From Planctomycetaceae bacterium (lineage in GTDB: Bacteria; Planctomycetota; Phycisphaerae; Sedimentisphaerales; UBA12454): a DNA stretch of 64,000 bases. The notes below the pieces were generated by a model, which saw only the letters and a list, made by a program, of their open reading frames with translations, did not search any database and had not been told where the DNA came from. The DNA is taken from contig JAJFVK010000007.1 in assembly GCA_021371795.1 (NCBI GenBank), forward strand, positions 1 to 64,000, read 5' to 3'. The position numbers were made by a program, and so were the translations under genes. Shown in pieces: positions 1-64,000 of the stretch; positions within the stretch are counted from its first letter, which is position 1; each line of letters begins with the position of its first letter.

Positions 1-2
1 TC

Positions 3-137
3 AGTACCAGCAAATTGGAGGTTGTGAACCGCAAAATCGGCCTGCTGCAACGTAACGCCTGCGGTTATCGGGACGATGAATATCTTAAATTACGAATCTT
101 TCACCTGCACCGTTCCAACTACTCATTAACCGGATGA
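3..137 (+). CDS. Transposase C-terminal fragment (ISL3-like), cut by window edge
   Basis: An open frame runs in from the left edge and stops at a TGA at 135-137. The 44 visible residues (NRKIGLLQRNACGYRDDEY followed by LKLRIFHLHRSN) match the usual end of ISL3-family DDE transposases, where an N-x-K-I-K-x-L-K-R-x-A-x-G-Y-R-D block precedes the terminus. The catalytic residues would lie outside the window, so it is not possible to say whether the element is intact. No clear terminal inverted repeat was found in the 280 bases after the stop. The family call rests only on this short tail. Confidence 0.6.
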   Translation, partial: STSKLEVVNRKIGLLQRNACGYRDDEYLKLRIFHLHRSNYSLTG

Positions 138-382
138 ACCAAATTTTAAAGATTTTGGAATTTTTGGATTTTTGCTAAGGATTTTGATGTGTTTTTTGGT
201 GTTTTGTCGAATACTTGCGCGTATTGCTTAGTGTTTTTGATGAAAAACGGGAAAATGACAAAAAACGATAATCTGATATTTGGCAGACAGTTAGGGAAAA
301 TTTTGACTGAAACATGCGCATTCTTATTTTTAGCAAAAACGACTGTAAGTCTTTATTTTATGTTTGGTTTTATAACTATAAC

Positions 383-410
383 TTGACACTTTTTACGCAG
401 TCCTTATAGT
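383..410 (+). promoter_or_regulatory. Sigma-70-like promoter for the HExxH protein gene
   Basis: TTGACA at 383-388 and TATAGT at 405-410 are separated by 16 nt. The expected start of transcription (about 417) is only about 3 nt before the ATG at 420, and no Shine-Dalgarno sequence lies between them, so the mRNA may be leaderless. The rest of the gap from 138 to 419 holds no other recognisable feature; a 65-codon open frame at 189-386 has no ribosome-binding site or family resemblance. Confidence 0.5.
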
Positions 411-419
411 TACGTTACT

Positions 420-1991
420 ATGAAAAACTTGAACATTTTTTTAGTCGCTGGTTTGATTCTTTTCCCGGCAGTTCTTCAGGCCGGTGAAATTATTTCATCA
501 AATGATAATTTTGAAATCTATTCGATAAACTTCGAGCCGATACAGCAGGGCAAGAACGTTGTATTTGTAGATGTAAAAAACAAATCTGACAAAACTCAAA
601 ATTTTGCCATTCACATTTATACACGTTCGCCGGATTACGGAAAAGATGGAATGGGATGGGGGATGGGTTTCGTCAGAGTTATTGAGCCGAATGATACGCA
701 GCATCTGCGATTCATTTATAAGATTCAGGGACCTGCCAATGACAATACCTTACTGGATATAAAATTTATCAATCCTGAATCGCTTGCTTATAATGAGTCG
801 GAAAAGCCTTTCTACGAAAAGCATTATACAGGCGGCGAGTTGAAATGTGTTTTGGAGACTAATAGAAGACTGCAACCTGCCGAAGAGAAAGTTAAAGAAC
901 TTTCGGCAACGCTTAAAGTGATTCAAACTTTCATTCGAAACAAAGAGTATCGAGAGGCATGGCAGTTTTTTTCAGAAGATTACAAAAATGCGGAATTCCA
1001 GGCATTAGGGGCGGCGGAATTAAAAAAGCGAATGGAGCCGAACGAGCCGCTCGATTCTGCGTTTTCATGGGAGAAAGATGATTTTTTAAGATTGATGCCG
1101 ATGGGTGCTTTCTATAAGAATGAGAACACATTGGTATTAACTGTCGCCAACGGCAGGCAGACATGGAAAATCGATTTTATTTATGATGGCGTTACATATA
1201 AAATTGACTGGATAGCAGGGTATGAGCCGAGAGTTTTGATGTGGCAGGATTGGGAAAAGCGATTGTTGCCGGATATGCAGAAACGCAGCACGGCACATTT
1301 CGATTTTTATTATTCTAAATATTCAACTGCACGAAATGACATAGATGAAATTTGTGCGCAGAGAGAAAAAGGGTTTCAGGAAATATGTCAATTTTTAGGA
1401 AAAAACTCCGACGCTCAAATTACATTTATATTTTTTGAAGATGAAAAAACAAAAGTTCAGGAAACCGGCCATCAGGGCAAGGGATGGGCGTATGGCAGCA
1501 CCATAGTAGAAGTTTATAACAGACAGACAAAGCTCGACCCTTATCACGAAATCGCACATGTATTAATGCAGGCCTACGGGAATCCGCCGGCGTTGTTTGG
1601 TGAAGGTTTTGCCGTTTATATATCCGAACATCTCGGCGCCAACGCGTTGGAATATTTAGGCGGCGAAAAGCTTACCGTGCATCAGCGTACCAATGATTTG
1701 AAAAACAAAGGCCAATGGATTCCGTTGTCGCAGCTTATTACTTATACGGAGATTGGTTCAACAGAAAGCAAACCGGAAATTGCTTATCCGCTGGCCGGGT
1801 CTTTTGTGAAATTTTTAATAGATACTTACGGCAAAGATAAATTTCTTCAGGCTTACAGGCAGCTTAAAAATTCTGATAAAACTGATGTGCAGAAGCAGAA
1901 TATAAAGAGTATTGAACAAATCTGCGGCGAATCTTTGGAACAGTTGGAACAGGAATGGGAAAAGAGTCTTGGACAGCGGACAGGCCAATAG
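420..1991 (+). CDS. Secreted HExxH zinc-metallopeptidase-like protein
   Basis: The 523-residue protein begins with a signal peptide (short basic start, hydrophobic stretch, cut after about residue 21 at LQA). The C-terminal third contains HEIAH at residues 376-380 and a GEG whose glutamate is residue 395. This is the HExxH-x14-E spacing of gluzincin peptidases, as in the peptidase MA superfamily, so binding of one zinc ion is expected. The middle part (about 150-270) resembles a small NTF2-like or DUF4440-type fold only in general character. No membrane anchor follows the signal peptide, so the product is probably periplasmic or outer-surface. The first ATG is used because it starts the signal peptide; there is no clear ribosome-binding site. 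The substrate is unknown. Confidence 0.65.
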   Translation: MKNLNIFLVAGLILFPAVLQAGEIISSNDNFEIYSINFEPIQQGKNVVFVDVKNKSDKTQNFAIHIYTRSPDYGKDGMGWGMGFVRVIEPNDTQHLRFIYKIQGPANDNTLLDIKFINPESLAYNESEKPFYEKHYTGGELKCVLETNRRLQPAEEKVKELSATLKVIQTFIRNKEYREAWQFFSEDYKNAEFQALGAAELKKRMEPNEPLDSAFSWEKDDFLRLMPMGAFYKNENTLVLTVANGRQTWKIDFIYDGVTYKIDWIAGYEPRVLMWQDWEKRLLPDMQKRSTAHFDFYYSKYSTARNDIDEICAQREKGFQEICQFLGKNSDAQITFIFFEDEKTKVQETGHQGKGWAYGSTIVEVYNRQTKLDPYHEIAHVLMQAYGNPPALFGEGFAVYISEHLGANALEYLGGEKLTVHQRTNDLKNKGQWIPLSQLITYTEIGSTESKPEIAYPLAGSFVKFLIDTYGKDKFLQAYRQLKNSDKTDVQKQNIKSIEQICGESLEQLEQEWEKSLGQRTGQ

Positions 1992-2068
1992 GTTCTTAAT
2001 TTTGTTGCAATGTAGCCAAAAGTTTAGTATTTTTCAGGCAAAATAACTATTCTACAGGAATCTTAAAA

Positions 2069-2740
2069 ATGAAAAAATTAAATTCAGCTTTATTAATCAT
2101 AATACCGTTTTTAGTTTTAGCAGGTTGTGAACAGCAGCAGAAAAAAACTGCTTCTCAAAAAATTCTAACGAAACCTGACATTAAGCTTTCTGTTGTCGCG
2201 CAATATGTGCGAAATGATTCGAGCAAATACATTACGCAGCAGAAATATGAAATTTATTCGGACCCGCAGTCGATTCTTATCAGTTCAGTCGAGCCTTACG
2301 GCAATGTTGTCTGGTCTGTGCAGAACGGCATATACACAGAACCGAAAAACAAAAAATTTTATGACAGTGAACTTTTCAGCTTTATGACAAACAAGGATAT
2401 TACGCAGGGCGTGATGGAATTGTACCTGGCTGGGCTGGAAAAAGTGCGAATTCAGGATGTCGGCCAGACCCTTGATTTCAACGGTCAGGTTTATGAATGC
2501 GTCGCAAAAAATGAGCAAAATGTAAAACTTTTTAAAAATAAAAAGACGGGAAAACTCGATTTAGTCACCTCCGGCCAGGATTCCAAAGGCCAATTTTTCA
2601 TAATATACGGCTACAACTACGAAAAAATGGGAAAAAACAACGAAAAGTCTGATTTTTACGCAACAAAGGTCGATATTTACCTTTATAAGGCCGCTTATGA
2701 CAAAAAACTGCTTGCCCAGTTAAATTGTTCTTTAAATTAA
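2069..2740 (+). CDS. Putative lipoprotein of unknown function
   Basis: The 223-residue product starts with a lipoprotein signal: a KK start, a hydrophobic core and LAGC, with the lipidated cysteine at residue 20. The mature part is rich in beta-strand-like segments alternating with charged residues and loosely recalls LolA/LolB-like lipoprotein-binding folds, but no diagnostic motif was found. An AGGAATCTTAAAA ribosome-binding region precedes the ATG. The gene lies 77 bases after the HExxH gene in the same direction and may be co-transcribed with it. The function should be treated as unknown. Confidence 0.6.
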   Translation: MKKLNSALLIIIPFLVLAGCEQQQKKTASQKILTKPDIKLSVVAQYVRNDSSKYITQQKYEIYSDPQSILISSVEPYGNVVWSVQNGIYTEPKNKKFYDSELFSFMTNKDITQGVMELYLAGLEKVRIQDVGQTLDFNGQVYECVAKNEQNVKLFKNKKTGKLDLVTSGQDSKGQFFIIYGYNYEKMGKNNEKSDFYATKVDIYLYKAAYDKKLLAQLNCSLN

Positions 2741-2980
2741 TGTTAAGTCTGGTAAAATAGGCACTTTCTGTTGATGAAGAGAATTTTACCGAACAATTAG
2801 TACTAAGGATAAGTATTAGAGGCATATTTGCGTCCCCAACCGTTCGTTGGTGTATTTCATTCAGGGAAGAGAATATTTAAAAATTTTACGCGAAGATAAT
2901 TTCGGTTTGGCAATATCTTTTTTATAGTTTAGTGCCGATAATAACCGATATTATAAATTAGTAGCTTTAATTTCAAACTT

Positions 2981-3024
2981 GAAGCCTGTCTATACGTAGA
3001 TGGCGTTAAGTCGACGGCTTTTTT
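2981..3024 (+). promoter_or_regulatory. Candidate transcription attenuator ahead of the exosortase operon
   Basis: Two mutually exclusive hairpins can form in the 340-base gap 2741-3080. One pairs GCC (2984-2986) plus TCTA (2989-2992) with TAGA (2997-3000) and GGC (3002-3004). The other pairs AAGCC (2982-2986) with GGCTT (3016-3020) and is followed by a T-run, as in a terminator. The arrangement suggests an on/off leader for the operon starting at 3081. No known riboswitch consensus was recognised. Nothing else in the gap can be supported. Confidence 0.35.
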
Positions 3025-3080
3025 GGCCGAAAAGTTACTGTTAGCAGTTTCTCTGAATACTATAAATATATGGAATAACA

Positions 3081-4661
3081 ATGAGAAAGATAAACGCAAG
3101 CCGATTAGTAATCGCTACTGTTGTAGTGGTGTGTCTTTTAACTGGATGCAGCAAAGACCATCTTGACCCTTCACAGATTGGACGCTTCAGGCCGATTCCG
3201 GCAGTCAATCTGATTCTCGATTCGCTGGGTGTTGCTGAAGAGTCAGCGTCAGCTTACGAAGGCGCTGAAGAGCCCAAGCCGTCAGATGTGGTTCCCTACG
3301 AAAGAGATTATACATTTGGCGCAGGCGATACCATCAGGATTCAGATTTTTGAATTGCTGCAGGAAAATTACGCTTACGTTGACAATTTTATAGTTAATGA
3401 AAGCGGAAATATTTCAATACCTGAAATCGGCCAGATTCAGGCGGCCGGAATGACAGAAAGCCAGCTCGAAGATGAAATCAGGAACGCGCTTTCGCCTGGC
3501 ATTTTAAAGAATCCTTCAGTAACGGTTTTACTTGAACAATCTGAAAACAGAGTATTCTCAATTCTCGGCGATGGTATATCAAATCCTAACAGATATCTTA
3601 TTCCGCGAAATGATTTTCGTCTGCTCGATGCGCTTGCGGTCGCGGGCTCTGCACAGCAGTTTAACGTAAGTTATGTTTATGTTACTCGTAAAATTGCACC
3701 CCAGGAGCAGCTTGGCAATATACCTGCTTCTGACCAGCAGGCAAATACGCAAAGTATTAATGAAAACGAATCGTTCCAACAGGACATCAATGACCAGCAG
3801 ATGCTGGAAGTTATAGAGCCGTCTGTAATGCCGGGGCAGCTTGTTGTGTCTCACGCGGAAATGGCAACAGAAGAAGAACTTGAGAAACTTGCCGCTCCTG
3901 AAGAAATAGCACAGGACGATAAAGCTAATCAATTACCGGTAAGCAATGAAATGCCGCGAACAGAACAGGGCGGCAGCGATATCGAATGGACTTTCAAAGA
4001 TGGCAGATGGGTGCCGGTAAACAACGGTAAAGAAGAAGCGGTTCAACCTCTGGCCCAGTCACAGCAGAAACCTTTGGAACAGACAACTGCTCCAATGCCT
4101 CCAACCGGCGAACAAGCACTGCCGGATAAGTACGCAATGGGCGATTTGAGCGCGGTTACATTCCAGAATCGCGTTATAAAGATTCCAAAAGACAAACTTT
4201 TCGGCGGCGACCCGCGATATAATATTATCATCAGGCCCGGCGATACGATTACAGTTCAGCTTGACGTTGTCGGCGAATACTATATTCTTGGAAACGTAAA
4301 CAATCAGGGTATCGTAAATCTTACCGGCAGGCCGATGACTCTTAAAATGGCAATCGCGGCAGCAGGCGGACTTGGACCGCTCGCATGGCCGAAAAAATGT
4401 GAAGTCATCCGCAGAGTCGGTGAAAAGAAAGAAGAAATCGTTATGGTTGACCTTGAGAAGATTGCCAATGGTACACAGCCCGATTTCTTTATCAAACCAA
4501 ACGATGTGATTAATGTGGGTACACATGGCGTTTCGCGGTATTTGGCCGTTCTTAGAAACGCTTTCAGAGCCACTTATGGTTTTGGTTTCATTTACGACCG
4601 AAACTTTGGCGACAGACATATGGGACTTGATGCTCCCCTTAGTCCGTTCTTCGGTTATTAA
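3081..4661 (+). CDS. Polysaccharide export lipoprotein (Wza/EpsA-type, SLBB domains)
   Basis: This is a 526-residue outer-membrane polysaccharide export protein. The N-terminus is a lipoprotein signal ending in LTGC with the cysteine at residue 23. A Poly_export domain follows (about 77-150, with the GAGDTIRIQIFE and SGNISIPEIGQI elements). There is one SLBB-like beta-grasp at about 155-205, a low-complexity Q/E/P-rich linker at about 210-350, and a second SLBB at about 380-470 (RPGDTITVQL, GPLAWPKK). The long linker is unusual; typical Wza proteins are about 380 residues. It is the first gene of an operon with exosortase, EpsI, a TPR protein and a Wzc-like protein, so it probably forms the export channel for the exopolysaccharide made by that system. 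Confidence 0.85.
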   Translation: MRKINASRLVIATVVVVCLLTGCSKDHLDPSQIGRFRPIPAVNLILDSLGVAEESASAYEGAEEPKPSDVVPYERDYTFGAGDTIRIQIFELLQENYAYVDNFIVNESGNISIPEIGQIQAAGMTESQLEDEIRNALSPGILKNPSVTVLLEQSENRVFSILGDGISNPNRYLIPRNDFRLLDALAVAGSAQQFNVSYVYVTRKIAPQEQLGNIPASDQQANTQSINENESFQQDINDQQMLEVIEPSVMPGQLVVSHAEMATEEELEKLAAPEEIAQDDKANQLPVSNEMPRTEQGGSDIEWTFKDGRWVPVNNGKEEAVQPLAQSQQKPLEQTTAPMPPTGEQALPDKYAMGDLSAVTFQNRVIKIPKDKLFGGDPRYNIIIRPGDTITVQLDVVGEYYILGNVNNQGIVNLTGRPMTLKMAIAAAGGLGPLAWPKKCEVIRRVGEKKEEIVMVDLEKIANGTQPDFFIKPNDVINVGTHGVSRYLAVLRNAFRATYGFGFIYDRNFGDRHMGLDAPLSPFFGY

Positions 4662-4686
4662 TACCATTTATGGATGAGATTTTTCT

Positions 4687-5649
4687 ATGCAGGATGTTGG
4701 GAAAAACGATATAGAAACTAAAAGTTTATCGGAACAAGAATTCAACTGGTTGTCACTCTCTATTCACACTTATATCAAAGCGGCTATCATTGCGGTTGCG
4801 GTATATTTTTTGTTTAAGACGCAAATTTATTCAATTGTGCAGCGGTGGATAAATGACAGCAGTTGGTCGCACGGTTTTATCATCCCCTTGTTCAGTCTTT
4901 ATTTTATCAATCAAAAGAAAAAAGAAATATTAACCACAGAATTCAGGCCGAATTATCTCGGCCTTGTGTGTTTGGTAATGTGTCTTGCGGCATATCCGAT
5001 GTTCCTGTTTGTTTACAGGTTCGGTTATTTTATGAATCTTATGATAGTGCCGACTATCGGTGCGATAGTTTTATTTCTCGGCGGTTGGAAATTGGTCAAA
5101 TATACGTGGCTTCCAATTACGTATCTGTTTTTCGCGATTCCTCTGCCGGCAAAACTTTATAACGATATTACAATTCCATTGCGTTCTCACGATGCACAAA
5201 TTGCGGCAGCGCTTTTGAATATGGTTAAAGGGCTCGAAGCGAATGCCAGTGGTGTTGTTATTGATATTGTTTACAATGGCGTCAAGCTTGAGCCTGGACT
5301 GGATGTTGCCGAGGCGTGCAGCGGAATGAGGCTGCTGATGGCGTTTGTCGCTCTTGGCGTCGCGATGGCTTATCTGCATTACAGGCCGGCATGGCAAAGG
5401 TTTATCTTGCTTGCCAGTACAGTACCAATCGCAATCCTGTGCAATATTGTTCGAGTAGTTGTTACGGCATTTATTTATGTTCTGTGGGACCCGATTTATG
5501 CGCAGGGCATTTATCATGACGCTCTTGGTATTTTAATGCTTCCGCTTGCGTTTGGTTTGTATGGTTTTTTGGCGTGGTTTATGTCAAATGTTTTTGTTGA
5601 AGAAACCGTACAAAAGGAAGTCGTTATTCGCAGAAAGGATTCGCAGTAA
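4687..5649 (+). CDS. Exosortase (EpsH/XrtA-type membrane transpeptidase)
   Basis: The 320-residue multi-pass membrane protein has about eight hydrophobic segments. The three catalytic positions of the exosortase/archaeosortase family are visible: Cys211 in EACSGMRLL, Arg256 in CNIVRVV and His277 in YHDALGIL. In this family the enzyme cleaves C-terminal PEP-CTERM sorting signals and passes the protein to an envelope acceptor. No PEP-CTERM substrate is encoded in the window, so substrates must lie elsewhere. The gene starts 25 bases after the export lipoprotein and its stop overlaps the start of epsI (TAATG), indicating translational coupling. The exosortase subtype was not assigned. Confidence 0.9.
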   Translation: MQDVGKNDIETKSLSEQEFNWLSLSIHTYIKAAIIAVAVYFLFKTQIYSIVQRWINDSSWSHGFIIPLFSLYFINQKKKEILTTEFRPNYLGLVCLVMCLAAYPMFLFVYRFGYFMNLMIVPTIGAIVLFLGGWKLVKYTWLPITYLFFAIPLPAKLYNDITIPLRSHDAQIAAALLNMVKGLEANASGVVIDIVYNGVKLEPGLDVAEACSGMRLLMAFVALGVAMAYLHYRPAWQRFILLASTVPIAILCNIVRVVVTAFIYVLWDPIYAQGIYHDALGILMLPLAFGLYGFLAWFMSNVFVEETVQKEVVIRRKDSQ

Positions 5650-6410
5650 TGAACTCGATTATAAAACAATATCTGCAAGTTCCTTTTGTTTTGTGTGTTG
5701 TTTTGCTTTTAGCGGTTGCCGTTTTTATTACAGGTTTTAAAAAGCATCACGGGCTTACAATTATAAAAAAACCTTTGCCGCTGAAGACGTCTTTCGACGA
5801 ACTGGACGAAAATCTTCTTGCGCCGTATAAGGTTTTAAATAAATCAAAAATTGAGAATCAGGACGTGCTTGAATCGTTAGGCACGGAAGATTATCTGCAA
5901 TGGGTGTTTGATGATACATCTGTTGATGAAATGAGTCCTGTGAGAAATTGTTCGGTATTCATAACATATTATACAGGCAATCCCGACCAGGTGCCGCACG
6001 TGCCGGAGGCTTGTTATACCGGCGGAGGCAATCAGGTCGAGAGCAGTTCAAGTGTAAATCTTGAAGTCGGCGATGTGAATGTGCCGGAAATTCCAAAACA
6101 AGTTCCAGCAACTGCTCTGGTGTTTACACGAAAGTCTTCAGAAATATGGCAGGCGTCATCAGAATTTTCGGTTATTTATTTCTTCAAAGTCAACGGAGAA
6201 TATAAAGGCGGCAGAGATGGCGTAAGATGGGCGCTTGGCAATCTGACGAGCGAGTATTCATATTTTTCAAAAGTTGAATTGAAATTTTTTAACGTTAGAG
6301 GGTTGAATCCTGACCAGAAGCAGTCGATAGAAGCTGCCGGCAGGGTTTTGAAAGTATTGTTACCGGTTTTGGAAAAGAATCACTGGCCTGACTGGAAGAA
6401 GGCAAATTAA
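5649..6410 (+). CDS. epsI: Exosortase-associated protein EpsI (DUF3485)
   Basis: The 253-residue protein has one N-terminal membrane segment (about 10-28) and a periplasmic domain containing VPHVPEACYTGGG, with the conserved cysteine at residue 122. This is the hallmark of the EpsI/DUF3485 family that accompanies or is fused to exosortases. Here it is a separate protein whose start codon overlaps the exosortase stop. EpsI is required for exopolysaccharide production in some bacteria but its biochemical role is not settled. The context (exosortase upstream, TPR protein downstream) is the standard one. Confidence 0.85.
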   Translation: MNSIIKQYLQVPFVLCVVLLLAVAVFITGFKKHHGLTIIKKPLPLKTSFDELDENLLAPYKVLNKSKIENQDVLESLGTEDYLQWVFDDTSVDEMSPVRNCSVFITYYTGNPDQVPHVPEACYTGGGNQVESSSSVNLEVGDVNVPEIPKQVPATALVFTRKSSEIWQASSEFSVIYFFKVNGEYKGGRDGVRWALGNLTSEYSYFSKVELKFFNVRGLNPDQKQSIEAAGRVLKVLLPVLEKNHWPDWKKAN

Positions 6411-6441
6411 CGGACATTTATAGCAGATAAGGATTTTAGAA

Positions 6442-9400
6442 ATGGCAAAAAGATTAAACAAAAAAATTGCAATTATAGGTTCGCTTTTTTTCATAATAGT
6501 TGTTTTGGGCGCAATATATGTCGTTTTAAGACTGAACCGAAATCCGGAGCAATATTTGAAAGACGCCCGTGCCGAATTGAAGAAGGCCGAGCCTGACTAC
6601 AAGGCTGCTGAAAAGGCTTATGGGTATGCGTTTGCTTATGCCAAAAAGGATACAAAGAAGAAAGTCGATATCCTTTTTGAACTTGTTGATATGTATATGA
6701 AAACAAATGACTGGCGTAAGGCGTCCGGCTGCTGGAATCAGGTTATAAACTTTGATACGAAAAATGCAAAAGCTCGTCATGCATTGCTTGATTACAGTTA
6801 TCAGGTGGCTATGACCGGCGCCTGGAATGCATGGAAAGATATCGAAAACAACGCTTCAGAAATGATTGATAAGGGGCTTGATACTTCGCCGAGAATGTAT
6901 CGTATAAAAGGCCAGGCTATGCTGGAACTTGTACGACACGGCCAAATGACTGACAATGAAAAAAGCATAAATGAAGCGATCGATATTCTGCAAAAAGTAT
7001 GTCAGGAAGAGCCGAATAATATTGAAACTTATCAGTATGTAGCCGATGCGATGGTGCAGAAAGGCGGAATCCTTGCATCTAAAGGTGTGCTGAATGCGGT
7101 CGAAAACGCGCACGCAGAAGCCGGCAAAATACTCACAAAATGTATTGAGCTGAATCCGAACGACCCCAGGGCGTATATCAATCTTTACGGTAGTCAGCTT
7201 GCAGACACTAAAAACGATAAGGATAAAATCAAAAAGATAGAATCTGACCTTATAAAACTTACACAGAAATTTCCGGACAGTCCTCAAGCCTTTTTTGCGC
7301 TCGCACAGGTGTATGTACGGAATCCCAAGGAAGCAGACAAGGCAATAGCCGCTGTTGAAAAAGCATGTGAACTGGATAAGCAAAACGTGGCCTATGCGGT
7401 TACATCCGCTACGCTTTATTATAGAAAATATCTGGTTGACAAAAATCCGGAATATTACCAAAAAGCAGTCGATCTTGCGACGCAGGCACTGACATATCCC
7501 GACAGTCTGGATATTCCCGGCCCTAAGCAAAGAACGAGTATGATAAACAGATATTCGCTTCATTCTTTCCTGGCGAATTGCTATCTCGACCAGGCGATGG
7601 TTGTCAGCGAAGCACAGAAAGCTGATAATCTGACGCTTGCTGAAAAAGAGGTTCACGAATTAAATCAGATTCTCGGCACAGCAGAAAATCCGTATGCTAT
7701 AATGTGGCAGGGTAGACTTCTTCTTGCCAAAGGGCAGAAAAACGAAGGAGTTAAACTGCTGTACGACGCATTCCAGAAGCTTACCACCGGCGAGCAGGCA
7801 CAGCAGGGCAACGACCCGCAAGTCGGCGTTTTATCTTATGAACTTGCCAGAGCGTTTGAGGGCGGCACTGAAACAGGTGCGGTCGGGTTGTTTTATTTAA
7901 ACGCGTATAAAAACAGAATGTATGAAAATAAGCCGCAAATGCTTCTTGATTTTGCATCTTCGCTTATGCGGATACGCGACTGGAAGAACGCAACAGAATT
8001 GATTGACAGTTATGATCAGTATTTCGGCGAAAATGACGCAAGCCGTCAGCTTCGCATCAGCGCGTATATCGGCGGAAATATGTATGAGCAGGCCGAAGAA
8101 AAACTTGCCGGTCTTTCAGAAGACGACCCGAATGTTCTGCGATTGAAGAACCTGTATTTGAGCGGCGTAATCAACAAGACAATGTGGGATATCACACAGA
8201 GCCAGCCCGCACAGGGGCAGACATCGGCTCCGCAGGACACTCAAGCTTTGCAGTTGAAGGCCAAATTGGACCAAACTAAAAAAGAGAGCGTCAGGATTAT
8301 GGATAAACTTGCCGCGACAGGCGCAAAAGTGCTCTCTGAAGCAGAGTTCGCGGAAATGTGCAAAAGATATATCAACGACCAGGAGTACAAAAAAGCGGCT
8401 GGTTTAGTTGATAACTACGCGATATCGCACCCCAACAGCATAAATGCCGGTCTTTACAAACTTGTACTGGCTGAACCTGCTCCGGGCAATATTACGCCGG
8501 AACGAAGCAATGAGATTATGCTGCGGGCGATTGAAAACTTAAAAACACCGATAGACCGCGAACTTCTTCTGTCCGGCTATTATCAGGCAAAAGGTGAGAT
8601 GATGGAAGCCGTATCGCATAATCGTAAAGTTCTGGATATTGCTCCCGATAACGGTCAGGCACTGTTGAACATGTTGAATATTTCTCTTGGCCAGCAGGAT
8701 TTCAAGGAAGCCGAGAACATTGTTGATTCAGCGGTTAAGTACAATATAGATTTGTGTGACGGCGAATTTTTCAAGGCAAAAATTGCTTACGTGAAAAAAG
8801 ATTATCAGGCTGCAATCGAAAGAACCAATTCGTGTCTTGAGAAAAGGCCGATTTTTTCCGAAGCGTATCTTCTTCGCAGTCAGGCATATTCCGCAAGCGG
8901 CAAGGAAGATGATGCTATAAAGGATGCGAAAAAGGCCTATGAGCTTAATCCTTTCGATGCCGTTATTCCAAGAAATCTGGCTTATATTCTTTATAACCGT
9001 AATCAAAAGCTGGGAAGTGCGGCAAGCGTTGAACAGATTACTGAAACACGCAGTGCTCTTGAAACTGCTATACGCGCCAATCCAAGAGATGTGGATTTGC
9101 AGAACTTCTATGCTAAATATATAAGTTCGTCAGAGCCTGAAAGGGCAATCGCGGTTTCGCAGCAGATATTGAAAATGCAGCCGACAGTCAGCAATGCGAT
9201 TTGGCTTGCTTCTTTGGCAATGGATGTTGCAAATAGTAACACCAGTGCCGCAAAATCCGGCAGCGCATATTACGACATTGCGATTAGCGCTTATAAAACG
9301 GCTTATGCGATGGAACCGAATGATTTGCGTGTGCTCGGCGGGTATTCTGAATGCCTGCAACGTGTCGGCAAAGCTGACGATGCTGAAAAACTGCTGGCCG

Positions 9401-11145
9401 GACACGACGACCTGCTCTGGCGTTTCTATGCACGAGTTGGAAGACTTGATGATGCCGAGAAATTGCTAAGCAAGTTATACGATGCTAATCCCAAAGACGC
9501 CAATAACACCAAAGGTATGTTATTTATCGCAAGGGCTAAAAGTGATCAGGCGAATATTTTGAAGTATTCCAACGAGCTTGTGAAATTAGATAAATCCCTT
9601 GATAATCAGATTGTGCAAATTGAATCCTTGCTGGAAATGGGATTATCCGATGAAGCCCAGAAAAAGCTCAATAGTCTTACAGAGCAATATCCTGATGATG
9701 CGAGACTGGCGTTTTTAAATGCCTGGCTGGCCGCAAAACAGGGCAAAATGGCTGAATCTTTGAAATTGGCGAACAGAAACCTTGAGCTTGACCCCGCAAA
9801 TCCGCGTGTATGGCGTCTTCGCGGGCAAATCAATAATGCGATGAACAACTTCGTTGAAGCGATCAGCGATTTCCAAAAGAGCAAGGCTTTGGCAGATAAC
9901 GCCGAAGTGCGAATTGACCTTGCGCGTGCTTACGCACGAACAAATTCAGTCGAGCAGGCAATTTCTGAACTTACGATTGCTGCAGATGATCAGAGCTCTT
10001 TGGTTGCCAGAAATATGCTTGAAGAATTGTATTATGCTACCGGCAATACCGAACGCATCAACAAATTCTACACTGAGACCATTGCGAAATATCCCAACGG
10101 CGTTTATTGGTACAATCACGCAGGTAATTTTGCATTAAGACTAAAGGAATATGACAAAGCGTTAAAGTTCTTTGACGCAGCGTTCCAAAATAGTTTGAAA
10201 ATTAAGGCAGACTTGCCTGATGCCGAGTCGTTTGATGGAAAGATGAGAGCGTTGCTTTTGACTAAGAAATATGAACAGCTTCAGGCCGAAGCCACGAAAT
10301 ATCTGGAAACGCCTTTGGCTCCGATTGCGTTTGAAAGAATGGCTGAAGCGAAAGCTAATGCCGGCGACAAAGATGGCGCATTGCAATATTTCAAAAGAGC
10401 GCTTGAAAAAGCCGGTACAGATGAAACGTATATTATTGGAATACTCGGTTTGATGAATAATGTCATCGGTTATGATGAAACTATAAAATGGTGCAGTGAG
10501 AGAATTCAAACCCAGCCGAATTTGCTTGCCGTTAATTTGGCAATGTTCAATCTTTATAATATTAAGGAACAGTACAATAAAGCTCTTGAACATATTAATA
10601 AGTGCATTGAAATCGCCAAAGACGATGAACAGAAGAGTTATGCGTTCGCAGCCAACAAAACAAAGCTGCTGATGACAATGTACGCGAAAATGTCCGATAA
10701 GAAATATTTGAATATGGCGATTGAAGAGTATGAAAGTGTACTTAAGAAACAGCCGACAAATATAGAGGTTATGAATAACCTCGCTTATATTCTGGCTGAT
10801 AATGATGTAAGCGTTGGCAAAGCTCTTGAATACGCCCAAAAAGCTTATCAGGCCGCGCCTAATAATGGCAGCATTTTGGATACGTATGCTTATGTGCTCT
10901 TTAAAAACGGAAAAACAAAAGAAGCAGACGAATTCATAAACCGGTCTATACAGCAGTATGAGCAGGGTAAAATGAATGCTCCTTTAGAGGTGTATGAGCA
11001 CGTTGGAATGATTAAGGAAAAACTTGAGCAAAAAGATAAAGCACTGGAAGCTTACAAGCGTGCGATGGAATTGGCCGGCGACAGCAATTTGCCGGATGTG
11101 AAAAGCAGAATAAATGCTTCGATTGAAAGATTAAATTCTAAATGA
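6442..11145 (+). CDS. Giant membrane-anchored TPR protein of the exosortase operon (PrsT-like)
   Basis: The 1567-residue protein has a basic start (MAKRLNKK), one membrane segment at about residues 9-29, and then almost continuous tetratricopeptide repeats to the C-terminus. Typical TPR phrases recur with a period near 34 residues, for example AYLLRSQAYSASGKEDDAIKD, ANPRVWRLRGQINNAMNNF and NNLAYILADNDVSVGKALEY. PEP-CTERM/exosortase operons often carry a large TPR lipoprotein (PrsT); this protein is about 1.7 times that size and uses a membrane anchor, not a lipobox. It probably scaffolds the export and sorting machinery in the periplasm. The ribosome-binding site is AAGGATTTTAGAA before the ATG. 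Confidence 0.8.
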   Translation: MAKRLNKKIAIIGSLFFIIVVLGAIYVVLRLNRNPEQYLKDARAELKKAEPDYKAAEKAYGYAFAYAKKDTKKKVDILFELVDMYMKTNDWRKASGCWNQVINFDTKNAKARHALLDYSYQVAMTGAWNAWKDIENNASEMIDKGLDTSPRMYRIKGQAMLELVRHGQMTDNEKSINEAIDILQKVCQEEPNNIETYQYVADAMVQKGGILASKGVLNAVENAHAEAGKILTKCIELNPNDPRAYINLYGSQLADTKNDKDKIKKIESDLIKLTQKFPDSPQAFFALAQVYVRNPKEADKAIAAVEKACELDKQNVAYAVTSATLYYRKYLVDKNPEYYQKAVDLATQALTYPDSLDIPGPKQRTSMINRYSLHSFLANCYLDQAMVVSEAQKADNLTLAEKEVHELNQILGTAENPYAIMWQGRLLLAKGQKNEGVKLLYDAFQKLTTGEQAQQGNDPQVGVLSYELARAFEGGTETGAVGLFYLNAYKNRMYENKPQMLLDFASSLMRIRDWKNATELIDSYDQYFGENDASRQLRISAYIGGNMYEQAEEKLAGLSEDDPNVLRLKNLYLSGVINKTMWDITQSQPAQGQTSAPQDTQALQLKAKLDQTKKESVRIMDKLAATGAKVLSEAEFAEMCKRYINDQEYKKAAGLVDNYAISHPNSINAGLYKLVLAEPAPGNITPERSNEIMLRAIENLKTPIDRELLLSGYYQAKGEMMEAVSHNRKVLDIAPDNGQALLNMLNISLGQQDFKEAENIVDSAVKYNIDLCDGEFFKAKIAYVKKDYQAAIERTNSCLEKRPIFSEAYLLRSQAYSASGKEDDAIKDAKKAYELNPFDAVIPRNLAYILYNRNQKLGSAASVEQITETRSALETAIRANPRDVDLQNFYAKYISSSEPERAIAVSQQILKMQPTVSNAIWLASLAMDVANSNTSAAKSGSAYYDIAISAYKTAYAMEPNDLRVLGGYSECLQRVGKADDAEKLLAGHDDLLWRFYARVGRLDDAEKLLSKLYDANPKDANNTKGMLFIARAKSDQANILKYSNELVKLDKSLDNQIVQIESLLEMGLSDEAQKKLNSLTEQYPDDARLAFLNAWLAAKQGKMAESLKLANRNLELDPANPRVWRLRGQINNAMNNFVEAISDFQKSKALADNAEVRIDLARAYARTNSVEQAISELTIAADDQSSLVARNMLEELYYATGNTERINKFYTETIAKYPNGVYWYNHAGNFALRLKEYDKALKFFDAAFQNSLKIKADLPDAESFDGKMRALLLTKKYEQLQAEATKYLETPLAPIAFERMAEAKANAGDKDGALQYFKRALEKAGTDETYIIGILGLMNNVIGYDETIKWCSERIQTQPNLLAVNLAMFNLYNIKEQYNKALEHINKCIEIAKDDEQKSYAFAANKTKLLMTMYAKMSDKKYLNMAIEEYESVLKKQPTNIEVMNNLAYILADNDVSVGKALEYAQKAYQAAPNNGSILDTYAYVLFKNGKTKEADEFINRSIQQYEQGKMNAPLEVYEHVGMIKEKLEQKDKALEAYKRAMELAGDSNLPDVKSRINASIERLNSK

Positions 11146-11206
11146 CAGGAATATTTTAATATTTATGAACGTCCAGTTATAGGACTTTTTTAATGGCAGG
11201 CAAAAA

Positions 11207-13456
11207 ATGAACGACAATAAAAAACCAGTATTTTCAGGAGGACAAGGTATGGCAGGACGCCAAAACCCACGTATGGCGTCTACACAGCAAAATGCCATGG
11301 CTTTAACTCCGAAGGAGATATTGGATATCTTCCGCCGGCATATTTTGCTTATAGTCATATTAACTATTTTCGGAACGGTCGCCGGCGGCGGATTGTGGTT
11401 CGTGATGGCGAGGTTTGCGCCTAAATTTACCGCAAAGACTTATATTGAAGTCTTGTCGCCCGGCAAATCAGACCCGACCGTTATAGGTGGTTCACCTCTT
11501 GCGGGCAAAGATATCGCCTATGAATTCAGGTTTTCAAAAGCTTCGCTGATAAAACAGCAGAGTATGCTTCAGGATCTTATCCGCAGAGACAAGATACGAG
11601 AAACCAAATGGTTCCAGAGTTTCAATGACGATGTTATCAAGACGATGGATAATCTTGACAAAAATCTCGTTGCGACAGCAGACAGAAACAGTAATTACAT
11701 TTTGCTAAGTATGACTTGCGGTGACGCCGAAGAATCTGCGTTTATTGTCAACCAGATGGTTGATCTGTTCATCAGATCGCAGCAGGCTACTGCTGAAGAA
11801 GATGTCGGTGCAAAGTTAAACGAACTTAAAACACAGGAAACTGAACTTCGCAACAAACTTGCAAGCCTTAATAATACGCTTACAGACATTCGGCGTTCAT
11901 CGGGAATTACACAACTTGAATCGACCGGCGATGATAGCAGTTTCCGTCATACAGTTACTCAAAAACTGGCCAGCCTTGAAGTAGATAAATCGAAACTTGA
12001 AGCAGATATCGAGGAAATTCGTACAAGTGTTACTAATTACGAAGACAGAAATACTAAGAGCGAGATCGTTCAGCGTACAACTGAAACAGATTCGGTCGTT
12101 TTGTCACTTATTGAAAAAATCACTGCTTATGAAGCAGAACTTGCCCGCAAGCTGACGAATCTTGGCGAAAACCACAGAGAAATACAGCAATTAAGGGAAG
12201 TATTACGGCAGACTATTGCTGAAAAAGATGCCAGAATTAACTCCAAAGCGCAGCAAATTCGCGATTCAGACGTAACAACAGTCAGGGATCAGTTTGCAGT
12301 ACTTACGAATCGCCTTGCCAAGCTTGAAGAATTAAGGGCGCAAACAGAAAACCAGCAAAGAGACCTTGATACAACCAGAGCTCTTTATGACCAGCAGGTT
12401 TCTGACAGAGAGGAAACAAAGATTAAATTATTTGACACACAGGAGCAGATAAGCAAATACAATCTTATAAAGCAGGATGCTGAAACAGCGAAGGTAAGAT
12501 CGATGGGGCTTGCTCCGGCTCCTTTGAAGAAGAGTTCGCCGATTATTTATATTTATGTACCGGCAGGCACGTTCCTTGGGTTTATGCTGGCAATCGGCCT
12601 TGCGTTTCTGATTGAATTTATGAACGACCTGCTCCGTACGCCAAGAGATGTAATGAAATATGCAGATGTTTCACTGCTTGGAATGGTTACACATAAGAAT
12701 TTCGACGCTGTTACTCGAAGAGCGGATATGTGGAAAGTTGTAAGACAGCAGCCGTTCTCTATGATGAGCGAATGTTACAGGCAGTTCAAGGCAAATCTTA
12801 AAGTGGTTGCCAATGCAGAGAGCCAAAAGGTGATTTTGGTTACAAGCGGCAACGCCGGCGAAGGCAGAACTACTGTCGTGGCTAATTTAGCCGCCACTTT
12901 CGCAGCCGAAGACGGCAAAGTGCTTGTAATTGATGCCAATTTCCGCAGGCCGTGCATTGATAAGATATTTGGCAGTTCAGGCGAAAGTCTGGAACTGAAC
13001 GAAAAAGGCTTAAGCGATTATCTTTTGGGTCAGTGTGATATTCAGGCAGCTATCAGACATACCGATATGGCTGATACCGATGTTATATACAGCGGCGCTC
13101 TGCCGGCCAATCCGGCTGAACTGCTTGGCGGTCAGCGTATGCGTGAGTTGCTCGACTACACGAAGAAAAACTATGACCGTATTATTATCGATGGTCCTCC
13201 GATGCTTGTCAGTGATGCCAAGGCATTGGCTGCAAAAGCTGACGGTACAGTGCTTGTGTTCAATACCGCGATTACAAGACGCGGCACCGCACAGCGTATC
13301 GTTCGCGAGCTTAGAGAAGTCAATATGAATATTTTCGGCGCAATTCTTATCGGCGTAAGAGTTCTAAAGGGCGGTTATTATCACGAACTGCATGAATCTT
13401 ACAATGACTATCAGTCGAAAGCAAAGCCTGTGGCTCCTCAGCCGACAGTTAATTAA
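11207..13456 (+). CDS. Wzc-like polysaccharide co-polymerase / BY-kinase with altered Walker A
   Basis: The 749-residue protein combines a Wzz chain-length domain (first membrane helix about 45-70; long coiled coil about 200-430; second helix about 445-470) with a C-terminal CpsD/CapB-type tyrosine-kinase domain. Walker A is SGNAGEGRTT, with Arg554 where the P-loop lysine is expected. Walker A' (VLVIDANFRRP) and Walker B (IIIDGPP) are present. The C-terminus has a tyrosine cluster (GGYYHELHESYNDY), the usual autophosphorylation tail. It closes the exosortase operon and should control polysaccharide chain length with the export lipoprotein at 3081. The Lys-to-Arg change could reduce kinase activity or mark a divergent clade. 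Confidence 0.85.
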   Translation: MNDNKKPVFSGGQGMAGRQNPRMASTQQNAMALTPKEILDIFRRHILLIVILTIFGTVAGGGLWFVMARFAPKFTAKTYIEVLSPGKSDPTVIGGSPLAGKDIAYEFRFSKASLIKQQSMLQDLIRRDKIRETKWFQSFNDDVIKTMDNLDKNLVATADRNSNYILLSMTCGDAEESAFIVNQMVDLFIRSQQATAEEDVGAKLNELKTQETELRNKLASLNNTLTDIRRSSGITQLESTGDDSSFRHTVTQKLASLEVDKSKLEADIEEIRTSVTNYEDRNTKSEIVQRTTETDSVVLSLIEKITAYEAELARKLTNLGENHREIQQLREVLRQTIAEKDARINSKAQQIRDSDVTTVRDQFAVLTNRLAKLEELRAQTENQQRDLDTTRALYDQQVSDREETKIKLFDTQEQISKYNLIKQDAETAKVRSMGLAPAPLKKSSPIIYIYVPAGTFLGFMLAIGLAFLIEFMNDLLRTPRDVMKYADVSLLGMVTHKNFDAVTRRADMWKVVRQQPFSMMSECYRQFKANLKVVANAESQKVILVTSGNAGEGRTTVVANLAATFAAEDGKVLVIDANFRRPCIDKIFGSSGESLELNEKGLSDYLLGQCDIQAAIRHTDMADTDVIYSGALPANPAELLGGQRMRELLDYTKKNYDRIIIDGPPMLVSDAKALAAKADGTVLVFNTAITRRGTAQRIVRELREVNMNIFGAILIGVRVLKGGYYHELHESYNDYQSKAKPVAPQPTVN

Positions 13457-13481
13457 TTTACAGTAAAATGTACAAATTTTA

Positions 13482-13517
13482 TGGGCGATAAGTTTAAAAC
13501 TTGTCGCCCATTTTTTT
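13482..13517 (+). terminator. Intrinsic terminator of the exosortase operon
   Basis: TGGGCGATAAGTTT pairs with AACTTGTCGCCCA (one G-U pair) around a very short AA loop and is followed by seven T residues. It lies 26 bases after the stop of the Wzc-like gene and ends the plus-strand operon before the convergent permease gene. Confidence 0.85.
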
Positions 13518-13578
13518 ATAATTTGATGATTTTATTTTTGCTGACTGTTAATCGGCATAATCATTTCTGATTTAATTT

Positions 13579-14547
13579 TTAACCTATCTGGCGTCGCTGG
13601 AACATTGCTACCGCAATGCTGAGGAACGCCGTCGAGTAGATAGCTCCATATATCCCGCAGGACAGAATATAGTTGAATGTTATTTTCACGCCTTCTTCGT
13701 ATATGGCGTCACTAATCCAGAATACCTGCAAGCTCGGCACGATTATTTTGCCGACTTTTGCCCAAAGATGCGAATCCGCAAGCCTGCCGAAAGTGTAATC
13801 ACTGATGATGCCCAGCAGGAACAGCCCGATACAGCAGCTCAAGGTTACAAGTACATTGAACCTTGTGGAGAACATAATTGCCGCGGCGGTAATAATAAAC
13901 AGGGCAATCAGCAGCAGAACCGATGCGTAAACATCTAAAAGGTTGAAACCGTTTTGGGCGGGATAAAATTTCCATTCCTTATTGATGAAGAACAGGAAAG
14001 TAACGGAAATCAGAGCGAAAATTGCCAATAAAATCACAGCGGTAGAGGTGAATTTTATGTCATAAGAATAGTTTAGGAAAGCAGTTATAAGCACGGCAAG
14101 GCCGAGGGAGCCTGCGCAGCACATAATTACTGTAAAATCGTGGGTGTCGGAAGCTGTTGTCATAACGCCGTGACGGATCGCCATCAAAAGGGCGATTGTG
14201 AGGATAAAGTGAGCGATGAAAACCGCGCCTAAAACCCCGAAAAATTTGCCTAAAATGAACAAAAAGCGAGGAATCGGCTTGGAAAGAGTGGTTATTATTG
14301 TCTTGGTGTCGAATTCTTCGGTAATTGCGGTAGAAGCGGAAAAAATCGATATGAACAATCCGGCAATAAATAACGTAGATAGCCCTATCTCGCGTAAGAG
14401 CTTGTTGTCATCGTCTAACGAGTACATCGTTAGCGATGGGCTCATAACGAATAGAAACACAGCGGTTGCGATTATGACCGCATAAACCGGCTGTCGAATG
14501 ATTTCTACGAAGGTATTTTTGGCGATTGAGTAAAGTTTATAAAACAT
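13579..14547 (-). CDS. ABC-2 type transporter permease
   Basis: The 322-residue integral membrane protein has about seven hydrophobic segments. Its N-terminal part has the pattern of NosY-like ABC-2 permeases: an anchor helix, a helix pair, then TITEEFDTKTIITTLSKPIPR followed by LFILGKFFG. The same block occurs in the permease at 22174 (DIKHKQIYSVVTKPIRRYQ), so the two are paralogues. No ATP-binding partner lies next to it; it could use the ATPase at 21000, which is an inference. It is a single minus-strand gene between two plus-strand operons. Confidence 0.8.
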   Translation of the reverse strand: MFYKLYSIAKNTFVEIIRQPVYAVIIATAVFLFVMSPSLTMYSLDDDNKLLREIGLSTLFIAGLFISIFSASTAITEEFDTKTIITTLSKPIPRFLFILGKFFGVLGAVFIAHFILTIALLMAIRHGVMTTASDTHDFTVIMCCAGSLGLAVLITAFLNYSYDIKFTSTAVILLAIFALISVTFLFFINKEWKFYPAQNGFNLLDVYASVLLLIALFIITAAAIMFSTRFNVLVTLSCCIGLFLLGIISDYTFGRLADSHLWAKVGKIIVPSLQVFWISDAIYEEGVKITFNYILSCGIYGAIYSTAFLSIAVAMFQRRQIG

Positions 14548-14731
14548 AAAAATTTTCCATTAACAGTTTACGAATATGAAGTTATCCGTTATATTAACTT
14601 CTTTTAGACTTGTAGTAAAGAAACTTTATTGTATACTCTGGGCAACGGGAAATAGTTCAGTGAAATATTCGCCTGTTTTGTCGTATGCCCAGGATGGTAA
14701 TTATTTGTTTATGGATGAATAAGGGGTTTTA

Positions 14732-16759
14732 ATGCAGACAGAAGAAAAGAAGGCAGCAGTTGTTTGTCTGATTGCGCTTGTTTTAAGTATCATTTTCTTT
14801 CCGGCTTGTTTTATCTTAAGTCAGGTAACAGGCGCATTCGCATTGTTTGCCTTAAGTTGGCAAATCCTTGCCGCCGGTATAATTTGGGCTGTTTTGACAG
14901 TTCAATTCTATCAGCGTGCTTTTGCGGAGCGGGAAAAATTTGAAATTGCGCAGCTTGCGCAAACAAGCCAAAGTGATACGATTTTTGAAGCGCAGCAGAG
15001 GCAATCGGAGTATTTCGCGGTAGCGCAGAATCGCCTGCGGATTTTTGAAAAATGGTTTCTTCCGTTTTTCTCCGTTTTAATTGCCGCCTATCAGATTACA
15101 CTTGGCGCGATTCTGATAAGAAGGACGATTAACGGTCAAACCGGCCAAGAGATGAGATTTTTGCTTTTGGGCGCTGTTTTAGCGGCTGCGATGGCATTTT
15201 TCAGTTTTCTATTTTCGTTATATGCAGTCGGGCTTTCCTCGCAGGAAAAATGGAAGCCTATAAGGTCCGGAGCAGGGGCATTTTTATCAATTGCCGTACT
15301 TTCATTCCTTATTGCCATTGCCATGGCTTTGTATCAATTTAAAATTCAAATCGTTCTTACAGTTCTTAATTGGGTTGTGCCGTCGGTATTGCTTCTGATT
15401 GGCTGTGAAACAATTTTGAATTTCATATTTGATTTGTACAGACCAAGAATCAAAGGCCAGCACAGCAGTGCCGCGTTTGACAGCAGGCTGCTTGCGGTTC
15501 TTGCCGCTCCTCACAATATTTTAAGAACGGCCGCCAGTTTTCTGGACTATCAGTTTGGCTTTAAGGTTTCACAGACCTGGTTCTATAAAATAGTTGCGCA
15601 GGCGATAGTACCATTGGTTATCGTATCAGCGGTTATTCTTTATCTGTTGAGTTGCGTTGTGATTATTGACCCGGGTTCACAGGCGATAATTGAAAAATTT
15701 GGTTCGCCTTTTGATTCACAGGGTAAAATCAGACTTGCCGATTCAGGCATTTCATTAAAGCTTCCCTGGCCTTTTGGAATTGCACGAGTTTTCCCAACGA
15801 AAGAAATGCAGGAAATATATGTAGGCTATGTTCCACTGGATGACCACACAAAAACACCTTTGCTTTGGGATAAAGAGCATTACAAAGAGGAATACAATCT
15901 GCTGGTTGCTACAGAGAGCATAACCTCGCAGGAAAAAGGAGCGGTTCCGGTAAGTATTATCAGGGCGGCAATACCGGTTCAGTATAAAGTAACAGACCTT
16001 TATAAGTATATTTATAACCACGTTGACAGCAAAGAAATTCTCAAAGACATCTGCTATCGTGAGCTTGTAAATTTTGCTGCCGGTGCCCGCGTTGAACCTG
16101 AATCTGAAAGCGGCGAAGAAAGTCTGCTCGGTGCAGGCAGAGCAAAGGCGGCTGTGATAGTTATGAAGATTATTCAGCAAAGAGCTGATGAGCTTGGTTT
16201 AGGCGTTGAAATAGTATTTATGGGATTTGAGGGATTTCACCCTCCGCCAACAGTTGCGCAGGATTTCCAGGCTGTTATCGGCGCTGTTCAGAAAAAACAG
16301 GCCGCAATACTTTATGCCATTACAGACAGGGACAAAATTTTTACCGGCAATACCGGTTCTGTAAAACAGGCTGAAGAACTGCACAGTCTTGCGAGCAAAT
16401 ATTTGAAGGCAACTCAAAGCGGCGACAAAGCTGAATCTGACAAAGTCAAATTGCAGTTGGACGAGGCTTTTTCCGGTGCCAGCGGTGAACTTTTCGCAAA
16501 ATTACGAACTGCAAAGAGCTATGCTTTTGAAAAATCTATTTTGGCAAAAGCCACTGGCGAAAGATTCAGTCAGCAGTTGAAAGCGTATCGTGCTTCGAAG
16601 GATATTTATACGCACGAATTGAAAATGAGTATGCTCGAAGAAACGCTGGATAAAATCAGGAAATTTGTCATAGTTTCCGACAGTGATACGGAAGTTACGA
16701 TTGTCGATTTGCAGGAAAAACTTGTGCCGAGCCTGTATGAGGCCGAACCCGGTAAATAA
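14732..16759 (+). CDS. Multi-pass membrane protein with C-terminal SPFH (HflK-like) domain
   Basis: This is a 675-residue protein. The first half (about 10-310) contains seven or eight hydrophobic segments. The last of these (about 285-310) leads directly into an SPFH/prohibitin domain opening IDPGSQAIIEKFGSP and continuing with IKLPWPFGIARVF-like phrases. The tail is helical and charged, as in HflK. Standard HflK has one membrane segment and about 400 residues, so the polytopic N-terminal half is a distinctive addition. It is the first of three SPFH genes in a row and probably forms a hetero-oligomeric ring or microdomain with the next two. There is no proteolytic motif, so its role would be modulatory. 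Confidence 0.75.
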   Translation: MQTEEKKAAVVCLIALVLSIIFFPACFILSQVTGAFALFALSWQILAAGIIWAVLTVQFYQRAFAEREKFEIAQLAQTSQSDTIFEAQQRQSEYFAVAQNRLRIFEKWFLPFFSVLIAAYQITLGAILIRRTINGQTGQEMRFLLLGAVLAAAMAFFSFLFSLYAVGLSSQEKWKPIRSGAGAFLSIAVLSFLIAIAMALYQFKIQIVLTVLNWVVPSVLLLIGCETILNFIFDLYRPRIKGQHSSAAFDSRLLAVLAAPHNILRTAASFLDYQFGFKVSQTWFYKIVAQAIVPLVIVSAVILYLLSCVVIIDPGSQAIIEKFGSPFDSQGKIRLADSGISLKLPWPFGIARVFPTKEMQEIYVGYVPLDDHTKTPLLWDKEHYKEEYNLLVATESITSQEKGAVPVSIIRAAIPVQYKVTDLYKYIYNHVDSKEILKDICYRELVNFAAGARVEPESESGEESLLGAGRAKAAVIVMKIIQQRADELGLGVEIVFMGFEGFHPPPTVAQDFQAVIGAVQKKQAAILYAITDRDKIFTGNTGSVKQAEELHSLASKYLKATQSGDKAESDKVKLQLDEAFSGASGELFAKLRTAKSYAFEKSILAKATGERFSQQLKAYRASKDIYTHELKMSMLEETLDKIRKFVIVSDSDTEVTIVDLQEKLVPSLYEAEPGK

Positions 16760-16762
16760 GAC

Positions 16763-16824
16763 GGCTTGGCCGAAGGCCAATCCATAATTTTGATTTTTGA
16801 TATTTAATTTTTGATTTAATTTAT
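16763..16824. repeat. Interspersed hairpin/AT-tail repeat, copy A
   Basis: GGCTTGGCCGAAGGCCAATCC forms a short GGCC hairpin and is followed by an AT tail built from ATTTTGATTTTTGATATTTAAT-like units. Related copies lie at 39947, 53388 and 54064. This copy separates two co-directional SPFH genes. Confidence 0.6.
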
Positions 16825-16839
16825 AAGGGTAATACGAAG

Positions 16840-17745
16840 ATGAAAAATGTTTCAATTTTGGTTCTTGTAGTACTGATTGTCGGCGTAATGGCGCTTTATT
16901 TTGTTTCGTTCCAGGTGCGTCAGACGGAAACGGCATTGGTTTTAACCTTTGGCAAGCCGACGCGCGATATCAATGCTCCCGGCTGGAACTGGAAATGGCC
17001 TGCTCCGATACAGACGCTTGTTAAGTACGATTCAAGGCAGATGCTTTTTGAAGGCGTCGAGGAAGAGACGGTAACAAAGGGCGGAGAACCGATTATTGTT
17101 CAGACTTATATTGTATGGCAAATCACAGAGCCGAGGAAATTTCGTGAAGCCGTACGCGATGTTCCTGGCGCCGAGAAACTGCTCAAGAGCAGACTCCGTG
17201 ATGTGCAGAACAAAATCGTCGGCAAACATTATTTCAGCGAATTCGTAAACACCGACCGCAAGCAGATTAAATTCAGTGAAATTGAAGGCGAAATGTTGGA
17301 ACAGCTTGCCGAGCCGGTTAAAACAGCTTACGGCATTAATATTAATACTGTCGGAATCAAAATGCTCAAGGTTAGCGAAAAGGTTACAGAAGATGTTTTC
17401 GCAAGAATGAAAGCCGACAGGAATCGCAAGACCGAAGCGACAAAAGCACAGGGCAGTGCCGAAGCCATGAGAATCAAAAGCGATGCCGATTCGAAGATTA
17501 CAGAGCTGATGGCAGCGACCGAAGCAAGGGCAAAGGCAATCCGCGGCGAAGGCGATGCTGAAGCGGCGCAGTATTATAAGATGCTTGAAGCAGACCCCGA
17601 GTTTGCGATGTTCCTTCGTGAAATCGAGACTTTGAAGAAAACTATGAAAGACAGAACAACGATTGTTCTGCCGGCCGATGCCGAGCCTTTCAAGCTGCTT
17701 AAAGAAATGCCGAAAATTGAACCTAAACAAAGCGGGACGAAATAA
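16840..17745 (+). CDS. hflC: SPFH-domain protein HflC-like
   Basis: The 301-residue protein has one N-terminal membrane helix (about 5-22) and a prohibitin/SPFH domain opening VRQTETALVLTFGKP. The typical HflC phrases GWNWKWPAPIQTLVKYDSR and VGIKMLKVSE are present, followed by a helical KAxGxAEAxRIKxDAD region that mediates oligomerisation. In well-studied bacteria HflC pairs with HflK to cage the FtsH protease; no ftsH is visible here. The next SPFH gene starts only 2 bases downstream. A ribosome-binding site (AAGGGTAATACGAAG) precedes the ATG. Confidence 0.85.
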   Translation: MKNVSILVLVVLIVGVMALYFVSFQVRQTETALVLTFGKPTRDINAPGWNWKWPAPIQTLVKYDSRQMLFEGVEEETVTKGGEPIIVQTYIVWQITEPRKFREAVRDVPGAEKLLKSRLRDVQNKIVGKHYFSEFVNTDRKQIKFSEIEGEMLEQLAEPVKTAYGININTVGIKMLKVSEKVTEDVFARMKADRNRKTEATKAQGSAEAMRIKSDADSKITELMAATEARAKAIRGEGDAEAAQYYKMLEADPEFAMFLREIETLKKTMKDRTTIVLPADAEPFKLLKEMPKIEPKQSGTK

Positions 17746-17747
17746 AT

Positions 17748-19019
17748 ATGAGCCACGACCATAATCATAATCACGACCACGAAAGTTGCTGCCACCACCA
17801 TCACGGGCACGATATCGAGGTTGAAGAACTTGCCGTAAACGAGCTTGACGCCGGCAGCAAGAGCCTGGCCAACGCTTTGCATATAAGTTTTACGGTACTG
17901 AAATTTATAATGATTGTTCTGATAATTGTGTTTCTGTGTTCAGGAATCTTCACGGTAGCGCCGGACGAACGCGCTATGGTATTAAGGTTCGGGAAAATCA
18001 CCGGCGACACGACAGAAAAGAGGATTCTCGGCCCCGGTCTTCACTGGGCGGTTCCATATCCGGTTGATGAAATTGTAAAACTGCCTGCCAGGAATACGGT
18101 TCTTCGGATGTCAATCGATTCGTTCTGGTACAATGAAACCGATCAATATGGCGGGCAAACGCTGAATCCTATAACAGACGGCTACTGCATAACACGCAAT
18201 GATACCATCGCCGACTTAAGAGGCGGCGACAGCGACTACAATATCGTTCATTCGAAATGGCAGCTTGTGTACAGGGTTTCAGATTGTGAACTGTTTTTCA
18301 AAAATGTTATGCTGAATACGCCGGATGCCGGTCAGGACCTTATCGATGTAATACCAAAAAGCGTTGAGCCGTTTTTGAGGTCGCTCGCTGACGAAGCCAT
18401 TGTTGTAACGATGGTGAATTTCAGCATCGATGAAGCGATTAAAAGCGATATGCAGATAAGCAAAGAAGCTGAAAAACTGCTGCAGAAAAAATTAGACGAT
18501 TTGGAATGTGGAATCGAAGTGGATGCGATGCAGCTTACGCAGTGTCTCTGGCCAAGGCAGGTCAATGATGCGTTTGTCGCGTCCATCAAGGCAAGCAACG
18601 AGATGGACAAAATGGTCAGCGAAGCCAAAGGCTATTCTGAAAGCAAAATCAATGAAGCCGGCGGCGAAGATTTGATTAATGCTGTGCTTTCCAAAGATAT
18701 GACCGATGAGCAGAAAGAAGTAACATGGCTCAAGGCATCTGGCACCACGCAGCAGACAATCGCCGAAGCACGTGCGTATAGAACGAAAGTTGTCGAATCC
18801 GCAAAGGCAAACGCCGATTACCTGCAAAAACTTCTGCCTGAATATCAAAAAAGACCAAAGCTTGTGATCCAGAGAATTTATCAGGACGCTATAGAAGAAG
18901 TTTTGAGCAACGCACAGGAAAAAATCATTGCGCAACCTGACAGCGCGGCAAAGAATCGTGAATTCAGAGTGCTGATTAATCGTGACCCGACAATTAAGCA
19001 AACAAAAGATAAAAAGTAA
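17748..19019 (+). CDS. hflK: SPFH-domain protein HflK-like with His-rich N-terminus
   Basis: The 423-residue protein starts with a metal-binding-like tail: H-D-H-N-H repeats and CCHHHHGHD within the first 23 residues. One membrane helix follows (about 45-67), then an SPFH domain (VAPDERAMVLRFGKITGD, LGPGLHWAVPYPVDEIVKLPAR) and a charged helical C-terminal part. It pairs with the HflC-like gene 2 bases upstream. The next gene, 9 bases downstream, is a heavy-metal P-type ATPase, so the His/Cys tail may bind the ATPase substrate metal; this is an inference. Similar His-rich tails occur on metal chaperones and CDF transporters. Confidence 0.8.
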   Translation: MSHDHNHNHDHESCCHHHHGHDIEVEELAVNELDAGSKSLANALHISFTVLKFIMIVLIIVFLCSGIFTVAPDERAMVLRFGKITGDTTEKRILGPGLHWAVPYPVDEIVKLPARNTVLRMSIDSFWYNETDQYGGQTLNPITDGYCITRNDTIADLRGGDSDYNIVHSKWQLVYRVSDCELFFKNVMLNTPDAGQDLIDVIPKSVEPFLRSLADEAIVVTMVNFSIDEAIKSDMQISKEAEKLLQKKLDDLECGIEVDAMQLTQCLWPRQVNDAFVASIKASNEMDKMVSEAKGYSESKINEAGGEDLINAVLSKDMTDEQKEVTWLKASGTTQQTIAEARAYRTKVVESAKANADYLQKLLPEYQKRPKLVIQRIYQDAIEEVLSNAQEKIIAQPDSAAKNREFRVLINRDPTIKQTKDKK

Positions 19020-19028
19020 AAGGCAAAA

Positions 19029-20975
19029 ATGGCACATAACGCATTAAATCTGACGGAATACGAAGTTGATGCAGGCAAGACGCATCGCAAACAAGTGAAA
19101 GTAAGTCTGGCGCTTATGGGAACGCTGCTTGGTGGAACTCTGCTCGTGAACAGTATGATTAGTCCGCTGTTCTACAAGAGTATGCAGATACGTGATATGC
19201 TGGCGATGGTTGCGGCTTTGCTGCTTGCCACGCCTGTTATCATTCATTCTCTAAAAAGCGTTCTTCGAAATGAAATGCACATGGATGAGCTGGTAACGCT
19301 GGCTATCATCGCGGCGTTTTCGACTGGCGATTATGTCGCTGCAAGCGTTGTCGCGTTCTTCCTGCTGTTGAGCGAACTTGTCGAAACACGAACGGCTCTT
19401 GGTGCAAGGGCGGCAATCGAATTGCTGATTAAGCTCACGCCGACAAAGGCTTCCATTGTTGACGCAGGCGGAAGCGAAAAGGAAATCAACGCCAGCCTTC
19501 TGAAATGCAATGATGTTATCAGGGTAAGACCCGGCGATAACATTGCCGCTGACGGCGAAATCACAAAAGGCTTAAGCTCACTGAACGAAGCGACAATTAC
19601 AGGCGAAGCTTTGCCGGTCGATAAAGTGCCTGGTATGCAGGTTTTCGCAGGTACGACAAACTTAACCGGCGTACTCGATATTAAAGTTACAAGAGCAGGC
19701 AAAGATACGACGCTCGGCAAAGTTCAGGATTTGATTTTGCAGGCCGAGCACACGAAAATTCCGATTATGCGAATCATCGACAGATATGTCCGCTGGTACA
19801 TACCGACGATATTGATGATTTCCGCGATAATATGGTTCTTTACACGCGACATAAATCGTGCGATTGGCGCGCTTGTCGTTTCGTGTCCGTGCGCATTGAT
19901 ACTTGCTACACCGACAGCGATGGTTGCGGCTCTTTCGGCATCTGCACGACTTGGTATCCTTATTAAGAAAGTCGCAGACTTGGAACTTGCCGGCAGAATC
20001 ACATCGATAGTTTTCGATAAAACCGGAACGCTGACTACCGGCCAGCTTTACGTAACAAAACTTACACCCGCGCAGGGTGTTGAGCCTGCGGAGCTTTTGA
20101 ATTTTGCCGCCGCTGCCGAGCAGATGAGTAAACATCCGGCCGCAAGGGCGCTGCAAGTGGTCGCCAAAGAAGCGAATTTAAAATTACCTGCTCACGAGGA
20201 TTTCGCTGAAACGCCGGGCAAAGGCGTTAAAGCCAGCGTTCAGGGCGCAAAGGTAATTGTCGGACGCGATACGTTTTTGAATGAAAATGGAATTGACACC
20301 GCAGGCGTACCGGACCCGGCACTGCACGAAGATCAGGGCTTCAGCACGTTATACGTCGCCAGAGACAATAAATGTATCGGCTGGATTGGCATGCAGGATA
20401 AGACAAGACCGGAAGCTCGTCATTCAGTTGACCAGCTTCGCGAAGCCGGTATTAAACGGCTGATTATGCTCACCGGCGACAGAGAAGAAGTCGCAAGGCG
20501 AGTTGCCGCCGAACTGGGCTGCACGGAAGTAAAGGCTAAATGTCTGCCGCAGGACAAGCTTGCGATAGTTGAAAAAATGAAAAAAGCGAATCACGTCGTC
20601 GCGGTTGTCGGCGATGGTGTCAACGACGCACCGGCTCTTGCAAGCGGTGACCTCGGTATCGCGATGGGGGCGGCCGGAAGCGATGTTGCGATTAATTCAG
20701 CGTCGATAGCGCTCATGAGCAACGACCTTAGGCGACTGCCGTTCCTTGTCAAACTGTCGAGGAAGACACGGACGATTATTAATCAAAATCTGTTGTTCGG
20801 AATTCTGTTTATTATTCTTGGTGTGTCGGCTTCGGCTGTCGGCTGGCTGCCGCTGATTTACGCGGCTCTGCTGCACTTCGCCGGTTCGCTGGTTGTAGTA
20901 TTCAACAGCGCAAGATTAGTGCGATACGGCGAAGAGCTTGACCCGCACGTCGTGCCGGAACAGGTAAATGTATAA
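19029..20975 (+). CDS. Heavy-metal translocating P1B-type ATPase
   Basis: This is a 648-residue ATP-driven metal exporter. The membrane CPC motif is Cys286-Pro-Cys288 (SCPCALILATP). The phosphorylated Asp330 lies in DKTGTLT, the HP motif is SKHPAARAL, and the hinge is [10 protein letters not shown]. There is no N-terminal HMA domain (no CxxC near the start), unlike many CopA/ZntA proteins. The ion cannot be fixed from the sequence: CPC fits Cu, Zn, Cd or Pb. The His-rich SPFH protein just upstream could supply the metal-binding function the ATPase lacks. It is part of the 14732-25398 operon. Confidence 0.9.
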   Translation: MAHNALNLTEYEVDAGKTHRKQVKVSLALMGTLLGGTLLVNSMISPLFYKSMQIRDMLAMVAALLLATPVIIHSLKSVLRNEMHMDELVTLAIIAAFSTGDYVAASVVAFFLLLSELVETRTALGARAAIELLIKLTPTKASIVDAGGSEKEINASLLKCNDVIRVRPGDNIAADGEITKGLSSLNEATITGEALPVDKVPGMQVFAGTTNLTGVLDIKVTRAGKDTTLGKVQDLILQAEHTKIPIMRIIDRYVRWYIPTILMISAIIWFFTRDINRAIGALVVSCPCALILATPTAMVAALSASARLGILIKKVADLELAGRITSIVFDKTGTLTTGQLYVTKLTPAQGVEPAELLNFAAAAEQMSKHPAARALQVVAKEANLKLPAHEDFAETPGKGVKASVQGAKVIVGRDTFLNENGIDTAGVPDPALHEDQGFSTLYVARDNKCIGWIGMQDKTRPEARHSVDQLREAGIKRLIMLTGDREEVARRVAAELGCTEVKAKCLPQDKLAIVEKMKKANHVVAVVGDGVNDAPALASGDLGIAMGAAGSDVAINSASIALMSNDLRRLPFLVKLSRKTRTIINQNLLFGILFIILGVSASAVGWLPLIYAALLHFAGSLVVVFNSARLVRYGEELDPHVVPEQVNV

Positions 20976-20999
20976 TTGATTTTTCTGTGAGATGGTATT

Positions 21000-22181
21000 T
21001 TGGCTGAAACAAACGAGCACAATGTAATAGAAGTGATTTCGCTGACGAAAATCTTTGCCGATTGGTGGGGAAGAAGCAGAGTCATCGCGGTCAATGATGT
21101 TAATTTAACGGTTAAGAATAACCAGGTATTTGGTCTGCTCGGCCCGAACGGTTCGGGAAAAACGACGATGATTAAAATGCTGCTCGGCCTTTTGCATCCG
21201 ACAAAGGGCAGGACGTTTGTGCTCGGCGGCGACAGCAAAGACCCGCGTATAAACTCGCAAATCGGATTTCTGCCTGAAGAGTCGTATTTGTACCCGTATT
21301 TGAACGCAAGAGAAACGCTGGATTTTTACGGCAGACTTTTCGGTTTGAACAGCAGAGTTCGCAAAGCCAGAATCGAAGTACTTTTGGAGATGGTCGGTCT
21401 TTCAGGAATGGCAAGCAGGCCGGTCGGTACATTTTCCAAAGGTATGGCAAGAAGAATCGGTCTTGCGCAGGCTCTTATCAACGACCCGAAATTATTAATT
21501 CTCGATGAGCCTACCAGCGGTCTTGACCCCATCGGTACAAGACAAATCAAAGACCTTATCATTGAACTTGCACGCCGCGGCAAAACTATTCTTTTGAGCA
21601 GTCATTTGCTCGCCGATGCCGAAGAAGTTTGCGACAGGGTTGCGATACTTTACGGCGGTATTGTTCAGAAGGAAGGCAGTATTGAAGAGCTGCTTGAAGA
21701 AAAAGACAAAACGCAGATTACTACAAGCGTGCTGACAGACAGAACGATTGAGCAAATCAGGATAATGGTGGAAAAAGAAGGCGGAGAAATTGAAATCAAA
21801 CCGCCGATGCAGAAACTTGAATCGTATTTTATTAATATTGTAAGTCAGGCGCAAAAGGCGAAGAAGTACACAAGTGGTGCCGTCAATCGTCTGGAGATGT
21901 CCGATGCTCAAAGAGCCGCGGCGATGTCTGATGTTTTGGATAAACTTGTTGCGGCGAAAGTTGAGTCGCAGAAATTAGAGAAAGTTGAATCACCTGTGGT
22001 CGTGGAGGGCGAAAAAACTACCGACCTTAATGTTATTAATCAGCTTGCCCAGGGGCCTTCGGTGCAAATGCCGGAACGTCTTGAGTCTGCAAAGAATTCT
22101 GAAAATGTTAATGTTCAGGACGAGATTAAGAAAAATATTCTTGATGAGCTGACAAAACGCCAGGAGAACGACAATGAGTAG
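21000..22181 (+). CDS. ABC transporter ATP-binding protein
   Basis: The 393-residue protein has a nucleotide-binding domain in the first 220 residues: Walker A GPNGSGKTT, a signature loop reading FSKGM where LSGGQ is usual, and Walker B LLILDEPTSGLD. The C-terminal 170 residues form a charged extension of unknown role. Translation starts at a TTG (21000-21002) with only a weak GAG-type ribosome-binding site, because no ATG or GTG lies suitably upstream of the conserved region. The stop overlaps the next gene by 8 bases. Together with that permease it makes an ABC-2 exporter; the substrate is unknown. Confidence 0.85.
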   Translation: MAETNEHNVIEVISLTKIFADWWGRSRVIAVNDVNLTVKNNQVFGLLGPNGSGKTTMIKMLLGLLHPTKGRTFVLGGDSKDPRINSQIGFLPEESYLYPYLNARETLDFYGRLFGLNSRVRKARIEVLLEMVGLSGMASRPVGTFSKGMARRIGLAQALINDPKLLILDEPTSGLDPIGTRQIKDLIIELARRGKTILLSSHLLADAEEVCDRVAILYGGIVQKEGSIEELLEEKDKTQITTSVLTDRTIEQIRIMVEKEGGEIEIKPPMQKLESYFINIVSQAQKAKKYTSGAVNRLEMSDAQRAAAMSDVLDKLVAAKVESQKLEKVESPVVVEGEKTTDLNVINQLAQGPSVQMPERLESAKNSENVNVQDEIKKNILDELTKRQENDNE

Positions 22182-23547
22182 AGTCTGGGCTGTTGCCAAA
22201 AACAGCTTTGTCTCTGCAATGAGAATGAAAGCGGCGATTGTGTTTATGCTGCTGCTGATTGTCTTGTTGCCGATTATGAGTCTTACGACTACCGGGGATG
22301 GTACGCTCAAGGGACGAGTTCAGAGCTTCATCAGTTATGGATTGGGACTGACCAGTCTGTTGCTTTCGATTTTAACCATCGTTGTATCGTGCTATGTGTT
22401 AAGTTCGGACATTAAGCACAAACAGATTTACAGCGTTGTTACAAAGCCTATAAGGCGTTACCAGATTGTGCTCGGCAAAGTGCTGGGCGTTGTTGTGCTT
22501 GATTTGCTTTTGCTCTCGGTGTTTTCGACGGTCATATACGCTTTGTCATTGCAGATGCCGCGGTTCGTGAAAACCACACCTGAAGAGGTTGCAGAACTTA
22601 ATAACGAATTTTTCACAGCCAGAGCTTCGCTGAAGGCTACTATCGATAACACGATGATTGCCGCTCGTGCGCAGCAGGCGTTTGATGAACTCAAAAACAC
22701 AAGACAACTGGATGAGACCAAAAATCCGCAGACAATTATGAAAGAGCTGAAAGACGCCATAAGATACAGTATGTTTTCAGCAGAGCCGGGCGGAATGGTG
22801 ATTTGGGAATTTCATAATGTAAAACCGTTTGATGCCAATGAGACATTATTCATACGTTTGAAGTTTAACGCTTCGCAGGCAACGCCGGACAATCTGCTTT
22901 ACGGCGTCTGGTACATAGGCGATTACCGCCAGGTGCAATATGCGCAGGAACAGGCTAAAACGCCGATATACGCTGTTCCACGCAAAGATGTTACGAAAAC
23001 TGTTCGTGAGTTTCAGGTTCCGGCAGATGCCGTTGCAGCAGATGGTTATCTTGCGGTGGTTTTTTATAATGAGCCGGTGAATAACTCCACTATAATCTTT
23101 TCTGAAGATGAAGGGCTGGAAGTGCTTTACAAGGCTGGCAGTTTTACGGATAATTATCTGCGGGCGGTGCTTGTAATTTTTTCAAGATTGGTTTTCTTCG
23201 CAGTGCTTGGCGTTTCGTTGACGACATGGCTTGGTTTCCCTGTGGCGATACTTTTCTGCTTTGTGGTTTTCTTTACAGGTGTGATTAATGGATTTGTAAC
23301 AAATTCATTTGATTATATCGCCGAGTCTTTACAGATTTTGTATAGATTTACGCTCAAGCCTTTAATCTGGCTGCTGCCCAAATTTGATGAAAACTACAAT
23401 ATTAATAAATATATAATTGATGCCAAACTCATCAACACTGGATTTTTGGCAATGGCTTTGGTGGGGCTGGCGATTAAGGCTGTTATTTTATTAGTTGCCG
23501 GCTTTATAATCTTTGCAAAACGTGAACTTGCAAGAGTAATTGTATAA
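22174..23547 (+). CDS. ABC-2 type transporter permease with large extracytoplasmic insert
   Basis: The 457-residue membrane protein has two or three N-terminal helices and a cluster of four near the C-terminus. Between them is a polar domain of about 190 residues (about 130-320) that looks extracytoplasmic and beta-rich (VIWEFHNVKPFD, REFQVPADAVAADGYLAVVFY). The NosY-like block VVTKPIRRYQIVLGKVLGV links it to the permease at 13579. Its start overlaps the ATPase gene by 8 bases, so the two are translationally coupled. Confidence 0.8.
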   Translation: MSRVWAVAKNSFVSAMRMKAAIVFMLLLIVLLPIMSLTTTGDGTLKGRVQSFISYGLGLTSLLLSILTIVVSCYVLSSDIKHKQIYSVVTKPIRRYQIVLGKVLGVVVLDLLLLSVFSTVIYALSLQMPRFVKTTPEEVAELNNEFFTARASLKATIDNTMIAARAQQAFDELKNTRQLDETKNPQTIMKELKDAIRYSMFSAEPGGMVIWEFHNVKPFDANETLFIRLKFNASQATPDNLLYGVWYIGDYRQVQYAQEQAKTPIYAVPRKDVTKTVREFQVPADAVAADGYLAVVFYNEPVNNSTIIFSEDEGLEVLYKAGSFTDNYLRAVLVIFSRLVFFAVLGVSLTTWLGFPVAILFCFVVFFTGVINGFVTNSFDYIAESLQILYRFTLKPLIWLLPKFDENYNINKYIIDAKLINTGFLAMALVGLAIKAVILLVAGFIIFAKRELARVIV

Positions 23548-23595
23548 TGAATATAACTGAAACTAAAAACTTAAAATTGAAAACTCAAAACTGAT

Positions 23596-25398
23596 ATGCG
23601 GCTTCGTGATATTACAATTTGTATTTTTTGTGTGCTTGCCGCAGCAGGTTTGTTCTTTGTCGGTTCGCAGAGACTCGACAGTATTAACGCGCAGCGCAGC
23701 GAAATGAAATTAGTTATGAATGAGCCGCTCGAAAACGCGCCGCCTTCGCTTGCGTTCGCGACGGTTGCCTTGGGGGCTTTTCGCGGACTTATCGTCGATG
23801 TGCTCTGGATTCGCGCAGACCAGTTGAAGGAAGACGGTAAATTCTTCGATGCCAAACAGCTTGCCGAATGGATTACTATGCTTCAGCCTCGTTTTGCGAA
23901 AGTATGGGATTTCCACGGCTGGAATATGGCGTACAATATTTCGGTTAGCATTCCCGCAAGCCGGCCGCAGGAACGATGGCAGTGGGTTAAAAATGGTTAC
24001 GAGCTTATCAGAGATAAAGGCATACCGACAAATCCGAAAAACATAGACCTCTATCGTTCCATTGCGTGGATTTTCCAGCACAAAATCGGAAACGTTATGG
24101 ACGATTGCCACAAGTATTATAAGCTTCAGCTTTATCATGCGATCAAACCTATGCTCGGCGATGAGACACAGGAATATTACATTAAACTTGCCGCTGCACC
24201 GCAAAATATTGATGAGGTTCTGACTGACCCATGCACAGTAAAATTTCTCAATGAGCTTGCTGAAACCGACCCGGCGTTCTCAAAGAAAGATGAAGTTGTA
24301 GATATTTATCTTACGCTTCGCTTGCTGCCGGCAAAATTCCCGGAAAAGAGTTTCGCTGTAATAGACAGATACAGAGGCACAAAAACGCTTGAAGATTTCG
24401 ATATATTTGCAAAAGCGTATTATTTGAGAAAGACATGGAAGCTTGAGCCGGATTTGATGGTTGAGTTGAACGAAAAATTTGGGCCGATTGATTATAAAGA
24501 CCCGAATAAGGTAATTCCGCTGGATTGGACACAGGCTGATGTGCATGCGATGTATTGGGCGGCGCTCGGGCTGAAAAAAACCGGCCAAGAGGGATATTCT
24601 TTCGAGGAGTTGAGTACCGACAGAATAATTTTTCACGGTATTCAGAATCTATATACCCGTGGAAAAATGATAATTTATACTTCAAATGTGCCTTCAAAAG
24701 AAGACCCGAATACAATAACGCAGCAGGAAAGTGTGTTTCTGTATCCTGACTTGAGATTTTTCGACAGATACGACAATTTGCTGCGCGGATTGATGGATAA
24801 ATATCGCAAGCTCGGTCAGGATAATGAGATATTGGAAGTGCCGCACAGAAATTTGCTCAAACGAGCGGTTCTGCTGTTCTATCAGGCAGGCCATCAGGAC
24901 AAGGCTTTGCAGATTTATAATACTCTGCGAAAAGACTATCCACACGACCAGGAAATTATGACAGCGACATCGTTGAATGATTACGCCAGAACGAGAATGT
25001 TGAACGAACTGAAAGATATGGGGCTTTCCGACGCGACAGAAATTATTACGTTAATGCTGCACGAAGGGTATGCTCGTTATGCCGTTCACGACGACGACGA
25101 GGCTTACGGCAGAGAAAAAATGGCACAGGAAGTTTACGATTATTATGTAAAACAATATCACGATGAGGGCGTTGACAGAGTGATGTTGCCGCCGTACGAT
25201 ACTTTAAAATATATCGGTTTGAGCAGCTTTTTGAACGATGCAAGATACCCTGAAGATATGCGATTGAATCTTGTTCAGAGAATAAAGGTTGAACGACCGG
25301 ATGTATATGAGAAAATGAAATCGCAGGAAGAAGCGATAATAAACCAAATGGAACAGCAGCAGAAACAACAGCAGGAGCAGCAAGGTCAGCAGCAATGA
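23596..25398 (+). CDS. Membrane-anchored helical-repeat protein, unknown function
   Basis: The 600-residue protein has one N-terminal membrane helix (about 5-23), then a conserved-looking block (VALGAFRGLIVDVLWIRADQ) and a long mostly helical region resembling degenerate TPRs (for example RAVLLFYQAGHQDKALQIYN). The C-terminus is a glutamine-rich tail of about 16 residues. It follows the ABC permease by 48 bases and overlaps the helicase gene by 4 bases (ATGA). No named family could be assigned with confidence. The position suggests an accessory role for the ABC exporter or the SPFH complex. Confidence 0.65.
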   Translation: MRLRDITICIFCVLAAAGLFFVGSQRLDSINAQRSEMKLVMNEPLENAPPSLAFATVALGAFRGLIVDVLWIRADQLKEDGKFFDAKQLAEWITMLQPRFAKVWDFHGWNMAYNISVSIPASRPQERWQWVKNGYELIRDKGIPTNPKNIDLYRSIAWIFQHKIGNVMDDCHKYYKLQLYHAIKPMLGDETQEYYIKLAAAPQNIDEVLTDPCTVKFLNELAETDPAFSKKDEVVDIYLTLRLLPAKFPEKSFAVIDRYRGTKTLEDFDIFAKAYYLRKTWKLEPDLMVELNEKFGPIDYKDPNKVIPLDWTQADVHAMYWAALGLKKTGQEGYSFEELSTDRIIFHGIQNLYTRGKMIIYTSNVPSKEDPNTITQQESVFLYPDLRFFDRYDNLLRGLMDKYRKLGQDNEILEVPHRNLLKRAVLLFYQAGHQDKALQIYNTLRKDYPHDQEIMTATSLNDYARTRMLNELKDMGLSDATEIITLMLHEGYARYAVHDDDEAYGREKMAQEVYDYYVKQYHDEGVDRVMLPPYDTLKYIGLSSFLNDARYPEDMRLNLVQRIKVERPDVYEKMKSQEEAIINQMEQQQKQQQEQQGQQQ

Positions 25399-27566
25399 TG
25401 AACATACAGCCTCGGATTATGGATAATCTTACCGAATCTCAAAAAAGGGCCGTTTTACACAAAGACGGTCCTTTACTCGTTATAGCAGGCCCAGGCAGCG
25501 GCAAAACTCGCGTTATAACCCATCGCATCGCGGCATTGGTGCAGCAGGGCGTAATGCCCGGCAACATTTGCGCCGTTACGTTTACAAACAAAGCGGCCGA
25601 AGAAATGCGGCAAAGAGTTCATGCGATGGATGTCCCGCGCGGAGTGCACGTCAGCACGTTTCATTCGCTGTGCGTCAGGATTTTACGCAAGTATAACGAA
25701 GCCGCCAAAATCGCTCCGTCGTTCAGCATTTTTGATACGTCCGACCAGAAAAAATGTATTAAGGAAGCGGTTAAGAACGCCGAGCTTGAACTAAAAACTT
25801 TTCCCGCATCTGCGATGCTGGAAACTATTTCGCGTTTGAAAAATAATCTTGAGGATGTAAAAGCGTTCGAGCAGCGAAGTCAGGGCGATTTCTTTTCGCA
25901 GTGTGTTTTTAAGATATATAAAAATTATCAGAAGATTCTCGAAAGAAATAATGCGATGGACTTTGACGATTTGCTTCTTAAGACGGCGTTTCTGCTGAAA
26001 GATAACGCAGAGATAAGAAAACAGCTCAACGAGCATTATAAGTATCTGATGGTTGACGAATATCAGGATACCAACCACGCACAGTATCAGATTGCCAAAG
26101 GTCTTTCCTCACTACATGGTAATATCTGCGTAACAGGCGACCCCGACCAATCCATCTACGGCTGGCGCGGCGCCGATATTGGTAACATCCTTGCGTTTGA
26201 AAAAGACTGGCCGGCTGCGACGATTATAAAGCTGGAGGAAAATTTCCGGTCTCTGCCGGGCATTCTCGAAATTGCTGATAAACTTATCGTATCGAACAAA
26301 AGCAGAAAACTGAAAAAACTTGTACCGGTTCATCAGGGCAAGGCTGATATAAAAGCCGAGTGCCTTGAAGACGAACAGGCAGAAGCGTCATTTATCGCCG
26401 GCCACATCGGCGGCCTTCTCGCCAATGGCACAGCTCCGAATCAGATTGCCATTTTCTACCGCGTAAACTCGATGAGCAGGGCTATTGAAGAATCGTTCAT
26501 TCTGAACAAAATCCCGTACCAGATAGTCCGCGGCGTGGAATTTTACAACCGCAGGGAAATCAAGGATATGCTCGCCTATCTTCGGCTGATAGTAAATCCG
26601 TCCGATGACCAGGCGTTTACGCGAATCGTCAACACACCCGCAAGAGGTATTGGCCCGACGACTGTGTCGAGACTTGAGTCTTTCGCAGCGGTGAATAATA
26701 TCAGCATTTTTCAGGCGGCCAAAGATTGTTCGCACGTTCAAGCGTTGACAGAATCGGCCAGAACAAAACTCAAAGTCTTCGTGAAGATGATGGAAGACTT
26801 TACGAAAGAAAAAGAATCGCCGACTGCGGTGGTTATGGAAAATGTATTCAAGGCCAGCGGTTTATATGAATCGCTCAAAGCCGAAGCCGCTGAAGAGGAT
26901 TACAGCAAGTCGCCGCCGATTGACAATGTGTATGAGTTAATTAACTCCGCAAAAAGGTTCGACGAGCAGCAGCTTGGCGGCCTTATAGAGTTTATGCAGC
27001 ATATCGCGTTGTTCAGCGATACGGATACTTACGACAGCAGGAGCGGCAAAGTATCGTTGATGACGCTGCATTGCGCCAAGGGGCTTGAGTTTGACAATGT
27101 TATTATCGCCGGCCTTGAGCAGGGGCTTTTGCCGCACGAACGCAGCGTTGATAGCCCGCGAGAGCTTGAAGAGGAGCGAAGGCTGTTTTTTGTCGGCGTT
27201 ACGCGAGCAAGAAAGAACTTGTGCGTAACGTTATGCCGATACAGGACTATCCACGGCCAAATTATGAGGACGATTCAGTCGCCGTTCCTTTCGGAGGCGG
27301 GGCTTTATCTGGCCGAACCAGAGCAAAAAGAATATGTTGAACAAAAAACCGGCCTGGATTATGATACTTCCGACAGCCAACTGCCGGAATATGAAATCGG
27401 GTTCAAGGAAGGGCAGCTTGTTTCGCACAAAAAATTCGGCACAGGCCGAATCCGCAAGATTCATAACCTGTCCGCCGATAGCGTTGTAGAGGTCGAGTTT
27501 AGAAATGGAATGGTTAAGCAGTTAATGCTTAAATACGCGAATTTAACGATTATTGGAAATAATTAG
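25395..27566 (+). CDS. pcrA: UvrD/PcrA-type superfamily 1 DNA helicase
   Basis: The 723-residue 3'-to-5' DNA helicase shows the SF1A motifs in order: Q-motif region LTESQKRAV, Walker A AGPGSGKT (residues 31-38), TFTNKAAEEM (Ia), DEYQDTN (II), GDPDQSIYGWRGA (III), ENFRS (IV), TLHCAKGLEFDNV (V) and VGVTRARKNL (VI). The C-terminus carries the PcrA-like FGTGRIRKI module that contacts RNA polymerase in Gram-positive PcrA. It should act in nucleotide-excision repair and in removal of recombination intermediates. The start at 25395 overlaps the upstream stop; a second possible start is the ATG before DNLTESQ. Confidence 0.92.
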   Translation: MMNIQPRIMDNLTESQKRAVLHKDGPLLVIAGPGSGKTRVITHRIAALVQQGVMPGNICAVTFTNKAAEEMRQRVHAMDVPRGVHVSTFHSLCVRILRKYNEAAKIAPSFSIFDTSDQKKCIKEAVKNAELELKTFPASAMLETISRLKNNLEDVKAFEQRSQGDFFSQCVFKIYKNYQKILERNNAMDFDDLLLKTAFLLKDNAEIRKQLNEHYKYLMVDEYQDTNHAQYQIAKGLSSLHGNICVTGDPDQSIYGWRGADIGNILAFEKDWPAATIIKLEENFRSLPGILEIADKLIVSNKSRKLKKLVPVHQGKADIKAECLEDEQAEASFIAGHIGGLLANGTAPNQIAIFYRVNSMSRAIEESFILNKIPYQIVRGVEFYNRREIKDMLAYLRLIVNPSDDQAFTRIVNTPARGIGPTTVSRLESFAAVNNISIFQAAKDCSHVQALTESARTKLKVFVKMMEDFTKEKESPTAVVMENVFKASGLYESLKAEAAEEDYSKSPPIDNVYELINSAKRFDEQQLGGLIEFMQHIALFSDTDTYDSRSGKVSLMTLHCAKGLEFDNVIIAGLEQGLLPHERSVDSPRELEEERRLFFVGVTRARKNLCVTLCRYRTIHGQIMRTIQSPFLSEAGLYLAEPEQKEYVEQKTGLDYDTSDSQLPEYEIGFKEGQLVSHKKFGTGRIRKIHNLSADSVVEVEFRNGMVKQLMLKYANLTIIGNN

Positions 27567-27575
27567 GAGTCATAT

Positions 27576-28982
27576 ATGGAAAATCCGCAGGTAAATTTTT
27601 ACTATAAAAACGTTACGGACAGCGTGCTCGGCAAAGAACACGGCATAACAAAAAAGCAATTCAGTCAGCTCGCCAAAAAGACCCAGCCCTGCATCGTTGA
27701 GCTTAACAATCAGCGAAAGGCCGGCAAAGTTCGTTACAGGGATTTGCCGTATCAGACCGATACCGTTAGACAAGTCAAAGCAATCGCCAAACAAGTCAAA
27801 GGCTGCGAAAATTTCGTAGTTCTCGGAATCGGCGGCTCGGCACTCGGCAATATAGCTCTGCAAACCGCGTTGAATCCGTATATGTATAATCTTGACGACA
27901 AGCAGCGAAAAGGCCCAAGACTTTTCGTGATGGATAATGTTGACCCCGTGCAGATGAAGTCGTTCTTTGATTGGATTGGCGGCAGACTCGACAACACCGT
28001 TTTCAATGTTATCAGCAAATCCGGCAGAACAGCCGAGACTGCTTCGCAGTTTATGACCGTTTGCAATATGCTCGAAAAAAAATTGGGCGCGAAAAAATTA
28101 AAAGAACAGGTTGTCGCCACAACAGACCTAAAGCACGGCACACTCCGCAAAATTACCGATGAGTACGGCTTCCGGAGTCTGGAAGTTCCGGATGGCGTTG
28201 GCGGCAGATTCAGCGTTTTGAGCGCAGTTGGCTTATTGAGTGCTGCTGTTTGCGGCATTAATATTGATGCGCTTTTGGCCGGTGCTGCCGATATGGACAA
28301 AAAGGTCAGCATAACAAAATTCTTTGAAAACCCCGCAGCGGTAAATGCCGCGATTAACTGGCATTATTACACAAGAGGCAAAAAAATATCTGTTATGATG
28401 CCGTACAGTTACGGCCTGAAAGATTTGTCAGATTGGTACAGACAGTTATGGGCTGAAAGTCTCGGCAAGACAAATGATGTAAAGGGCAAAAAAGTTTTCG
28501 TTGGCCCCACCCCTGTAAAAGCTCTCGGCGCCACCGACCAGCACAGTCAGGTTCAGCTTTACCGTGAAGGACCGAACGATAAATTGTTTACATTACTGTC
28601 GGTAAAGGAATTCGGCAGCGATGTAACGATTGGCAAGGCTCCGAAAGTCGCGCCGGAATTGGCGGTTCTTTCAGGACACAAGATGAGCAAGCTTATTAAT
28701 AGTGAAAAAATCGGAACGGAATACGCTTTGATATTTGACAAGCGTCCGTGCCTGACAGTTGAATTTGAAAAGGTTACGCCGTATACTATAGGCCAGTTCA
28801 TATATCTCTTTGAGGCGACTACATCGATAGCGGGTCTGCTGTTTAATATTAACGCGTATGACCAGCCGGCTGTTGAACTTGGCAAAGACGCGACGCTTGC
28901 GCTGATGGGCAGCAAAGATTACGCTAAATTAGCGAAAAAAATTAAACCGTTTGAAAAAATGGATAGTCGTTTTGTGATATAA
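27576..28982 (+). CDS. pgi: Glucose-6-phosphate isomerase
   Basis: This 468-residue enzyme interconverts glucose-6-phosphate and fructose-6-phosphate. Family features are GIGGSALGN (phosphate-binding), SKSGRTAET, VGGRFSVLSAVGLL and the C-terminal signature YDQPAVELGK, where most members have FDQWGVELGK. It is nearer the shorter bacterial/archaeal group than the 550-residue E. coli type. GGAG precedes the ATG by 6 bases and the gene starts 9 bases after the helicase. The downstream gene makes GDP-mannose, so the pair may supply sugar precursors for the exopolysaccharide. Confidence 0.93.
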   Translation: MENPQVNFYYKNVTDSVLGKEHGITKKQFSQLAKKTQPCIVELNNQRKAGKVRYRDLPYQTDTVRQVKAIAKQVKGCENFVVLGIGGSALGNIALQTALNPYMYNLDDKQRKGPRLFVMDNVDPVQMKSFFDWIGGRLDNTVFNVISKSGRTAETASQFMTVCNMLEKKLGAKKLKEQVVATTDLKHGTLRKITDEYGFRSLEVPDGVGGRFSVLSAVGLLSAAVCGINIDALLAGAADMDKKVSITKFFENPAAVNAAINWHYYTRGKKISVMMPYSYGLKDLSDWYRQLWAESLGKTNDVKGKKVFVGPTPVKALGATDQHSQVQLYREGPNDKLFTLLSVKEFGSDVTIGKAPKVAPELAVLSGHKMSKLINSEKIGTEYALIFDKRPCLTVEFEKVTPYTIGQFIYLFEATTSIAGLLFNINAYDQPAVELGKDATLALMGSKDYAKLAKKIKPFEKMDSRFVI

Positions 28983-29009
28983 GAAATAGGACTATCTCTA
29001 AAAAATAAA

Positions 29010-29072
29010 AATCAGAGCCATGAGCGTTGGAGCCGCAGCGGAAACCCATAAGCGAAGCGGGGTCAGCGATTG
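29010..29072. repeat. GC-rich intergenic element, copy 1
   Basis: This is a GC-rich block in an otherwise AT-rich gap between pgi and the guanylyltransferase gene. It contains AAGCGAAGCGGGGTCAGCGA. A similar core, AAGCGAAGCGGGCAGCGA, occurs at about 36020. It may be a small dispersed element; two copies do not prove this. Confidence 0.3.
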
Positions 29073-29155
29073 GTAAAAAAACGAATTTATCGTGTTTGAT
29101 AGTAAATTTTAGAGATACCCATAATTTTTTCGACCAAAGTGAAAAGGAATCGAAT

Positions 29156-30244
29156 ATGCGATTTGCGGTTATAATGGCAGGTGGCACCGGCAAAAGGCTT
29201 TGGCCTTTGAGCAGGGAGAGCAGACCAAAACAGGTTCTCAAACTGATTGAAGGCGACACGCTTTTGCACGGATGTTTTCAGCGTGTGAACAGTCTGTTCG
29301 ACCTTCGCAATATCATTGTACTCACCAACAAAGGTTATTCTGATATTGTGCGTGAAAACCTTTCGGAGATTCCTTACGATAATGTTATTGCCGAGCCGGA
29401 AGTCCGCGACACTGCCGGTGCGATTGGCCTTGCCGCCGCGGTGCTTTCAAGATTCGACCCAGATGCTACTATGGCGGTGGTAACAGCCGACCAGATTATC
29501 AAACCGACAGAAGTTTTCAATCGCGCATTGAATGACGCGATGAATTTCGTCGAGAAAAATCCCAAAGCGCTTGTTACGTTCGGCATTCAGCCGTCGTTTC
29601 CGAACACGCAGTTGGGTTACATAAAATTAGGCAAATGCCAAAAGTGCACGGATTTTAATAACGAGATTTATTGCGTAGAGGCGTTCAAGGAAAAGCCCGA
29701 TGCGCAAACTGCCAAAGAGTATCTTTCGACAGGGCAGTACTGCTGGAATTCAGGTCTTTTTGTCTGGAAGGCGAAAAGAATACTCGAATTGCTTTATGAA
29801 AAGTTGCCGCAGTGCAAAAAGCCCTTGCAGACGATTCAGGCTGCATGGGGCGGCCACAATCAGGAAGAAATCCTTGCCGAGGCATTTGTAAAGTTGCCGA
29901 AAATCAGCATTGATTTTGCCGTTATGGAAAAAGCGCCAGATGTCCACGCGATAAAGCTGAATTGCCAGTGGCTCGATATGGGGTCGTTCTCTGCGCTTGC
30001 GGACATTACAAAGTCCGACCCAAATGGAAATATTGTCGTGGCCGAGCAGAGCGAAGTATTGGACTGCAAGGACAGCATCATCGTTACCGAAGATAAAAAG
30101 CATCTCATTGCGACGATTGGCCTGAAAAATATGGTCGTTGTTCACAGTCCGGACGCGACATTCGTTTGTCCAATAGAAGAAATTGGAAAGTTGAAGGATT
30201 TGCTCAATACCATCAAGGAACACGGCAAAGAGCGGTATTTATAA
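29156..30244 (+). CDS. manC: Mannose-1-phosphate guanylyltransferase
   Basis: This 362-residue nucleotidyltransferase makes GDP-mannose from mannose-1-phosphate and GTP. The N-terminus AVIMAGGTGKRLWPLSRESRPKQ is the signature of the ManC/GMP family (pyrophosphorylase loop plus FPKQ-like lysine), with VVTADQII, NTQLGYIKLG and the active-site region CWNSGLFVWKA following. The C-terminal mannose-6-phosphate isomerase domain of bifunctional ManC enzymes is absent. The start was moved 43 codons inside the longest frame because AAGGA lies just before this ATG and the family begins here. GDP-mannose would feed the exopolysaccharide pathway. Confidence 0.9.
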   Translation: MRFAVIMAGGTGKRLWPLSRESRPKQVLKLIEGDTLLHGCFQRVNSLFDLRNIIVLTNKGYSDIVRENLSEIPYDNVIAEPEVRDTAGAIGLAAAVLSRFDPDATMAVVTADQIIKPTEVFNRALNDAMNFVEKNPKALVTFGIQPSFPNTQLGYIKLGKCQKCTDFNNEIYCVEAFKEKPDAQTAKEYLSTGQYCWNSGLFVWKAKRILELLYEKLPQCKKPLQTIQAAWGGHNQEEILAEAFVKLPKISIDFAVMEKAPDVHAIKLNCQWLDMGSFSALADITKSDPNGNIVVAEQSEVLDCKDSIIVTEDKKHLIATIGLKNMVVVHSPDATFVCPIEEIGKLKDLLNTIKEHGKERYL

Positions 30245-30657
30245 TGCGTTTCTTGTGTATTGATTTTGGCGATAAACGAACAGGATTGGCAATTTGCGAC
30301 GGCGATGAAATTCTCGCAAGTCCTTTGCAGGTTATTGAGGGGCAAAAAACTCTGCATGATGAAATCCTGAAAATCGCGAAAGAAAATCAGGTTGAGGGAT
30401 TGGTCTTTGGTTTGCCGTTGAATATGGATGGCAGCGAAGGCGACAGGGCAGTGATGACCAGAAAATTCGCTGGCGCAATCAAATCGCGAACAACTCTGCC
30501 GATATACTTTCAGGACGAAAGACTTTCCACTTATGCCGCAGGCGATAAACTTGCCCAAACCGGCCTGACGCACAAACAGAAGAAAAATAAAATCGACGCT
30601 ATTGCCGCGGCAGAAATCCTAAAAAATTTCATCGAGAAAAGAAAAACTCAAGAATAA
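30244..30657 (+). CDS. ruvX: Putative pre-16S rRNA nuclease / Holliday junction resolvase RuvX (YqgF)
   Basis: The 137-residue protein has an RNase H-like fold: FLCIDFGDKRTGLAI (first catalytic Asp), GLVFGLPLNMDGSEG and FQDERLSTYAA, ending with KIDAIAAAEIL, which holds the last acidic residue. The family has been assigned both to Holliday-junction cleavage and to maturation of the 16S rRNA 5' end. The ATG overlaps the stop of the preceding gene (TAATG), so this start is preferred over one 26 codons upstream. It ends 2 bases before the convergent cysK. Confidence 0.9.
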   Translation: MRFLCIDFGDKRTGLAICDGDEILASPLQVIEGQKTLHDEILKIAKENQVEGLVFGLPLNMDGSEGDRAVMTRKFAGAIKSRTTLPIYFQDERLSTYAAGDKLAQTGLTHKQKKNKIDAIAAAEILKNFIEKRKTQE

Positions 30658-30658
30658 A

Positions 30659-31582
30659 TTATTGAAACAGCCACGTTGAAAGATACCTTTCGCCCGTATC
30701 CGGCAGAATCACAACTATCAATTTACCTTTATTTTCCATTCTTTTAGCGATTTCAAGAGCCGCCCACAACGCTGCGCCTCCTGAAATACCTGCCAGAATA
30801 CCGTCTGTTTTTGCCAGAAGCCTTGCTGTTTGGCCTGCATCGTCATCTTTTACGCGAACGATTTCGTCGATAATGTCTTTGTTCAATACTTGCGGGACAA
30901 AACCTGCGCCGATGCCTTGGATTTTGTGCGGACCGGCTTTTCCTTCCGAAAGCACCGGCGAAGTGTCCGGCTCAACGGCAATTGCTTTGAAACTCTTTTT
31001 TCGCTTCTTGATTACTTCTGATATGCCGGTAATTGTACCGCCTGTCCCAACACCCGCGACAAGAAAGTCGATTTTGCCGTCAGTGTCATTCCATATTTCT
31101 TCTGCGGTGGTTTTGCGATGTATTTCAGGATTTGCCGGATTGTTGAACTGATGCGGTATAAAGCTGTTTGGCGTACTTTTCGCTAATTCTTCTGCCTTGG
31201 CTATCGCTCCACTCATTCCTTTGAGGCCTTCAGTCAGCACAAGTTCTGCGCCGAAAATTTTCAGTAGTTGCCGTCGTTCCTGGCTCATAGTTTCCGGCAT
31301 TGTAAGTATCAGTTTGTAACCTCTTGCCGCAGCCGCAAACGCCAAAGCGATTCCTGTATTACCGCTTGTCGGCTCGATAATTACAGAGTCTTTGTGCAGC
31401 AGTCCATTCTTTTCTGCGTCTTCGATTAATGCGATACCTAATCTGTCCTTGACGCTTGAGAGCGGATTGAACGATTCAATTTTGGCCAGAATTGTTGCGT
31501 TCAGACCTTCAGCAATTTTATTCAGCCTGACCAAAGGCGTATTACCGATGGTTTTCGTTATGTCATCAAATATTTTTGCCAT
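30659..31582 (-). CDS. cysK: Cysteine synthase A (O-acetylserine sulfhydrylase)
   Basis: This 307-residue PLP enzyme makes cysteine from O-acetylserine and sulfide. The PLP lysine is Lys45 in NPLSSVKDR. The phosphate-binding GTGGTITG, substrate loop EPTSGNTG and [11 protein letters not shown] are all present. It is the last gene of the minus-strand sulfur operon, 17 bases after metY, with GGAGAACAAAA before the ATG. The full length is typical for CysK. Confidence 0.95.
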
Positions 31583-31599
31583 TTTTGTTCTCCAAAATA

Positions 31600-33758
<2,159 letters not shown>

Positions 33759-33796
33759 CTGGAATACTCCTTAAAATAAAAATGTTCTTCATGTTT

Positions 33797-33866
33797 GCAG
33801 GATTTCCAGATGACTGGTTGACCCGTTATTATTGCTTATATTTTGTTTTGTCCTGCGGGTTACCGC
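33797..33866 (-). ncRNA. Candidate structured leader RNA in the sulfur operon
   Basis: On the minus strand, GCAGGA (33851-33856) pairs with TCCTGC (33797-33802). The loop holds a CCAG/CTGG hairpin (33806-33817) and CGGGT (33821-33825), which can pair with ACCCG (33856-33860) as a pseudoknot. A competing GCGG/CCGC hairpin spans 33855-33866. No SAM or other known riboswitch consensus matches. It sits between the yezD-like stop and the DUF3034 gene, so it would act on the downstream genes. Confidence 0.3.
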
Positions 33867-33882
33867 TTGGATGAATTAGTTA

Positions 33883-34077
33883 TCAGATGCCGCCTCCTTT
33901 CTCAATATTCCAATAATCATCATATCTTTTCCGTTCAGTTATTTCGATTTGCACTATTTTCGCATCGTGAACCTTGATTAATACATTCCCATAATCAAGC
34001 CCTGCGATAGAAGATGCAATTTCTTTTACAATAGCTTCGTTCGTCGAATATTCAGTTTTTCTATTAGTTTGGTTCAT
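33883..34077 (-). CDS. yezD: YezD-like small protein (DUF2292)
   Basis: The 64-residue protein reads EIASSIAGLDYGNVLIKVHD followed by AKIVQIEITERKRYD, the pattern of the YezD/DUF2292 family (IxxALxGLxYGSVxIxIxDGxVVQIExTEK). These small proteins are often found beside sulfur-assimilation genes, but their biochemical function is unknown. The start chosen is the ATG at 34077 with AATAGGA a few bases upstream; a longer frame would begin upstream of the predicted transcription start. It is the first gene of the operon with DUF3034, metY and cysK. Confidence 0.75.
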   Translation of the reverse strand: MNQTNRKTEYSTNEAIVKEIASSIAGLDYGNVLIKVHDAKIVQIEITERKRYDDYWNIEKGGGI

Positions 34078-34108
34078 ATATCCTATTATTCCTATGGTAT
34101 TAATGGGG

Positions 34109-34137
34109 ATTATATACAATTGCAAAAAAACTGTCAA
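34109..34137 (-). promoter_or_regulatory. Consensus promoter of the sulfur operon
   Basis: On the minus strand, TTGACA (34132-34137) and TATAAT (34109-34114) are separated by exactly 17 nt, a perfect match to the sigma-70 consensus. Transcription should begin near 34102, about 25 nt before the yezD-like ATG. Confidence 0.8.
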
Positions 34138-34166
34138 ACACTTTTTCGTAAAAATATTTGACAGTT
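34129..34166. promoter_or_regulatory. Inverted repeat overlapping the -35 box (candidate operator)
   Basis: AACTGTCAAA (34129-34138) and TTTGACAGTT (34157-34166) form a perfect 10-bp inverted repeat with 18 bases between the arms. One arm covers the -35 hexamer of the sulfur operon promoter, an ideal site for a dimeric repressor. The regulator is not encoded nearby. Confidence 0.5.
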
Positions 34167-34195
34167 TATAAGTTACTTAAATATAAGAAGTTATG

Positions 34196-34948
34196 TTATC
34201 CTTGTGCTTTTTCGATAATATCGTCTGGAATATCAAAGTTCGCGTAAACGTTCTGGACGTCATCATTTTCTTCGAGTTCATCAATCAAAGCGAGAATCTT
34301 TTTTGCCGCCACTGGATCGTTTATTGGTATGGAATTTTGCGGAATCATTGATATTTCGCTGCTCTGAACCGGTATCTTTTTGTCATCAATTGCTTTTTTC
34401 AAATTTTCATAAGCGGCCTGCTCGCAGGTTATCTCGTAGGCTTCGCCGGTGTTCTGCATATCCTCTGCGCCCGCAGAAAGGACCAGTTCCATCAATTCGT
34501 CTTCGTCTGCGTCTTTGGTCAATACGTGAATCATCCCTTTTTTGCTGAACATATAGCTTACGCATCCGGTTGAGCCTAAAGAGCCGCCGTGATGGTCGAA
34601 AATTTTTCTGACTTCAGGCCCAGTTCGATTGCGATTGTCGGTCAATGCTTCGGCTATTATAGCCACGCCGCCGTGTGCATAGCCTTCATAAAAAATGGGA
34701 ACGAAGGCGATATTATCGCCGCCGCCGGCGCCTTTTTTCACAGCCTTTTCGATTGTGTCCTTGGGCATATTTGCCTGTTTGGCTTTATCGATAGCGTAAC
34801 GCAGTGCAAGATTTTGCCCGGGGTCAGGCCCGCCGTTTTTGGCGGCAACGATAATTATACGTGCAATCTTGCTCCATACTTTCCCGCGTTTTGCGTCGTT
34901 AGCGGCTTTTTTATGTTTGATTCCTGCCCAGTGTGAATGTCCTGACAT
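34196..34948 (-). CDS. yebC: YebC/PmpR-family protein
   Basis: The 250-residue protein begins MSGHSHWAGIKHKKAANDAKRG, the universal start of the YebC family, and contains GGDNIAFVPIFYEGYAHGGV and GGSLGSTGCVSYMF. Family members were long annotated as transcriptional regulators; more recent work links some of them to relief of ribosome stalling at proline tracts. The length is standard. It is transcribed in the same direction as hisG upstream, 105 bases away. Confidence 0.92.
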   Translation of the reverse strand: MSGHSHWAGIKHKKAANDAKRGKVWSKIARIIIVAAKNGGPDPGQNLALRYAIDKAKQANMPKDTIEKAVKKGAGGGDNIAFVPIFYEGYAHGGVAIIAEALTDNRNRTGPEVRKIFDHHGGSLGSTGCVSYMFSKKGMIHVLTKDADEDELMELVLSAGAEDMQNTGEAYEITCEQAAYENLKKAIDDKKIPVQSSEISMIPQNSIPINDPVAAKKILALIDELEENDDVQNVYANFDIPDDIIEKAQG

Positions 34949-35052
34949 AAATATTCGTCCCTAATTTAATTTTTTTGTTAATCCGCGGGCAAGTGCTTCC
35001 GAATAACACATGCCGTTTCATCGCGGAAATTTACTACCCTGAAGGGTAACCA

Positions 35053-35928
35053 TTAATGTATAACTTTATTTAAGGGATAAGTAATAATTCCAGAAGCGCC
35101 TGCCCGTTTGAGTTTAGGCACAATATTTCTTTCGGTTATTGTATCGACAACGACTTCGATCGCGACAAATTTTTCATCCGCAAGAGGTGAAACGGTAGGG
35201 CTTTTTTCAGCAGGCAAAATGCCGAGCACTTCTTTAAGCTTGCTTTTTGGAGCGTTCATTTTCAGACCGACGGTTGTTTTAGCGTCAATCGCTGCGTTTA
35301 ATAAAATTGAAATGTTTTCAATTTTTTCGCGTTTGAATTTGTTTTTCCACGCTTCTTTGTTGGCGATAAATTTTGTTCTTGAGGTAAGCAGGGTGTCGAT
35401 GATACGCAGATTGTTAGCCTTGATACTTGAACCTGTTTCTGTCAGTTCAACGATAGCGTTGACTAATCTTGCCTTGACTTCTGTTGCACCCCAGCTAAAT
35501 TCAACTTTGACTTTAATGCCTTTTTTCTTGAAGTATTCTTTTGTTGCTCCGACAAGTTCTGTTGCGACAATGCCGCCTTCGAGGTCTTCGGCTTTTTTCA
35601 CTTTTGATTCGTTCGGAACAGCCAGCACCCATCTTGCCGGATTGGAAGTCGCCTTGCTGTATCGCAGTTCGCAAATTTCGTGTACGTTTGATTTGTTTTC
35701 GAGAATCCAGTCGTATCCTGTGAAGCCTGCATCGAGAACGCCGTCTTCAACGTATCGGCTCATTTCCTGTGCACGGAGCATAATAAGACTAATCTGCTCG
35801 TCGTTGATGCGGGGGAAATAGCTTCTTTCATAACCGGTTATACTAAAGCCCGCTTTTTCAAAAAGTTCAAACGTGGCCTTTTCAAGGCTTCCCTTCGGGA
35901 TGCCGAGTTTGAGAATCTGCTCTGACAT
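35053..35928 (-). CDS. hisG: ATP phosphoribosyltransferase (HisG, long form)
   Basis: The 291-residue enzyme catalyses the first step of histidine synthesis. LKLGIPKGSLEKATFELFEKAGF at the N-terminus, DAGFTGYDWI and ELTETGSSIKANNLRI (PRPP-binding region) are typical. The length and the C-terminal ACT-like part (SPLADEKFVAIEVVV) show the long form, which is feedback-regulated by histidine and needs no HisZ. GGAG precedes the ATG closely. No other his genes are in the window. Confidence 0.93.
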   Translation of the reverse strand: MSEQILKLGIPKGSLEKATFELFEKAGFSITGYERSYFPRINDEQISLIMLRAQEMSRYVEDGVLDAGFTGYDWILENKSNVHEICELRYSKATSNPARWVLAVPNESKVKKAEDLEGGIVATELVGATKEYFKKKGIKVKVEFSWGATEVKARLVNAIVELTETGSSIKANNLRIIDTLLTSRTKFIANKEAWKNKFKREKIENISILLNAAIDAKTTVGLKMNAPKSKLKEVLGILPAEKSPTVSPLADEKFVAIEVVVDTITERNIVPKLKRAGASGIITYPLNKVIH

Positions 35929-35949
35929 ATTTACTCCTATTATACGGAT

Positions 35950-36062
35950 TTCAAAAATTTCTCCGCGAAGCGTCCCTTTGGGAGCGCTGTCCTCCGCGGC
36001 GCCAGTCCCCGCAGGGGGTTAAAGCGAAGCGGGCAGCGAAGTTACAAACTTCACGACGCGCG
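35950..36062. repeat. GC-rich intergenic element, copy 2
   Basis: This is a GC-rich block with several short complementary arms (CCGCG/CGCGG, CCCCGCAGGGGG) and the core AAGCGAAGCGGGCAGCGA shared with 29045-29066. A similar-looking GC-rich gap is at 55588-55676. No gene can be supported in it. Confidence 0.3.
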
Positions 36063-36083
36063 AGTGATAATACCAATTGGTAT

Positions 36084-36749
36084 TTAAACTGTTTTTGGTT
36101 TAGATATTTTCTTTTCTTCGGCCAGAATCTGCGAGGCTTTCGGATTTGCCAGTTCGCTGTCGTGCCGGATTACTTCATAGAACGTGTAGGCTTCAGAAGC
36201 GGAAACCTGTTTTTCTATAAACGATATGATTTGTTTGTCGTCCCACTGCGGGTCAACTAATTCATAAGTTTTAAAATACTCAATCATTTTATCCGTAAGC
36301 GGAACAGCGTGATTGTTTACAAATGTAAGATATATGAAATTTTTTACGAAATCCGTCAGGCCGCCGATTTTTTCGAGGGCTTCTTTGACGCCCTTTTTGC
36401 CTGCGCCAACGATATTTTCAGCGACAAGGCTGTCGTGTTTTTGAAACAACGCGTTGAGCATAGCGATTACTTTAGCTGCCGCCTTGTCTGCGTCGCTGAT
36501 GTCGCTGCCGATAACGCTGACAATTTCTTCAGTCCTGGCTACGCGTAAATCGTTGAAGTCAACGAAGTGCGATTGAATTTTCTTTAACGCACTCTTAGCG
36601 GCCGATTCAGTGCAGTCCTGACAAAGCGAGGCAAAAACCATAGCTTCAATCAGGTCTTCGTGCGCAGCTTTTTTCGGTTTTTCAGCGCCTTTTTTAAGGA
36701 TGCCAAACAGTTTTTTTATTTTCTGTGAGTATTGCGGCGTTTTTTTCAT
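36084..36749 (-). CDS. Endonuclease III-like (HhH-GPD fold) protein, probably non-catalytic
   Basis: The 221-residue protein follows the HhH-GPD DNA-glycosylase layout: DLIEAMVFASLCQDCTESAA corresponds to the start of the helical core, then ALEKIGGLTDFVKNFIYLTF to the helix-hairpin-helix and HAVPLTDKMIEYFK to the VDTHVxR segment. The hairpin lacks the LPGVGRKTA sequence, so the catalytic lysine of endonuclease III is absent; an aspartate may remain in LTDK. No Fe-S cysteine cluster is seen at the C-terminus. It starts 2 bases after rbfA. The function is uncertain. Confidence 0.5.
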   Translation of the reverse strand: MKKTPQYSQKIKKLFGILKKGAEKPKKAAHEDLIEAMVFASLCQDCTESAAKSALKKIQSHFVDFNDLRVARTEEIVSVIGSDISDADKAAAKVIAMLNALFQKHDSLVAENIVGAGKKGVKEALEKIGGLTDFVKNFIYLTFVNNHAVPLTDKMIEYFKTYELVDPQWDDKQIISFIEKQVSASEAYTFYEVIRHDSELANPKASQILAEEKKISKPKTV

Positions 36750-36751
36750 TT

Positions 36752-37159
36752 TTATTTTTCTTCTGTTTCTTCTGATTCTTCTGCTTCTTCTATTTCCTGT
36801 TCTATATTAAGTTCTTTAGAGACTTCATTGATAAGTCTCATCGTTTCCATTGTTTTCTTGAGCCTTTCATCCAAATGGAAGTAAAGGTGCGGGCAGTATC
36901 TTGACTCGATATAATCGCCCAGCAGCGCCTGAATTCTGCCTGCCGCATGCTGAATAGCGGTAAAGGAAAGCCGTTGCTTCGTATCGTTTTCCGCCATGAT
37001 ACTAATGAACACTTCAGCGCTTTTCATGTCAGGTTGCGGCCTGACTTCTGTTACACTTATAAAACCTTCGATGCGAGGGTCCTGCAGGTGATTATTGATA
37101 ATATCGCTAACCGCTTCCTTAATAACACGAGCCATTCTTTCTTGTCTGCGACTTGGCAT
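36752..37159 (-). CDS. rbfA: Ribosome-binding factor A
   Basis: The 135-residue protein has a KH-like fold: RMARVIKEAVSDIINNHLQDPR, FISVTEVRPQPDMKSAEVFIS and CPHLYFHLDERLKKT are standard RbfA elements. It binds the immature 30S subunit and helps 16S rRNA 5'-end maturation. The C-terminus is a short acidic Glu-rich tail. It follows infB by 8 bases in the usual nusA-infB-rbfA order. Confidence 0.92.
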   Translation of the reverse strand: MPSRRQERMARVIKEAVSDIINNHLQDPRIEGFISVTEVRPQPDMKSAEVFISIMAENDTKQRLSFTAIQHAAGRIQALLGDYIESRYCPHLYFHLDERLKKTMETMRLINEVSKELNIEQEIEEAEESEETEEK

Positions 37160-37167
37160 ATTCGACC

Positions 37168-39837
37168 TTAAATTGTCCTTTGTACTTTAACTATTTCATA
37201 GACCTCGAAGATGTCGCCTTTTTTGACATCGTCGAAACCGGCAATCTTTATGCCGCATTCAAGTCCTGTTCCAACTTTCTTGACATCGTCCTTGAAATGT
37301 TTCAGCGATTCAACCTGACAATTATCTCGCATAATCACACCATCGCGAATAAGTCTGATATGTGCGTTTCGGTTGACTTCACCCTGTTCGACATAACAGC
37401 CGGCGATAGTGCCAATGCTCGGAATTTTGAACGTATCGCGAACGGAAGCCTTGCCGAGACTGTTGATTTTTTCTTCAGGTTCAAGCAGACCGGACATAGC
37501 TTTCTTGAGGTCGTCTGTGATCTTATAAATGATGCTGTATAATCGTACATCAACGCCTTTTGACTCGGCGATTTTAGATGCCTTGTCATCCGGCACAACA
37601 TTGAAACCGATAACGATAGCGTTTGATGCTTCTGCCAGAACAACATCGCCTTCAGTGATGGCGCCGACTGCCGCGTGCAGAATCTTGATGCCAACTTCAG
37701 ACGTGCTTAATTCGGAGAGATATTTCATAAGAACGTCAACAGAACCCTGAACATCGGCACGGATGATAATATTGACTTCTTTTGTTTTGCCCGCTTCGAT
37801 TTGACTGAAGAGGTTTTCCATTGTAACCAGCGAACGCGTCGCAAGAGCGGCTTTGCGGGATAAATCCTTTTTCTCTTCGGCAGCCATCTTTGCGCGATTT
37901 ATATCGCTCAAGCAGTAAAATTTGTCGCCTGCCTGCGGTACTGTATTCAGGCCGGATACTTCGACAGGTGCTGCGCTGATTGCCGAGTTGATGGATTTGC
38001 CTGCGCTGTCTCTTAATGTTCTGATTCGGCCGTAGCTTCCGCCGGCCAGAATGATATCGCCTTTTTTAAGTATGCCTTCTTTAATAAGCAGGGTAGCCAT
38101 AGGGCCTTTTGAAGGATTCAATTTCGCTTCAACGACCCATCCTGTCGCAGGAACTGTCGGGTCTGCTTTCAGGTCGAGCACTTCAGCGGCATAATCGAGA
38201 TGTTCGAGAAGTTCGTCGATGCCCGTGCCTTTTGTTGCGCTTGTTTTGACAACGTCTGTTGTTCCGCCCCATTCAGAAGGTGCAAGTTCGTATTCGGAAA
38301 GCTGGCCGTAAAGACGGTTGATGTCTAAGCCCGGCAGATCGATTTTGTTCAATGCCACGATAATATGAACGCCTGCTGCTTTGGCGTGATTGATGGCTTC
38401 TTTTGTCTGCGGCATTATTCCATCGTCCGCGGCGACAACAAGCACTGCAATATCCGTCATATTCGCGCCTCTGGCACGCATCGCTGTAAACGCTTCGTGG
38501 CCCGGTGTATCAAGGAACGTTACACGCTTTTGATTATTCTTATCGCCAAACGTCGCCTGGTACGCACCCATATGCTGCGTAATACCGCCCGCTTCACCGG
38601 CTGCAACCTGTGCAGACCTGACTTTGTCAAGCAGACTCGTCTTGCCGTGGTCAACGTGCCCAAGCATCGTAACAATCGGCGAACGCTTTTGCAGATTCGT
38701 TCTCTCGCGATTTGCGAACTCTTCGGCTATCTGCTGCTCAATTGTCAGCTTGGGCTGAATAACCAACTCCGTGCCCATATCCAGCGAGACAAGCTCGGCA
38801 ACGTCGTTAGGAATCACCTGATTCGCAACGGCCATAATATTGTGTGCAATTAATCTTTCAATTATCTCCGAGGTCTTTACACAAAGAGCATTCGCTAACT
38901 CTTTCACAATCACAGGCTCTATAACAGTCGCCTTTGCCGGTTTAATCTTTGGTGCTTCGTCAGCCTGCGTTTTTTTCGTCTCAAGCTTACGCACAGGACG
39001 CAGACGCATACCTTCTCCGCCGGCGGCATCCAGTCTTGCGCGTCTTTCTTCAATGTCCCTGGACCGAAGTTTTCTTGCGGTCTTTGCCTCGCGAATCGCT
39101 TCCTCCGCACTTATCTGCGTGCCATCGTGTTTTCGACCGTGGGTTTTTTTCTTGCCCTTGGCGCCTTTTTTTGCATCGGCAATTTGCGGCGCACTTGCCA
39201 GCAGAGGTTCCGCTGCGGCCTGTTTGTACGCAGGTCGTGCCATTCTGCTTGCTGGTCTTGGACGCGGAGAATCCATCACTTCAGGTTTTTCAACTCTTAT
39301 GACTCTTGGGCCGGAAAGTTTTGCCGGCTTTGGTTTTTCAAGCATCGGGCCTGCCGGTGCAACATTAGTCGGCCTTGGTGCTTTGTATATTTCAGGTGTC
39401 TGCCGGACAGTCTGCGTATTCGCAACCGGTGCGGCCGGCGGCTCTTCAACTGTTACCGGCGGCGTTTCAACTGGTGCAGGCTCAACAACCGAAACCGCTT
39501 CAACAGGCGTTTCCTGTGGCAACGGATCTGCTGTAACACCGGGCTCTTCAGCGGAAACTTCAGTGGGGGGTTCAGTGGGAGCTTGTTCTTCAGGGGCAGT
39601 CTCAACCTTTTTCTTTCGTTTGACCCTGACTTTGGCCAAATCAACCGGCGCAGCAGTTTCAACTGTAGTGCTATTCAAGCCTTCACTGAACCATTCACGA
39701 ATAGTCGCGGCCAATCCGGCTGAAATAGTTGACATGTGATTCTTGATATCAAGCCCTTCAGCCTGGCATTTATCAATAATCGCCTTGCTGTTTACGCCCA
39801 ATTCCTTGGCTAAAAGATGTACTCTTGTAATTGCCAA
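37168..39837 (-). CDS. infB: Translation initiation factor IF-2
   Basis: This 889-residue GTPase positions initiator tRNA on the 30S subunit. The N-terminal IF2_N domain ([19 protein letters not shown]) is followed by a long Pro/Glu/Ala-rich linker with Arg-rich patches (about 75-330). The G domain has G1 GHVDHGKT (393-400), DTPGHEAF (G3) and NKID (G4). Domains II-IV follow. It is 172 bases downstream of nusA, with copy B of the hairpin/AT repeat in between, and 8 bases before rbfA. Confidence 0.96.
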
Positions 39838-39946
39838 TTTTGCTCCCAGTTAAATTATATTATTCAAACTGATTGAAAAATTACTTTTTCAACACAACCC
39901 TTTACGGAATATAAAGTTGTTAAAAAAGTTTTTTATATATAACAAC

Positions 39947-40002
39947 CTCGGCCTTCAGGCCGAATCCGAAATTTTGATTTTTAATCTTTAATTTTTAATT
40001 TA
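39947..40002. repeat. Interspersed hairpin/AT-tail repeat, copy B
   Basis: CTCGGCCTTCAGGCCGAATCC forms a GGCC hairpin, followed by an ATTTTGATTTTTAATCTTTAAT-like tail. It lies between infB and nusA, in the same orientation as copy A. Confidence 0.6.
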
Positions 40003-40009
40003 TATTTTA

Positions 40010-41251
<1,242 letters not shown>

Positions 41252-41280
41252 TCAAGAGACCTTTCTTTTTTTTTAAGACC

Positions 41281-41320
41281 AAAAAAAAGTGGAAACTTCC
41301 ACTAAACGAACGTTTCCACT
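41281..41320 (-). terminator. Terminator-like hairpin immediately before nusA
   Basis: On the minus strand AGTGGAAAC (41312-41320) pairs with GTTTCCACT (41288-41296) and is followed by at least seven U residues. A second AGTGGAA...TTCCACT pairing inside the same stretch is an alternative. It either ends a separate RNA or attenuates nusA. Confidence 0.75.
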
Positions 41321-41358
41321 TCAAAAATAACGAATTGTCAATAAGTACTAAACTACAT

Positions 41359-41469
41359 CTACACTGCCTCCGAGTTAGATTCAGTACCTATCGCCTTCAA
41401 AGCGAAAGCGTCCTTAAACCGCGTATAAGTCCAGTGCGGCTCAACATTTGCAGCCACCGCCCTAAACAC
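41359..41469 (-). CDS. Possible 36-residue leader peptide upstream of nusA
   Basis: A frame from GTG at 41469 to TAG at 41359 encodes 36 residues with protein-like composition (NVEPHWTYTRFKDAFALKAI). A second in-frame GTG at 41457 gives 32 residues. Ribosome-binding signals are weak. It lies inside the nusA leader, between its promoter and the terminator hairpin, so it could be a leader peptide or a remnant of a larger gene. No family was recognised. Confidence 0.3.
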   Translation of the reverse strand: MFRAVAANVEPHWTYTRFKDAFALKAIGTESNSEAV

Positions 41470-41541
41470 GGCTGTATATACCTATAAAAATCATAACTTG
41501 CCTTTTGTTAGACTGTTACTTCAAAGTTTTACAAAAGAAAC

Positions 41542-41569
41542 ATTATACCCGTACATAACCCTTTGTCAA
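41542..41569 (-). promoter_or_regulatory. Strong promoter of the nusA leader
   Basis: On the minus strand TTGACA (41564-41569), 16 nt, TATAAT (41542-41547). Transcription should start near 41535, giving a leader of about 285 nt before nusA. Confidence 0.75.
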
Positions 41570-41657
41570 ACATATAAAAAGGAATATAGACAAAAACAGG
41601 AGTAAACAAGTAAACAAATGCAATTCAGTCTGCGATCTCCAACTCGCATTTATAACT

Positions 41658-41766
41658 AACTTGCGCTTATTTACACGCAAATTGCGCGTATTTTTACTTA
41701 AAAACACCCAACTTGCGCATATTTAAACGCAAAAACACCCAAATTACACATATTTAAGCCCAAAAA
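41658..41766. repeat. Degenerate tandem repeats of about 30 bp
   Basis: Four imperfect units share the pattern (A)ACTTGCGCnTATTTAAACGCAAAAACACCC: 41658-41680, 41681-41709, 41710-41740 and 41741-41766. Further downstream (41800-41880) AACTAAATG/GAAATAAAGTAAAA-type short repeats follow. No gene is seen from 41570 to 42028. The block separates the nusA operon from the CRISPR-Cas locus. Confidence 0.5.
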
Positions 41767-42028
41767 GCTTTAAAAAGCCGGTCTTTTTAACAGTTTTCGT
41801 CAACTAAATGCAACTAAATGAAAGTAAATCGCAGTGAAATAAAGTAAAATCGTTTGGAAACATAGTAAAATAAAGTGAAAAAGACAAAAGTTGTAAGGCA
41901 TAAGGCATAAGTATTCAGGGTCTGATTTGTTCTTAATTTATGCGTATATTATATTGTCCAGTTTGCAGACATTTTTTTTAATCACAGAGTTTCAAGGATT
42001 TATCGTTTTTTTTAATGAAAATGCGCAT

Positions 42029-42125
42029 AAAAAAAGGGAAAGCCGAAGCCTTCCCGCATTTTAGGGCATAAAGCCTTTATTATATGTGTTGACAATTCAA
42101 GCAATCTCAAATACACATATATTCT
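42029..42125 (-). ncRNA. tracrRNA of the type II-C CRISPR system
   Basis: The plus strand at 42088-42115 repeats the crRNA repeat sequence with one difference, so the minus transcript carries the complementary anti-repeat. The difference gives a G-U pair. Next, UAUAAU (42079-42084) can pair with the first six bases of the repeat, leaving an ACA bulge in the tracrRNA. A small AUAAA/UUUAU hairpin follows, then the hairpin GGGAAGGC-UUCG-GCUUUCCC (42036-42055) and seven U residues. This matches the known plan of tracrRNAs: anti-repeat, bulge, nexus and terminator stem. The 5' end is inferred from the promoter at 42132-42159. Confidence 0.88.
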
Positions 42126-42131
42126 ATAATG

Positions 42132-42159
42132 AGTATAGTTACGAATCGGAATTTGTCAA
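42132..42159 (-). promoter_or_regulatory. tracrRNA promoter
   Basis: On the minus strand TTGACA (42154-42159), 16 nt, TATACT (42132-42137). Start expected near 42125, just upstream of the anti-repeat. The promoter lies within the 60 bases before the cas9 ATG and is antisense to the cas9 leader. Confidence 0.75.
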
Positions 42160-42181
42160 ACTTTTTTTGGAGAGAGGAATT

Positions 42182-45100
42182 ATGAAGTACCGCTTGTCGT
42201 TAGATATGGGTGTGGGGTCCATAGGCGCTGCCGTTCTGAAATTAGATGAGGAAAACAGGGTTTCAGAAATAGTAGATAAAGGGGTTTGTATTTTTGAGGT
42301 ATCAGAAGGAGCAGAAGACCGAAGGCTCAAACGCTCGCAACGGAAAAATACTTACAGAACTAAAAAGAGAATCGATTTACTTTCCAAAGAACTTGCTCAA
42401 GCCGGGCTTTGGAGTTTAGATGAGGATGACCAGTTAGAACTGATCAAATTATCACCTTACGCAATACGTGCTCAAGGCGTAAACGGAAAACTAAATAACA
42501 TTATGGAAATTGGCAGGGCAATATTGCATATAGCCAAACATCGAGGCGCCGGTTTTGTTGAGATGAACAAATTGGAATTGGAGATAGAAAAAAATAACGA
42601 AGAAATCGAAGAAGATTCAGACAAGAAAAAGAAAAAAGAACTTTCCGAATATGCCAAACTAAAAAAACATCTGGAAGAAAGCAGAGCTAAAACCGTCGGC
42701 GAATATTTTTTTATGCGAATGCACAAAGGCTATAAAAATAATAATATCACTGATGAAAATAGGAGATATGTACGCCAGAGAAAAATGGATGACAAGGTCA
42801 AAGTGGATTATGCAATACCAAGATACCTTGTCAAAGAAGAATTTAATCTGTTATGGGAAACACAATTAAAATATTATAAGCAATTAAAAAATAATGGGCT
42901 TAAAGGTAAAATTTATGACATATTATTTTATGAAAACGATTCTCGCCCTTATGCAACAGGAAATTGTATTTTCATTGAAAATGAAAAACGGCTCGCCAAA
43001 GCACACCCATTAAGTGAAAAACGCAGAATTTATGAAGCCGTCAATAACATTAGAATACAAGAGCAAAAAGAACAGCGAAAACTTAGAAAAAACGAAAGAG
43101 ACAATATAATAAATGAATTACTTATGAAAGGTCAAAAGGCAGGCAAAAAATCCATCTCTGAATTATTGCCACTTGATAAAACTTTCAAAGTTGTATTGGA
43201 AGATATGATAAAGCCTTACTTGTATTCAATGCCGGAATACAAAGCGATTGATTTTCTAAATAATCTTGACGATGATAAATTAGCCGATGTTGTTGAGTTT
43301 ATGTCAGAGCCAAGAAGAGATGATAAAAAGGATTATCTGTACAATGATGAAAAAGTTATTGAAATACTAAAAAATAAATTCAGTACCGATGATGAGCAGC
43401 AAATATCTCAATTAATCGCAATGCTTCCGAAAGGCAGAGGTTCATTAGGCAATACAGCAACTCTTGAAATACTCAAACTACTTGAAAAAGACGTAATTTC
43501 CATTCGAGAGGCAACGGACAAACTTGCCCAAACTGATAAACGGTTTATATCTGAAGAGGAAATAGCACGCGCGATGCAGGGCAAATATGATACGCTGCCT
43601 TACTATGGCGAAATATTAAAAACAGATACCCAACCAATTGCAGACTGGCAAAAGCAAATAAATAAATCTCTCAATCAGCAGGAGAAAGATTTTGGCAAGA
43701 TTGCCAATCCAGCAGTGCACAGAATACTCAATCAACTTCGTAAGTTAGTTAATGACATAATAAGAATTTACGGCAAGCCCTATGATATAAATATCGAACT
43801 TGCAAGAGAAGTAGGAATGAGCAGCAAGAAAAAGAAAGAATATGAAACCCAACAGAAGAAAAATAAAGAGAAAAATGAAAAAGCTGTCGAATATCTTACG
43901 CATAAAGACATTCGGCTTAGAGTGACGAGTACGAATATATTGAAGTGGCGACTGGCGGAAGAACAAAACTGGAAAGATGCTTTTTCATTAGACCCGATTC
44001 ACTATAGGTTCGAGGGATTTGAAATCGAACATCTAATACCGGACAGCCTCGGCGGGACGGATGCGCCTATAAACAGGGTTTTAATCAAGAGAAGCGACAA
44101 TCTAAACAAGGGCAATATGTACCCTTATGAATATCTGCAAAATAAACACGGCGATAAAGTTTACGGAATCTTAAAAGAGATTCGAACCAACAAAAATATG
44201 CCTGCCGGTAAAAAATGGCGGTTTGAAAGCGATGCAAAGGAAATATTTGAAAAAGGCGAAGATACAGACAATATTACACGATATCTAACCGATACGAGAT
44301 ATGTTTGCAAATTAGCCGCTCGATATCTAAAAGCCATTGTTGATTACAAACAAGGCGATGAAAATAATACAAGAGTTTTAACAATCAACGGCGGGCATAC
44401 AGCAAAATTAAGAAGCATTTGGAATCTTGACGGAATTGAATATGATTTGATGGGACTGAATGAAGAGGTTCCTGAATATTTGCCGGATAAAACCCATTTT
44501 GTAAATCTTGATACCGGAGAAGTTTTATATCAAGAAGAACTCGATGTTGACGGTAATTGGAAAAAATGCAACGATATAAAAAATAAACATTGGAAGAAAA
44601 AACCAAGAATAGACTACAGACATCATATCATTGATGCAATTACCATTGGTTTTGTCAGCAGAGCCGATATGCAGAAAATCAACTGGTTCGATAAAAGAGG
44701 CTATGAAATTCCATTGATGCAGTTGCCAATTCCTTTAAGCAATGGGGACAATGAAAGCAAAGCTAAACAGCTTAAAATTTTCCGAAACACCGTCATTGAA
44801 AAACTCAAAGATACAAAAGTTTATCATAAACCGGAACGCAGTAAAAATGGACAGCTCCATAAAGAAACCGCACGAGCCGCATTTATGGATAATCCGGAAT
44901 GTCCCGAAGAAAAAATTACGAAATACAACAGGCCTGTTTCCGATGTTTTAAAAACAAAAGAAAATCTTAAAAACCTGTTAATAAATACAAATACCATCAA
45001 GCCTGAATGGGACAAAGATGTCGCAAGAGATGTTCAGGCAATGATAAAATTAAAGGCAGCAATAGAATCACATTTTGATGAAGCTCAATCACAGTTGGAA

Positions 45101-45715
45101 CAGGAAAATCAACAGCTTGTCCACGATGGGAAAAAAGAAAAGAAAATCAGTGAACCTATGATATTGCAGCGTGCGTTTAAAATAGTACGCAAAAATAAAG
45201 AATACAAATATGATATTTTCCCTGAATATGAAAACAAAAAATCGTTTGTCGATGTACCAAAACATAAAGTGGTATATGACAGCGGAAATAATTATTGTCT
45301 GGATTTTTATAAGGATGATAAAGGCAATGTTGGGTGGGAATGTATTACGCTATTTGGTGTTAATCGAAAAGATTTTATACCAGAATGGAAACAAAAAGAG
45401 TTTAAGCCAATTTGGTCTTTGCACAAAGGGGACATGATCGAACTGAACACACCAGCGGAATGGAAAAAATATTCAAATAAAAAAAGGTGTTTTGCCGTTG
45501 TTGATGCTTGCCATGCTAAGCTAGGAATAACTTACCATTTAGATGCACGAGATACGATAGGGAAAAAAGATTTACAAACATTACGTGATTCTATGATACG
45601 TAGATTGGGATTTTATACAGAACATGAGGCATGTAAAATAGAACTTACACCTTTTGGCAAAATAGCAAGAAAGCATAAGAAACTTTGGGATGGCAAGAAA
45701 AAAACGACTAAATAG
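42182..45715 (+). CDS. cas9: CRISPR-associated endonuclease Cas9, type II-C
   Basis: The 1177-residue RNA-guided nuclease cuts target DNA using crRNA and tracrRNA. RuvC-I has Asp8 (LSLDMGVGSIG). The Arg-rich bridge helix is near 45-62 (RRLKRSQRKNTYRTKK). RuvC-II has Glu539 (NIELAREV). The HNH domain carries His617 in FEIEHLIP, preceded by Glu616 where SpCas9 has Asp839, and later RSDNLNKGN. RuvC-III has HHIIDA (His814, His815, Asp818). All key residues are present or conservatively replaced, so it should be active. The ATG at 42182 has GGAGAGAGGAATT before it; a frame extending 32 codons upstream runs into the anti-repeat and was rejected. The gene is visibly more AT- and Lys-rich than its neighbours, suggesting transfer. 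It overlaps cas2. Confidence 0.95.
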   Translation: MKYRLSLDMGVGSIGAAVLKLDEENRVSEIVDKGVCIFEVSEGAEDRRLKRSQRKNTYRTKKRIDLLSKELAQAGLWSLDEDDQLELIKLSPYAIRAQGVNGKLNNIMEIGRAILHIAKHRGAGFVEMNKLELEIEKNNEEIEEDSDKKKKKELSEYAKLKKHLEESRAKTVGEYFFMRMHKGYKNNNITDENRRYVRQRKMDDKVKVDYAIPRYLVKEEFNLLWETQLKYYKQLKNNGLKGKIYDILFYENDSRPYATGNCIFIENEKRLAKAHPLSEKRRIYEAVNNIRIQEQKEQRKLRKNERDNIINELLMKGQKAGKKSISELLPLDKTFKVVLEDMIKPYLYSMPEYKAIDFLNNLDDDKLADVVEFMSEPRRDDKKDYLYNDEKVIEILKNKFSTDDEQQISQLIAMLPKGRGSLGNTATLEILKLLEKDVISIREATDKLAQTDKRFISEEEIARAMQGKYDTLPYYGEILKTDTQPIADWQKQINKSLNQQEKDFGKIANPAVHRILNQLRKLVNDIIRIYGKPYDINIELAREVGMSSKKKKEYETQQKKNKEKNEKAVEYLTHKDIRLRVTSTNILKWRLAEEQNWKDAFSLDPIHYRFEGFEIEHLIPDSLGGTDAPINRVLIKRSDNLNKGNMYPYEYLQNKHGDKVYGILKEIRTNKNMPAGKKWRFESDAKEIFEKGEDTDNITRYLTDTRYVCKLAARYLKAIVDYKQGDENNTRVLTINGGHTAKLRSIWNLDGIEYDLMGLNEEVPEYLPDKTHFVNLDTGEVLYQEELDVDGNWKKCNDIKNKHWKKKPRIDYRHHIIDAITIGFVSRADMQKINWFDKRGYEIPLMQLPIPLSNGDNESKAKQLKIFRNTVIEKLKDTKVYHKPERSKNGQLHKETARAAFMDNPECPEEKITKYNRPVSDVLKTKENLKNLLINTNTIKPEWDKDVARDVQAMIKLKAAIESHFDEAQSQLEQENQQLVHDGKKEKKISEPMILQRAFKIVRKNKEYKYDIFPEYENKKSFVDVPKHKVVYDSGNNYCLDFYKDDKGNVGWECITLFGVNRKDFIPEWKQKEFKPIWSLHKGDMIELNTPAEWKKYSNKKRCFAVVDACHAKLGITYHLDARDTIGKKDLQTLRDSMIRRLGFYTEHEACKIELTPFGKIARKHKKLWDGKKKTTK

Positions 45716-46052
45716 TTTAAGTGATTGGCATTTTATGTGGGTTTTTTGTATGTTCGATTTGCCTGTGAAAACAGAAAAGCAAATACGCCGTGCTACGGCC
45801 TTTCGGAATTTACTTTTGGATGAAGGCTTTGTAATGAAGCAGTTTTCCATCTATATAAAACCGACCGGCACATTTTCAACCGCCAGAGGACTCGTGAAGA
45901 AATTATCCTCGCTGATTCCAGATGGCGGCTTGGTATCGTTTATGTATGTTACTGACAGGCAATTCGCACTTGTTGAAAATTTCATTGGTGATATGCCAAC
46001 GACAAATGAAGAAATTATCAGACGCCAAAATGAACAACTGACACTGTTTTAG
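45690..46052 (+). CDS. cas2: CRISPR-associated protein Cas2
   Basis: The 120-residue adaptation protein has the ferredoxin-like start MWVFCMFDLPVKTEKQIRRAT, with the conserved Asp in FDLP, then FRNLLLDEGFVMKQFSIYIKP and a C-terminal RQNEQLTLF. Cas2 forms the scaffold of the Cas1-Cas2 integrase. The first ATG overlaps the end of cas9 by 26 bases; the next ATG is at 45735 (MWVF). The upstream one is favoured because related type II-C Cas2 proteins carry an RLxxYR-like extension before MW. Its end overlaps the convergent cas1 by 4 bases. Confidence 0.9.
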   Translation: MARKKRLNSLSDWHFMWVFCMFDLPVKTEKQIRRATAFRNLLLDEGFVMKQFSIYIKPTGTFSTARGLVKKLSSLIPDGGLVSFMYVTDRQFALVENFIGDMPTTNEEIIRRQNEQLTLF

Positions 46053-46957
46053 TTTAAATAATTCATTGTGGGAAGATAAAGGGATTTTTCTGTCTCGGCG
46101 TAAACCCTGCTCAAAGAGGATGCGATTTTGTGCATAACCTGATTGGGCGTGGTTGTTATTTCGTCAGTTTTGATTGATTTATCGAGCAAACTTACAAGCC
46201 TTGTTTTGTTTTCTGTATCCAATTCGAAAAGGCCGTCTTTGAAAAATATTTCGTAAACTTCCATATCGACCAAAGGTCTGAATGGCTCCATCAAATCGTC
46301 CACCAAAGGCATAGAATTATTGGGATTGCAGTGTTTTATGCCGATGCTCGGATTCAGACCATAAGACACAACCGCTCTGGCCGCTGTGCTTCGCAGGATG
46401 GTATAGCCATAATTTAATAATGTGTTTATGCCCGGCTGCTCTCTGTCTCTGATAAAATCCCGGCCGAAAATTTCGGCAAAATAATGCTTCGCCGCCTGAC
46501 CTTCACAATTTGTACTATCATCCGATTTTACTTCGCCGGCAAGATTCAAAAGATATTCATGTTTTTTATTTAATATTTTTAAGGCCATTGCCTGCTGTGT
46601 GATTTTAGCGATTATAATGGATTTCCAAAGTTGCTTGTTAAGAGGCTTTTTTGTTTGTGCTTGAAACATCATACGCCTGCTCTGGTGAAAATAACCGTCA
46701 AATGGCAGGACAATACTTTTAGGCAGATGTTTATTGTCGCAGAATATTACAGGAATATTTCTTTGAGCAAACTCGAGCATAACATTATGAGTATAACAAA
46801 GGTCGTATGCGTTAAAAATTACTGCCTGAATATCATCAAAAGCAACAGAGCCGATTTTTTTATCTTTCTCATAAACTCCAAGTGAACCTCTGTCTTTTTT
46901 AAGAAATCGATTTAAACCTGAAATCTCAATTATTCTGCCGCAATGGTAGGTGTTCAT
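46049..46957 (-). CDS. cas1: CRISPR-associated integrase Cas1 (type II)
   Basis: This 302-residue protein inserts new spacers with Cas2. The metal-binding residues of the family are visible: Glu152 (NCEGQAA), His209 (GIKHC) and Glu224 (LVDDLMEPFRPLVD). The N-terminus HCGRIIEISGLNRFL and the length match type II Cas1. It is on the strand opposite cas9-cas2 and converges on cas2, although cas9-cas1-cas2 in one direction is the normal II-C order. Its direction is the same as the crRNAs and tracrRNA. No cas4 or csn2 is present, which supports subtype II-C. Confidence 0.93.
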   Translation of the reverse strand: MNTYHCGRIIEISGLNRFLKKDRGSLGVYEKDKKIGSVAFDDIQAVIFNAYDLCYTHNVMLEFAQRNIPVIFCDNKHLPKSIVLPFDGYFHQSRRMMFQAQTKKPLNKQLWKSIIIAKITQQAMALKILNKKHEYLLNLAGEVKSDDSTNCEGQAAKHYFAEIFGRDFIRDREQPGINTLLNYGYTILRSTAARAVVSYGLNPSIGIKHCNPNNSMPLVDDLMEPFRPLVDMEVYEIFFKDGLFELDTENKTRLVSLLDKSIKTDEITTTPNQVMHKIASSLSRVYAETEKSLYLPTMNYLN

Positions 46958-47027
46958 GTTTTGTTGCCTTTTTAAAAATGCACAAATGAAACTGCTTGGA
47001 TTAAGCCCAAACCATTTTTTTTACTGC

Positions 47028-47066
47028 AAAAAGAGCGCAAACCCTTTCCCCACAAAGACTTTGCGC
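47028..47066 (-). terminator. Terminator of the CRISPR array transcript
   Basis: On the minus strand GCGCAAA (47060-47066) pairs with TTTGCGC (47035-47041), with an inner CUUU/AAAG pairing in the loop, followed by UCUUUUU. It lies 6 bases beyond the leftmost repeat, so leftward transcripts of the array would end here, before cas1. Confidence 0.75.
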
Positions 47067-47072
47067 AGTGAT

Positions 47073-48229
47073 ATTGTATTTGAGATTGCTTGAACTGTCA
47101 ACTATAACTCTGGATGGAAAATCTCAAGGCGTATTTATATTGTATTTGAGATTGCTTGAACTGTCAACTATAACGGATGGGGGCAGTTGCTCCGCCTAAA
47201 ACAGATTGTATTTGAGATTGCTTGAACTGTCAACTATAACACGGCAGACGGGCGCATTTCGCTTCCGGCGATTGTATTTGAGATTGCTTGAACTGTCAAC
47301 TATAACTAAGTGCATCCACCAATATCAACGTTAATATTGTATTTGAGATTGCTTGAACTGTCAACTATAACTAGCTTGCTTAGCTAACTCTTTTAATCGC
47401 TATTGTATTTGAGATTGCTTGAACTGTCAACTATAACAAGCTTCCGCCGCAGATGTTACCTCTATAAATTGTATTTGAGATTGCTTGAACTGTCAACTAT
47501 AACCATTTGTTCTTCTGTATCGCCAAAAGCTGTATTGTATTTGAGATTGCTTGAACTGTCAACTATAACTAAGTGCATCCATACCATTCACCAATATCAA
47601 TTGTATTTGAGATTGCTTGAACTGTCAACTATAACTAGTTGGTGGTTGTGAAACGTCTGCAAGCGATTGTATTTGAGATTGCTTGAACTGTCAACTATAA
47701 CAACGGTGGGCAATCAACATGGCCGGTCATAATTGTATTTGAGATTGCTTGAACTGTCAACTATAACGTCGCAAGACACTAATTCATTTCCTTGCACATT
47801 GTATTTGAGATTGCTTGAACTGTCAACTATAACTACCGTTCAAGATAAAAAGCGTGCCTGATTATTGTATTTGAGATTGCTTGAACTGTCAACTATAACC
47901 ATAAAAATGGGGTAATCACAGTAAACTTGATTGTATTTGAGATTGCTTGAACTGTCAACTATAACCAACCGTCGATCAGACATATAAAGATGCTTATTGT
48001 ATTTGAGATTGCTTGAACTGTCAACTATAACTACAATCATGATACTTTTCTATGATTGCAGATTGTATTTGAGATTGCTTGAACTGTCAACTATAACTAA
48101 ACGCGACATCTGGTTTTGTGGGTGCCAATTGTATTTGAGATTGCTTGAACTGTCAACTATAACGTTCGCGGCGAAGGGACGGAGATTGGCGGCATTGTAT
48201 TTGAGATTGCTTGAACTGTCAACTATAAC
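47073..48229 (-). CRISPR. CRISPR array: 18 repeats, 17 spacers, type II-C, read leftward
   Basis: There are eighteen 36-nt repeats with no difference seen between copies, at a 66-nt period, and 17 spacers of 30 nt (the fourth from the left is 29). In crRNA sense (minus strand) the repeat begins GTTATAGTTGACAG and ends CTCAAATACAAT. This matches the GTTGTAG...ACAAT frame of type II-C repeats and is complementary to the anti-repeat at 42088-42115. Positions 8-13 (TTGACA) and 31-36 (TACAAT) are 17 nt apart, so each repeat contains a complete promoter firing into the next spacer. No degenerate repeat marks the old end. First repeat 47073-47108, last 48194-48229. Confidence 0.97.
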
Positions 48230-48325
48230 TAACTTTTTGGTTATGACGGGGGGGGGATTATGAACAGTCATTCAGCAGTAAAAATCCGCGTTCCGCCGCT
48301 GCGGAATCCGTGTCTGAAAAAACGT

Positions 48326-48352
48326 CTCTGTGCAACTCTGTGTCGCTCTGTG
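48326..48352. repeat. Three CTCTGTG units with 10-bp period beside the array
   Basis: CTCTGTG occurs at 48326, 48336 and 48346, exactly one helical turn apart. The gap 48230-48556 also contains a run of nine G (48248-48256) 18 bases from the last repeat. Its other recognisable feature is the promoter at 48416. It may include the adaptation leader, but this cannot be shown. Confidence 0.5.
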
Positions 48353-48415
48353 GCGAGAAAAAAGGGGTATTTTCGGACATTAGGTTAAATATTGGATAAA
48401 AAAATATAATAATTA

Positions 48416-48443
48416 TTGACAGATTAACGAATTGTGGTATAAT
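48416..48443 (+). promoter_or_regulatory. Promoter of the cold-shock gene
   Basis: TTGACA (48416-48421), 16 nt, TATAAT (48438-48443). With a start near 48450 the mRNA has a 5' leader of about 107 nt, a common feature of cold-shock mRNAs, whose leaders can act as RNA thermosensors. Confidence 0.8.
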
Positions 48444-48556
48444 GCCTGCGTTATGGTGTGTATTCTTTCATCTCTCAAGTCTATACCCCGATTCAAATAT
48501 AACAAACGAGGGATATTATGTTTTATGGCCTTTAAATAAGGTCAAGGAGTATTAAA

Positions 48557-48760
48557 ATGAGTACAGGTACAGTAAAATGGTTCAATTCAGAAAAAGGTTA
48601 TGGTTTTATCACACCTGACGATGGCAGCAATGATTTGTTTGTCCATCATTCAGAAGTCAAAACGAACGGTTATGCCAATCTTAATGAAAACCAGAAGGTA
48701 AATTTCGAAGTAGGACAAGGCAAAAAAGGCCCATGTGCTACTAACGTAACAACCCTTTAG
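48557..48760 (+). CDS. Cold-shock protein (CspA family)
   Basis: The 67-residue single OB-fold protein has both RNA-binding motifs, KGYGFIT (RNP1) and DLFVHHS (RNP2), and the usual start [16 protein letters not shown]. It binds single-stranded RNA and DNA and melts secondary structure. CAAGGAG lies 11 bases before the ATG. Its own promoter, long leader and terminator make it a single-gene unit. Confidence 0.95.
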
Positions 48761-48787
48761 TCCCCAATAAGCCTGAATTAGACTTGA

Positions 48788-48813
48788 AGGCTCGCTTTTG
48801 CGGGCCTTTTTTT
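48788..48813 (+). terminator. Terminator of the cold-shock gene
   Basis: AGGCTCGC pairs with GCGGGCCT (one G-U) around TTTT and is followed by seven T residues. Confidence 0.9.
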
Positions 48814-48925
48814 GTGCCTAATACCACAGGCATTTTTTTAATTGCGAGTCGAATAATTTGCGAGTCATTACGCCGGCTTAGCTAAGCCGTGAATCACGGG
48901 TGCAGTTGTTTATGGCCGTTGGCGC

Positions 48926-49099
48926 TTAATGCCTGGCTCCGACAAGACTGCTGCTGCACGGTTTGAATTTTCCATTGAGCGGCATATTATCACGGTGTAC
49001 ATGGCAATAATCTTCATGGTTGTAAATGCTTAATGTTCGGCCACAATCGAGAAATGCACATTTTCTATTTTCAGCAGAGGTTTTTAACGCTTTTGCCAT
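48926..49099 (-). CDS. Small Cys/His zinc-finger-like protein
   Basis: The 57-residue protein contains CAFLDCGRTLSIYNHEDYCHVH, a CxxxxC-x12-CxH arrangement that could bind one zinc ion. The internal ATG at 49099 was chosen because AAGGAG precedes it by 7 bases; the longer frame starts with an unrelated hydrophobic stretch. It is probably nucleic-acid binding, by analogy with similar short zinc-ribbon proteins, but no function is known. A GGCTTAGCTAAGCC palindrome lies downstream, near 48878. Confidence 0.55.
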   Translation of the reverse strand: MAKALKTSAENRKCAFLDCGRTLSIYNHEDYCHVHRDNMPLNGKFKPCSSSLVGARH

Positions 49100-49301
49100 C
49101 GTAAACTCCTTACGATTTAAACCACCTACGTACCGATAAACAATTGGTATTAAAAAGCTGTAAAGGTTGGTGTATGCCTCTGCGGCTAAAATATGAATAT
49201 AAACCAGTATACGCTCTTTTATCGATATTGTCAAACTATAATAATTTTAATTTACATTCACTAATAACAGGTTAAAATAAAGAGACATTAGGAGAAAGAT
49301 T

Positions 49302-49580
49302 ATGACAGAAGAACAACAACAGCCAGTTCAGAGCATTCCGCCTGAAATACTTAAAAGCGCACTGAAAGCATTCAAAAAACGTCTCAAACTGACATCGCTT
49401 GATGACGATTCAGGTCTGGGACGCGGGGCATTTTCTAAAGGGCACACGGGCGTTTTCGCAATCCGGCCGCCAAATCAGTTTCCGGCAGAAGTCTGGCTGG
49501 AACTCCGCCGACAAGGCAAACTTGTCGATAGCGGACACGGCCTGTATCAACTGCCCAACAGCGAAGCGAAAGCAGACTAA
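49302..49580 (+). CDS. Conserved-looking small protein, unknown function
   Basis: The 92-residue protein has a Gln-rich start and a central region rich in Lys/Arg (LKAFKKRLKLTSLDDDSGLG), then FSKGHTGVFAIRPPNQFPAEVWLELRRQGKLVDSGHGLYQL. The second half has the look of a compact winged or mixed alpha/beta domain. AGGAGAAAGATT precedes the ATG, a good ribosome-binding site. No family was recognised. Confidence 0.6.
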   Translation: MTEEQQQPVQSIPPEILKSALKAFKKRLKLTSLDDDSGLGRGAFSKGHTGVFAIRPPNQFPAEVWLELRRQGKLVDSGHGLYQLPNSEAKAD

Positions 49581-49612
49581 ATAATTTTTAATTATAAATT
49601 CTTAATTTTGAA

Positions 49613-52276
49613 TTATTTGTTTTTACGCAGAAATTTGACTATTTCCATAGCCCAGAGCGGGAATGAGGAAATCACGACAACCATTACCCAATCGAAAACG
49701 CCAAGCGGAACGGTCTTAAAGACCTTCTGGAAAAACGGCGTGTAAATCACCATCATTTGCAGTAAAAATGAAAAACCTGCCGCTGCAATCAGGTTCTTGT
49801 TAGTGAAAATGCCAATCTTAAACAGCGAGACTTTGTTATTCCTGCAATTAAACGAATGGAAAAGCTGGCTGCACGCAAGTACGATAAACGCTGCGCTGCG
49901 GGCACTGTCGACGCCTTCCTTTTCAACGTAATAAATAAAACAAAACGCCAGCAAACTGCACGCGGCGATGAACGCGCCCTGCATCAGCATTGTGAACGCC
50001 AGCGGTTTTGTTATTACCGATTCATCTGTCGGCCGGGGCGGACGTGTCATTATGTCCTTATCTATCGGGTCGATGCCCAACGCAAGAGCAGGCAAGCCAT
50101 CTGTTACGAGATTTATCCATAAAATGTGTATCGGCAGCAGGGGGACGGGCATGCCGACGAGCGAAGCTGTAAACATAACGAGGATTTCGCCGGCGTTGCA
50201 GGATAGTAAATAATGTATGAATTTGCGGATGTTGTCGTAAATTCCACGACCTTCTTCGACCGCGTTGACAATCGAAGCGAAGTTGTCATCGGTAACAATC
50301 ATATCCGAAACTTCTTTTGTAACGTCTGTGCCTGTGATTCCCATCGCAACGCCGATATCGGCTTCTTTTACGGCAGGGGCATCATTTACGCCGTCGCCGG
50401 TCATTACGGCAATTTCGTTTCTGCTCCGCCATGCGCGGACGATTCTTAATTTATGTTCCGGCGCGACGCGGGCATACACTGGGATTCTTTCAATTTGCGA
50501 TTGCAGTTGTTCATCGGTTAATTTGTCAAGCTCGTCGCCTGTCAGAGCCATCGAATCGGGGCCGAATATTTTCAGTTCTTTGGCAATGGCGACAGCAGTG
50601 TTTTTGTGATCGCCGGTAATCATTACTGTTTTTATGCCCGCAGAATGACATTCGGCAACCGCCTGCTTTGCTTCGATTCGCGGCGGGTCAATCATCGCGA
50701 TTAATCCTGCGAATGTGAGGTCTTTTTCAATCGTGTCAGATGAAAACTGCGATTTGTCAATGTTGTCAATATCCTTATATGCGACGGCGAGGACACGCAT
50801 TGCCAAATCTGTCAAATTGTCATTTGCCTTCAATATTTTTGCTTTGTCATCTTGTGTTAAACCAACGCAGTCATTCAGCACAATATCCGGTGCGCCTTTT
50901 ATGTACGCAATCATTTTTCCGCCTGCCTTGCGAATGACGGACATCTTCTTGCGGTTTGAATCGAAAGGAATTTCATCGACAAATTCAAATTCCTTTTCGG
51001 CTGCAGTTCTGTCGATTCCGGCTTTTGCGGCGGCAGTCAGCAGTGAGCCTTCGGTAGGGTCGCCGAAAATTTTATACGTTCCCTTGCCATTAATTAATTT
51101 TGCACCGTTACACAAAACGCCAATGTTCAAAACGTTGAGCAGGCCGGGGAAATCCGCGGGATTTATTTTTTTATCATCGGCAAGAAACTCGCCGTCCGGA
51201 GCGTAGCCGATGCCTGTAATTTTGAAAATTTTATCGTCGGCGTAAATTGCCTGTACGGTCATTTCATTTTTTGTCAGTGTGCCGGTTTTGTCCGAACAAA
51301 TTACCGTTGCACAACCGAGCGCTTCTACTGCGGGCAGCTTGCGGATAATCGCGTGGCGTGCGACCATTCTTTGAACGCCAATCGCCAGCGCAATCGTAAC
51401 AACAGCGGGCAGGCCTTCAGGAATTGCGGCCACCGCCAGGCTGACGGCTGTCAGGAATATATCTATTGTGAGCTTGCCGCTGCGAAGCCATTCGAGCAAA
51501 AACACCGCGGCAACGAGAATGAAACAAAGATAGACAATCCATTTGCCGAACTCTTCGAGTTTTTTTTGCAGAGGCGTTGTTTCTTTTTTGATGTCCTGAA
51601 TCATACCGGCGATTTTGCCAAGTTCGGTCTTCATGCCGGTCAATACGACAATCGCTTTTGCTCTGCCTGAAACGACAGACGTGCCGGCATAAACCATATT
51701 GGCTCGCTCGGCAAGCGGAATTTCCTCTTCGGGCAGGCAGAAAGAAGTTTTCTGTACCGGCGAAGATTCGCCTGTCAGACTGGCTTCCGCGACGGAAAAA
51801 TTAGACGTAATCCACGCAATTCGACAGTCGGCAGGAACGTTGTCGCCTGCTTCAAGCTCAATGATGTCGCCGGGGACCAATTCAGAGGACGGAATGTTCA
51901 TGGGTTTTCCGCCTCGGATTGTTTTTGATGTTGGGCTTGATAATTTTTTCAGCGCGGCAAGAGACTTTTCCGCGCGGTATTCCTGTATGAAGCCGAGAAT
52001 GGAATTCAAAACGACAATCGCGATAATCGCAATGGCGTCAACCCATTCCTTTAAAAGGCCGCTGACAATCGCTGCGCCGACGAGTACCCAAATAATAAAA
52101 TCCTTGAACTGGTCAGTGAAAATTTCAAGGGCGGAAGGGCCTTTATGTTCGGTTAGTTGATTCGGGCCGAACTGCTGACGCTTTTGCTCGACCTGCTCGG
52201 ACGTTAACCCCTTGTCGAGGTCTGTTGATAATTCTGAAACGATTTGCGAGATTTCTGTACGCCACCATTGTGCCAT
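49613..52276 (-). CDS. Cation-translocating P-type ATPase (Ca2+-type, PMR1/SERCA-like)
   Basis: This is an 887-residue P2-type ATPase. The N-terminal cation-ATPase domain ([21 protein letters not shown]) is followed by the actuator TGES and the M4 ion-binding motif AAIPEGLP. Phosphorylated Asp329 lies in [11 protein letters not shown], the hinge is [17 protein letters not shown], and a C-terminal membrane domain contains [18 protein letters not shown] together with NxxTD favours Ca2+ transport out of the cytoplasm; Mn2+ is possible. It is unrelated to the P1B ATPase at 19029. It is a single-gene unit. Confidence 0.92.
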
Positions 52277-52365
52277 TTAATTACACTTTCAAAAAATATA
52301 GATAGACACCAGAAGTGTAATTATACTCAGCGTATAGTCAAGCGAAACCGAAAACTTTTTTTCGA

Positions 52366-53370
52366 TTATTCGACGATGCGAACTTCCGAAGCGCCCGGCT
52401 CCATCATGTCGTAAACCTCTGTCAACTCTCCATTATAAAGACGAATACATCCGAGTGAACTTTTTGTTCCAATCGTATTCTCGTCTTTTGTGCCGTGAAT
52501 AGCGATGCCGTTGATTCCGCGAGTTCTGTTGTCTATGCCGTCAAGCGCAATCCAGCCAGAACCGAGCGGATAATCCGGGTCTTCAGCATGATATATTCTT
52601 CCGCTTTCCGGGTCTGTCCATGTGGGCTTAATCATTTTGCCGCCCAACTTGACTCGCCACAGGCCGGCAGGTGTTTCGTGGCCTTCTTTGCCGATGCCAA
52701 TTTTATAACTCTTGACGTAAATGTTCTGCAAGTACAAATCCAGAATGTATCCGGATTTGTATGCGACGGCGTGGAACGGGCCATTGATGACTTTGATAGT
52801 CTGGCCGGAACGCAGGCCGCGGTCACTGGTGATGTTATTAATTCTCATAATCAACTGGTACGGGATTTTATGGGCGGCGGCAATATCCGTAAGTCTGTCG
52901 CCTGCCTGGACTCTGTAACTTGTACACAAATCGTCGCCGAGCTGAATGACGCGAGTGAAGAGCCATTGATTGGCAAGTTCTGTCATCTGTCTTTTTACAA
53001 TATCCCTTGTCGATGAATCAAGCTGCATATTCAAAACGTCGTTCAACGTGTTTCTTGCAGTGATGACCTTGCCGGCGTTAATGCAGTTCTGTGCATCGGC
53101 GAGCATCGCAGCGGCGCGAGGGTTAGTGCTGTTGGCAGGCGGCGTAATCGGTGTGCCGGGGGCAACAGTATTTTGTGAGGGCTGAACGGGCTGCGTTTGT
53201 GCCGGCTGGGTTTGCTGTTCGGGCGGAAGTGTAACAGGCGTTTCGTCTTGCTGTTTATTTTTTTTGTGCGGATAGAAAATGAAAATCGCGGCAGCAATAA
53301 TAACCAAACCTATTACAACGTAGTAAACAAAAACCTTACTCTTGTTATTACCATATCCAGAAACAGCCAT
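52366..53370 (-). CDS. LysM-containing L,D-transpeptidase (YkuD family)
   Basis: The 334-residue protein has one N-terminal membrane helix (about 17-35), a Pro/Gln/Thr-rich linker, a LysM domain (about 150-195, YRVQAGDRLTDIAAAHKIP), and a C-terminal YkuD domain with IHGTKDENTIGTKSSLGCIRL, in which Cys308 is the nucleophile. It should form 3-3 cross-links in peptidoglycan or attach proteins to it in the periplasm. Its presence supports a peptidoglycan-containing envelope. Confidence 0.9.
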   Translation of the reverse strand: MAVSGYGNNKSKVFVYYVVIGLVIIAAAIFIFYPHKKNKQQDETPVTLPPEQQTQPAQTQPVQPSQNTVAPGTPITPPANSTNPRAAAMLADAQNCINAGKVITARNTLNDVLNMQLDSSTRDIVKRQMTELANQWLFTRVIQLGDDLCTSYRVQAGDRLTDIAAAHKIPYQLIMRINNITSDRGLRSGQTIKVINGPFHAVAYKSGYILDLYLQNIYVKSYKIGIGKEGHETPAGLWRVKLGGKMIKPTWTDPESGRIYHAEDPDYPLGSGWIALDGIDNRTRGINGIAIHGTKDENTIGTKSSLGCIRLYNGELTEVYDMMEPGASEVRIVE

Positions 53371-53387
53371 TTTTATAATCCCTTATA

Positions 53388-53446
53388 AAAAAATCAAAAA
53401 TTAAAAATAAAAAATCAAAATTGTCGATTCGCCTTCGGCGCGACTA
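53388..53446. repeat. Interspersed hairpin/AT-tail repeat, copy C
   Basis: An AT tail (ATCAAAAATTAAAAATAAAA-like) precedes CGATTCGCCTTCGGCGCGAC, a short hairpin. The orientation is opposite to copies A and B. It lies between the L,D-transpeptidase and cyclo-ligase genes. Confidence 0.55.
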
Positions 53447-53448
53447 AT

Positions 53449-54030
53449 TTATTTTTTTTTATCTTCATTAAAATGTATAACGTCTTTTTCCGTAACAATC
53501 ATATCGACAGGTTTGTCCTTTTCGGTTGTCGGGACGCTGTCAATAATCTGCTCTGAAAAAGCGAACGCACATTTCATTGCGCGAAGTTTTTCACTTGCGA
53601 AAAATCTATCGTAATACGAACCGCCTCTGCCAAGCCGATTACCATTTTTATCGAAAGCAAGGCCGGGGGTTATAATCAAATCAATATCCTCAATCGGCAC
53701 GGGAATTCCAGTAACAGGATTTCGCAGGCCGCCGGCTTCTGTGGCGATGCCTGTGTCGAGCGAATTAATAACGACCGCAATCATGTGCCGCTGCTGCCAT
53801 GAAATTCTCGGCACTGCAATGGTTTTGTTGTGCTGCCAGGCGTAAAGAATAAACGGCGCCGTCTCAATTTCGTGCGGCATTGACAGGAACGCCATTATCG
53901 TGTTCGCTGCGCAAAATTCAGGAGTGTCCACGAGGTTTTTACACGCCTTGTGACTCCTATCTATCCGCTGCTGCGGTGTTAACGCAGTAAGCTGTGTTCT
54001 AATTTGCTGCCGAAGCTGCTGTTTGTCCAT
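53449..54030 (-). CDS. 5-formyltetrahydrofolate cyclo-ligase
   Basis: This enzyme of about 193 residues converts 5-formyl-THF to 5,10-methenyl-THF with ATP. The basic N-terminus (KQQLRQQIRTQL, phosphate-binding), ITPGLAFDKNGNRLGRGGSYYDRF and AFSEQIIDSVP are family signatures. The start at 54030 has GGAGGG upstream; a second ATG 10 codons earlier is possible. No 6S RNA was recognised next to it. Confidence 0.88.
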   Translation of the reverse strand: MDKQQLRQQIRTQLTALTPQQRIDRSHKACKNLVDTPEFCAANTIMAFLSMPHEIETAPFILYAWQHNKTIAVPRISWQQRHMIAVVINSLDTGIATEAGGLRNPVTGIPVPIEDIDLIITPGLAFDKNGNRLGRGGSYYDRFFASEKLRAMKCAFAFSEQIIDSVPTTEKDKPVDMIVTEKDVIHFNEDKKK

Positions 54031-54063
54031 ATACTTATATATCCCTCCGTTGGATAACATCTA

Positions 54064-54120
54064 CTAAATCAAAAATAAAAAATCAAATATCAAAATTGCA
54101 GATTCGGCCTAATGGCCGAG
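54064..54120. repeat. Interspersed hairpin/AT-tail repeat, copy D
   Basis: An AT tail (AAATCAAAAATAAAAAATC-like) precedes GATTCGGCCTAATGGCCGAG, a GGCC hairpin. It is closest to the reverse complement of copies A and B. Confidence 0.6.
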
Positions 54121-54186
54121 TATGTTTTATATAAAATTATTTCCACAATTCTTTACTGCATATAGTTTTCTCGGTCAGAATCAACA

Positions 54187-55536
54187 TTAAGACCTTTCCT
54201 GTTTTAACAGATTTTCGAGCTTTTGCAAATATTCCTTCATAATTTTTTCCCTGCCTCTGTCCGTAGGAGTGTAATATTGGGCGTCTTCTGGCAAATACTG
54301 CTGTTTGACATAGCCGTTCGGGAAGTCGTGCGGATATTTATACTCCGTGCCGTAACCCTGTTTTTTTGCTCCGGCATAATGAGAGTCTTTCAAATGTTTC
54401 GGTACCGGCATGGTTCGTTTGCTCTTGACATCGCTCGTTGCCGACCAAATTGCCTTTGCGGAAGCGTTCGACTTTGGCGCGCAGGCAATATAAATAGCGG
54501 CCTGTGCAAGCGGTAATTGTGCTTCCGGAAAACCGATAAACTCGGAAATCTGCATTGCTGAAGCGGCTAAAACTGTCGCCAATGGGTCAGCGTTGCCGAC
54601 ATCTTCAGCGGCGCAAACGGCAATTCTTCGTGCGATAAAGCGGGGGTCCTGACCGCCGGCAATTAATCTCGCCAGCCAATAAACCGTCGCGTCAGGGTCT
54701 GAACCTCGCATACTTTTCTGAAGCGCACTTGCCAAATCGTAATGCGAATCGCCGGTGGGGTCGAAAACGATGGATTTCTGCTGAATTGATTCCCTTGCGA
54801 CTTCAATGTCCAATTTTATGACGTTTTGGCCGGTATTCTTTTGCGACATTACCGCAATTTCCAGTGCGGTAAGTGATTTTCTAGCATCGCCGTCACTCAT
54901 TATCGCAATGTATTCCAAAGCGTCTTCGTGGAAACGGATATCTAATTTCCCCAGTCCATGCGAACTGTCTTTTATCGCTCTTTTTAACAGTTCGACAATA
55001 TCTGATTTTTCCAGCGGCTTAAATTCAAAAACCGTACTGCGGGAAATCAACGGCGAATTTATAGCGAAATACGGATTTTCAGTCGTTGCACCGATGAGAA
55101 TCACAACTCCGGTTTCAACGTCATCCAATAAAACATCCTGCTGGGCACGGTTGAAACGGTGGATTTCATCTATAAATAGTACCGTTCTTATGCCGCCGGC
55201 GAGCAAATTGTCTTTTGCCTTTTGGATTACCTCGCGAATGTCGGCGACTGTCGCGGCAGGGGCACTAATATAGTTAAATTTCGCGTTTACAAGGCCTGCG
55301 ATGATTGTCGCCAGTGAAGTTTTGCCGGTTCCCGGCGGGCCAAAAAAGATGATACTGCTCAATGAGCCTGCGTCCAGCATTCTGCGAAGCAGTTTGCCCT
55401 GGCCGATGAAGTCTTTCTGGCCGGCAAATTCGTCGAGATTGCGCGGCCGCATTCTTGCCGCAAGCGGGGCGTTGGATTGAAGTTGTGCCTTTTCCACCTC
55501 TGAAAAAAGCGATTCAGTTTTTCGTGGCTGTGCCAT
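54187..55536 (-). CDS. rarA: Replication-associated recombination protein RarA/MgsA
   Basis: This is a 449-residue AAA+ ATPase of the clamp-loader clade. It starts with LAARMRPRNLDEFAGQKDFIG, then Walker A GPPGTGKT (66-73), Walker B FIDEIHRFNRAQQD, sensor 1 GATTENP, and the C-terminal tetramerisation region (MRGSDPDATVYWLARLIAGG). It acts at stalled replication forks. It is transcribed on the minus strand with a GC-rich gap upstream. Confidence 0.93.
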   Translation of the reverse strand: MAQPRKTESLFSEVEKAQLQSNAPLAARMRPRNLDEFAGQKDFIGQGKLLRRMLDAGSLSSIIFFGPPGTGKTSLATIIAGLVNAKFNYISAPAATVADIREVIQKAKDNLLAGGIRTVLFIDEIHRFNRAQQDVLLDDVETGVVILIGATTENPYFAINSPLISRSTVFEFKPLEKSDIVELLKRAIKDSSHGLGKLDIRFHEDALEYIAIMSDGDARKSLTALEIAVMSQKNTGQNVIKLDIEVARESIQQKSIVFDPTGDSHYDLASALQKSMRGSDPDATVYWLARLIAGGQDPRFIARRIAVCAAEDVGNADPLATVLAASAMQISEFIGFPEAQLPLAQAAIYIACAPKSNASAKAIWSATSDVKSKRTMPVPKHLKDSHYAGAKKQGYGTEYKYPHDFPNGYVKQQYLPEDAQYYTPTDRGREKIMKEYLQKLENLLKQERS

Positions 55537-55587
55537 TGTGGGGTATTATACAGAATTGCAACGAATTTGGCGATAGGAATGTTTTGA

Positions 55588-55676
55588 ATACTACCCGTCG
55601 CTGACGCTCCGGGCTCTGCATCGCCGTGCCGGTCCCGAAGGGATTTACGCTCTGCTTCAACGACGGCTAAACCAAA
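55588..55676. repeat. GC-rich intergenic element, possible copy 3
   Basis: This GC-rich stretch sits between rarA and the diguanylate cyclase gene. It contains CCCGAAGGG and GCGTCAGCGACGGG (reverse strand), resembling parts of the elements at 29010 and 35950. The similarity is weak. No gene is seen in it. Confidence 0.2.
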
Positions 55677-55678
55677 AA

Positions 55679-56704
55679 CTAACCATTTTTTGTCATCTCG
55701 AAAATTTTGAAGGTGTTTTTTCCGGCCTGTTTGGCGGCATAAAGAGCACTGTCGCTACAACGTGTAATCTCCTCGGGTGTCATACTGCTGTCAAACTGGC
55801 CGACGCCGACGCTCACGGAAAGCTGAATCTTGTTCATCTCCCACATAATCGGCATAGCCGACACTTCCTTTACTATTCTTTCCGCGACTGTTCGTGCGTC
55901 TTCTATTGTTGAACTGGGCAAAATAACCGCGAACTCATCGCCTCCGTAACGAGCGGCAATATCTATTTTACGGATACAGGCTAAAATCTTTGTGGTAACC
56001 TTCTTAATCGCAGCATCGCCTGCGCGGTGGCCGAAAGTGTCGTTAATATTTTTGAAGTTGTCAATGTCCACCATTATTGTGGAAACCTGGCCGCCGTAAC
56101 GCTGGCAGCGTCGAAGCTCCTTTTCAAGCAACTCATAAAATGTTTTATGATTTGAAAGGCCGGTTAGGCCGTCAGTGCGAGCCTGAACCTGTACGGCTTC
56201 ATACATATTTATATTGCCAATCGAAGCGCCGATTAAATACCTGAACAATTCAATTGTGGCAATGTCCTGATGTGTAAATTCCTCGGCGTTCACTTTATCC
56301 GCAAGATTGATAACGCCAACGACTCTATTGTTGCAAATCAAGGGTGCTATGATACACGTTGGCGTTAAATAATTGTCAGAAAACCTGTCGTTGAATCTGT
56401 CCGCGACGTCAGAGGTGTTTTTTACAATCACCAACTCCTTTTCACGGACGGCTTTTATCATAGGGGATATATTTTCCTGGTTTAACGATATGATATTGTT
56501 GATTAGCCAGGTGTGATTGTGCGTTTCAAGATAGAGCATGTCGCTGGCCGGGTCGAGCAGATATAAAGAAACAAAACGCGCTCCGATGAGTTTCGGGAGC
56601 TGCTCTGTACAGACTTTGCTAATCTGCTGAATGTCGAGGCAGTTCAACTGCTGGACGAGAGGCGTAATGGCGTCAATGATTCTTGTATTTAATTGGTTTG
56701 TCAT
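55679..56704 (-). CDS. Diguanylate cyclase with GAF sensor domain
   Basis: This is a 341-residue protein. The GAF domain (about 20-165) contains IIAPLICNNRVVGVINLADK. The GGDEF domain (about 175-338) has the active-site GGDEF at 254-258 and the inhibitory RxxD site (RKID) five residues before it. It should make c-di-GMP with product inhibition. No membrane segment is present, so it is cytosolic. Such signalling often controls exopolysaccharide production; a link to the operon at 3081 is conjecture. Confidence 0.93.
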   Translation of the reverse strand: MTNQLNTRIIDAITPLVQQLNCLDIQQISKVCTEQLPKLIGARFVSLYLLDPASDMLYLETHNHTWLINNIISLNQENISPMIKAVREKELVIVKNTSDVADRFNDRFSDNYLTPTCIIAPLICNNRVVGVINLADKVNAEEFTHQDIATIELFRYLIGASIGNINMYEAVQVQARTDGLTGLSNHKTFYELLEKELRRCQRYGGQVSTIMVDIDNFKNINDTFGHRAGDAAIKKVTTKILACIRKIDIAARYGGDEFAVILPSSTIEDARTVAERIVKEVSAMPIMWEMNKIQLSVSVGVGQFDSSMTPEEITRCSDSALYAAKQAGKNTFKIFEMTKNG

Positions 56705-57080
56705 AAGTCTATTCTTTACAGTAGATTGTATTCGCAGAAGCCTGCAATGAGGTTTAATATTCTTTCAAATGCTTTTGCGAAATTAAACATAAACATATCT
56801 CTAAAAATTGCGTGTGCTTCCATTTGCACTAAAGTTACGACATACAAGAAAGCCCATCCTGCATTTATTAGGACATTGTTCTGACGTTTAGGGCTCGTAT
56901 GTTAATTCAACGTCCGAAAAGTGCTGTTAAATAATTCAAAAGGGCAGGGAAACTCATAAAAACCGTATCTGTGTGCGCCCTCTGCCACTTAAAGAATAAG
57001 AACAAATTCCCACAACTCCAAATCTGGTGACAAAATATTAGAAAAACTTTAAAAAATTTCTGAAAAAACCAAAAAAAAGA

Positions 57081-57109
57081 TTGACGATTATCGGAATATG
57101 TTTTATATT
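57081..57109 (+). promoter_or_regulatory. Promoter of the MerR-like gene
   Basis: TTGACG (57081-57086), 17 nt, TATATT (57104-57109); transcription should start near 57116, 43 nt before the ATG. The gap 56705-57158 also has a GACGTT/AACGTC inverted repeat near 56880-56920 and GGGCAGGG opposite CCCTCTGCC near 56942-56989, but no RNA family was recognised. Confidence 0.6.
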
Positions 57110-57158
57110 TTATAAAACGTAAAAGTTGTTTTTTTTGGGAAGCAGAAAGGTTTAAAAA

Positions 57159-57425
57159 ATGTTAGGTATCCAGCAGTCAGAGATGAGAAGCGAAAGTAAA
57201 GGCTTTACTGCTCCGGAAAAATTGTACCGCATCGGCGACGTTGTTCGATGCACTCCATTCTCACGCCAAACAATTCACAACTACACAATCATGGGTCTGA
57301 TAAAAGAATCATCATGGACACAGGGTGGTCATCGCTTGTATGACGAAAGTGTTTTTGAGAAATTGTCGCGAATATCTGAAATGAGAAAGACAAAAACTTT
57401 AGGCGAAATTAGAGATTTGCTCTAA
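57159..57425 (+). CDS. MerR-like helix-turn-helix protein without effector domain
   Basis: The 88-residue protein contains LYRIGDVVRCTPFSRQTIHNY followed by TIMGLIKESSWTQGGHRLYDES, the DNA-binding half of MerR regulators (helix-turn-helix plus wing). The C-terminal effector-binding part is missing and only a short helix follows. GCAGAAAGG precedes the ATG. It leads a group with the gene at 57518 and flhG/fliA, so it may regulate that group. Confidence 0.8.
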   Translation: MLGIQQSEMRSESKGFTAPEKLYRIGDVVRCTPFSRQTIHNYTIMGLIKESSWTQGGHRLYDESVFEKLSRISEMRKTKTLGEIRDLL

Positions 57426-57517
57426 TTTAATTTTAATATCCAACGAAGATTATAAGACCAGCGGGATTTTTTTTCGCGAATTCTGACAAAAAAATAGAGT
57501 AAAGGAATACTGAATTG

Positions 57518-57985
57518 ATGGTTAGCAACAGGCAAACGGAATTGTCATCACTGGTTCGAGACAACATCGACGAAATGCTCGTTTGTATAATTCAGTTCAC
57601 CAATATTCACCACAGCATTCTCACAGAAAACATTCGCAATTGCAGACGAAGTAATTTTGTTCCAATGTATGTCGATGTGGACGATTTCGCGAAAGTAGTT
57701 TCAGTCGCATTGAGCGAACATCAAAGAAGCAAAAGACTCGCGCTGTGTGACAGCAGGACAATCAATTTCACTGTCGGCGGAGAATTTAGTGTCGAACCGC
57801 AAGTCGATATCGAAGCGGCGATATTAATCGAAGAAGATTTTCAGGCTTACATTGAACTTCAAAAAAACAGATTAAAAGAAAATATGTCAAATAATAAAAC
57901 AGCGTGTGCATTGTTTTGCCACAAGCTGATGATGGCGGAAGAAGAAAATCGAGTTACGGATAACCCGATTGGAAATAAGATATAA
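57518..57985 (+). CDS. Unknown protein, weakly FlgB-like
   Basis: This is a 155-residue protein. NIHHSILTENIRNCRRSNFVP resembles the FlgB/rod-protein phrase in which a helix is followed by N-I-A-N-A-x-T-P-G-Y, and VDIEAAILIEEDFQAYIELQ resembles the FlgB C-terminal part, but the key TPGY residues are gone. It lies directly before flhG and fliA, which makes a decayed or repurposed flagellar rod protein plausible. ATG 57518 was chosen; a TTG just before it is in frame. AAAGGA lies upstream. Confidence 0.35.
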   Translation: MVSNRQTELSSLVRDNIDEMLVCIIQFTNIHHSILTENIRNCRRSNFVPMYVDVDDFAKVVSVALSEHQRSKRLALCDSRTINFTVGGEFSVEPQVDIEAAILIEEDFQAYIELQKNRLKENMSNNKTACALFCHKLMMAEEENRVTDNPIGNKI

Positions 57986-58047
57986 GATTATGATTTGCAA
58001 TCAATTATGAAATTATTGGCTAAATTTTAACAGGTACGGAGGAATTG

Positions 58048-58893
58048 ATGTCGCAGGGAAGTGTACTGGAGCTTGCCAAGCTAAACGCTCAAAGCGGGCA
58101 AAAAGCAATGATTCTGACGGTGGCCAGTGGAAAAGGCGGCGTAGGTAAAACAAACATCACGGCGAACCTTGCGATATGTTTCGCAGCGGCAGGCAAAAAA
58201 GTTGCAGTGCTCGATGCGGATTTTGGTTTGGCTAATCTCGATATCGTATTCGGGGTGAGCAGTAAATATAATCTTTCTCATTTTGTCAAGGGTGTGAAAA
58301 GTCTCGAAGAAATAGCACTGCCTGTCTGTGATGGCGTTGATATCTTCTGCGGATTGGCGGGCGTTGAGCAGCTTGCTCAAATGACGGACTTTGCGCGTGA
58401 AAGAATTGTCGCGGCACTGGAAGGGCTGGCGGACAATTACGATGTTGTACTGATCGATACTGCGGCGGGCATTGGTAAATCTGTTTTGGCGTTTTGCCTT
58501 GCGGGCGACCATACGATTCTGGTAGGTACGCCTGACCCTGCGGCGATAACGGATGTTTATATGCTGATGAAAGCAATGACATTGCAGAAATATAAAGGGC
58601 GAATGAGCCTTTTGGTAAATATGGCACAGAACGATACGCAAGGTAAAAAAGTTTATAGGCAAATCGCGGCGGCGGCGGCACAGTTTTTGGATTGCCGGCT
58701 GAATATGGCCGGTGTGATGCTCCGCGACGCGAATGTTGTTTCGTCCGTTCAGAAACGAGAACCGTTCGTTCTTGCCTGCCCGAAAACGGCTGCGACAAAA
58801 TCGCTAATGGCGGTCGCTGCGAAAATCAGCAGAGTGCCGATGACGTCGCACGAACAAGGTTTTTTCAAAAAAGTTGTTAATTGGTTTTTCTAA
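58048..58893 (+). CDS. flhG: FlhG/MinD-family ATPase
   Basis: The 281-residue P-loop ATPase has the deviant Walker A KGGVGKT (29-35), DADFGLANLD (A' and switch I) and VLIDTAAGIG (switch II), and a C-terminal basic amphipathic tail (FFKKVVNWFF) that could bind membrane. FlhG (YlxH) sets flagellar number and position with FlhF; no flhF is present. GGAGG precedes the ATG by 5 bases. fliA follows after 17 bases, the usual flhF-flhG-fliA order. Confidence 0.85.
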   Translation: MSQGSVLELAKLNAQSGQKAMILTVASGKGGVGKTNITANLAICFAAAGKKVAVLDADFGLANLDIVFGVSSKYNLSHFVKGVKSLEEIALPVCDGVDIFCGLAGVEQLAQMTDFARERIVAALEGLADNYDVVLIDTAAGIGKSVLAFCLAGDHTILVGTPDPAAITDVYMLMKAMTLQKYKGRMSLLVNMAQNDTQGKKVYRQIAAAAAQFLDCRLNMAGVMLRDANVVSSVQKREPFVLACPKTAATKSLMAVAAKISRVPMTSHEQGFFKKVVNWFF

Positions 58894-58910
58894 ACATTGG
58901 AGGCTGCACA

Positions 58911-59699
58911 ATGCCAGCGATAAAAAAGTCATCAACAGAAGTCGATATCGACGCTATATGGAAAAAATACTTCAAGGAAAAGTCTGAGGAGTATCGCAAT
59001 AAACTTATGGAATTTTATCTTCCACTTGTCAAATATACCGCAGAGAGAATCTATGTGAAACTGCCGGATAAAGTCGAAGTTGACGACCTTGTCAGCGCAG
59101 GGCTCTTCGGATTGATGGACGCAATCGCGGCATTCGACCCGAAACGAGGCGTAAAGTTCGCAACCTACTGCACGCCGAGAATCAGGGGCGCAATTCTTGA
59201 CGAACTGCGGAGTATGGACTGGGTGCCAAGACTCGTTCGCGCAAGAGCCCATCAGCTCGGCAACGCGACCAGGACTTTGGAATCTCATCTGGGCAGAGTG
59301 CCGACAGAGCAGGAAATTGCCGGCGAACTCGAGATGGATATGGAAAATTTCTACCGGCTCCAGCGGGATGCAAATGCTGTCGGGCTTGTTTCTTTGAGCA
59401 ATAGTCTGGATTCAGACGGCGAAAACGATATTTGTGAAATCGACGTAATTGAAGACAAAAAGAGCGAAGACCCAATGACAGAAGCTCAAAAGCGTGACCT
59501 TAAGTCGCTGCTGGGCAAGGGGTTGAGCAGAGCTGAAAGGCTTATTCTTGTTCTTTATTATTATGAAGAAATGACGATGAAGGAAATCGGAGCTACGCTG
59601 GATTTGTCTGAATCGAGAGTTTCGCAAATGCACTCATCTATTATCGCAAGGCTTAAAGCTCAAATGAGTACCAGAAAAAAAGAGTTTTCACAGAAATAG
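58911..59699 (+). CDS. fliA: RNA polymerase sigma factor FliA/WhiG (sigma-28 type)
   Basis: This is a 262-residue sigma factor. Region 2 contains YLPLVKYTAERIYVKLPDKV and DLVSAGLFGLMDAI, with FATYCTPRIRGAILDELRSMDWVPR typical of FliA/WhiG. Region 3 (RVPTEQEIAGEL) and region 4 (LILVLYYYEEMTMKEIGATLDLSESRVSQMH) are complete. The ATG at 58911 was chosen because GGAGG precedes it and overlap with flhG is avoided. Flagellar structural genes are not in the window, so its regulon is open. Confidence 0.93.
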   Translation: MPAIKKSSTEVDIDAIWKKYFKEKSEEYRNKLMEFYLPLVKYTAERIYVKLPDKVEVDDLVSAGLFGLMDAIAAFDPKRGVKFATYCTPRIRGAILDELRSMDWVPRLVRARAHQLGNATRTLESHLGRVPTEQEIAGELEMDMENFYRLQRDANAVGLVSLSNSLDSDGENDICEIDVIEDKKSEDPMTEAQKRDLKSLLGKGLSRAERLILVLYYYEEMTMKEIGATLDLSESRVSQMHSSIIARLKAQMSTRKKEFSQK

Positions 59700-59910
59700 C
59701 CGGCAAAGAATTTAAAATTGAAGAATTAAGATTGAAAATTTGTGGGGCACTGTGTGGATTTTTTTATGATTAGGGGGTAAAAGCCAACATTATTGTTTTT
59801 TTAATTCTTCAAGACATACCAAACAAGGTAAAAAAAAACTTTATTTTTCGTGCAATTCAGGTATCCTATCTGTTCTTAAGTTATTAACTCTGTCAATTTT
59901 TGAGGTAAAA

Positions 59911-60753
59911 ATGCATTTTACGAAAATGCACGGTTTGGGCAACGACTATGTATATGTCAACTGCTTTGAAGAAAAAGTGGCCGAGCCGGCAAAAACAGCG
60001 ATAGCAGTCAGCGACAGGCACCGCGGTGTCGGCGGAGACGGTATGATTTTGATTATGCCTTCTAATGTCGCGGATGTAAAAATGCGAATGTTCAACGCCG
60101 ACGGTTCCGAAGCACAGATGTGCGGCAATGGCATTCGCTGCGTTGCGAAATATTCTTATGAGCATAATTTGGTCAAAGGCAAAAAAACATCCATTACTGT
60201 CGAGACCGGCAGAGGTGTTTTGACGCTCGGACTTGAAATTAATAAAAACGATAAAGTCGAAAATGTCTGCGTGAATATGGGGCAGCCTATTTTAGAGCCG
60301 GCGAAAATTCCTGTTGCGCTCGACGGCGAACACATAATTGAAACCGCAATCGATGTTCGCAATCAGCGAATGCTGACGACCTGTGTTTCGATGGGCAATC
60401 CGCACGCGGTGTTTTTCACTGACGATATGGAATCGATTAATCTTGAAAAAATCGGACCCATAATAGAAAATCACGAACTGTTTCCGCAGCGAGTCAACGC
60501 TCATTTTGTCAGAGTAAATTCAAAAAACGATTTTACAATGGCCACGTGGGAGCGGGGCAGCGGTATTACGCTTGCCTGCGGAACGGGCGCTTGTGCTTGC
60601 TGCGTGGCGGCGGTGCTGACGGAACGGTGCGGCAGAAAAGTTACCGCGCATCTGCCCGGCGGCGATTTGCAGCTCGAATGGTCAGAGAAAGATAACTGCG
60701 TTTATATGACAGGGCCGGCGGTTGAAGTGTTCAGCGGCGATTGGCCGGTGTAA
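59911..60753 (+). CDS. dapF: Diaminopimelate epimerase
   Basis: This 280-residue enzyme converts LL- to meso-diaminopimelate for lysine and peptidoglycan. FTKMHGLGNDYVYV opens the protein. The two catalytic cysteines are in MCGNGIRCVA and LACGTGACAC. GAGG precedes the ATG by 6 bases. It fits with the L,D-transpeptidase at 52366, whose substrate contains meso-DAP. The gap 59700-59910 upstream shows only an AT-rich stretch. Confidence 0.95.
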   Translation: MHFTKMHGLGNDYVYVNCFEEKVAEPAKTAIAVSDRHRGVGGDGMILIMPSNVADVKMRMFNADGSEAQMCGNGIRCVAKYSYEHNLVKGKKTSITVETGRGVLTLGLEINKNDKVENVCVNMGQPILEPAKIPVALDGEHIIETAIDVRNQRMLTTCVSMGNPHAVFFTDDMESINLEKIGPIIENHELFPQRVNAHFVRVNSKNDFTMATWERGSGITLACGTGACACCVAAVLTERCGRKVTAHLPGGDLQLEWSEKDNCVYMTGPAVEVFSGDWPV

Positions 60754-60786
60754 CAGGGTATAGGATGCAGGGGACAGGGTATAGAG

Positions 60787-61701
60787 ATGGGCGTTGAAGA
60801 AAAAATTAAACAAAAAGCTCTATCTCTTGGTTTTGACCTTGTCGGTATTACCTCGGCTGAAAAAATCGACGGCGGGCAAATTCAAAAATTTCGCAACTGG
60901 CTACAAGACGGCAAAAGCGGCCAGATGCAGTTCCTTTCAAGAAATCCTGAAAAAAGATTCAATCCTGCAGATATTCTGGCCGGTGCGAAATCCGTAATTT
61001 GCACGGCGGTCAATTATAAGGTTAAACAAACCGATTCCGGCGATACGCTCAAAATAGCGTCTTATGCTCTTTATCCTGATTATCACACTTTTATTAAAGA
61101 CAGACTTACTTTGCTTGCTGACTTTTTGAAGAGTATTGATACGAATGTAAAAATTAAAATTTGTGTCGATTCTTCTCCAATAGCGGAGAAGGCTGTTGCG
61201 ATGCGGGCAGGTTTGGGGTTCATCGGGAAAAACAGATTAATCACAAACAAACAATTCGGTTCGTTTCTTTTGCTTGGCGAGATTGTTACTGATATGCCGT
61301 TAGAGCCTGATAACGCGATTGAAAAACAGGAATGCGGCAAGTGCAGAAAATGTATCGAGGCCTGTCCGACTGGTGCGATTAGTGAAGACGGCTTTGACGC
61401 ACGAAAATGTATCAGCTATCTTACAATCGAACATAAAGGCGAAATCGACGCGGAATTGAAAAGTAAAATGGGAAAGCATCTTTTCGGGTGTGAAGAATGT
61501 TTGAGTGCTTGTCCTTATAATGAAAAGTCGCCAGTGTGCGATAAAAAAGAATTCGGGTTCGAGGCGAAGAAAGTAAATTTGACGGCAGAGGAAATACTTA
61601 ACTGGACGGAAAAAGATTTTGATGCCTTTGCAAAAAATTCCGCAATACATCGTACCGGGTTAGAAAAAATAAAACGCAACGCACTGATTTGCAAAATTTG
61701 A
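60787..61701 (+). CDS. queG: Epoxyqueuosine reductase QueG
   Basis: This 304-residue cobalamin and Fe-S enzyme makes the last step to queuosine in tRNA. KALSLGFDLVGI, CVDSSPIAEKAVAMRAGLGFIGKN (with the catalytic-region Asp), CGKCRKCIEACPTGAI and CEECLSACPYNE supply two [4Fe-4S] clusters. It is slightly shorter than E. coli QueG, lacking the C-terminal HEAT-like repeat. It lies in a queuosine neighbourhood with queF, queC and queE. Confidence 0.93.
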   Translation: MGVEEKIKQKALSLGFDLVGITSAEKIDGGQIQKFRNWLQDGKSGQMQFLSRNPEKRFNPADILAGAKSVICTAVNYKVKQTDSGDTLKIASYALYPDYHTFIKDRLTLLADFLKSIDTNVKIKICVDSSPIAEKAVAMRAGLGFIGKNRLITNKQFGSFLLLGEIVTDMPLEPDNAIEKQECGKCRKCIEACPTGAISEDGFDARKCISYLTIEHKGEIDAELKSKMGKHLFGCEECLSACPYNEKSPVCDKKEFGFEAKKVNLTAEEILNWTEKDFDAFAKNSAIHRTGLEKIKRNALICKI

Positions 61702-61740
61702 GAACCCCGTCAAAGTGTTGACGGGGCTAAACAGTGTATG

Positions 61741-62079
61741 TTATTTTCCCAATGCGTCGAGGGCTTCGACAACTTCCATAACGTGCATATAAGCGGGGCC
61801 GCCGCCCATTACTACCGCAACGGCAGCAGCTTCGAGAATCTGTTCTCTGGTCGAGCCGGTATCGAGGCATTTTCTAACGTGAGCGTAAATGCACGGAGGG
61901 CAATGTACGGCAACACCAATACTCAACGCGATTAATTCTTTTTCGCGAAGGCTAATTGCGCCATCGGTCATTATTTTTGAGAACATTGAGCCAAAAGCCG
62001 TAACCGTTGTAGATGCGGCTTTTTTCGTTTTTTCCATTGCGGCCGGTACGTTCTGATAAAATTCCTGTGCGTTTGACAT
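61741..62079 (-). CDS. Carboxymuconolactone decarboxylase/AhpD-like protein
   Basis: The 112-residue protein contains EKELIALSIGVAVHCPPCIYAH, with the CxxC-xxx-H redox motif of the AhpD/CMD family, and EQILEAAAVAVVMGGGPAYMH. It may be a small peroxidase-type or thiol-redox protein. It is the last gene of a minus-strand group after the zinc-ribbon gene and queF. Confidence 0.85.
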   Translation of the reverse strand: MSNAQEFYQNVPAAMEKTKKAASTTVTAFGSMFSKIMTDGAISLREKELIALSIGVAVHCPPCIYAHVRKCLDTGSTREQILEAAAVAVVMGGGPAYMHVMEVVEALDALGK

Positions 62080-62084
62080 TTTTT

Positions 62085-62582
62085 TTATCCCATTTTCTGA
62101 ATCATATCTAAAATATAACGTTCCAATACTTTTTTCGGAATATTTTGCAAAGCGGGTATCGGAGCTTTGGCTTTCAAAAGTTTTTCAAGAATCGGTTTTG
62201 CCGTTTTTTTATACGGCGAAATTTTTTCAGCGAGATTGTGCGCTTCGTCAAGTGAGCCTTCAGCCATCAGCTTAAGATACTTGACAATGCTGGTTGCGAG
62301 GTCTTTTTCATCGACAGAACCGTTCTGGGGCTTATCGTCCGGCTCTTTCGTCTGGTGCAGAAGCGATAAAGTAACATTCTGCGTTTCAAGCATTTCCCGT
62401 TTGTACCTCTCTTCTTCGGACTCGTCTATCGGAGCAAGTTTTATTTCTTCTTCTTCAGTACTTGGCGGTAATGGAATGTAACATTTATGATGGCAGAAAG
62501 GACATTTGCCCCATTTGCCGCCGGCGGTGTCCGGTGCGTTAATCTTTTTCTTGCAGGATTCACAGTGAAATGTAATCGCCAT
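62085..62582 (-). CDS. Zinc-ribbon protein of unknown function
   Basis: The 165-residue protein has an N-terminal zinc ribbon (CESCKKKINAPDTAGGKWGK followed by CPFCHHKC), an acidic linker and a helical C-terminal part (about 90-165). Similar N-terminal ribbons are common in planctomycete proteins of unknown role. It lies between queF (10 bases upstream) and the AhpD-like gene (5 bases downstream). No enzymatic motif was seen. Confidence 0.7.
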   Translation of the reverse strand: MAITFHCESCKKKINAPDTAGGKWGKCPFCHHKCYIPLPPSTEEEEIKLAPIDESEEERYKREMLETQNVTLSLLHQTKEPDDKPQNGSVDEKDLATSIVKYLKLMAEGSLDEAHNLAEKISPYKKTAKPILEKLLKAKAPIPALQNIPKKVLERYILDMIQKMG

Positions 62583-62592
62583 AGCTTTCTCC

Positions 62593-62937
62593 TTAATTCG
62601 GATATTGGACGGTAACTTCTGTTGTTATTCCGCCACGCGGGGTGAACTTCGATGTAATTTTCATACGTTTTGGTTTGCAGGCGGCGACGAGGTCGTCGAG
62701 AATCTGGTTCGTTACAGCTTCGTAAAAAATGCCCTTGTTCCTGAAACTCTGCATATAATACTTCAGACTTTTCAACTCGATGCACGTCTTGTCCGGACAG
62801 TAATCGATAATAATCGTGCCGAAATCGGGCTGGCCGGTTTTTGGGCATACGCTCGTGAACTCCGGGCAGTTAATCGAGATATTGTAATCTCGCCCAGGGC
62901 GGGGATTGTCAAAAAGTTCAATTTTTAGCTGTTCCAT
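62593..62937 (-). CDS. queF: PreQ0 reductase QueF (NADPH-dependent 7-cyano-7-deazaguanine reductase)
   Basis: This 114-residue short-type QueF reduces preQ0 to preQ1. The nucleophilic Cys31 and acid Asp38 lie in [14 protein letters not shown], and the NADPH-binding motif is ELKSLKYY. The two ends match the unimodular YkvM type. It is divergent from queC with only 74 bases between the start codons, so the two may share control. No preQ1 riboswitch consensus was seen there. Confidence 0.94.
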
Positions 62938-63011
62938 TTAATCAATTTACCTTTAATTATTTGAAAGTACTAATATAATACAAATTTATGGTTTTATCAA
63001 GTAAGGTGTTC

Positions 63012-63707
63012 ATGAAATATACAAGTAAAAAGGCTGTTATTCTGCTTAGCGGAGGTCTTGATTCAAGCACAACGCTGGCAATCGCCCAATCAAAGGGCTT
63101 TGACTGCTATGCGCTGACGTTTCGATATGGCCAGCGGCACAGCGTTGAGCAGAAAGCGGCTGTGAAAATCGCGAAATTTTTCGGCGCAAAGCAGTTGCTT
63201 ATAGATATTAACCCGGCGGTGTTCCTGCATTCGGCATTGACGGATAAATCCATCAAAGTACCGATGGGCAGAAAAATAGACACATCGAAAATACCGGTAA
63301 CTTATGTGCCGGCACGGAATACTCTGTTCTTGAGCTATGCTCTTGCGATGGCAGAATCGGTCAGTGCGTTCGATATTTTCATCGGCGTCAATTCTACGGA
63401 TTATAGCGGGTATCCGGATTGCAGGCCGAAGTATATCAAGGCTTATGAAAAGATGGCGAATCTTGCTACTGCGGCTGCCGTTCAGAAAAAGGGCAAATAT
63501 AAAATTCATACGCCAATTATTAAGATGACAAAATCGCAGATTATCAAAACAGGAACTAAGCTCGGCGTTGATTATTCGCTGACGCACAGTTGCTATAATC
63601 CAGACAAAACCGGCAGAGCGTGCGGAAGATGCGATTCGTGCCAGTTAAGATTAAAAGGCTTTGCAGATGCGAAACTTAAAGACCCGGTCGAATATGCAAA
63701 AAGATAA
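63012..63707 (+). CDS. queC: 7-Cyano-7-deazaguanine synthase QueC
   Basis: The 231-residue ATP-dependent enzyme makes preQ0. The P-loop is [10 protein letters not shown] and the C-terminal zinc site is C-x8-C-x2-C-x2-C in [20 protein letters not shown]. The ATG at 63012 has AAGG upstream; a start 8 codons earlier would lack a ribosome-binding site. Its last 14 bases overlap queE. Confidence 0.94.
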
Positions 63708-64000
63708 AATCAGTATTTCAGAAATATTTTATTCGATTCAGGGCGAAGGATTTTTGGCGGGCGTGCCGAGTGTCTTTATCCGCATTGCCGGTTGTCCGCT
63801 GCGATGCAAATTCTGCGATACATCTTATGCCGCTGATGCAAAATCAGGAAAAAAACTTTCCATCAGTCAAATACTCACGCAAATCAAAAAATATCCAACG
63901 AAATATATTGTAATCACCGGCGGCGAACCGATGGTTTGTCAGAATTTGTCTTTGCTTTGCAAGGCACTCAAAAAATACCACATCACAATCGAAACGGCAG
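63694..64000 (+). CDS. queE: 7-Carboxy-7-deazaguanine synthase QueE (partial)
   Basis: The first 102 codons of a radical-SAM enzyme are present up to the window edge. [20 protein letters not shown] is followed by CPLRCKFC, the CxxxCxxC iron-sulfur motif with the spacing of the compact QueE subgroup, and VITGGEP. It overlaps queC. It makes the CDG precursor used by QueC. QueD is not in the window. Confidence 0.92.

Follow-up and report, generated by a model that had tools for sequence, protein, structure and literature searches.

The features of a CRISPR-Cas9 locus in a planctomycete genome (Sedimentisphaerales, a name also borne by one genome of the same order) suggest a type II-C-like system in which every repeat of the array is a sigma-70-type promoter firing into the following spacer, a reading to which we assign a probability of about 0.85. 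The locus lies in a stretch of 64,000 nucleotides (contig JAJFVK010000007.1, positions 1 to 64,000), hereafter the window, and its CRISPR array, at positions 47073-48229 on the minus strand, consists of 18 identical 36-nt repeats and 17 spacers. A first-pass annotation had described each repeat, read on the minus strand, as TTGACA at repeat positions 8-13, 17 nt, and TACAAT at positions 31-36. A promoter scan confirms this in 18 of 18 copies, from 48222-48194 (-35 at 48222-48217, -10 at 48199-48194) down to 47101-47073, with 11 of the 12 consensus letters in each copy.

The CRISPR-Cas9 locus

The cas genes at the locus are cas9 (1179 aa, 42176-45715, plus strand; TIGR01865 at 464 bits, PF18541, PF18470 and PF13395), cas2 (45690-46052, plus strand; PF09827 and TIGR01573) and a type II cas1 of the cas1_NMENI family (46049-46957, minus strand; TIGR03639 at 255 bits), the last on the same strand as the array. 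Neither csn2 nor cas4 was seen at the locus, which is flanked by a cold-shock gene and by housekeeping genes. The family assignment of Cas9 by NCBIfam is at the level of type II only; in gene content and layout the locus has the features of type II-C: cas9, cas1 and cas2 alone, a tracrRNA with an anti-repeat near cas9, and an array that lies downstream of the cas genes and is transcribed towards them, with cas1 inverted relative to the usual order of cas9, cas1 and cas2. The arrangement in which cas9 and cas2 face cas1 and then the array is found in the window, in a sister genome and in two Desulfovibrio loci (L084 and L086, array detected), while in alphaproteobacteria cas9 and cas2 face the array and then cas1; both layouts are unusual compared with three co-directional genes in the order cas9, cas1, cas2.

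The predicted tracrRNA gene (42026-42125, minus strand; anti-repeat 42115-42080, terminator hairpin 42055-42036) lies upstream of cas9 and is divergent from it; an Rfam search of the locus gave no relevant match, to a tracrRNA or to any other RNA. The duplex of repeat and tracrRNA in the window can span repeat positions 1-34 with a 3-nt bulge. The promoter scan predicts a tracrRNA promoter, TTGACA-N16-TATACT, at 42132-42159 on the minus strand, whose -35 is under no pairing constraint, and in a genome of the same genus a TTGACA-N17-TATAAT promoter was read by eye at the equivalent place. On the plus strand the anti-repeat (42080-42116), which lies about 60 bp ahead of the start of cas9, reads TTGACA-N17-TACACA and might be a weak cas9 promoter.

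The repeat, GTTATAGTTGACAGTTCAAGCAATCTCAAATACAAT, occurs as 18 exact copies on the minus strand running from 48229 to 47073, separated by spacers of 30 nt, with one of 29 nt. The crRNA sense was assigned to the minus strand because of the tracrRNA anti-repeat and the TAnnnT at the 3' end that is typical of II-C repeats, such that the oldest (first) repeat is 48229-48194 and the last 47108-47073. Planctomycetes bacterium GWF2_41_51, of the same genus, has an identical repeat and different spacers. Two spacers (47570-47599 and 47307-47335) share TTGATATTGGTG...GGATGCACTTAG apart from a gap several bases long, which could mean capture from variants of one target; a scan of viral contigs for this common motif, for the repeat GTTATAGTTGACAGTTCAAGCAATCTCAAATACAAT and for the core of the relatives' repeats gave no match.

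Beyond the last repeat (47028-47072, minus strand) lies a hairpin at 47066-47035, 6 nt past the repeat and followed by TCTTTTT, with a folding energy of -16.7 kcal/mol (z -2.2). It is nearly identical in the same-genus genome, and hairpins are found likewise in most other loci. This hairpin and its U-tract probably form the end of all array transcripts, and the region is probably also the leader, where spacers are added, because II-C arrays are known from the literature to grow at the last repeat.

A promoter-like motif in each repeat

Matches of this quality are rare by chance, as at least 11 of 12 letters were reached in 0.03% of dinucleotide shuffles of the repeat (20,000 trials, one strand, spacing 16-18) and 11 of 12 in 0.05% of random 36-mers of the window. 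Because repeats duplicate from each other, the 18 copies represent one improbable sequence and not 18 independent events. Sites with 12 of 12 letters number only two between 41300 and 48500. Among the best sigma-70-like sites in the window are those of the cold-shock gene (48416, plus strand), the tracrRNA gene (42159, minus strand) and the strand towards nusA (41569, minus strand), and all three have the same hexamers as the repeat. The cold-shock gene itself (48418-48794, plus strand, start at 48557) has a long 5' leader with a weak match, below the gathering score, to the cspA thermoregulator.

If the repeat promoter is functional, as is most likely, RNA polymerase would bind at TTGACA (8-13) and TACAAT (31-36), and transcription would start about 6-9 nt into the spacer, or 5-9 nt by the precedent of Campylobacter jejuni and of Neisseria meningitidis as cited. 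With a -10 that ends at the last repeat base, guides would be about 22-25 nt long, and the 23-24 nt of the first-pass annotation is plausible. The crRNAs would have 5' ends that require no processing, trimming by RNase III would be limited to the 3' side, within the duplex of repeat and tracrRNA, and run-on transcripts would stop at the hairpin and U-tract past the last repeat. We infer promoter activity, start position, guide length and processing alike from the sequence. Because the start of cas1 is on the array strand, 116 nt beyond the last repeat, and the sites listed include no further promoter-like one of at least 9/12 in between, read-through from the array may supply cas1.

Repeats of related systems

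A scan of 84,980 genomes yielded 80 Cas9 loci; together with the window, 57 loci had usable repeats. A subclade of Cas9 proteins at about 42-50% identity is found in Planctomycetes, gut Alphaproteobacteria, Rickettsiales and Candidatus Gastranaerophilales, and in all 23 of its array-bearing loci (17 distinct repeats) positions 8-12 read TTGAC and positions 31-32 TA, with a spacing of exactly 17 nt. T36 is present in 14 of the 17 distinct repeats and positions 33-35 vary; a fixed TA and a mostly kept T36 around variable letters is the pattern of a -10 box. In 25/25 loci scored, the top sigma-70-like site of the sense strand occupies the same place in the repeat, again with a spacing of 17 nt. 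One Gastranaerophilales locus (L070) has a repeat with both hexamers perfect, TTGACA-N17-TATAAT, and a TG ahead of the -10. The other members of the subclade carry this TG, whereas the window repeat has AAA at 28-30 and thus lacks the TG one base before the -10 that defines the extended -10 of the N. meningitidis and C. jejuni type. The N. meningitidis repeat ends in TACAAT, identical to the window repeat; it is of the extended -10 type and is not known to have TTGAC at 8-12. Among the 34 more distant loci (33 distinct repeats), T31 and A32 are found in 31/33 repeats and T36 in 30/33, and TTG at 8-10 in only 10/34 loci. The comparison indicates that the -10 is a general feature of II-C repeats, in agreement with published work, and that the full -35 marks this Cas9 subclade; it is not a peculiarity of the window genome. 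A TTG within the repeat was proposed earlier for Flavobacterium columnare.

A search for further arrays in the order of an alphaproteobacterial relative matched 15 of 153 genomes, mostly at loci already surveyed. One Sedimentisphaerales locus with a Cas9 that is 70% identical (L003) was left out of the repeat comparison, as its contig carries no array; at positions 300-335 the anti-repeat of its tracrRNA is missing precisely the -35 letters TTGA (GTGCAGTTCAAGC vs GTGTTGACAATTCAAGC).

Promoter function and tracrRNA pairing

The first-pass annotation had proposed that the repeat is doubly constrained, by promoter function and by tracrRNA pairing. This holds mainly for the -35, which sits within the stem of guide and tracrRNA, where position 13 covaries with the anti-repeat, so that its conservation may stem from either; positions 1-6, moreover, are as conserved as the -35, which counts against the repeat promoter. 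The -10 lies outside this stem in the relatives, although pairing in the window reaches position 34: in the alphaproteobacterial loci anti-repeat and repeat agree up to about position 30 and diverge beyond it, and pairing with the tracrRNA therefore does not explain the conservation of TAnnnT.

The first repeat of an array provides a natural test, because no needed guide tag follows it. In 46 first repeats the changes concentrate in positions 1-7 and seldom fall in 17-36, and last repeats are intact save in 1-2 loci. The worn first repeats of the subclade have 61/98 letters changed in positions 1-7, 11/56 in 8-11, and 1/42 at T31, A32 and T36. Feussner et al. 2025 (PMC12080349) described worn 'extra' II-C repeats, with the first repeat mutated within its first 15 nt, and discussed retention of the promoter; they read the wear as lost tracrRNA pairing, whereas here it affects positions 1-7 and stops where the -35 begins, and in many alphaproteobacterial loci the worn part overlies the cas1 end. 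Nine loci of alphaproteobacterial type (L058, L060, L061, L064, L067, L068, L070, L074 and L081) have the cas1 stop codon within the first repeat, so that this repeat is also a gene end and the test of 5' wear is confounded for the -35; in three of them the stop is at repeat positions 9-11 and is the TGA of TTGAC itself. In the eight worn first repeats that are non-coding, positions 8-11 are changed in 2/32 letters as against 9/40 for positions 12-16 (p = 0.055); with all cases included TTGA does not differ from 12-16. Nor is the step at position 7 proof of a -35, because in the distant loci the worn part likewise ends near position 7. As a test of the -35 alone, the worn repeats are confounded by the cas1 stop codons, and with those loci left out the effect is only suggestive. 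Taken over the whole repeat, the wear offers good evidence for a promoter and suggestive evidence for the -35.

Alternative explanations

It is possible, although we lean against it, that the repeat promoter consists of a -10 only, and that TTGAC is kept by the stem of guide and tracrRNA and by Cas9 contacts and resembles a -35 by chance. Positions 1-12 are indeed conserved as a block, position 13 covaries with the anti-repeat, most other II-C repeats surveyed have TAnnnT without TTGAC and often with TG before it, and the C. jejuni promoters have no clear -35. However, this explanation does not sit easily with a spacing of exactly 17 nt in all loci, with a window repeat that is without the TG of an extended -10 and yet has a perfect TTGACA, with the occurrence of TTGACA in the other best promoters of the host, or with the tendency of TTGA to persist in worn non-coding first repeats.

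Two further readings would do away with sense promoters in the repeats or set a second promoter against them. We think it quite unlikely that the hexamers are coincidental and that a promoter outside the array drives a single long precursor, which RNase III then cuts on both sides; a pre-crRNA-tracrRNA duplex over positions 1-34 would suit RNase III, and a leader promoter has been argued for the II-C system of Riemerella anatipestifer, but the promoter scan found nothing promoter-like on the strand of the array from 48230 to 48500, the chance of the repeat site is 0.0003, and TAnnnT is conserved outside the paired part in the relatives. Slighter still is the case for a two-way promoter that also sends antisense RNA across the array. 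The opposite strand of the repeat does have TTGAGA-N17-TATAAC, 10/12 with the same geometry, which must itself be counted against a dedicated sense promoter; nevertheless, its -10 is without the important final T, the TATAAC is dictated by the GTTATA tag, and the antisense -35 is absent from relatives. In a simple weight matrix built on consensus fractions the sense strand of the window repeat scores 14.3 and the opposite strand 10.9, and the sense strand scores higher in 24/25 loci.

Discussion

The reading of each repeat as a sense promoter is strengthened by II-C systems in which it has been established by experiment. In C. jejuni NCTC 11168 (Dugar et al. 2013, PMC3656092), dRNA-seq and 5'-RACE identified a promoter in each repeat, with starts inside the spacer at position 5 and with tracrRNA and RNase III trimming the 3' side only. 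The C. jejuni and window repeats are alike in having a -10 box at the 3' end and differ in that the former has an extended -10 (GGTAAAAT) and no clear -35, and the latter a perfect TTGACA and no TG. That repeat-embedded promoters are established in N. meningitidis, as the first-pass annotation had it, is borne out by the passages of PMC5006608 and PMC7038990 that cite Zhang et al. 2013, which report a functional promoter in each repeat and 5' processing as dispensable. Its proposal that every repeat is a promoter, with a start a few nucleotides into the next spacer, is well supported by comparison and matches these established systems, and transcription of the array itself is predicted from the motif.

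Repeat-embedded promoters and the -10 box of II-C repeats are known already, and a TTG in the repeat has been proposed for F. columnare. In the passages of Pearson et al. 2015 (PMC4607530) on the repeats of 132 genomes with type II systems, II-C repeats, and not those of II-A, end in a predicted -10, gnTAnaaT; the -10 alone is described there, and the window repeat adds a -35. Hoikkala et al. 2021 (PMC8092290) proposed for the F. columnare II-C array that a TTG, some 33 bp ahead of every spacer, is an in-repeat promoter element; there it is a TTG only, of a Flavobacterium-type promoter and with few reads, in contrast to the full TTGACA-N17-TACAAT of the window. What is new, on sequence comparison, is the occurrence of TTGAC, 17 nt and TA throughout a Cas9 subclade of Planctomycetes, gut Alphaproteobacteria and Gastranaerophilales, and a full-text literature search that covered few subscription papers turned up no description of a repeat containing a complete -35/-10 promoter.

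A broader scenario, which we offer tentatively and consider rather unlikely, is that this subclade, spanning at least three phyla, made its repeat a full -35/-10 promoter, such that polymerase, tracrRNA and Cas9 would jointly fix the repeat, and that the array promoters would feed cas1 by leaky termination and so tie acquisition to array transcription. Should each repeat fire on its own, an identical promoter would precede every spacer irrespective of its position in the array, and newly acquired spacers would need no leader promoter for their expression. A full consensus promoter within 36 nt, functional across unrelated hosts, would help to explain the spread of the subclade across phyla, and the repeat provides a clean test case for whether promoter needs shape CRISPR repeats.
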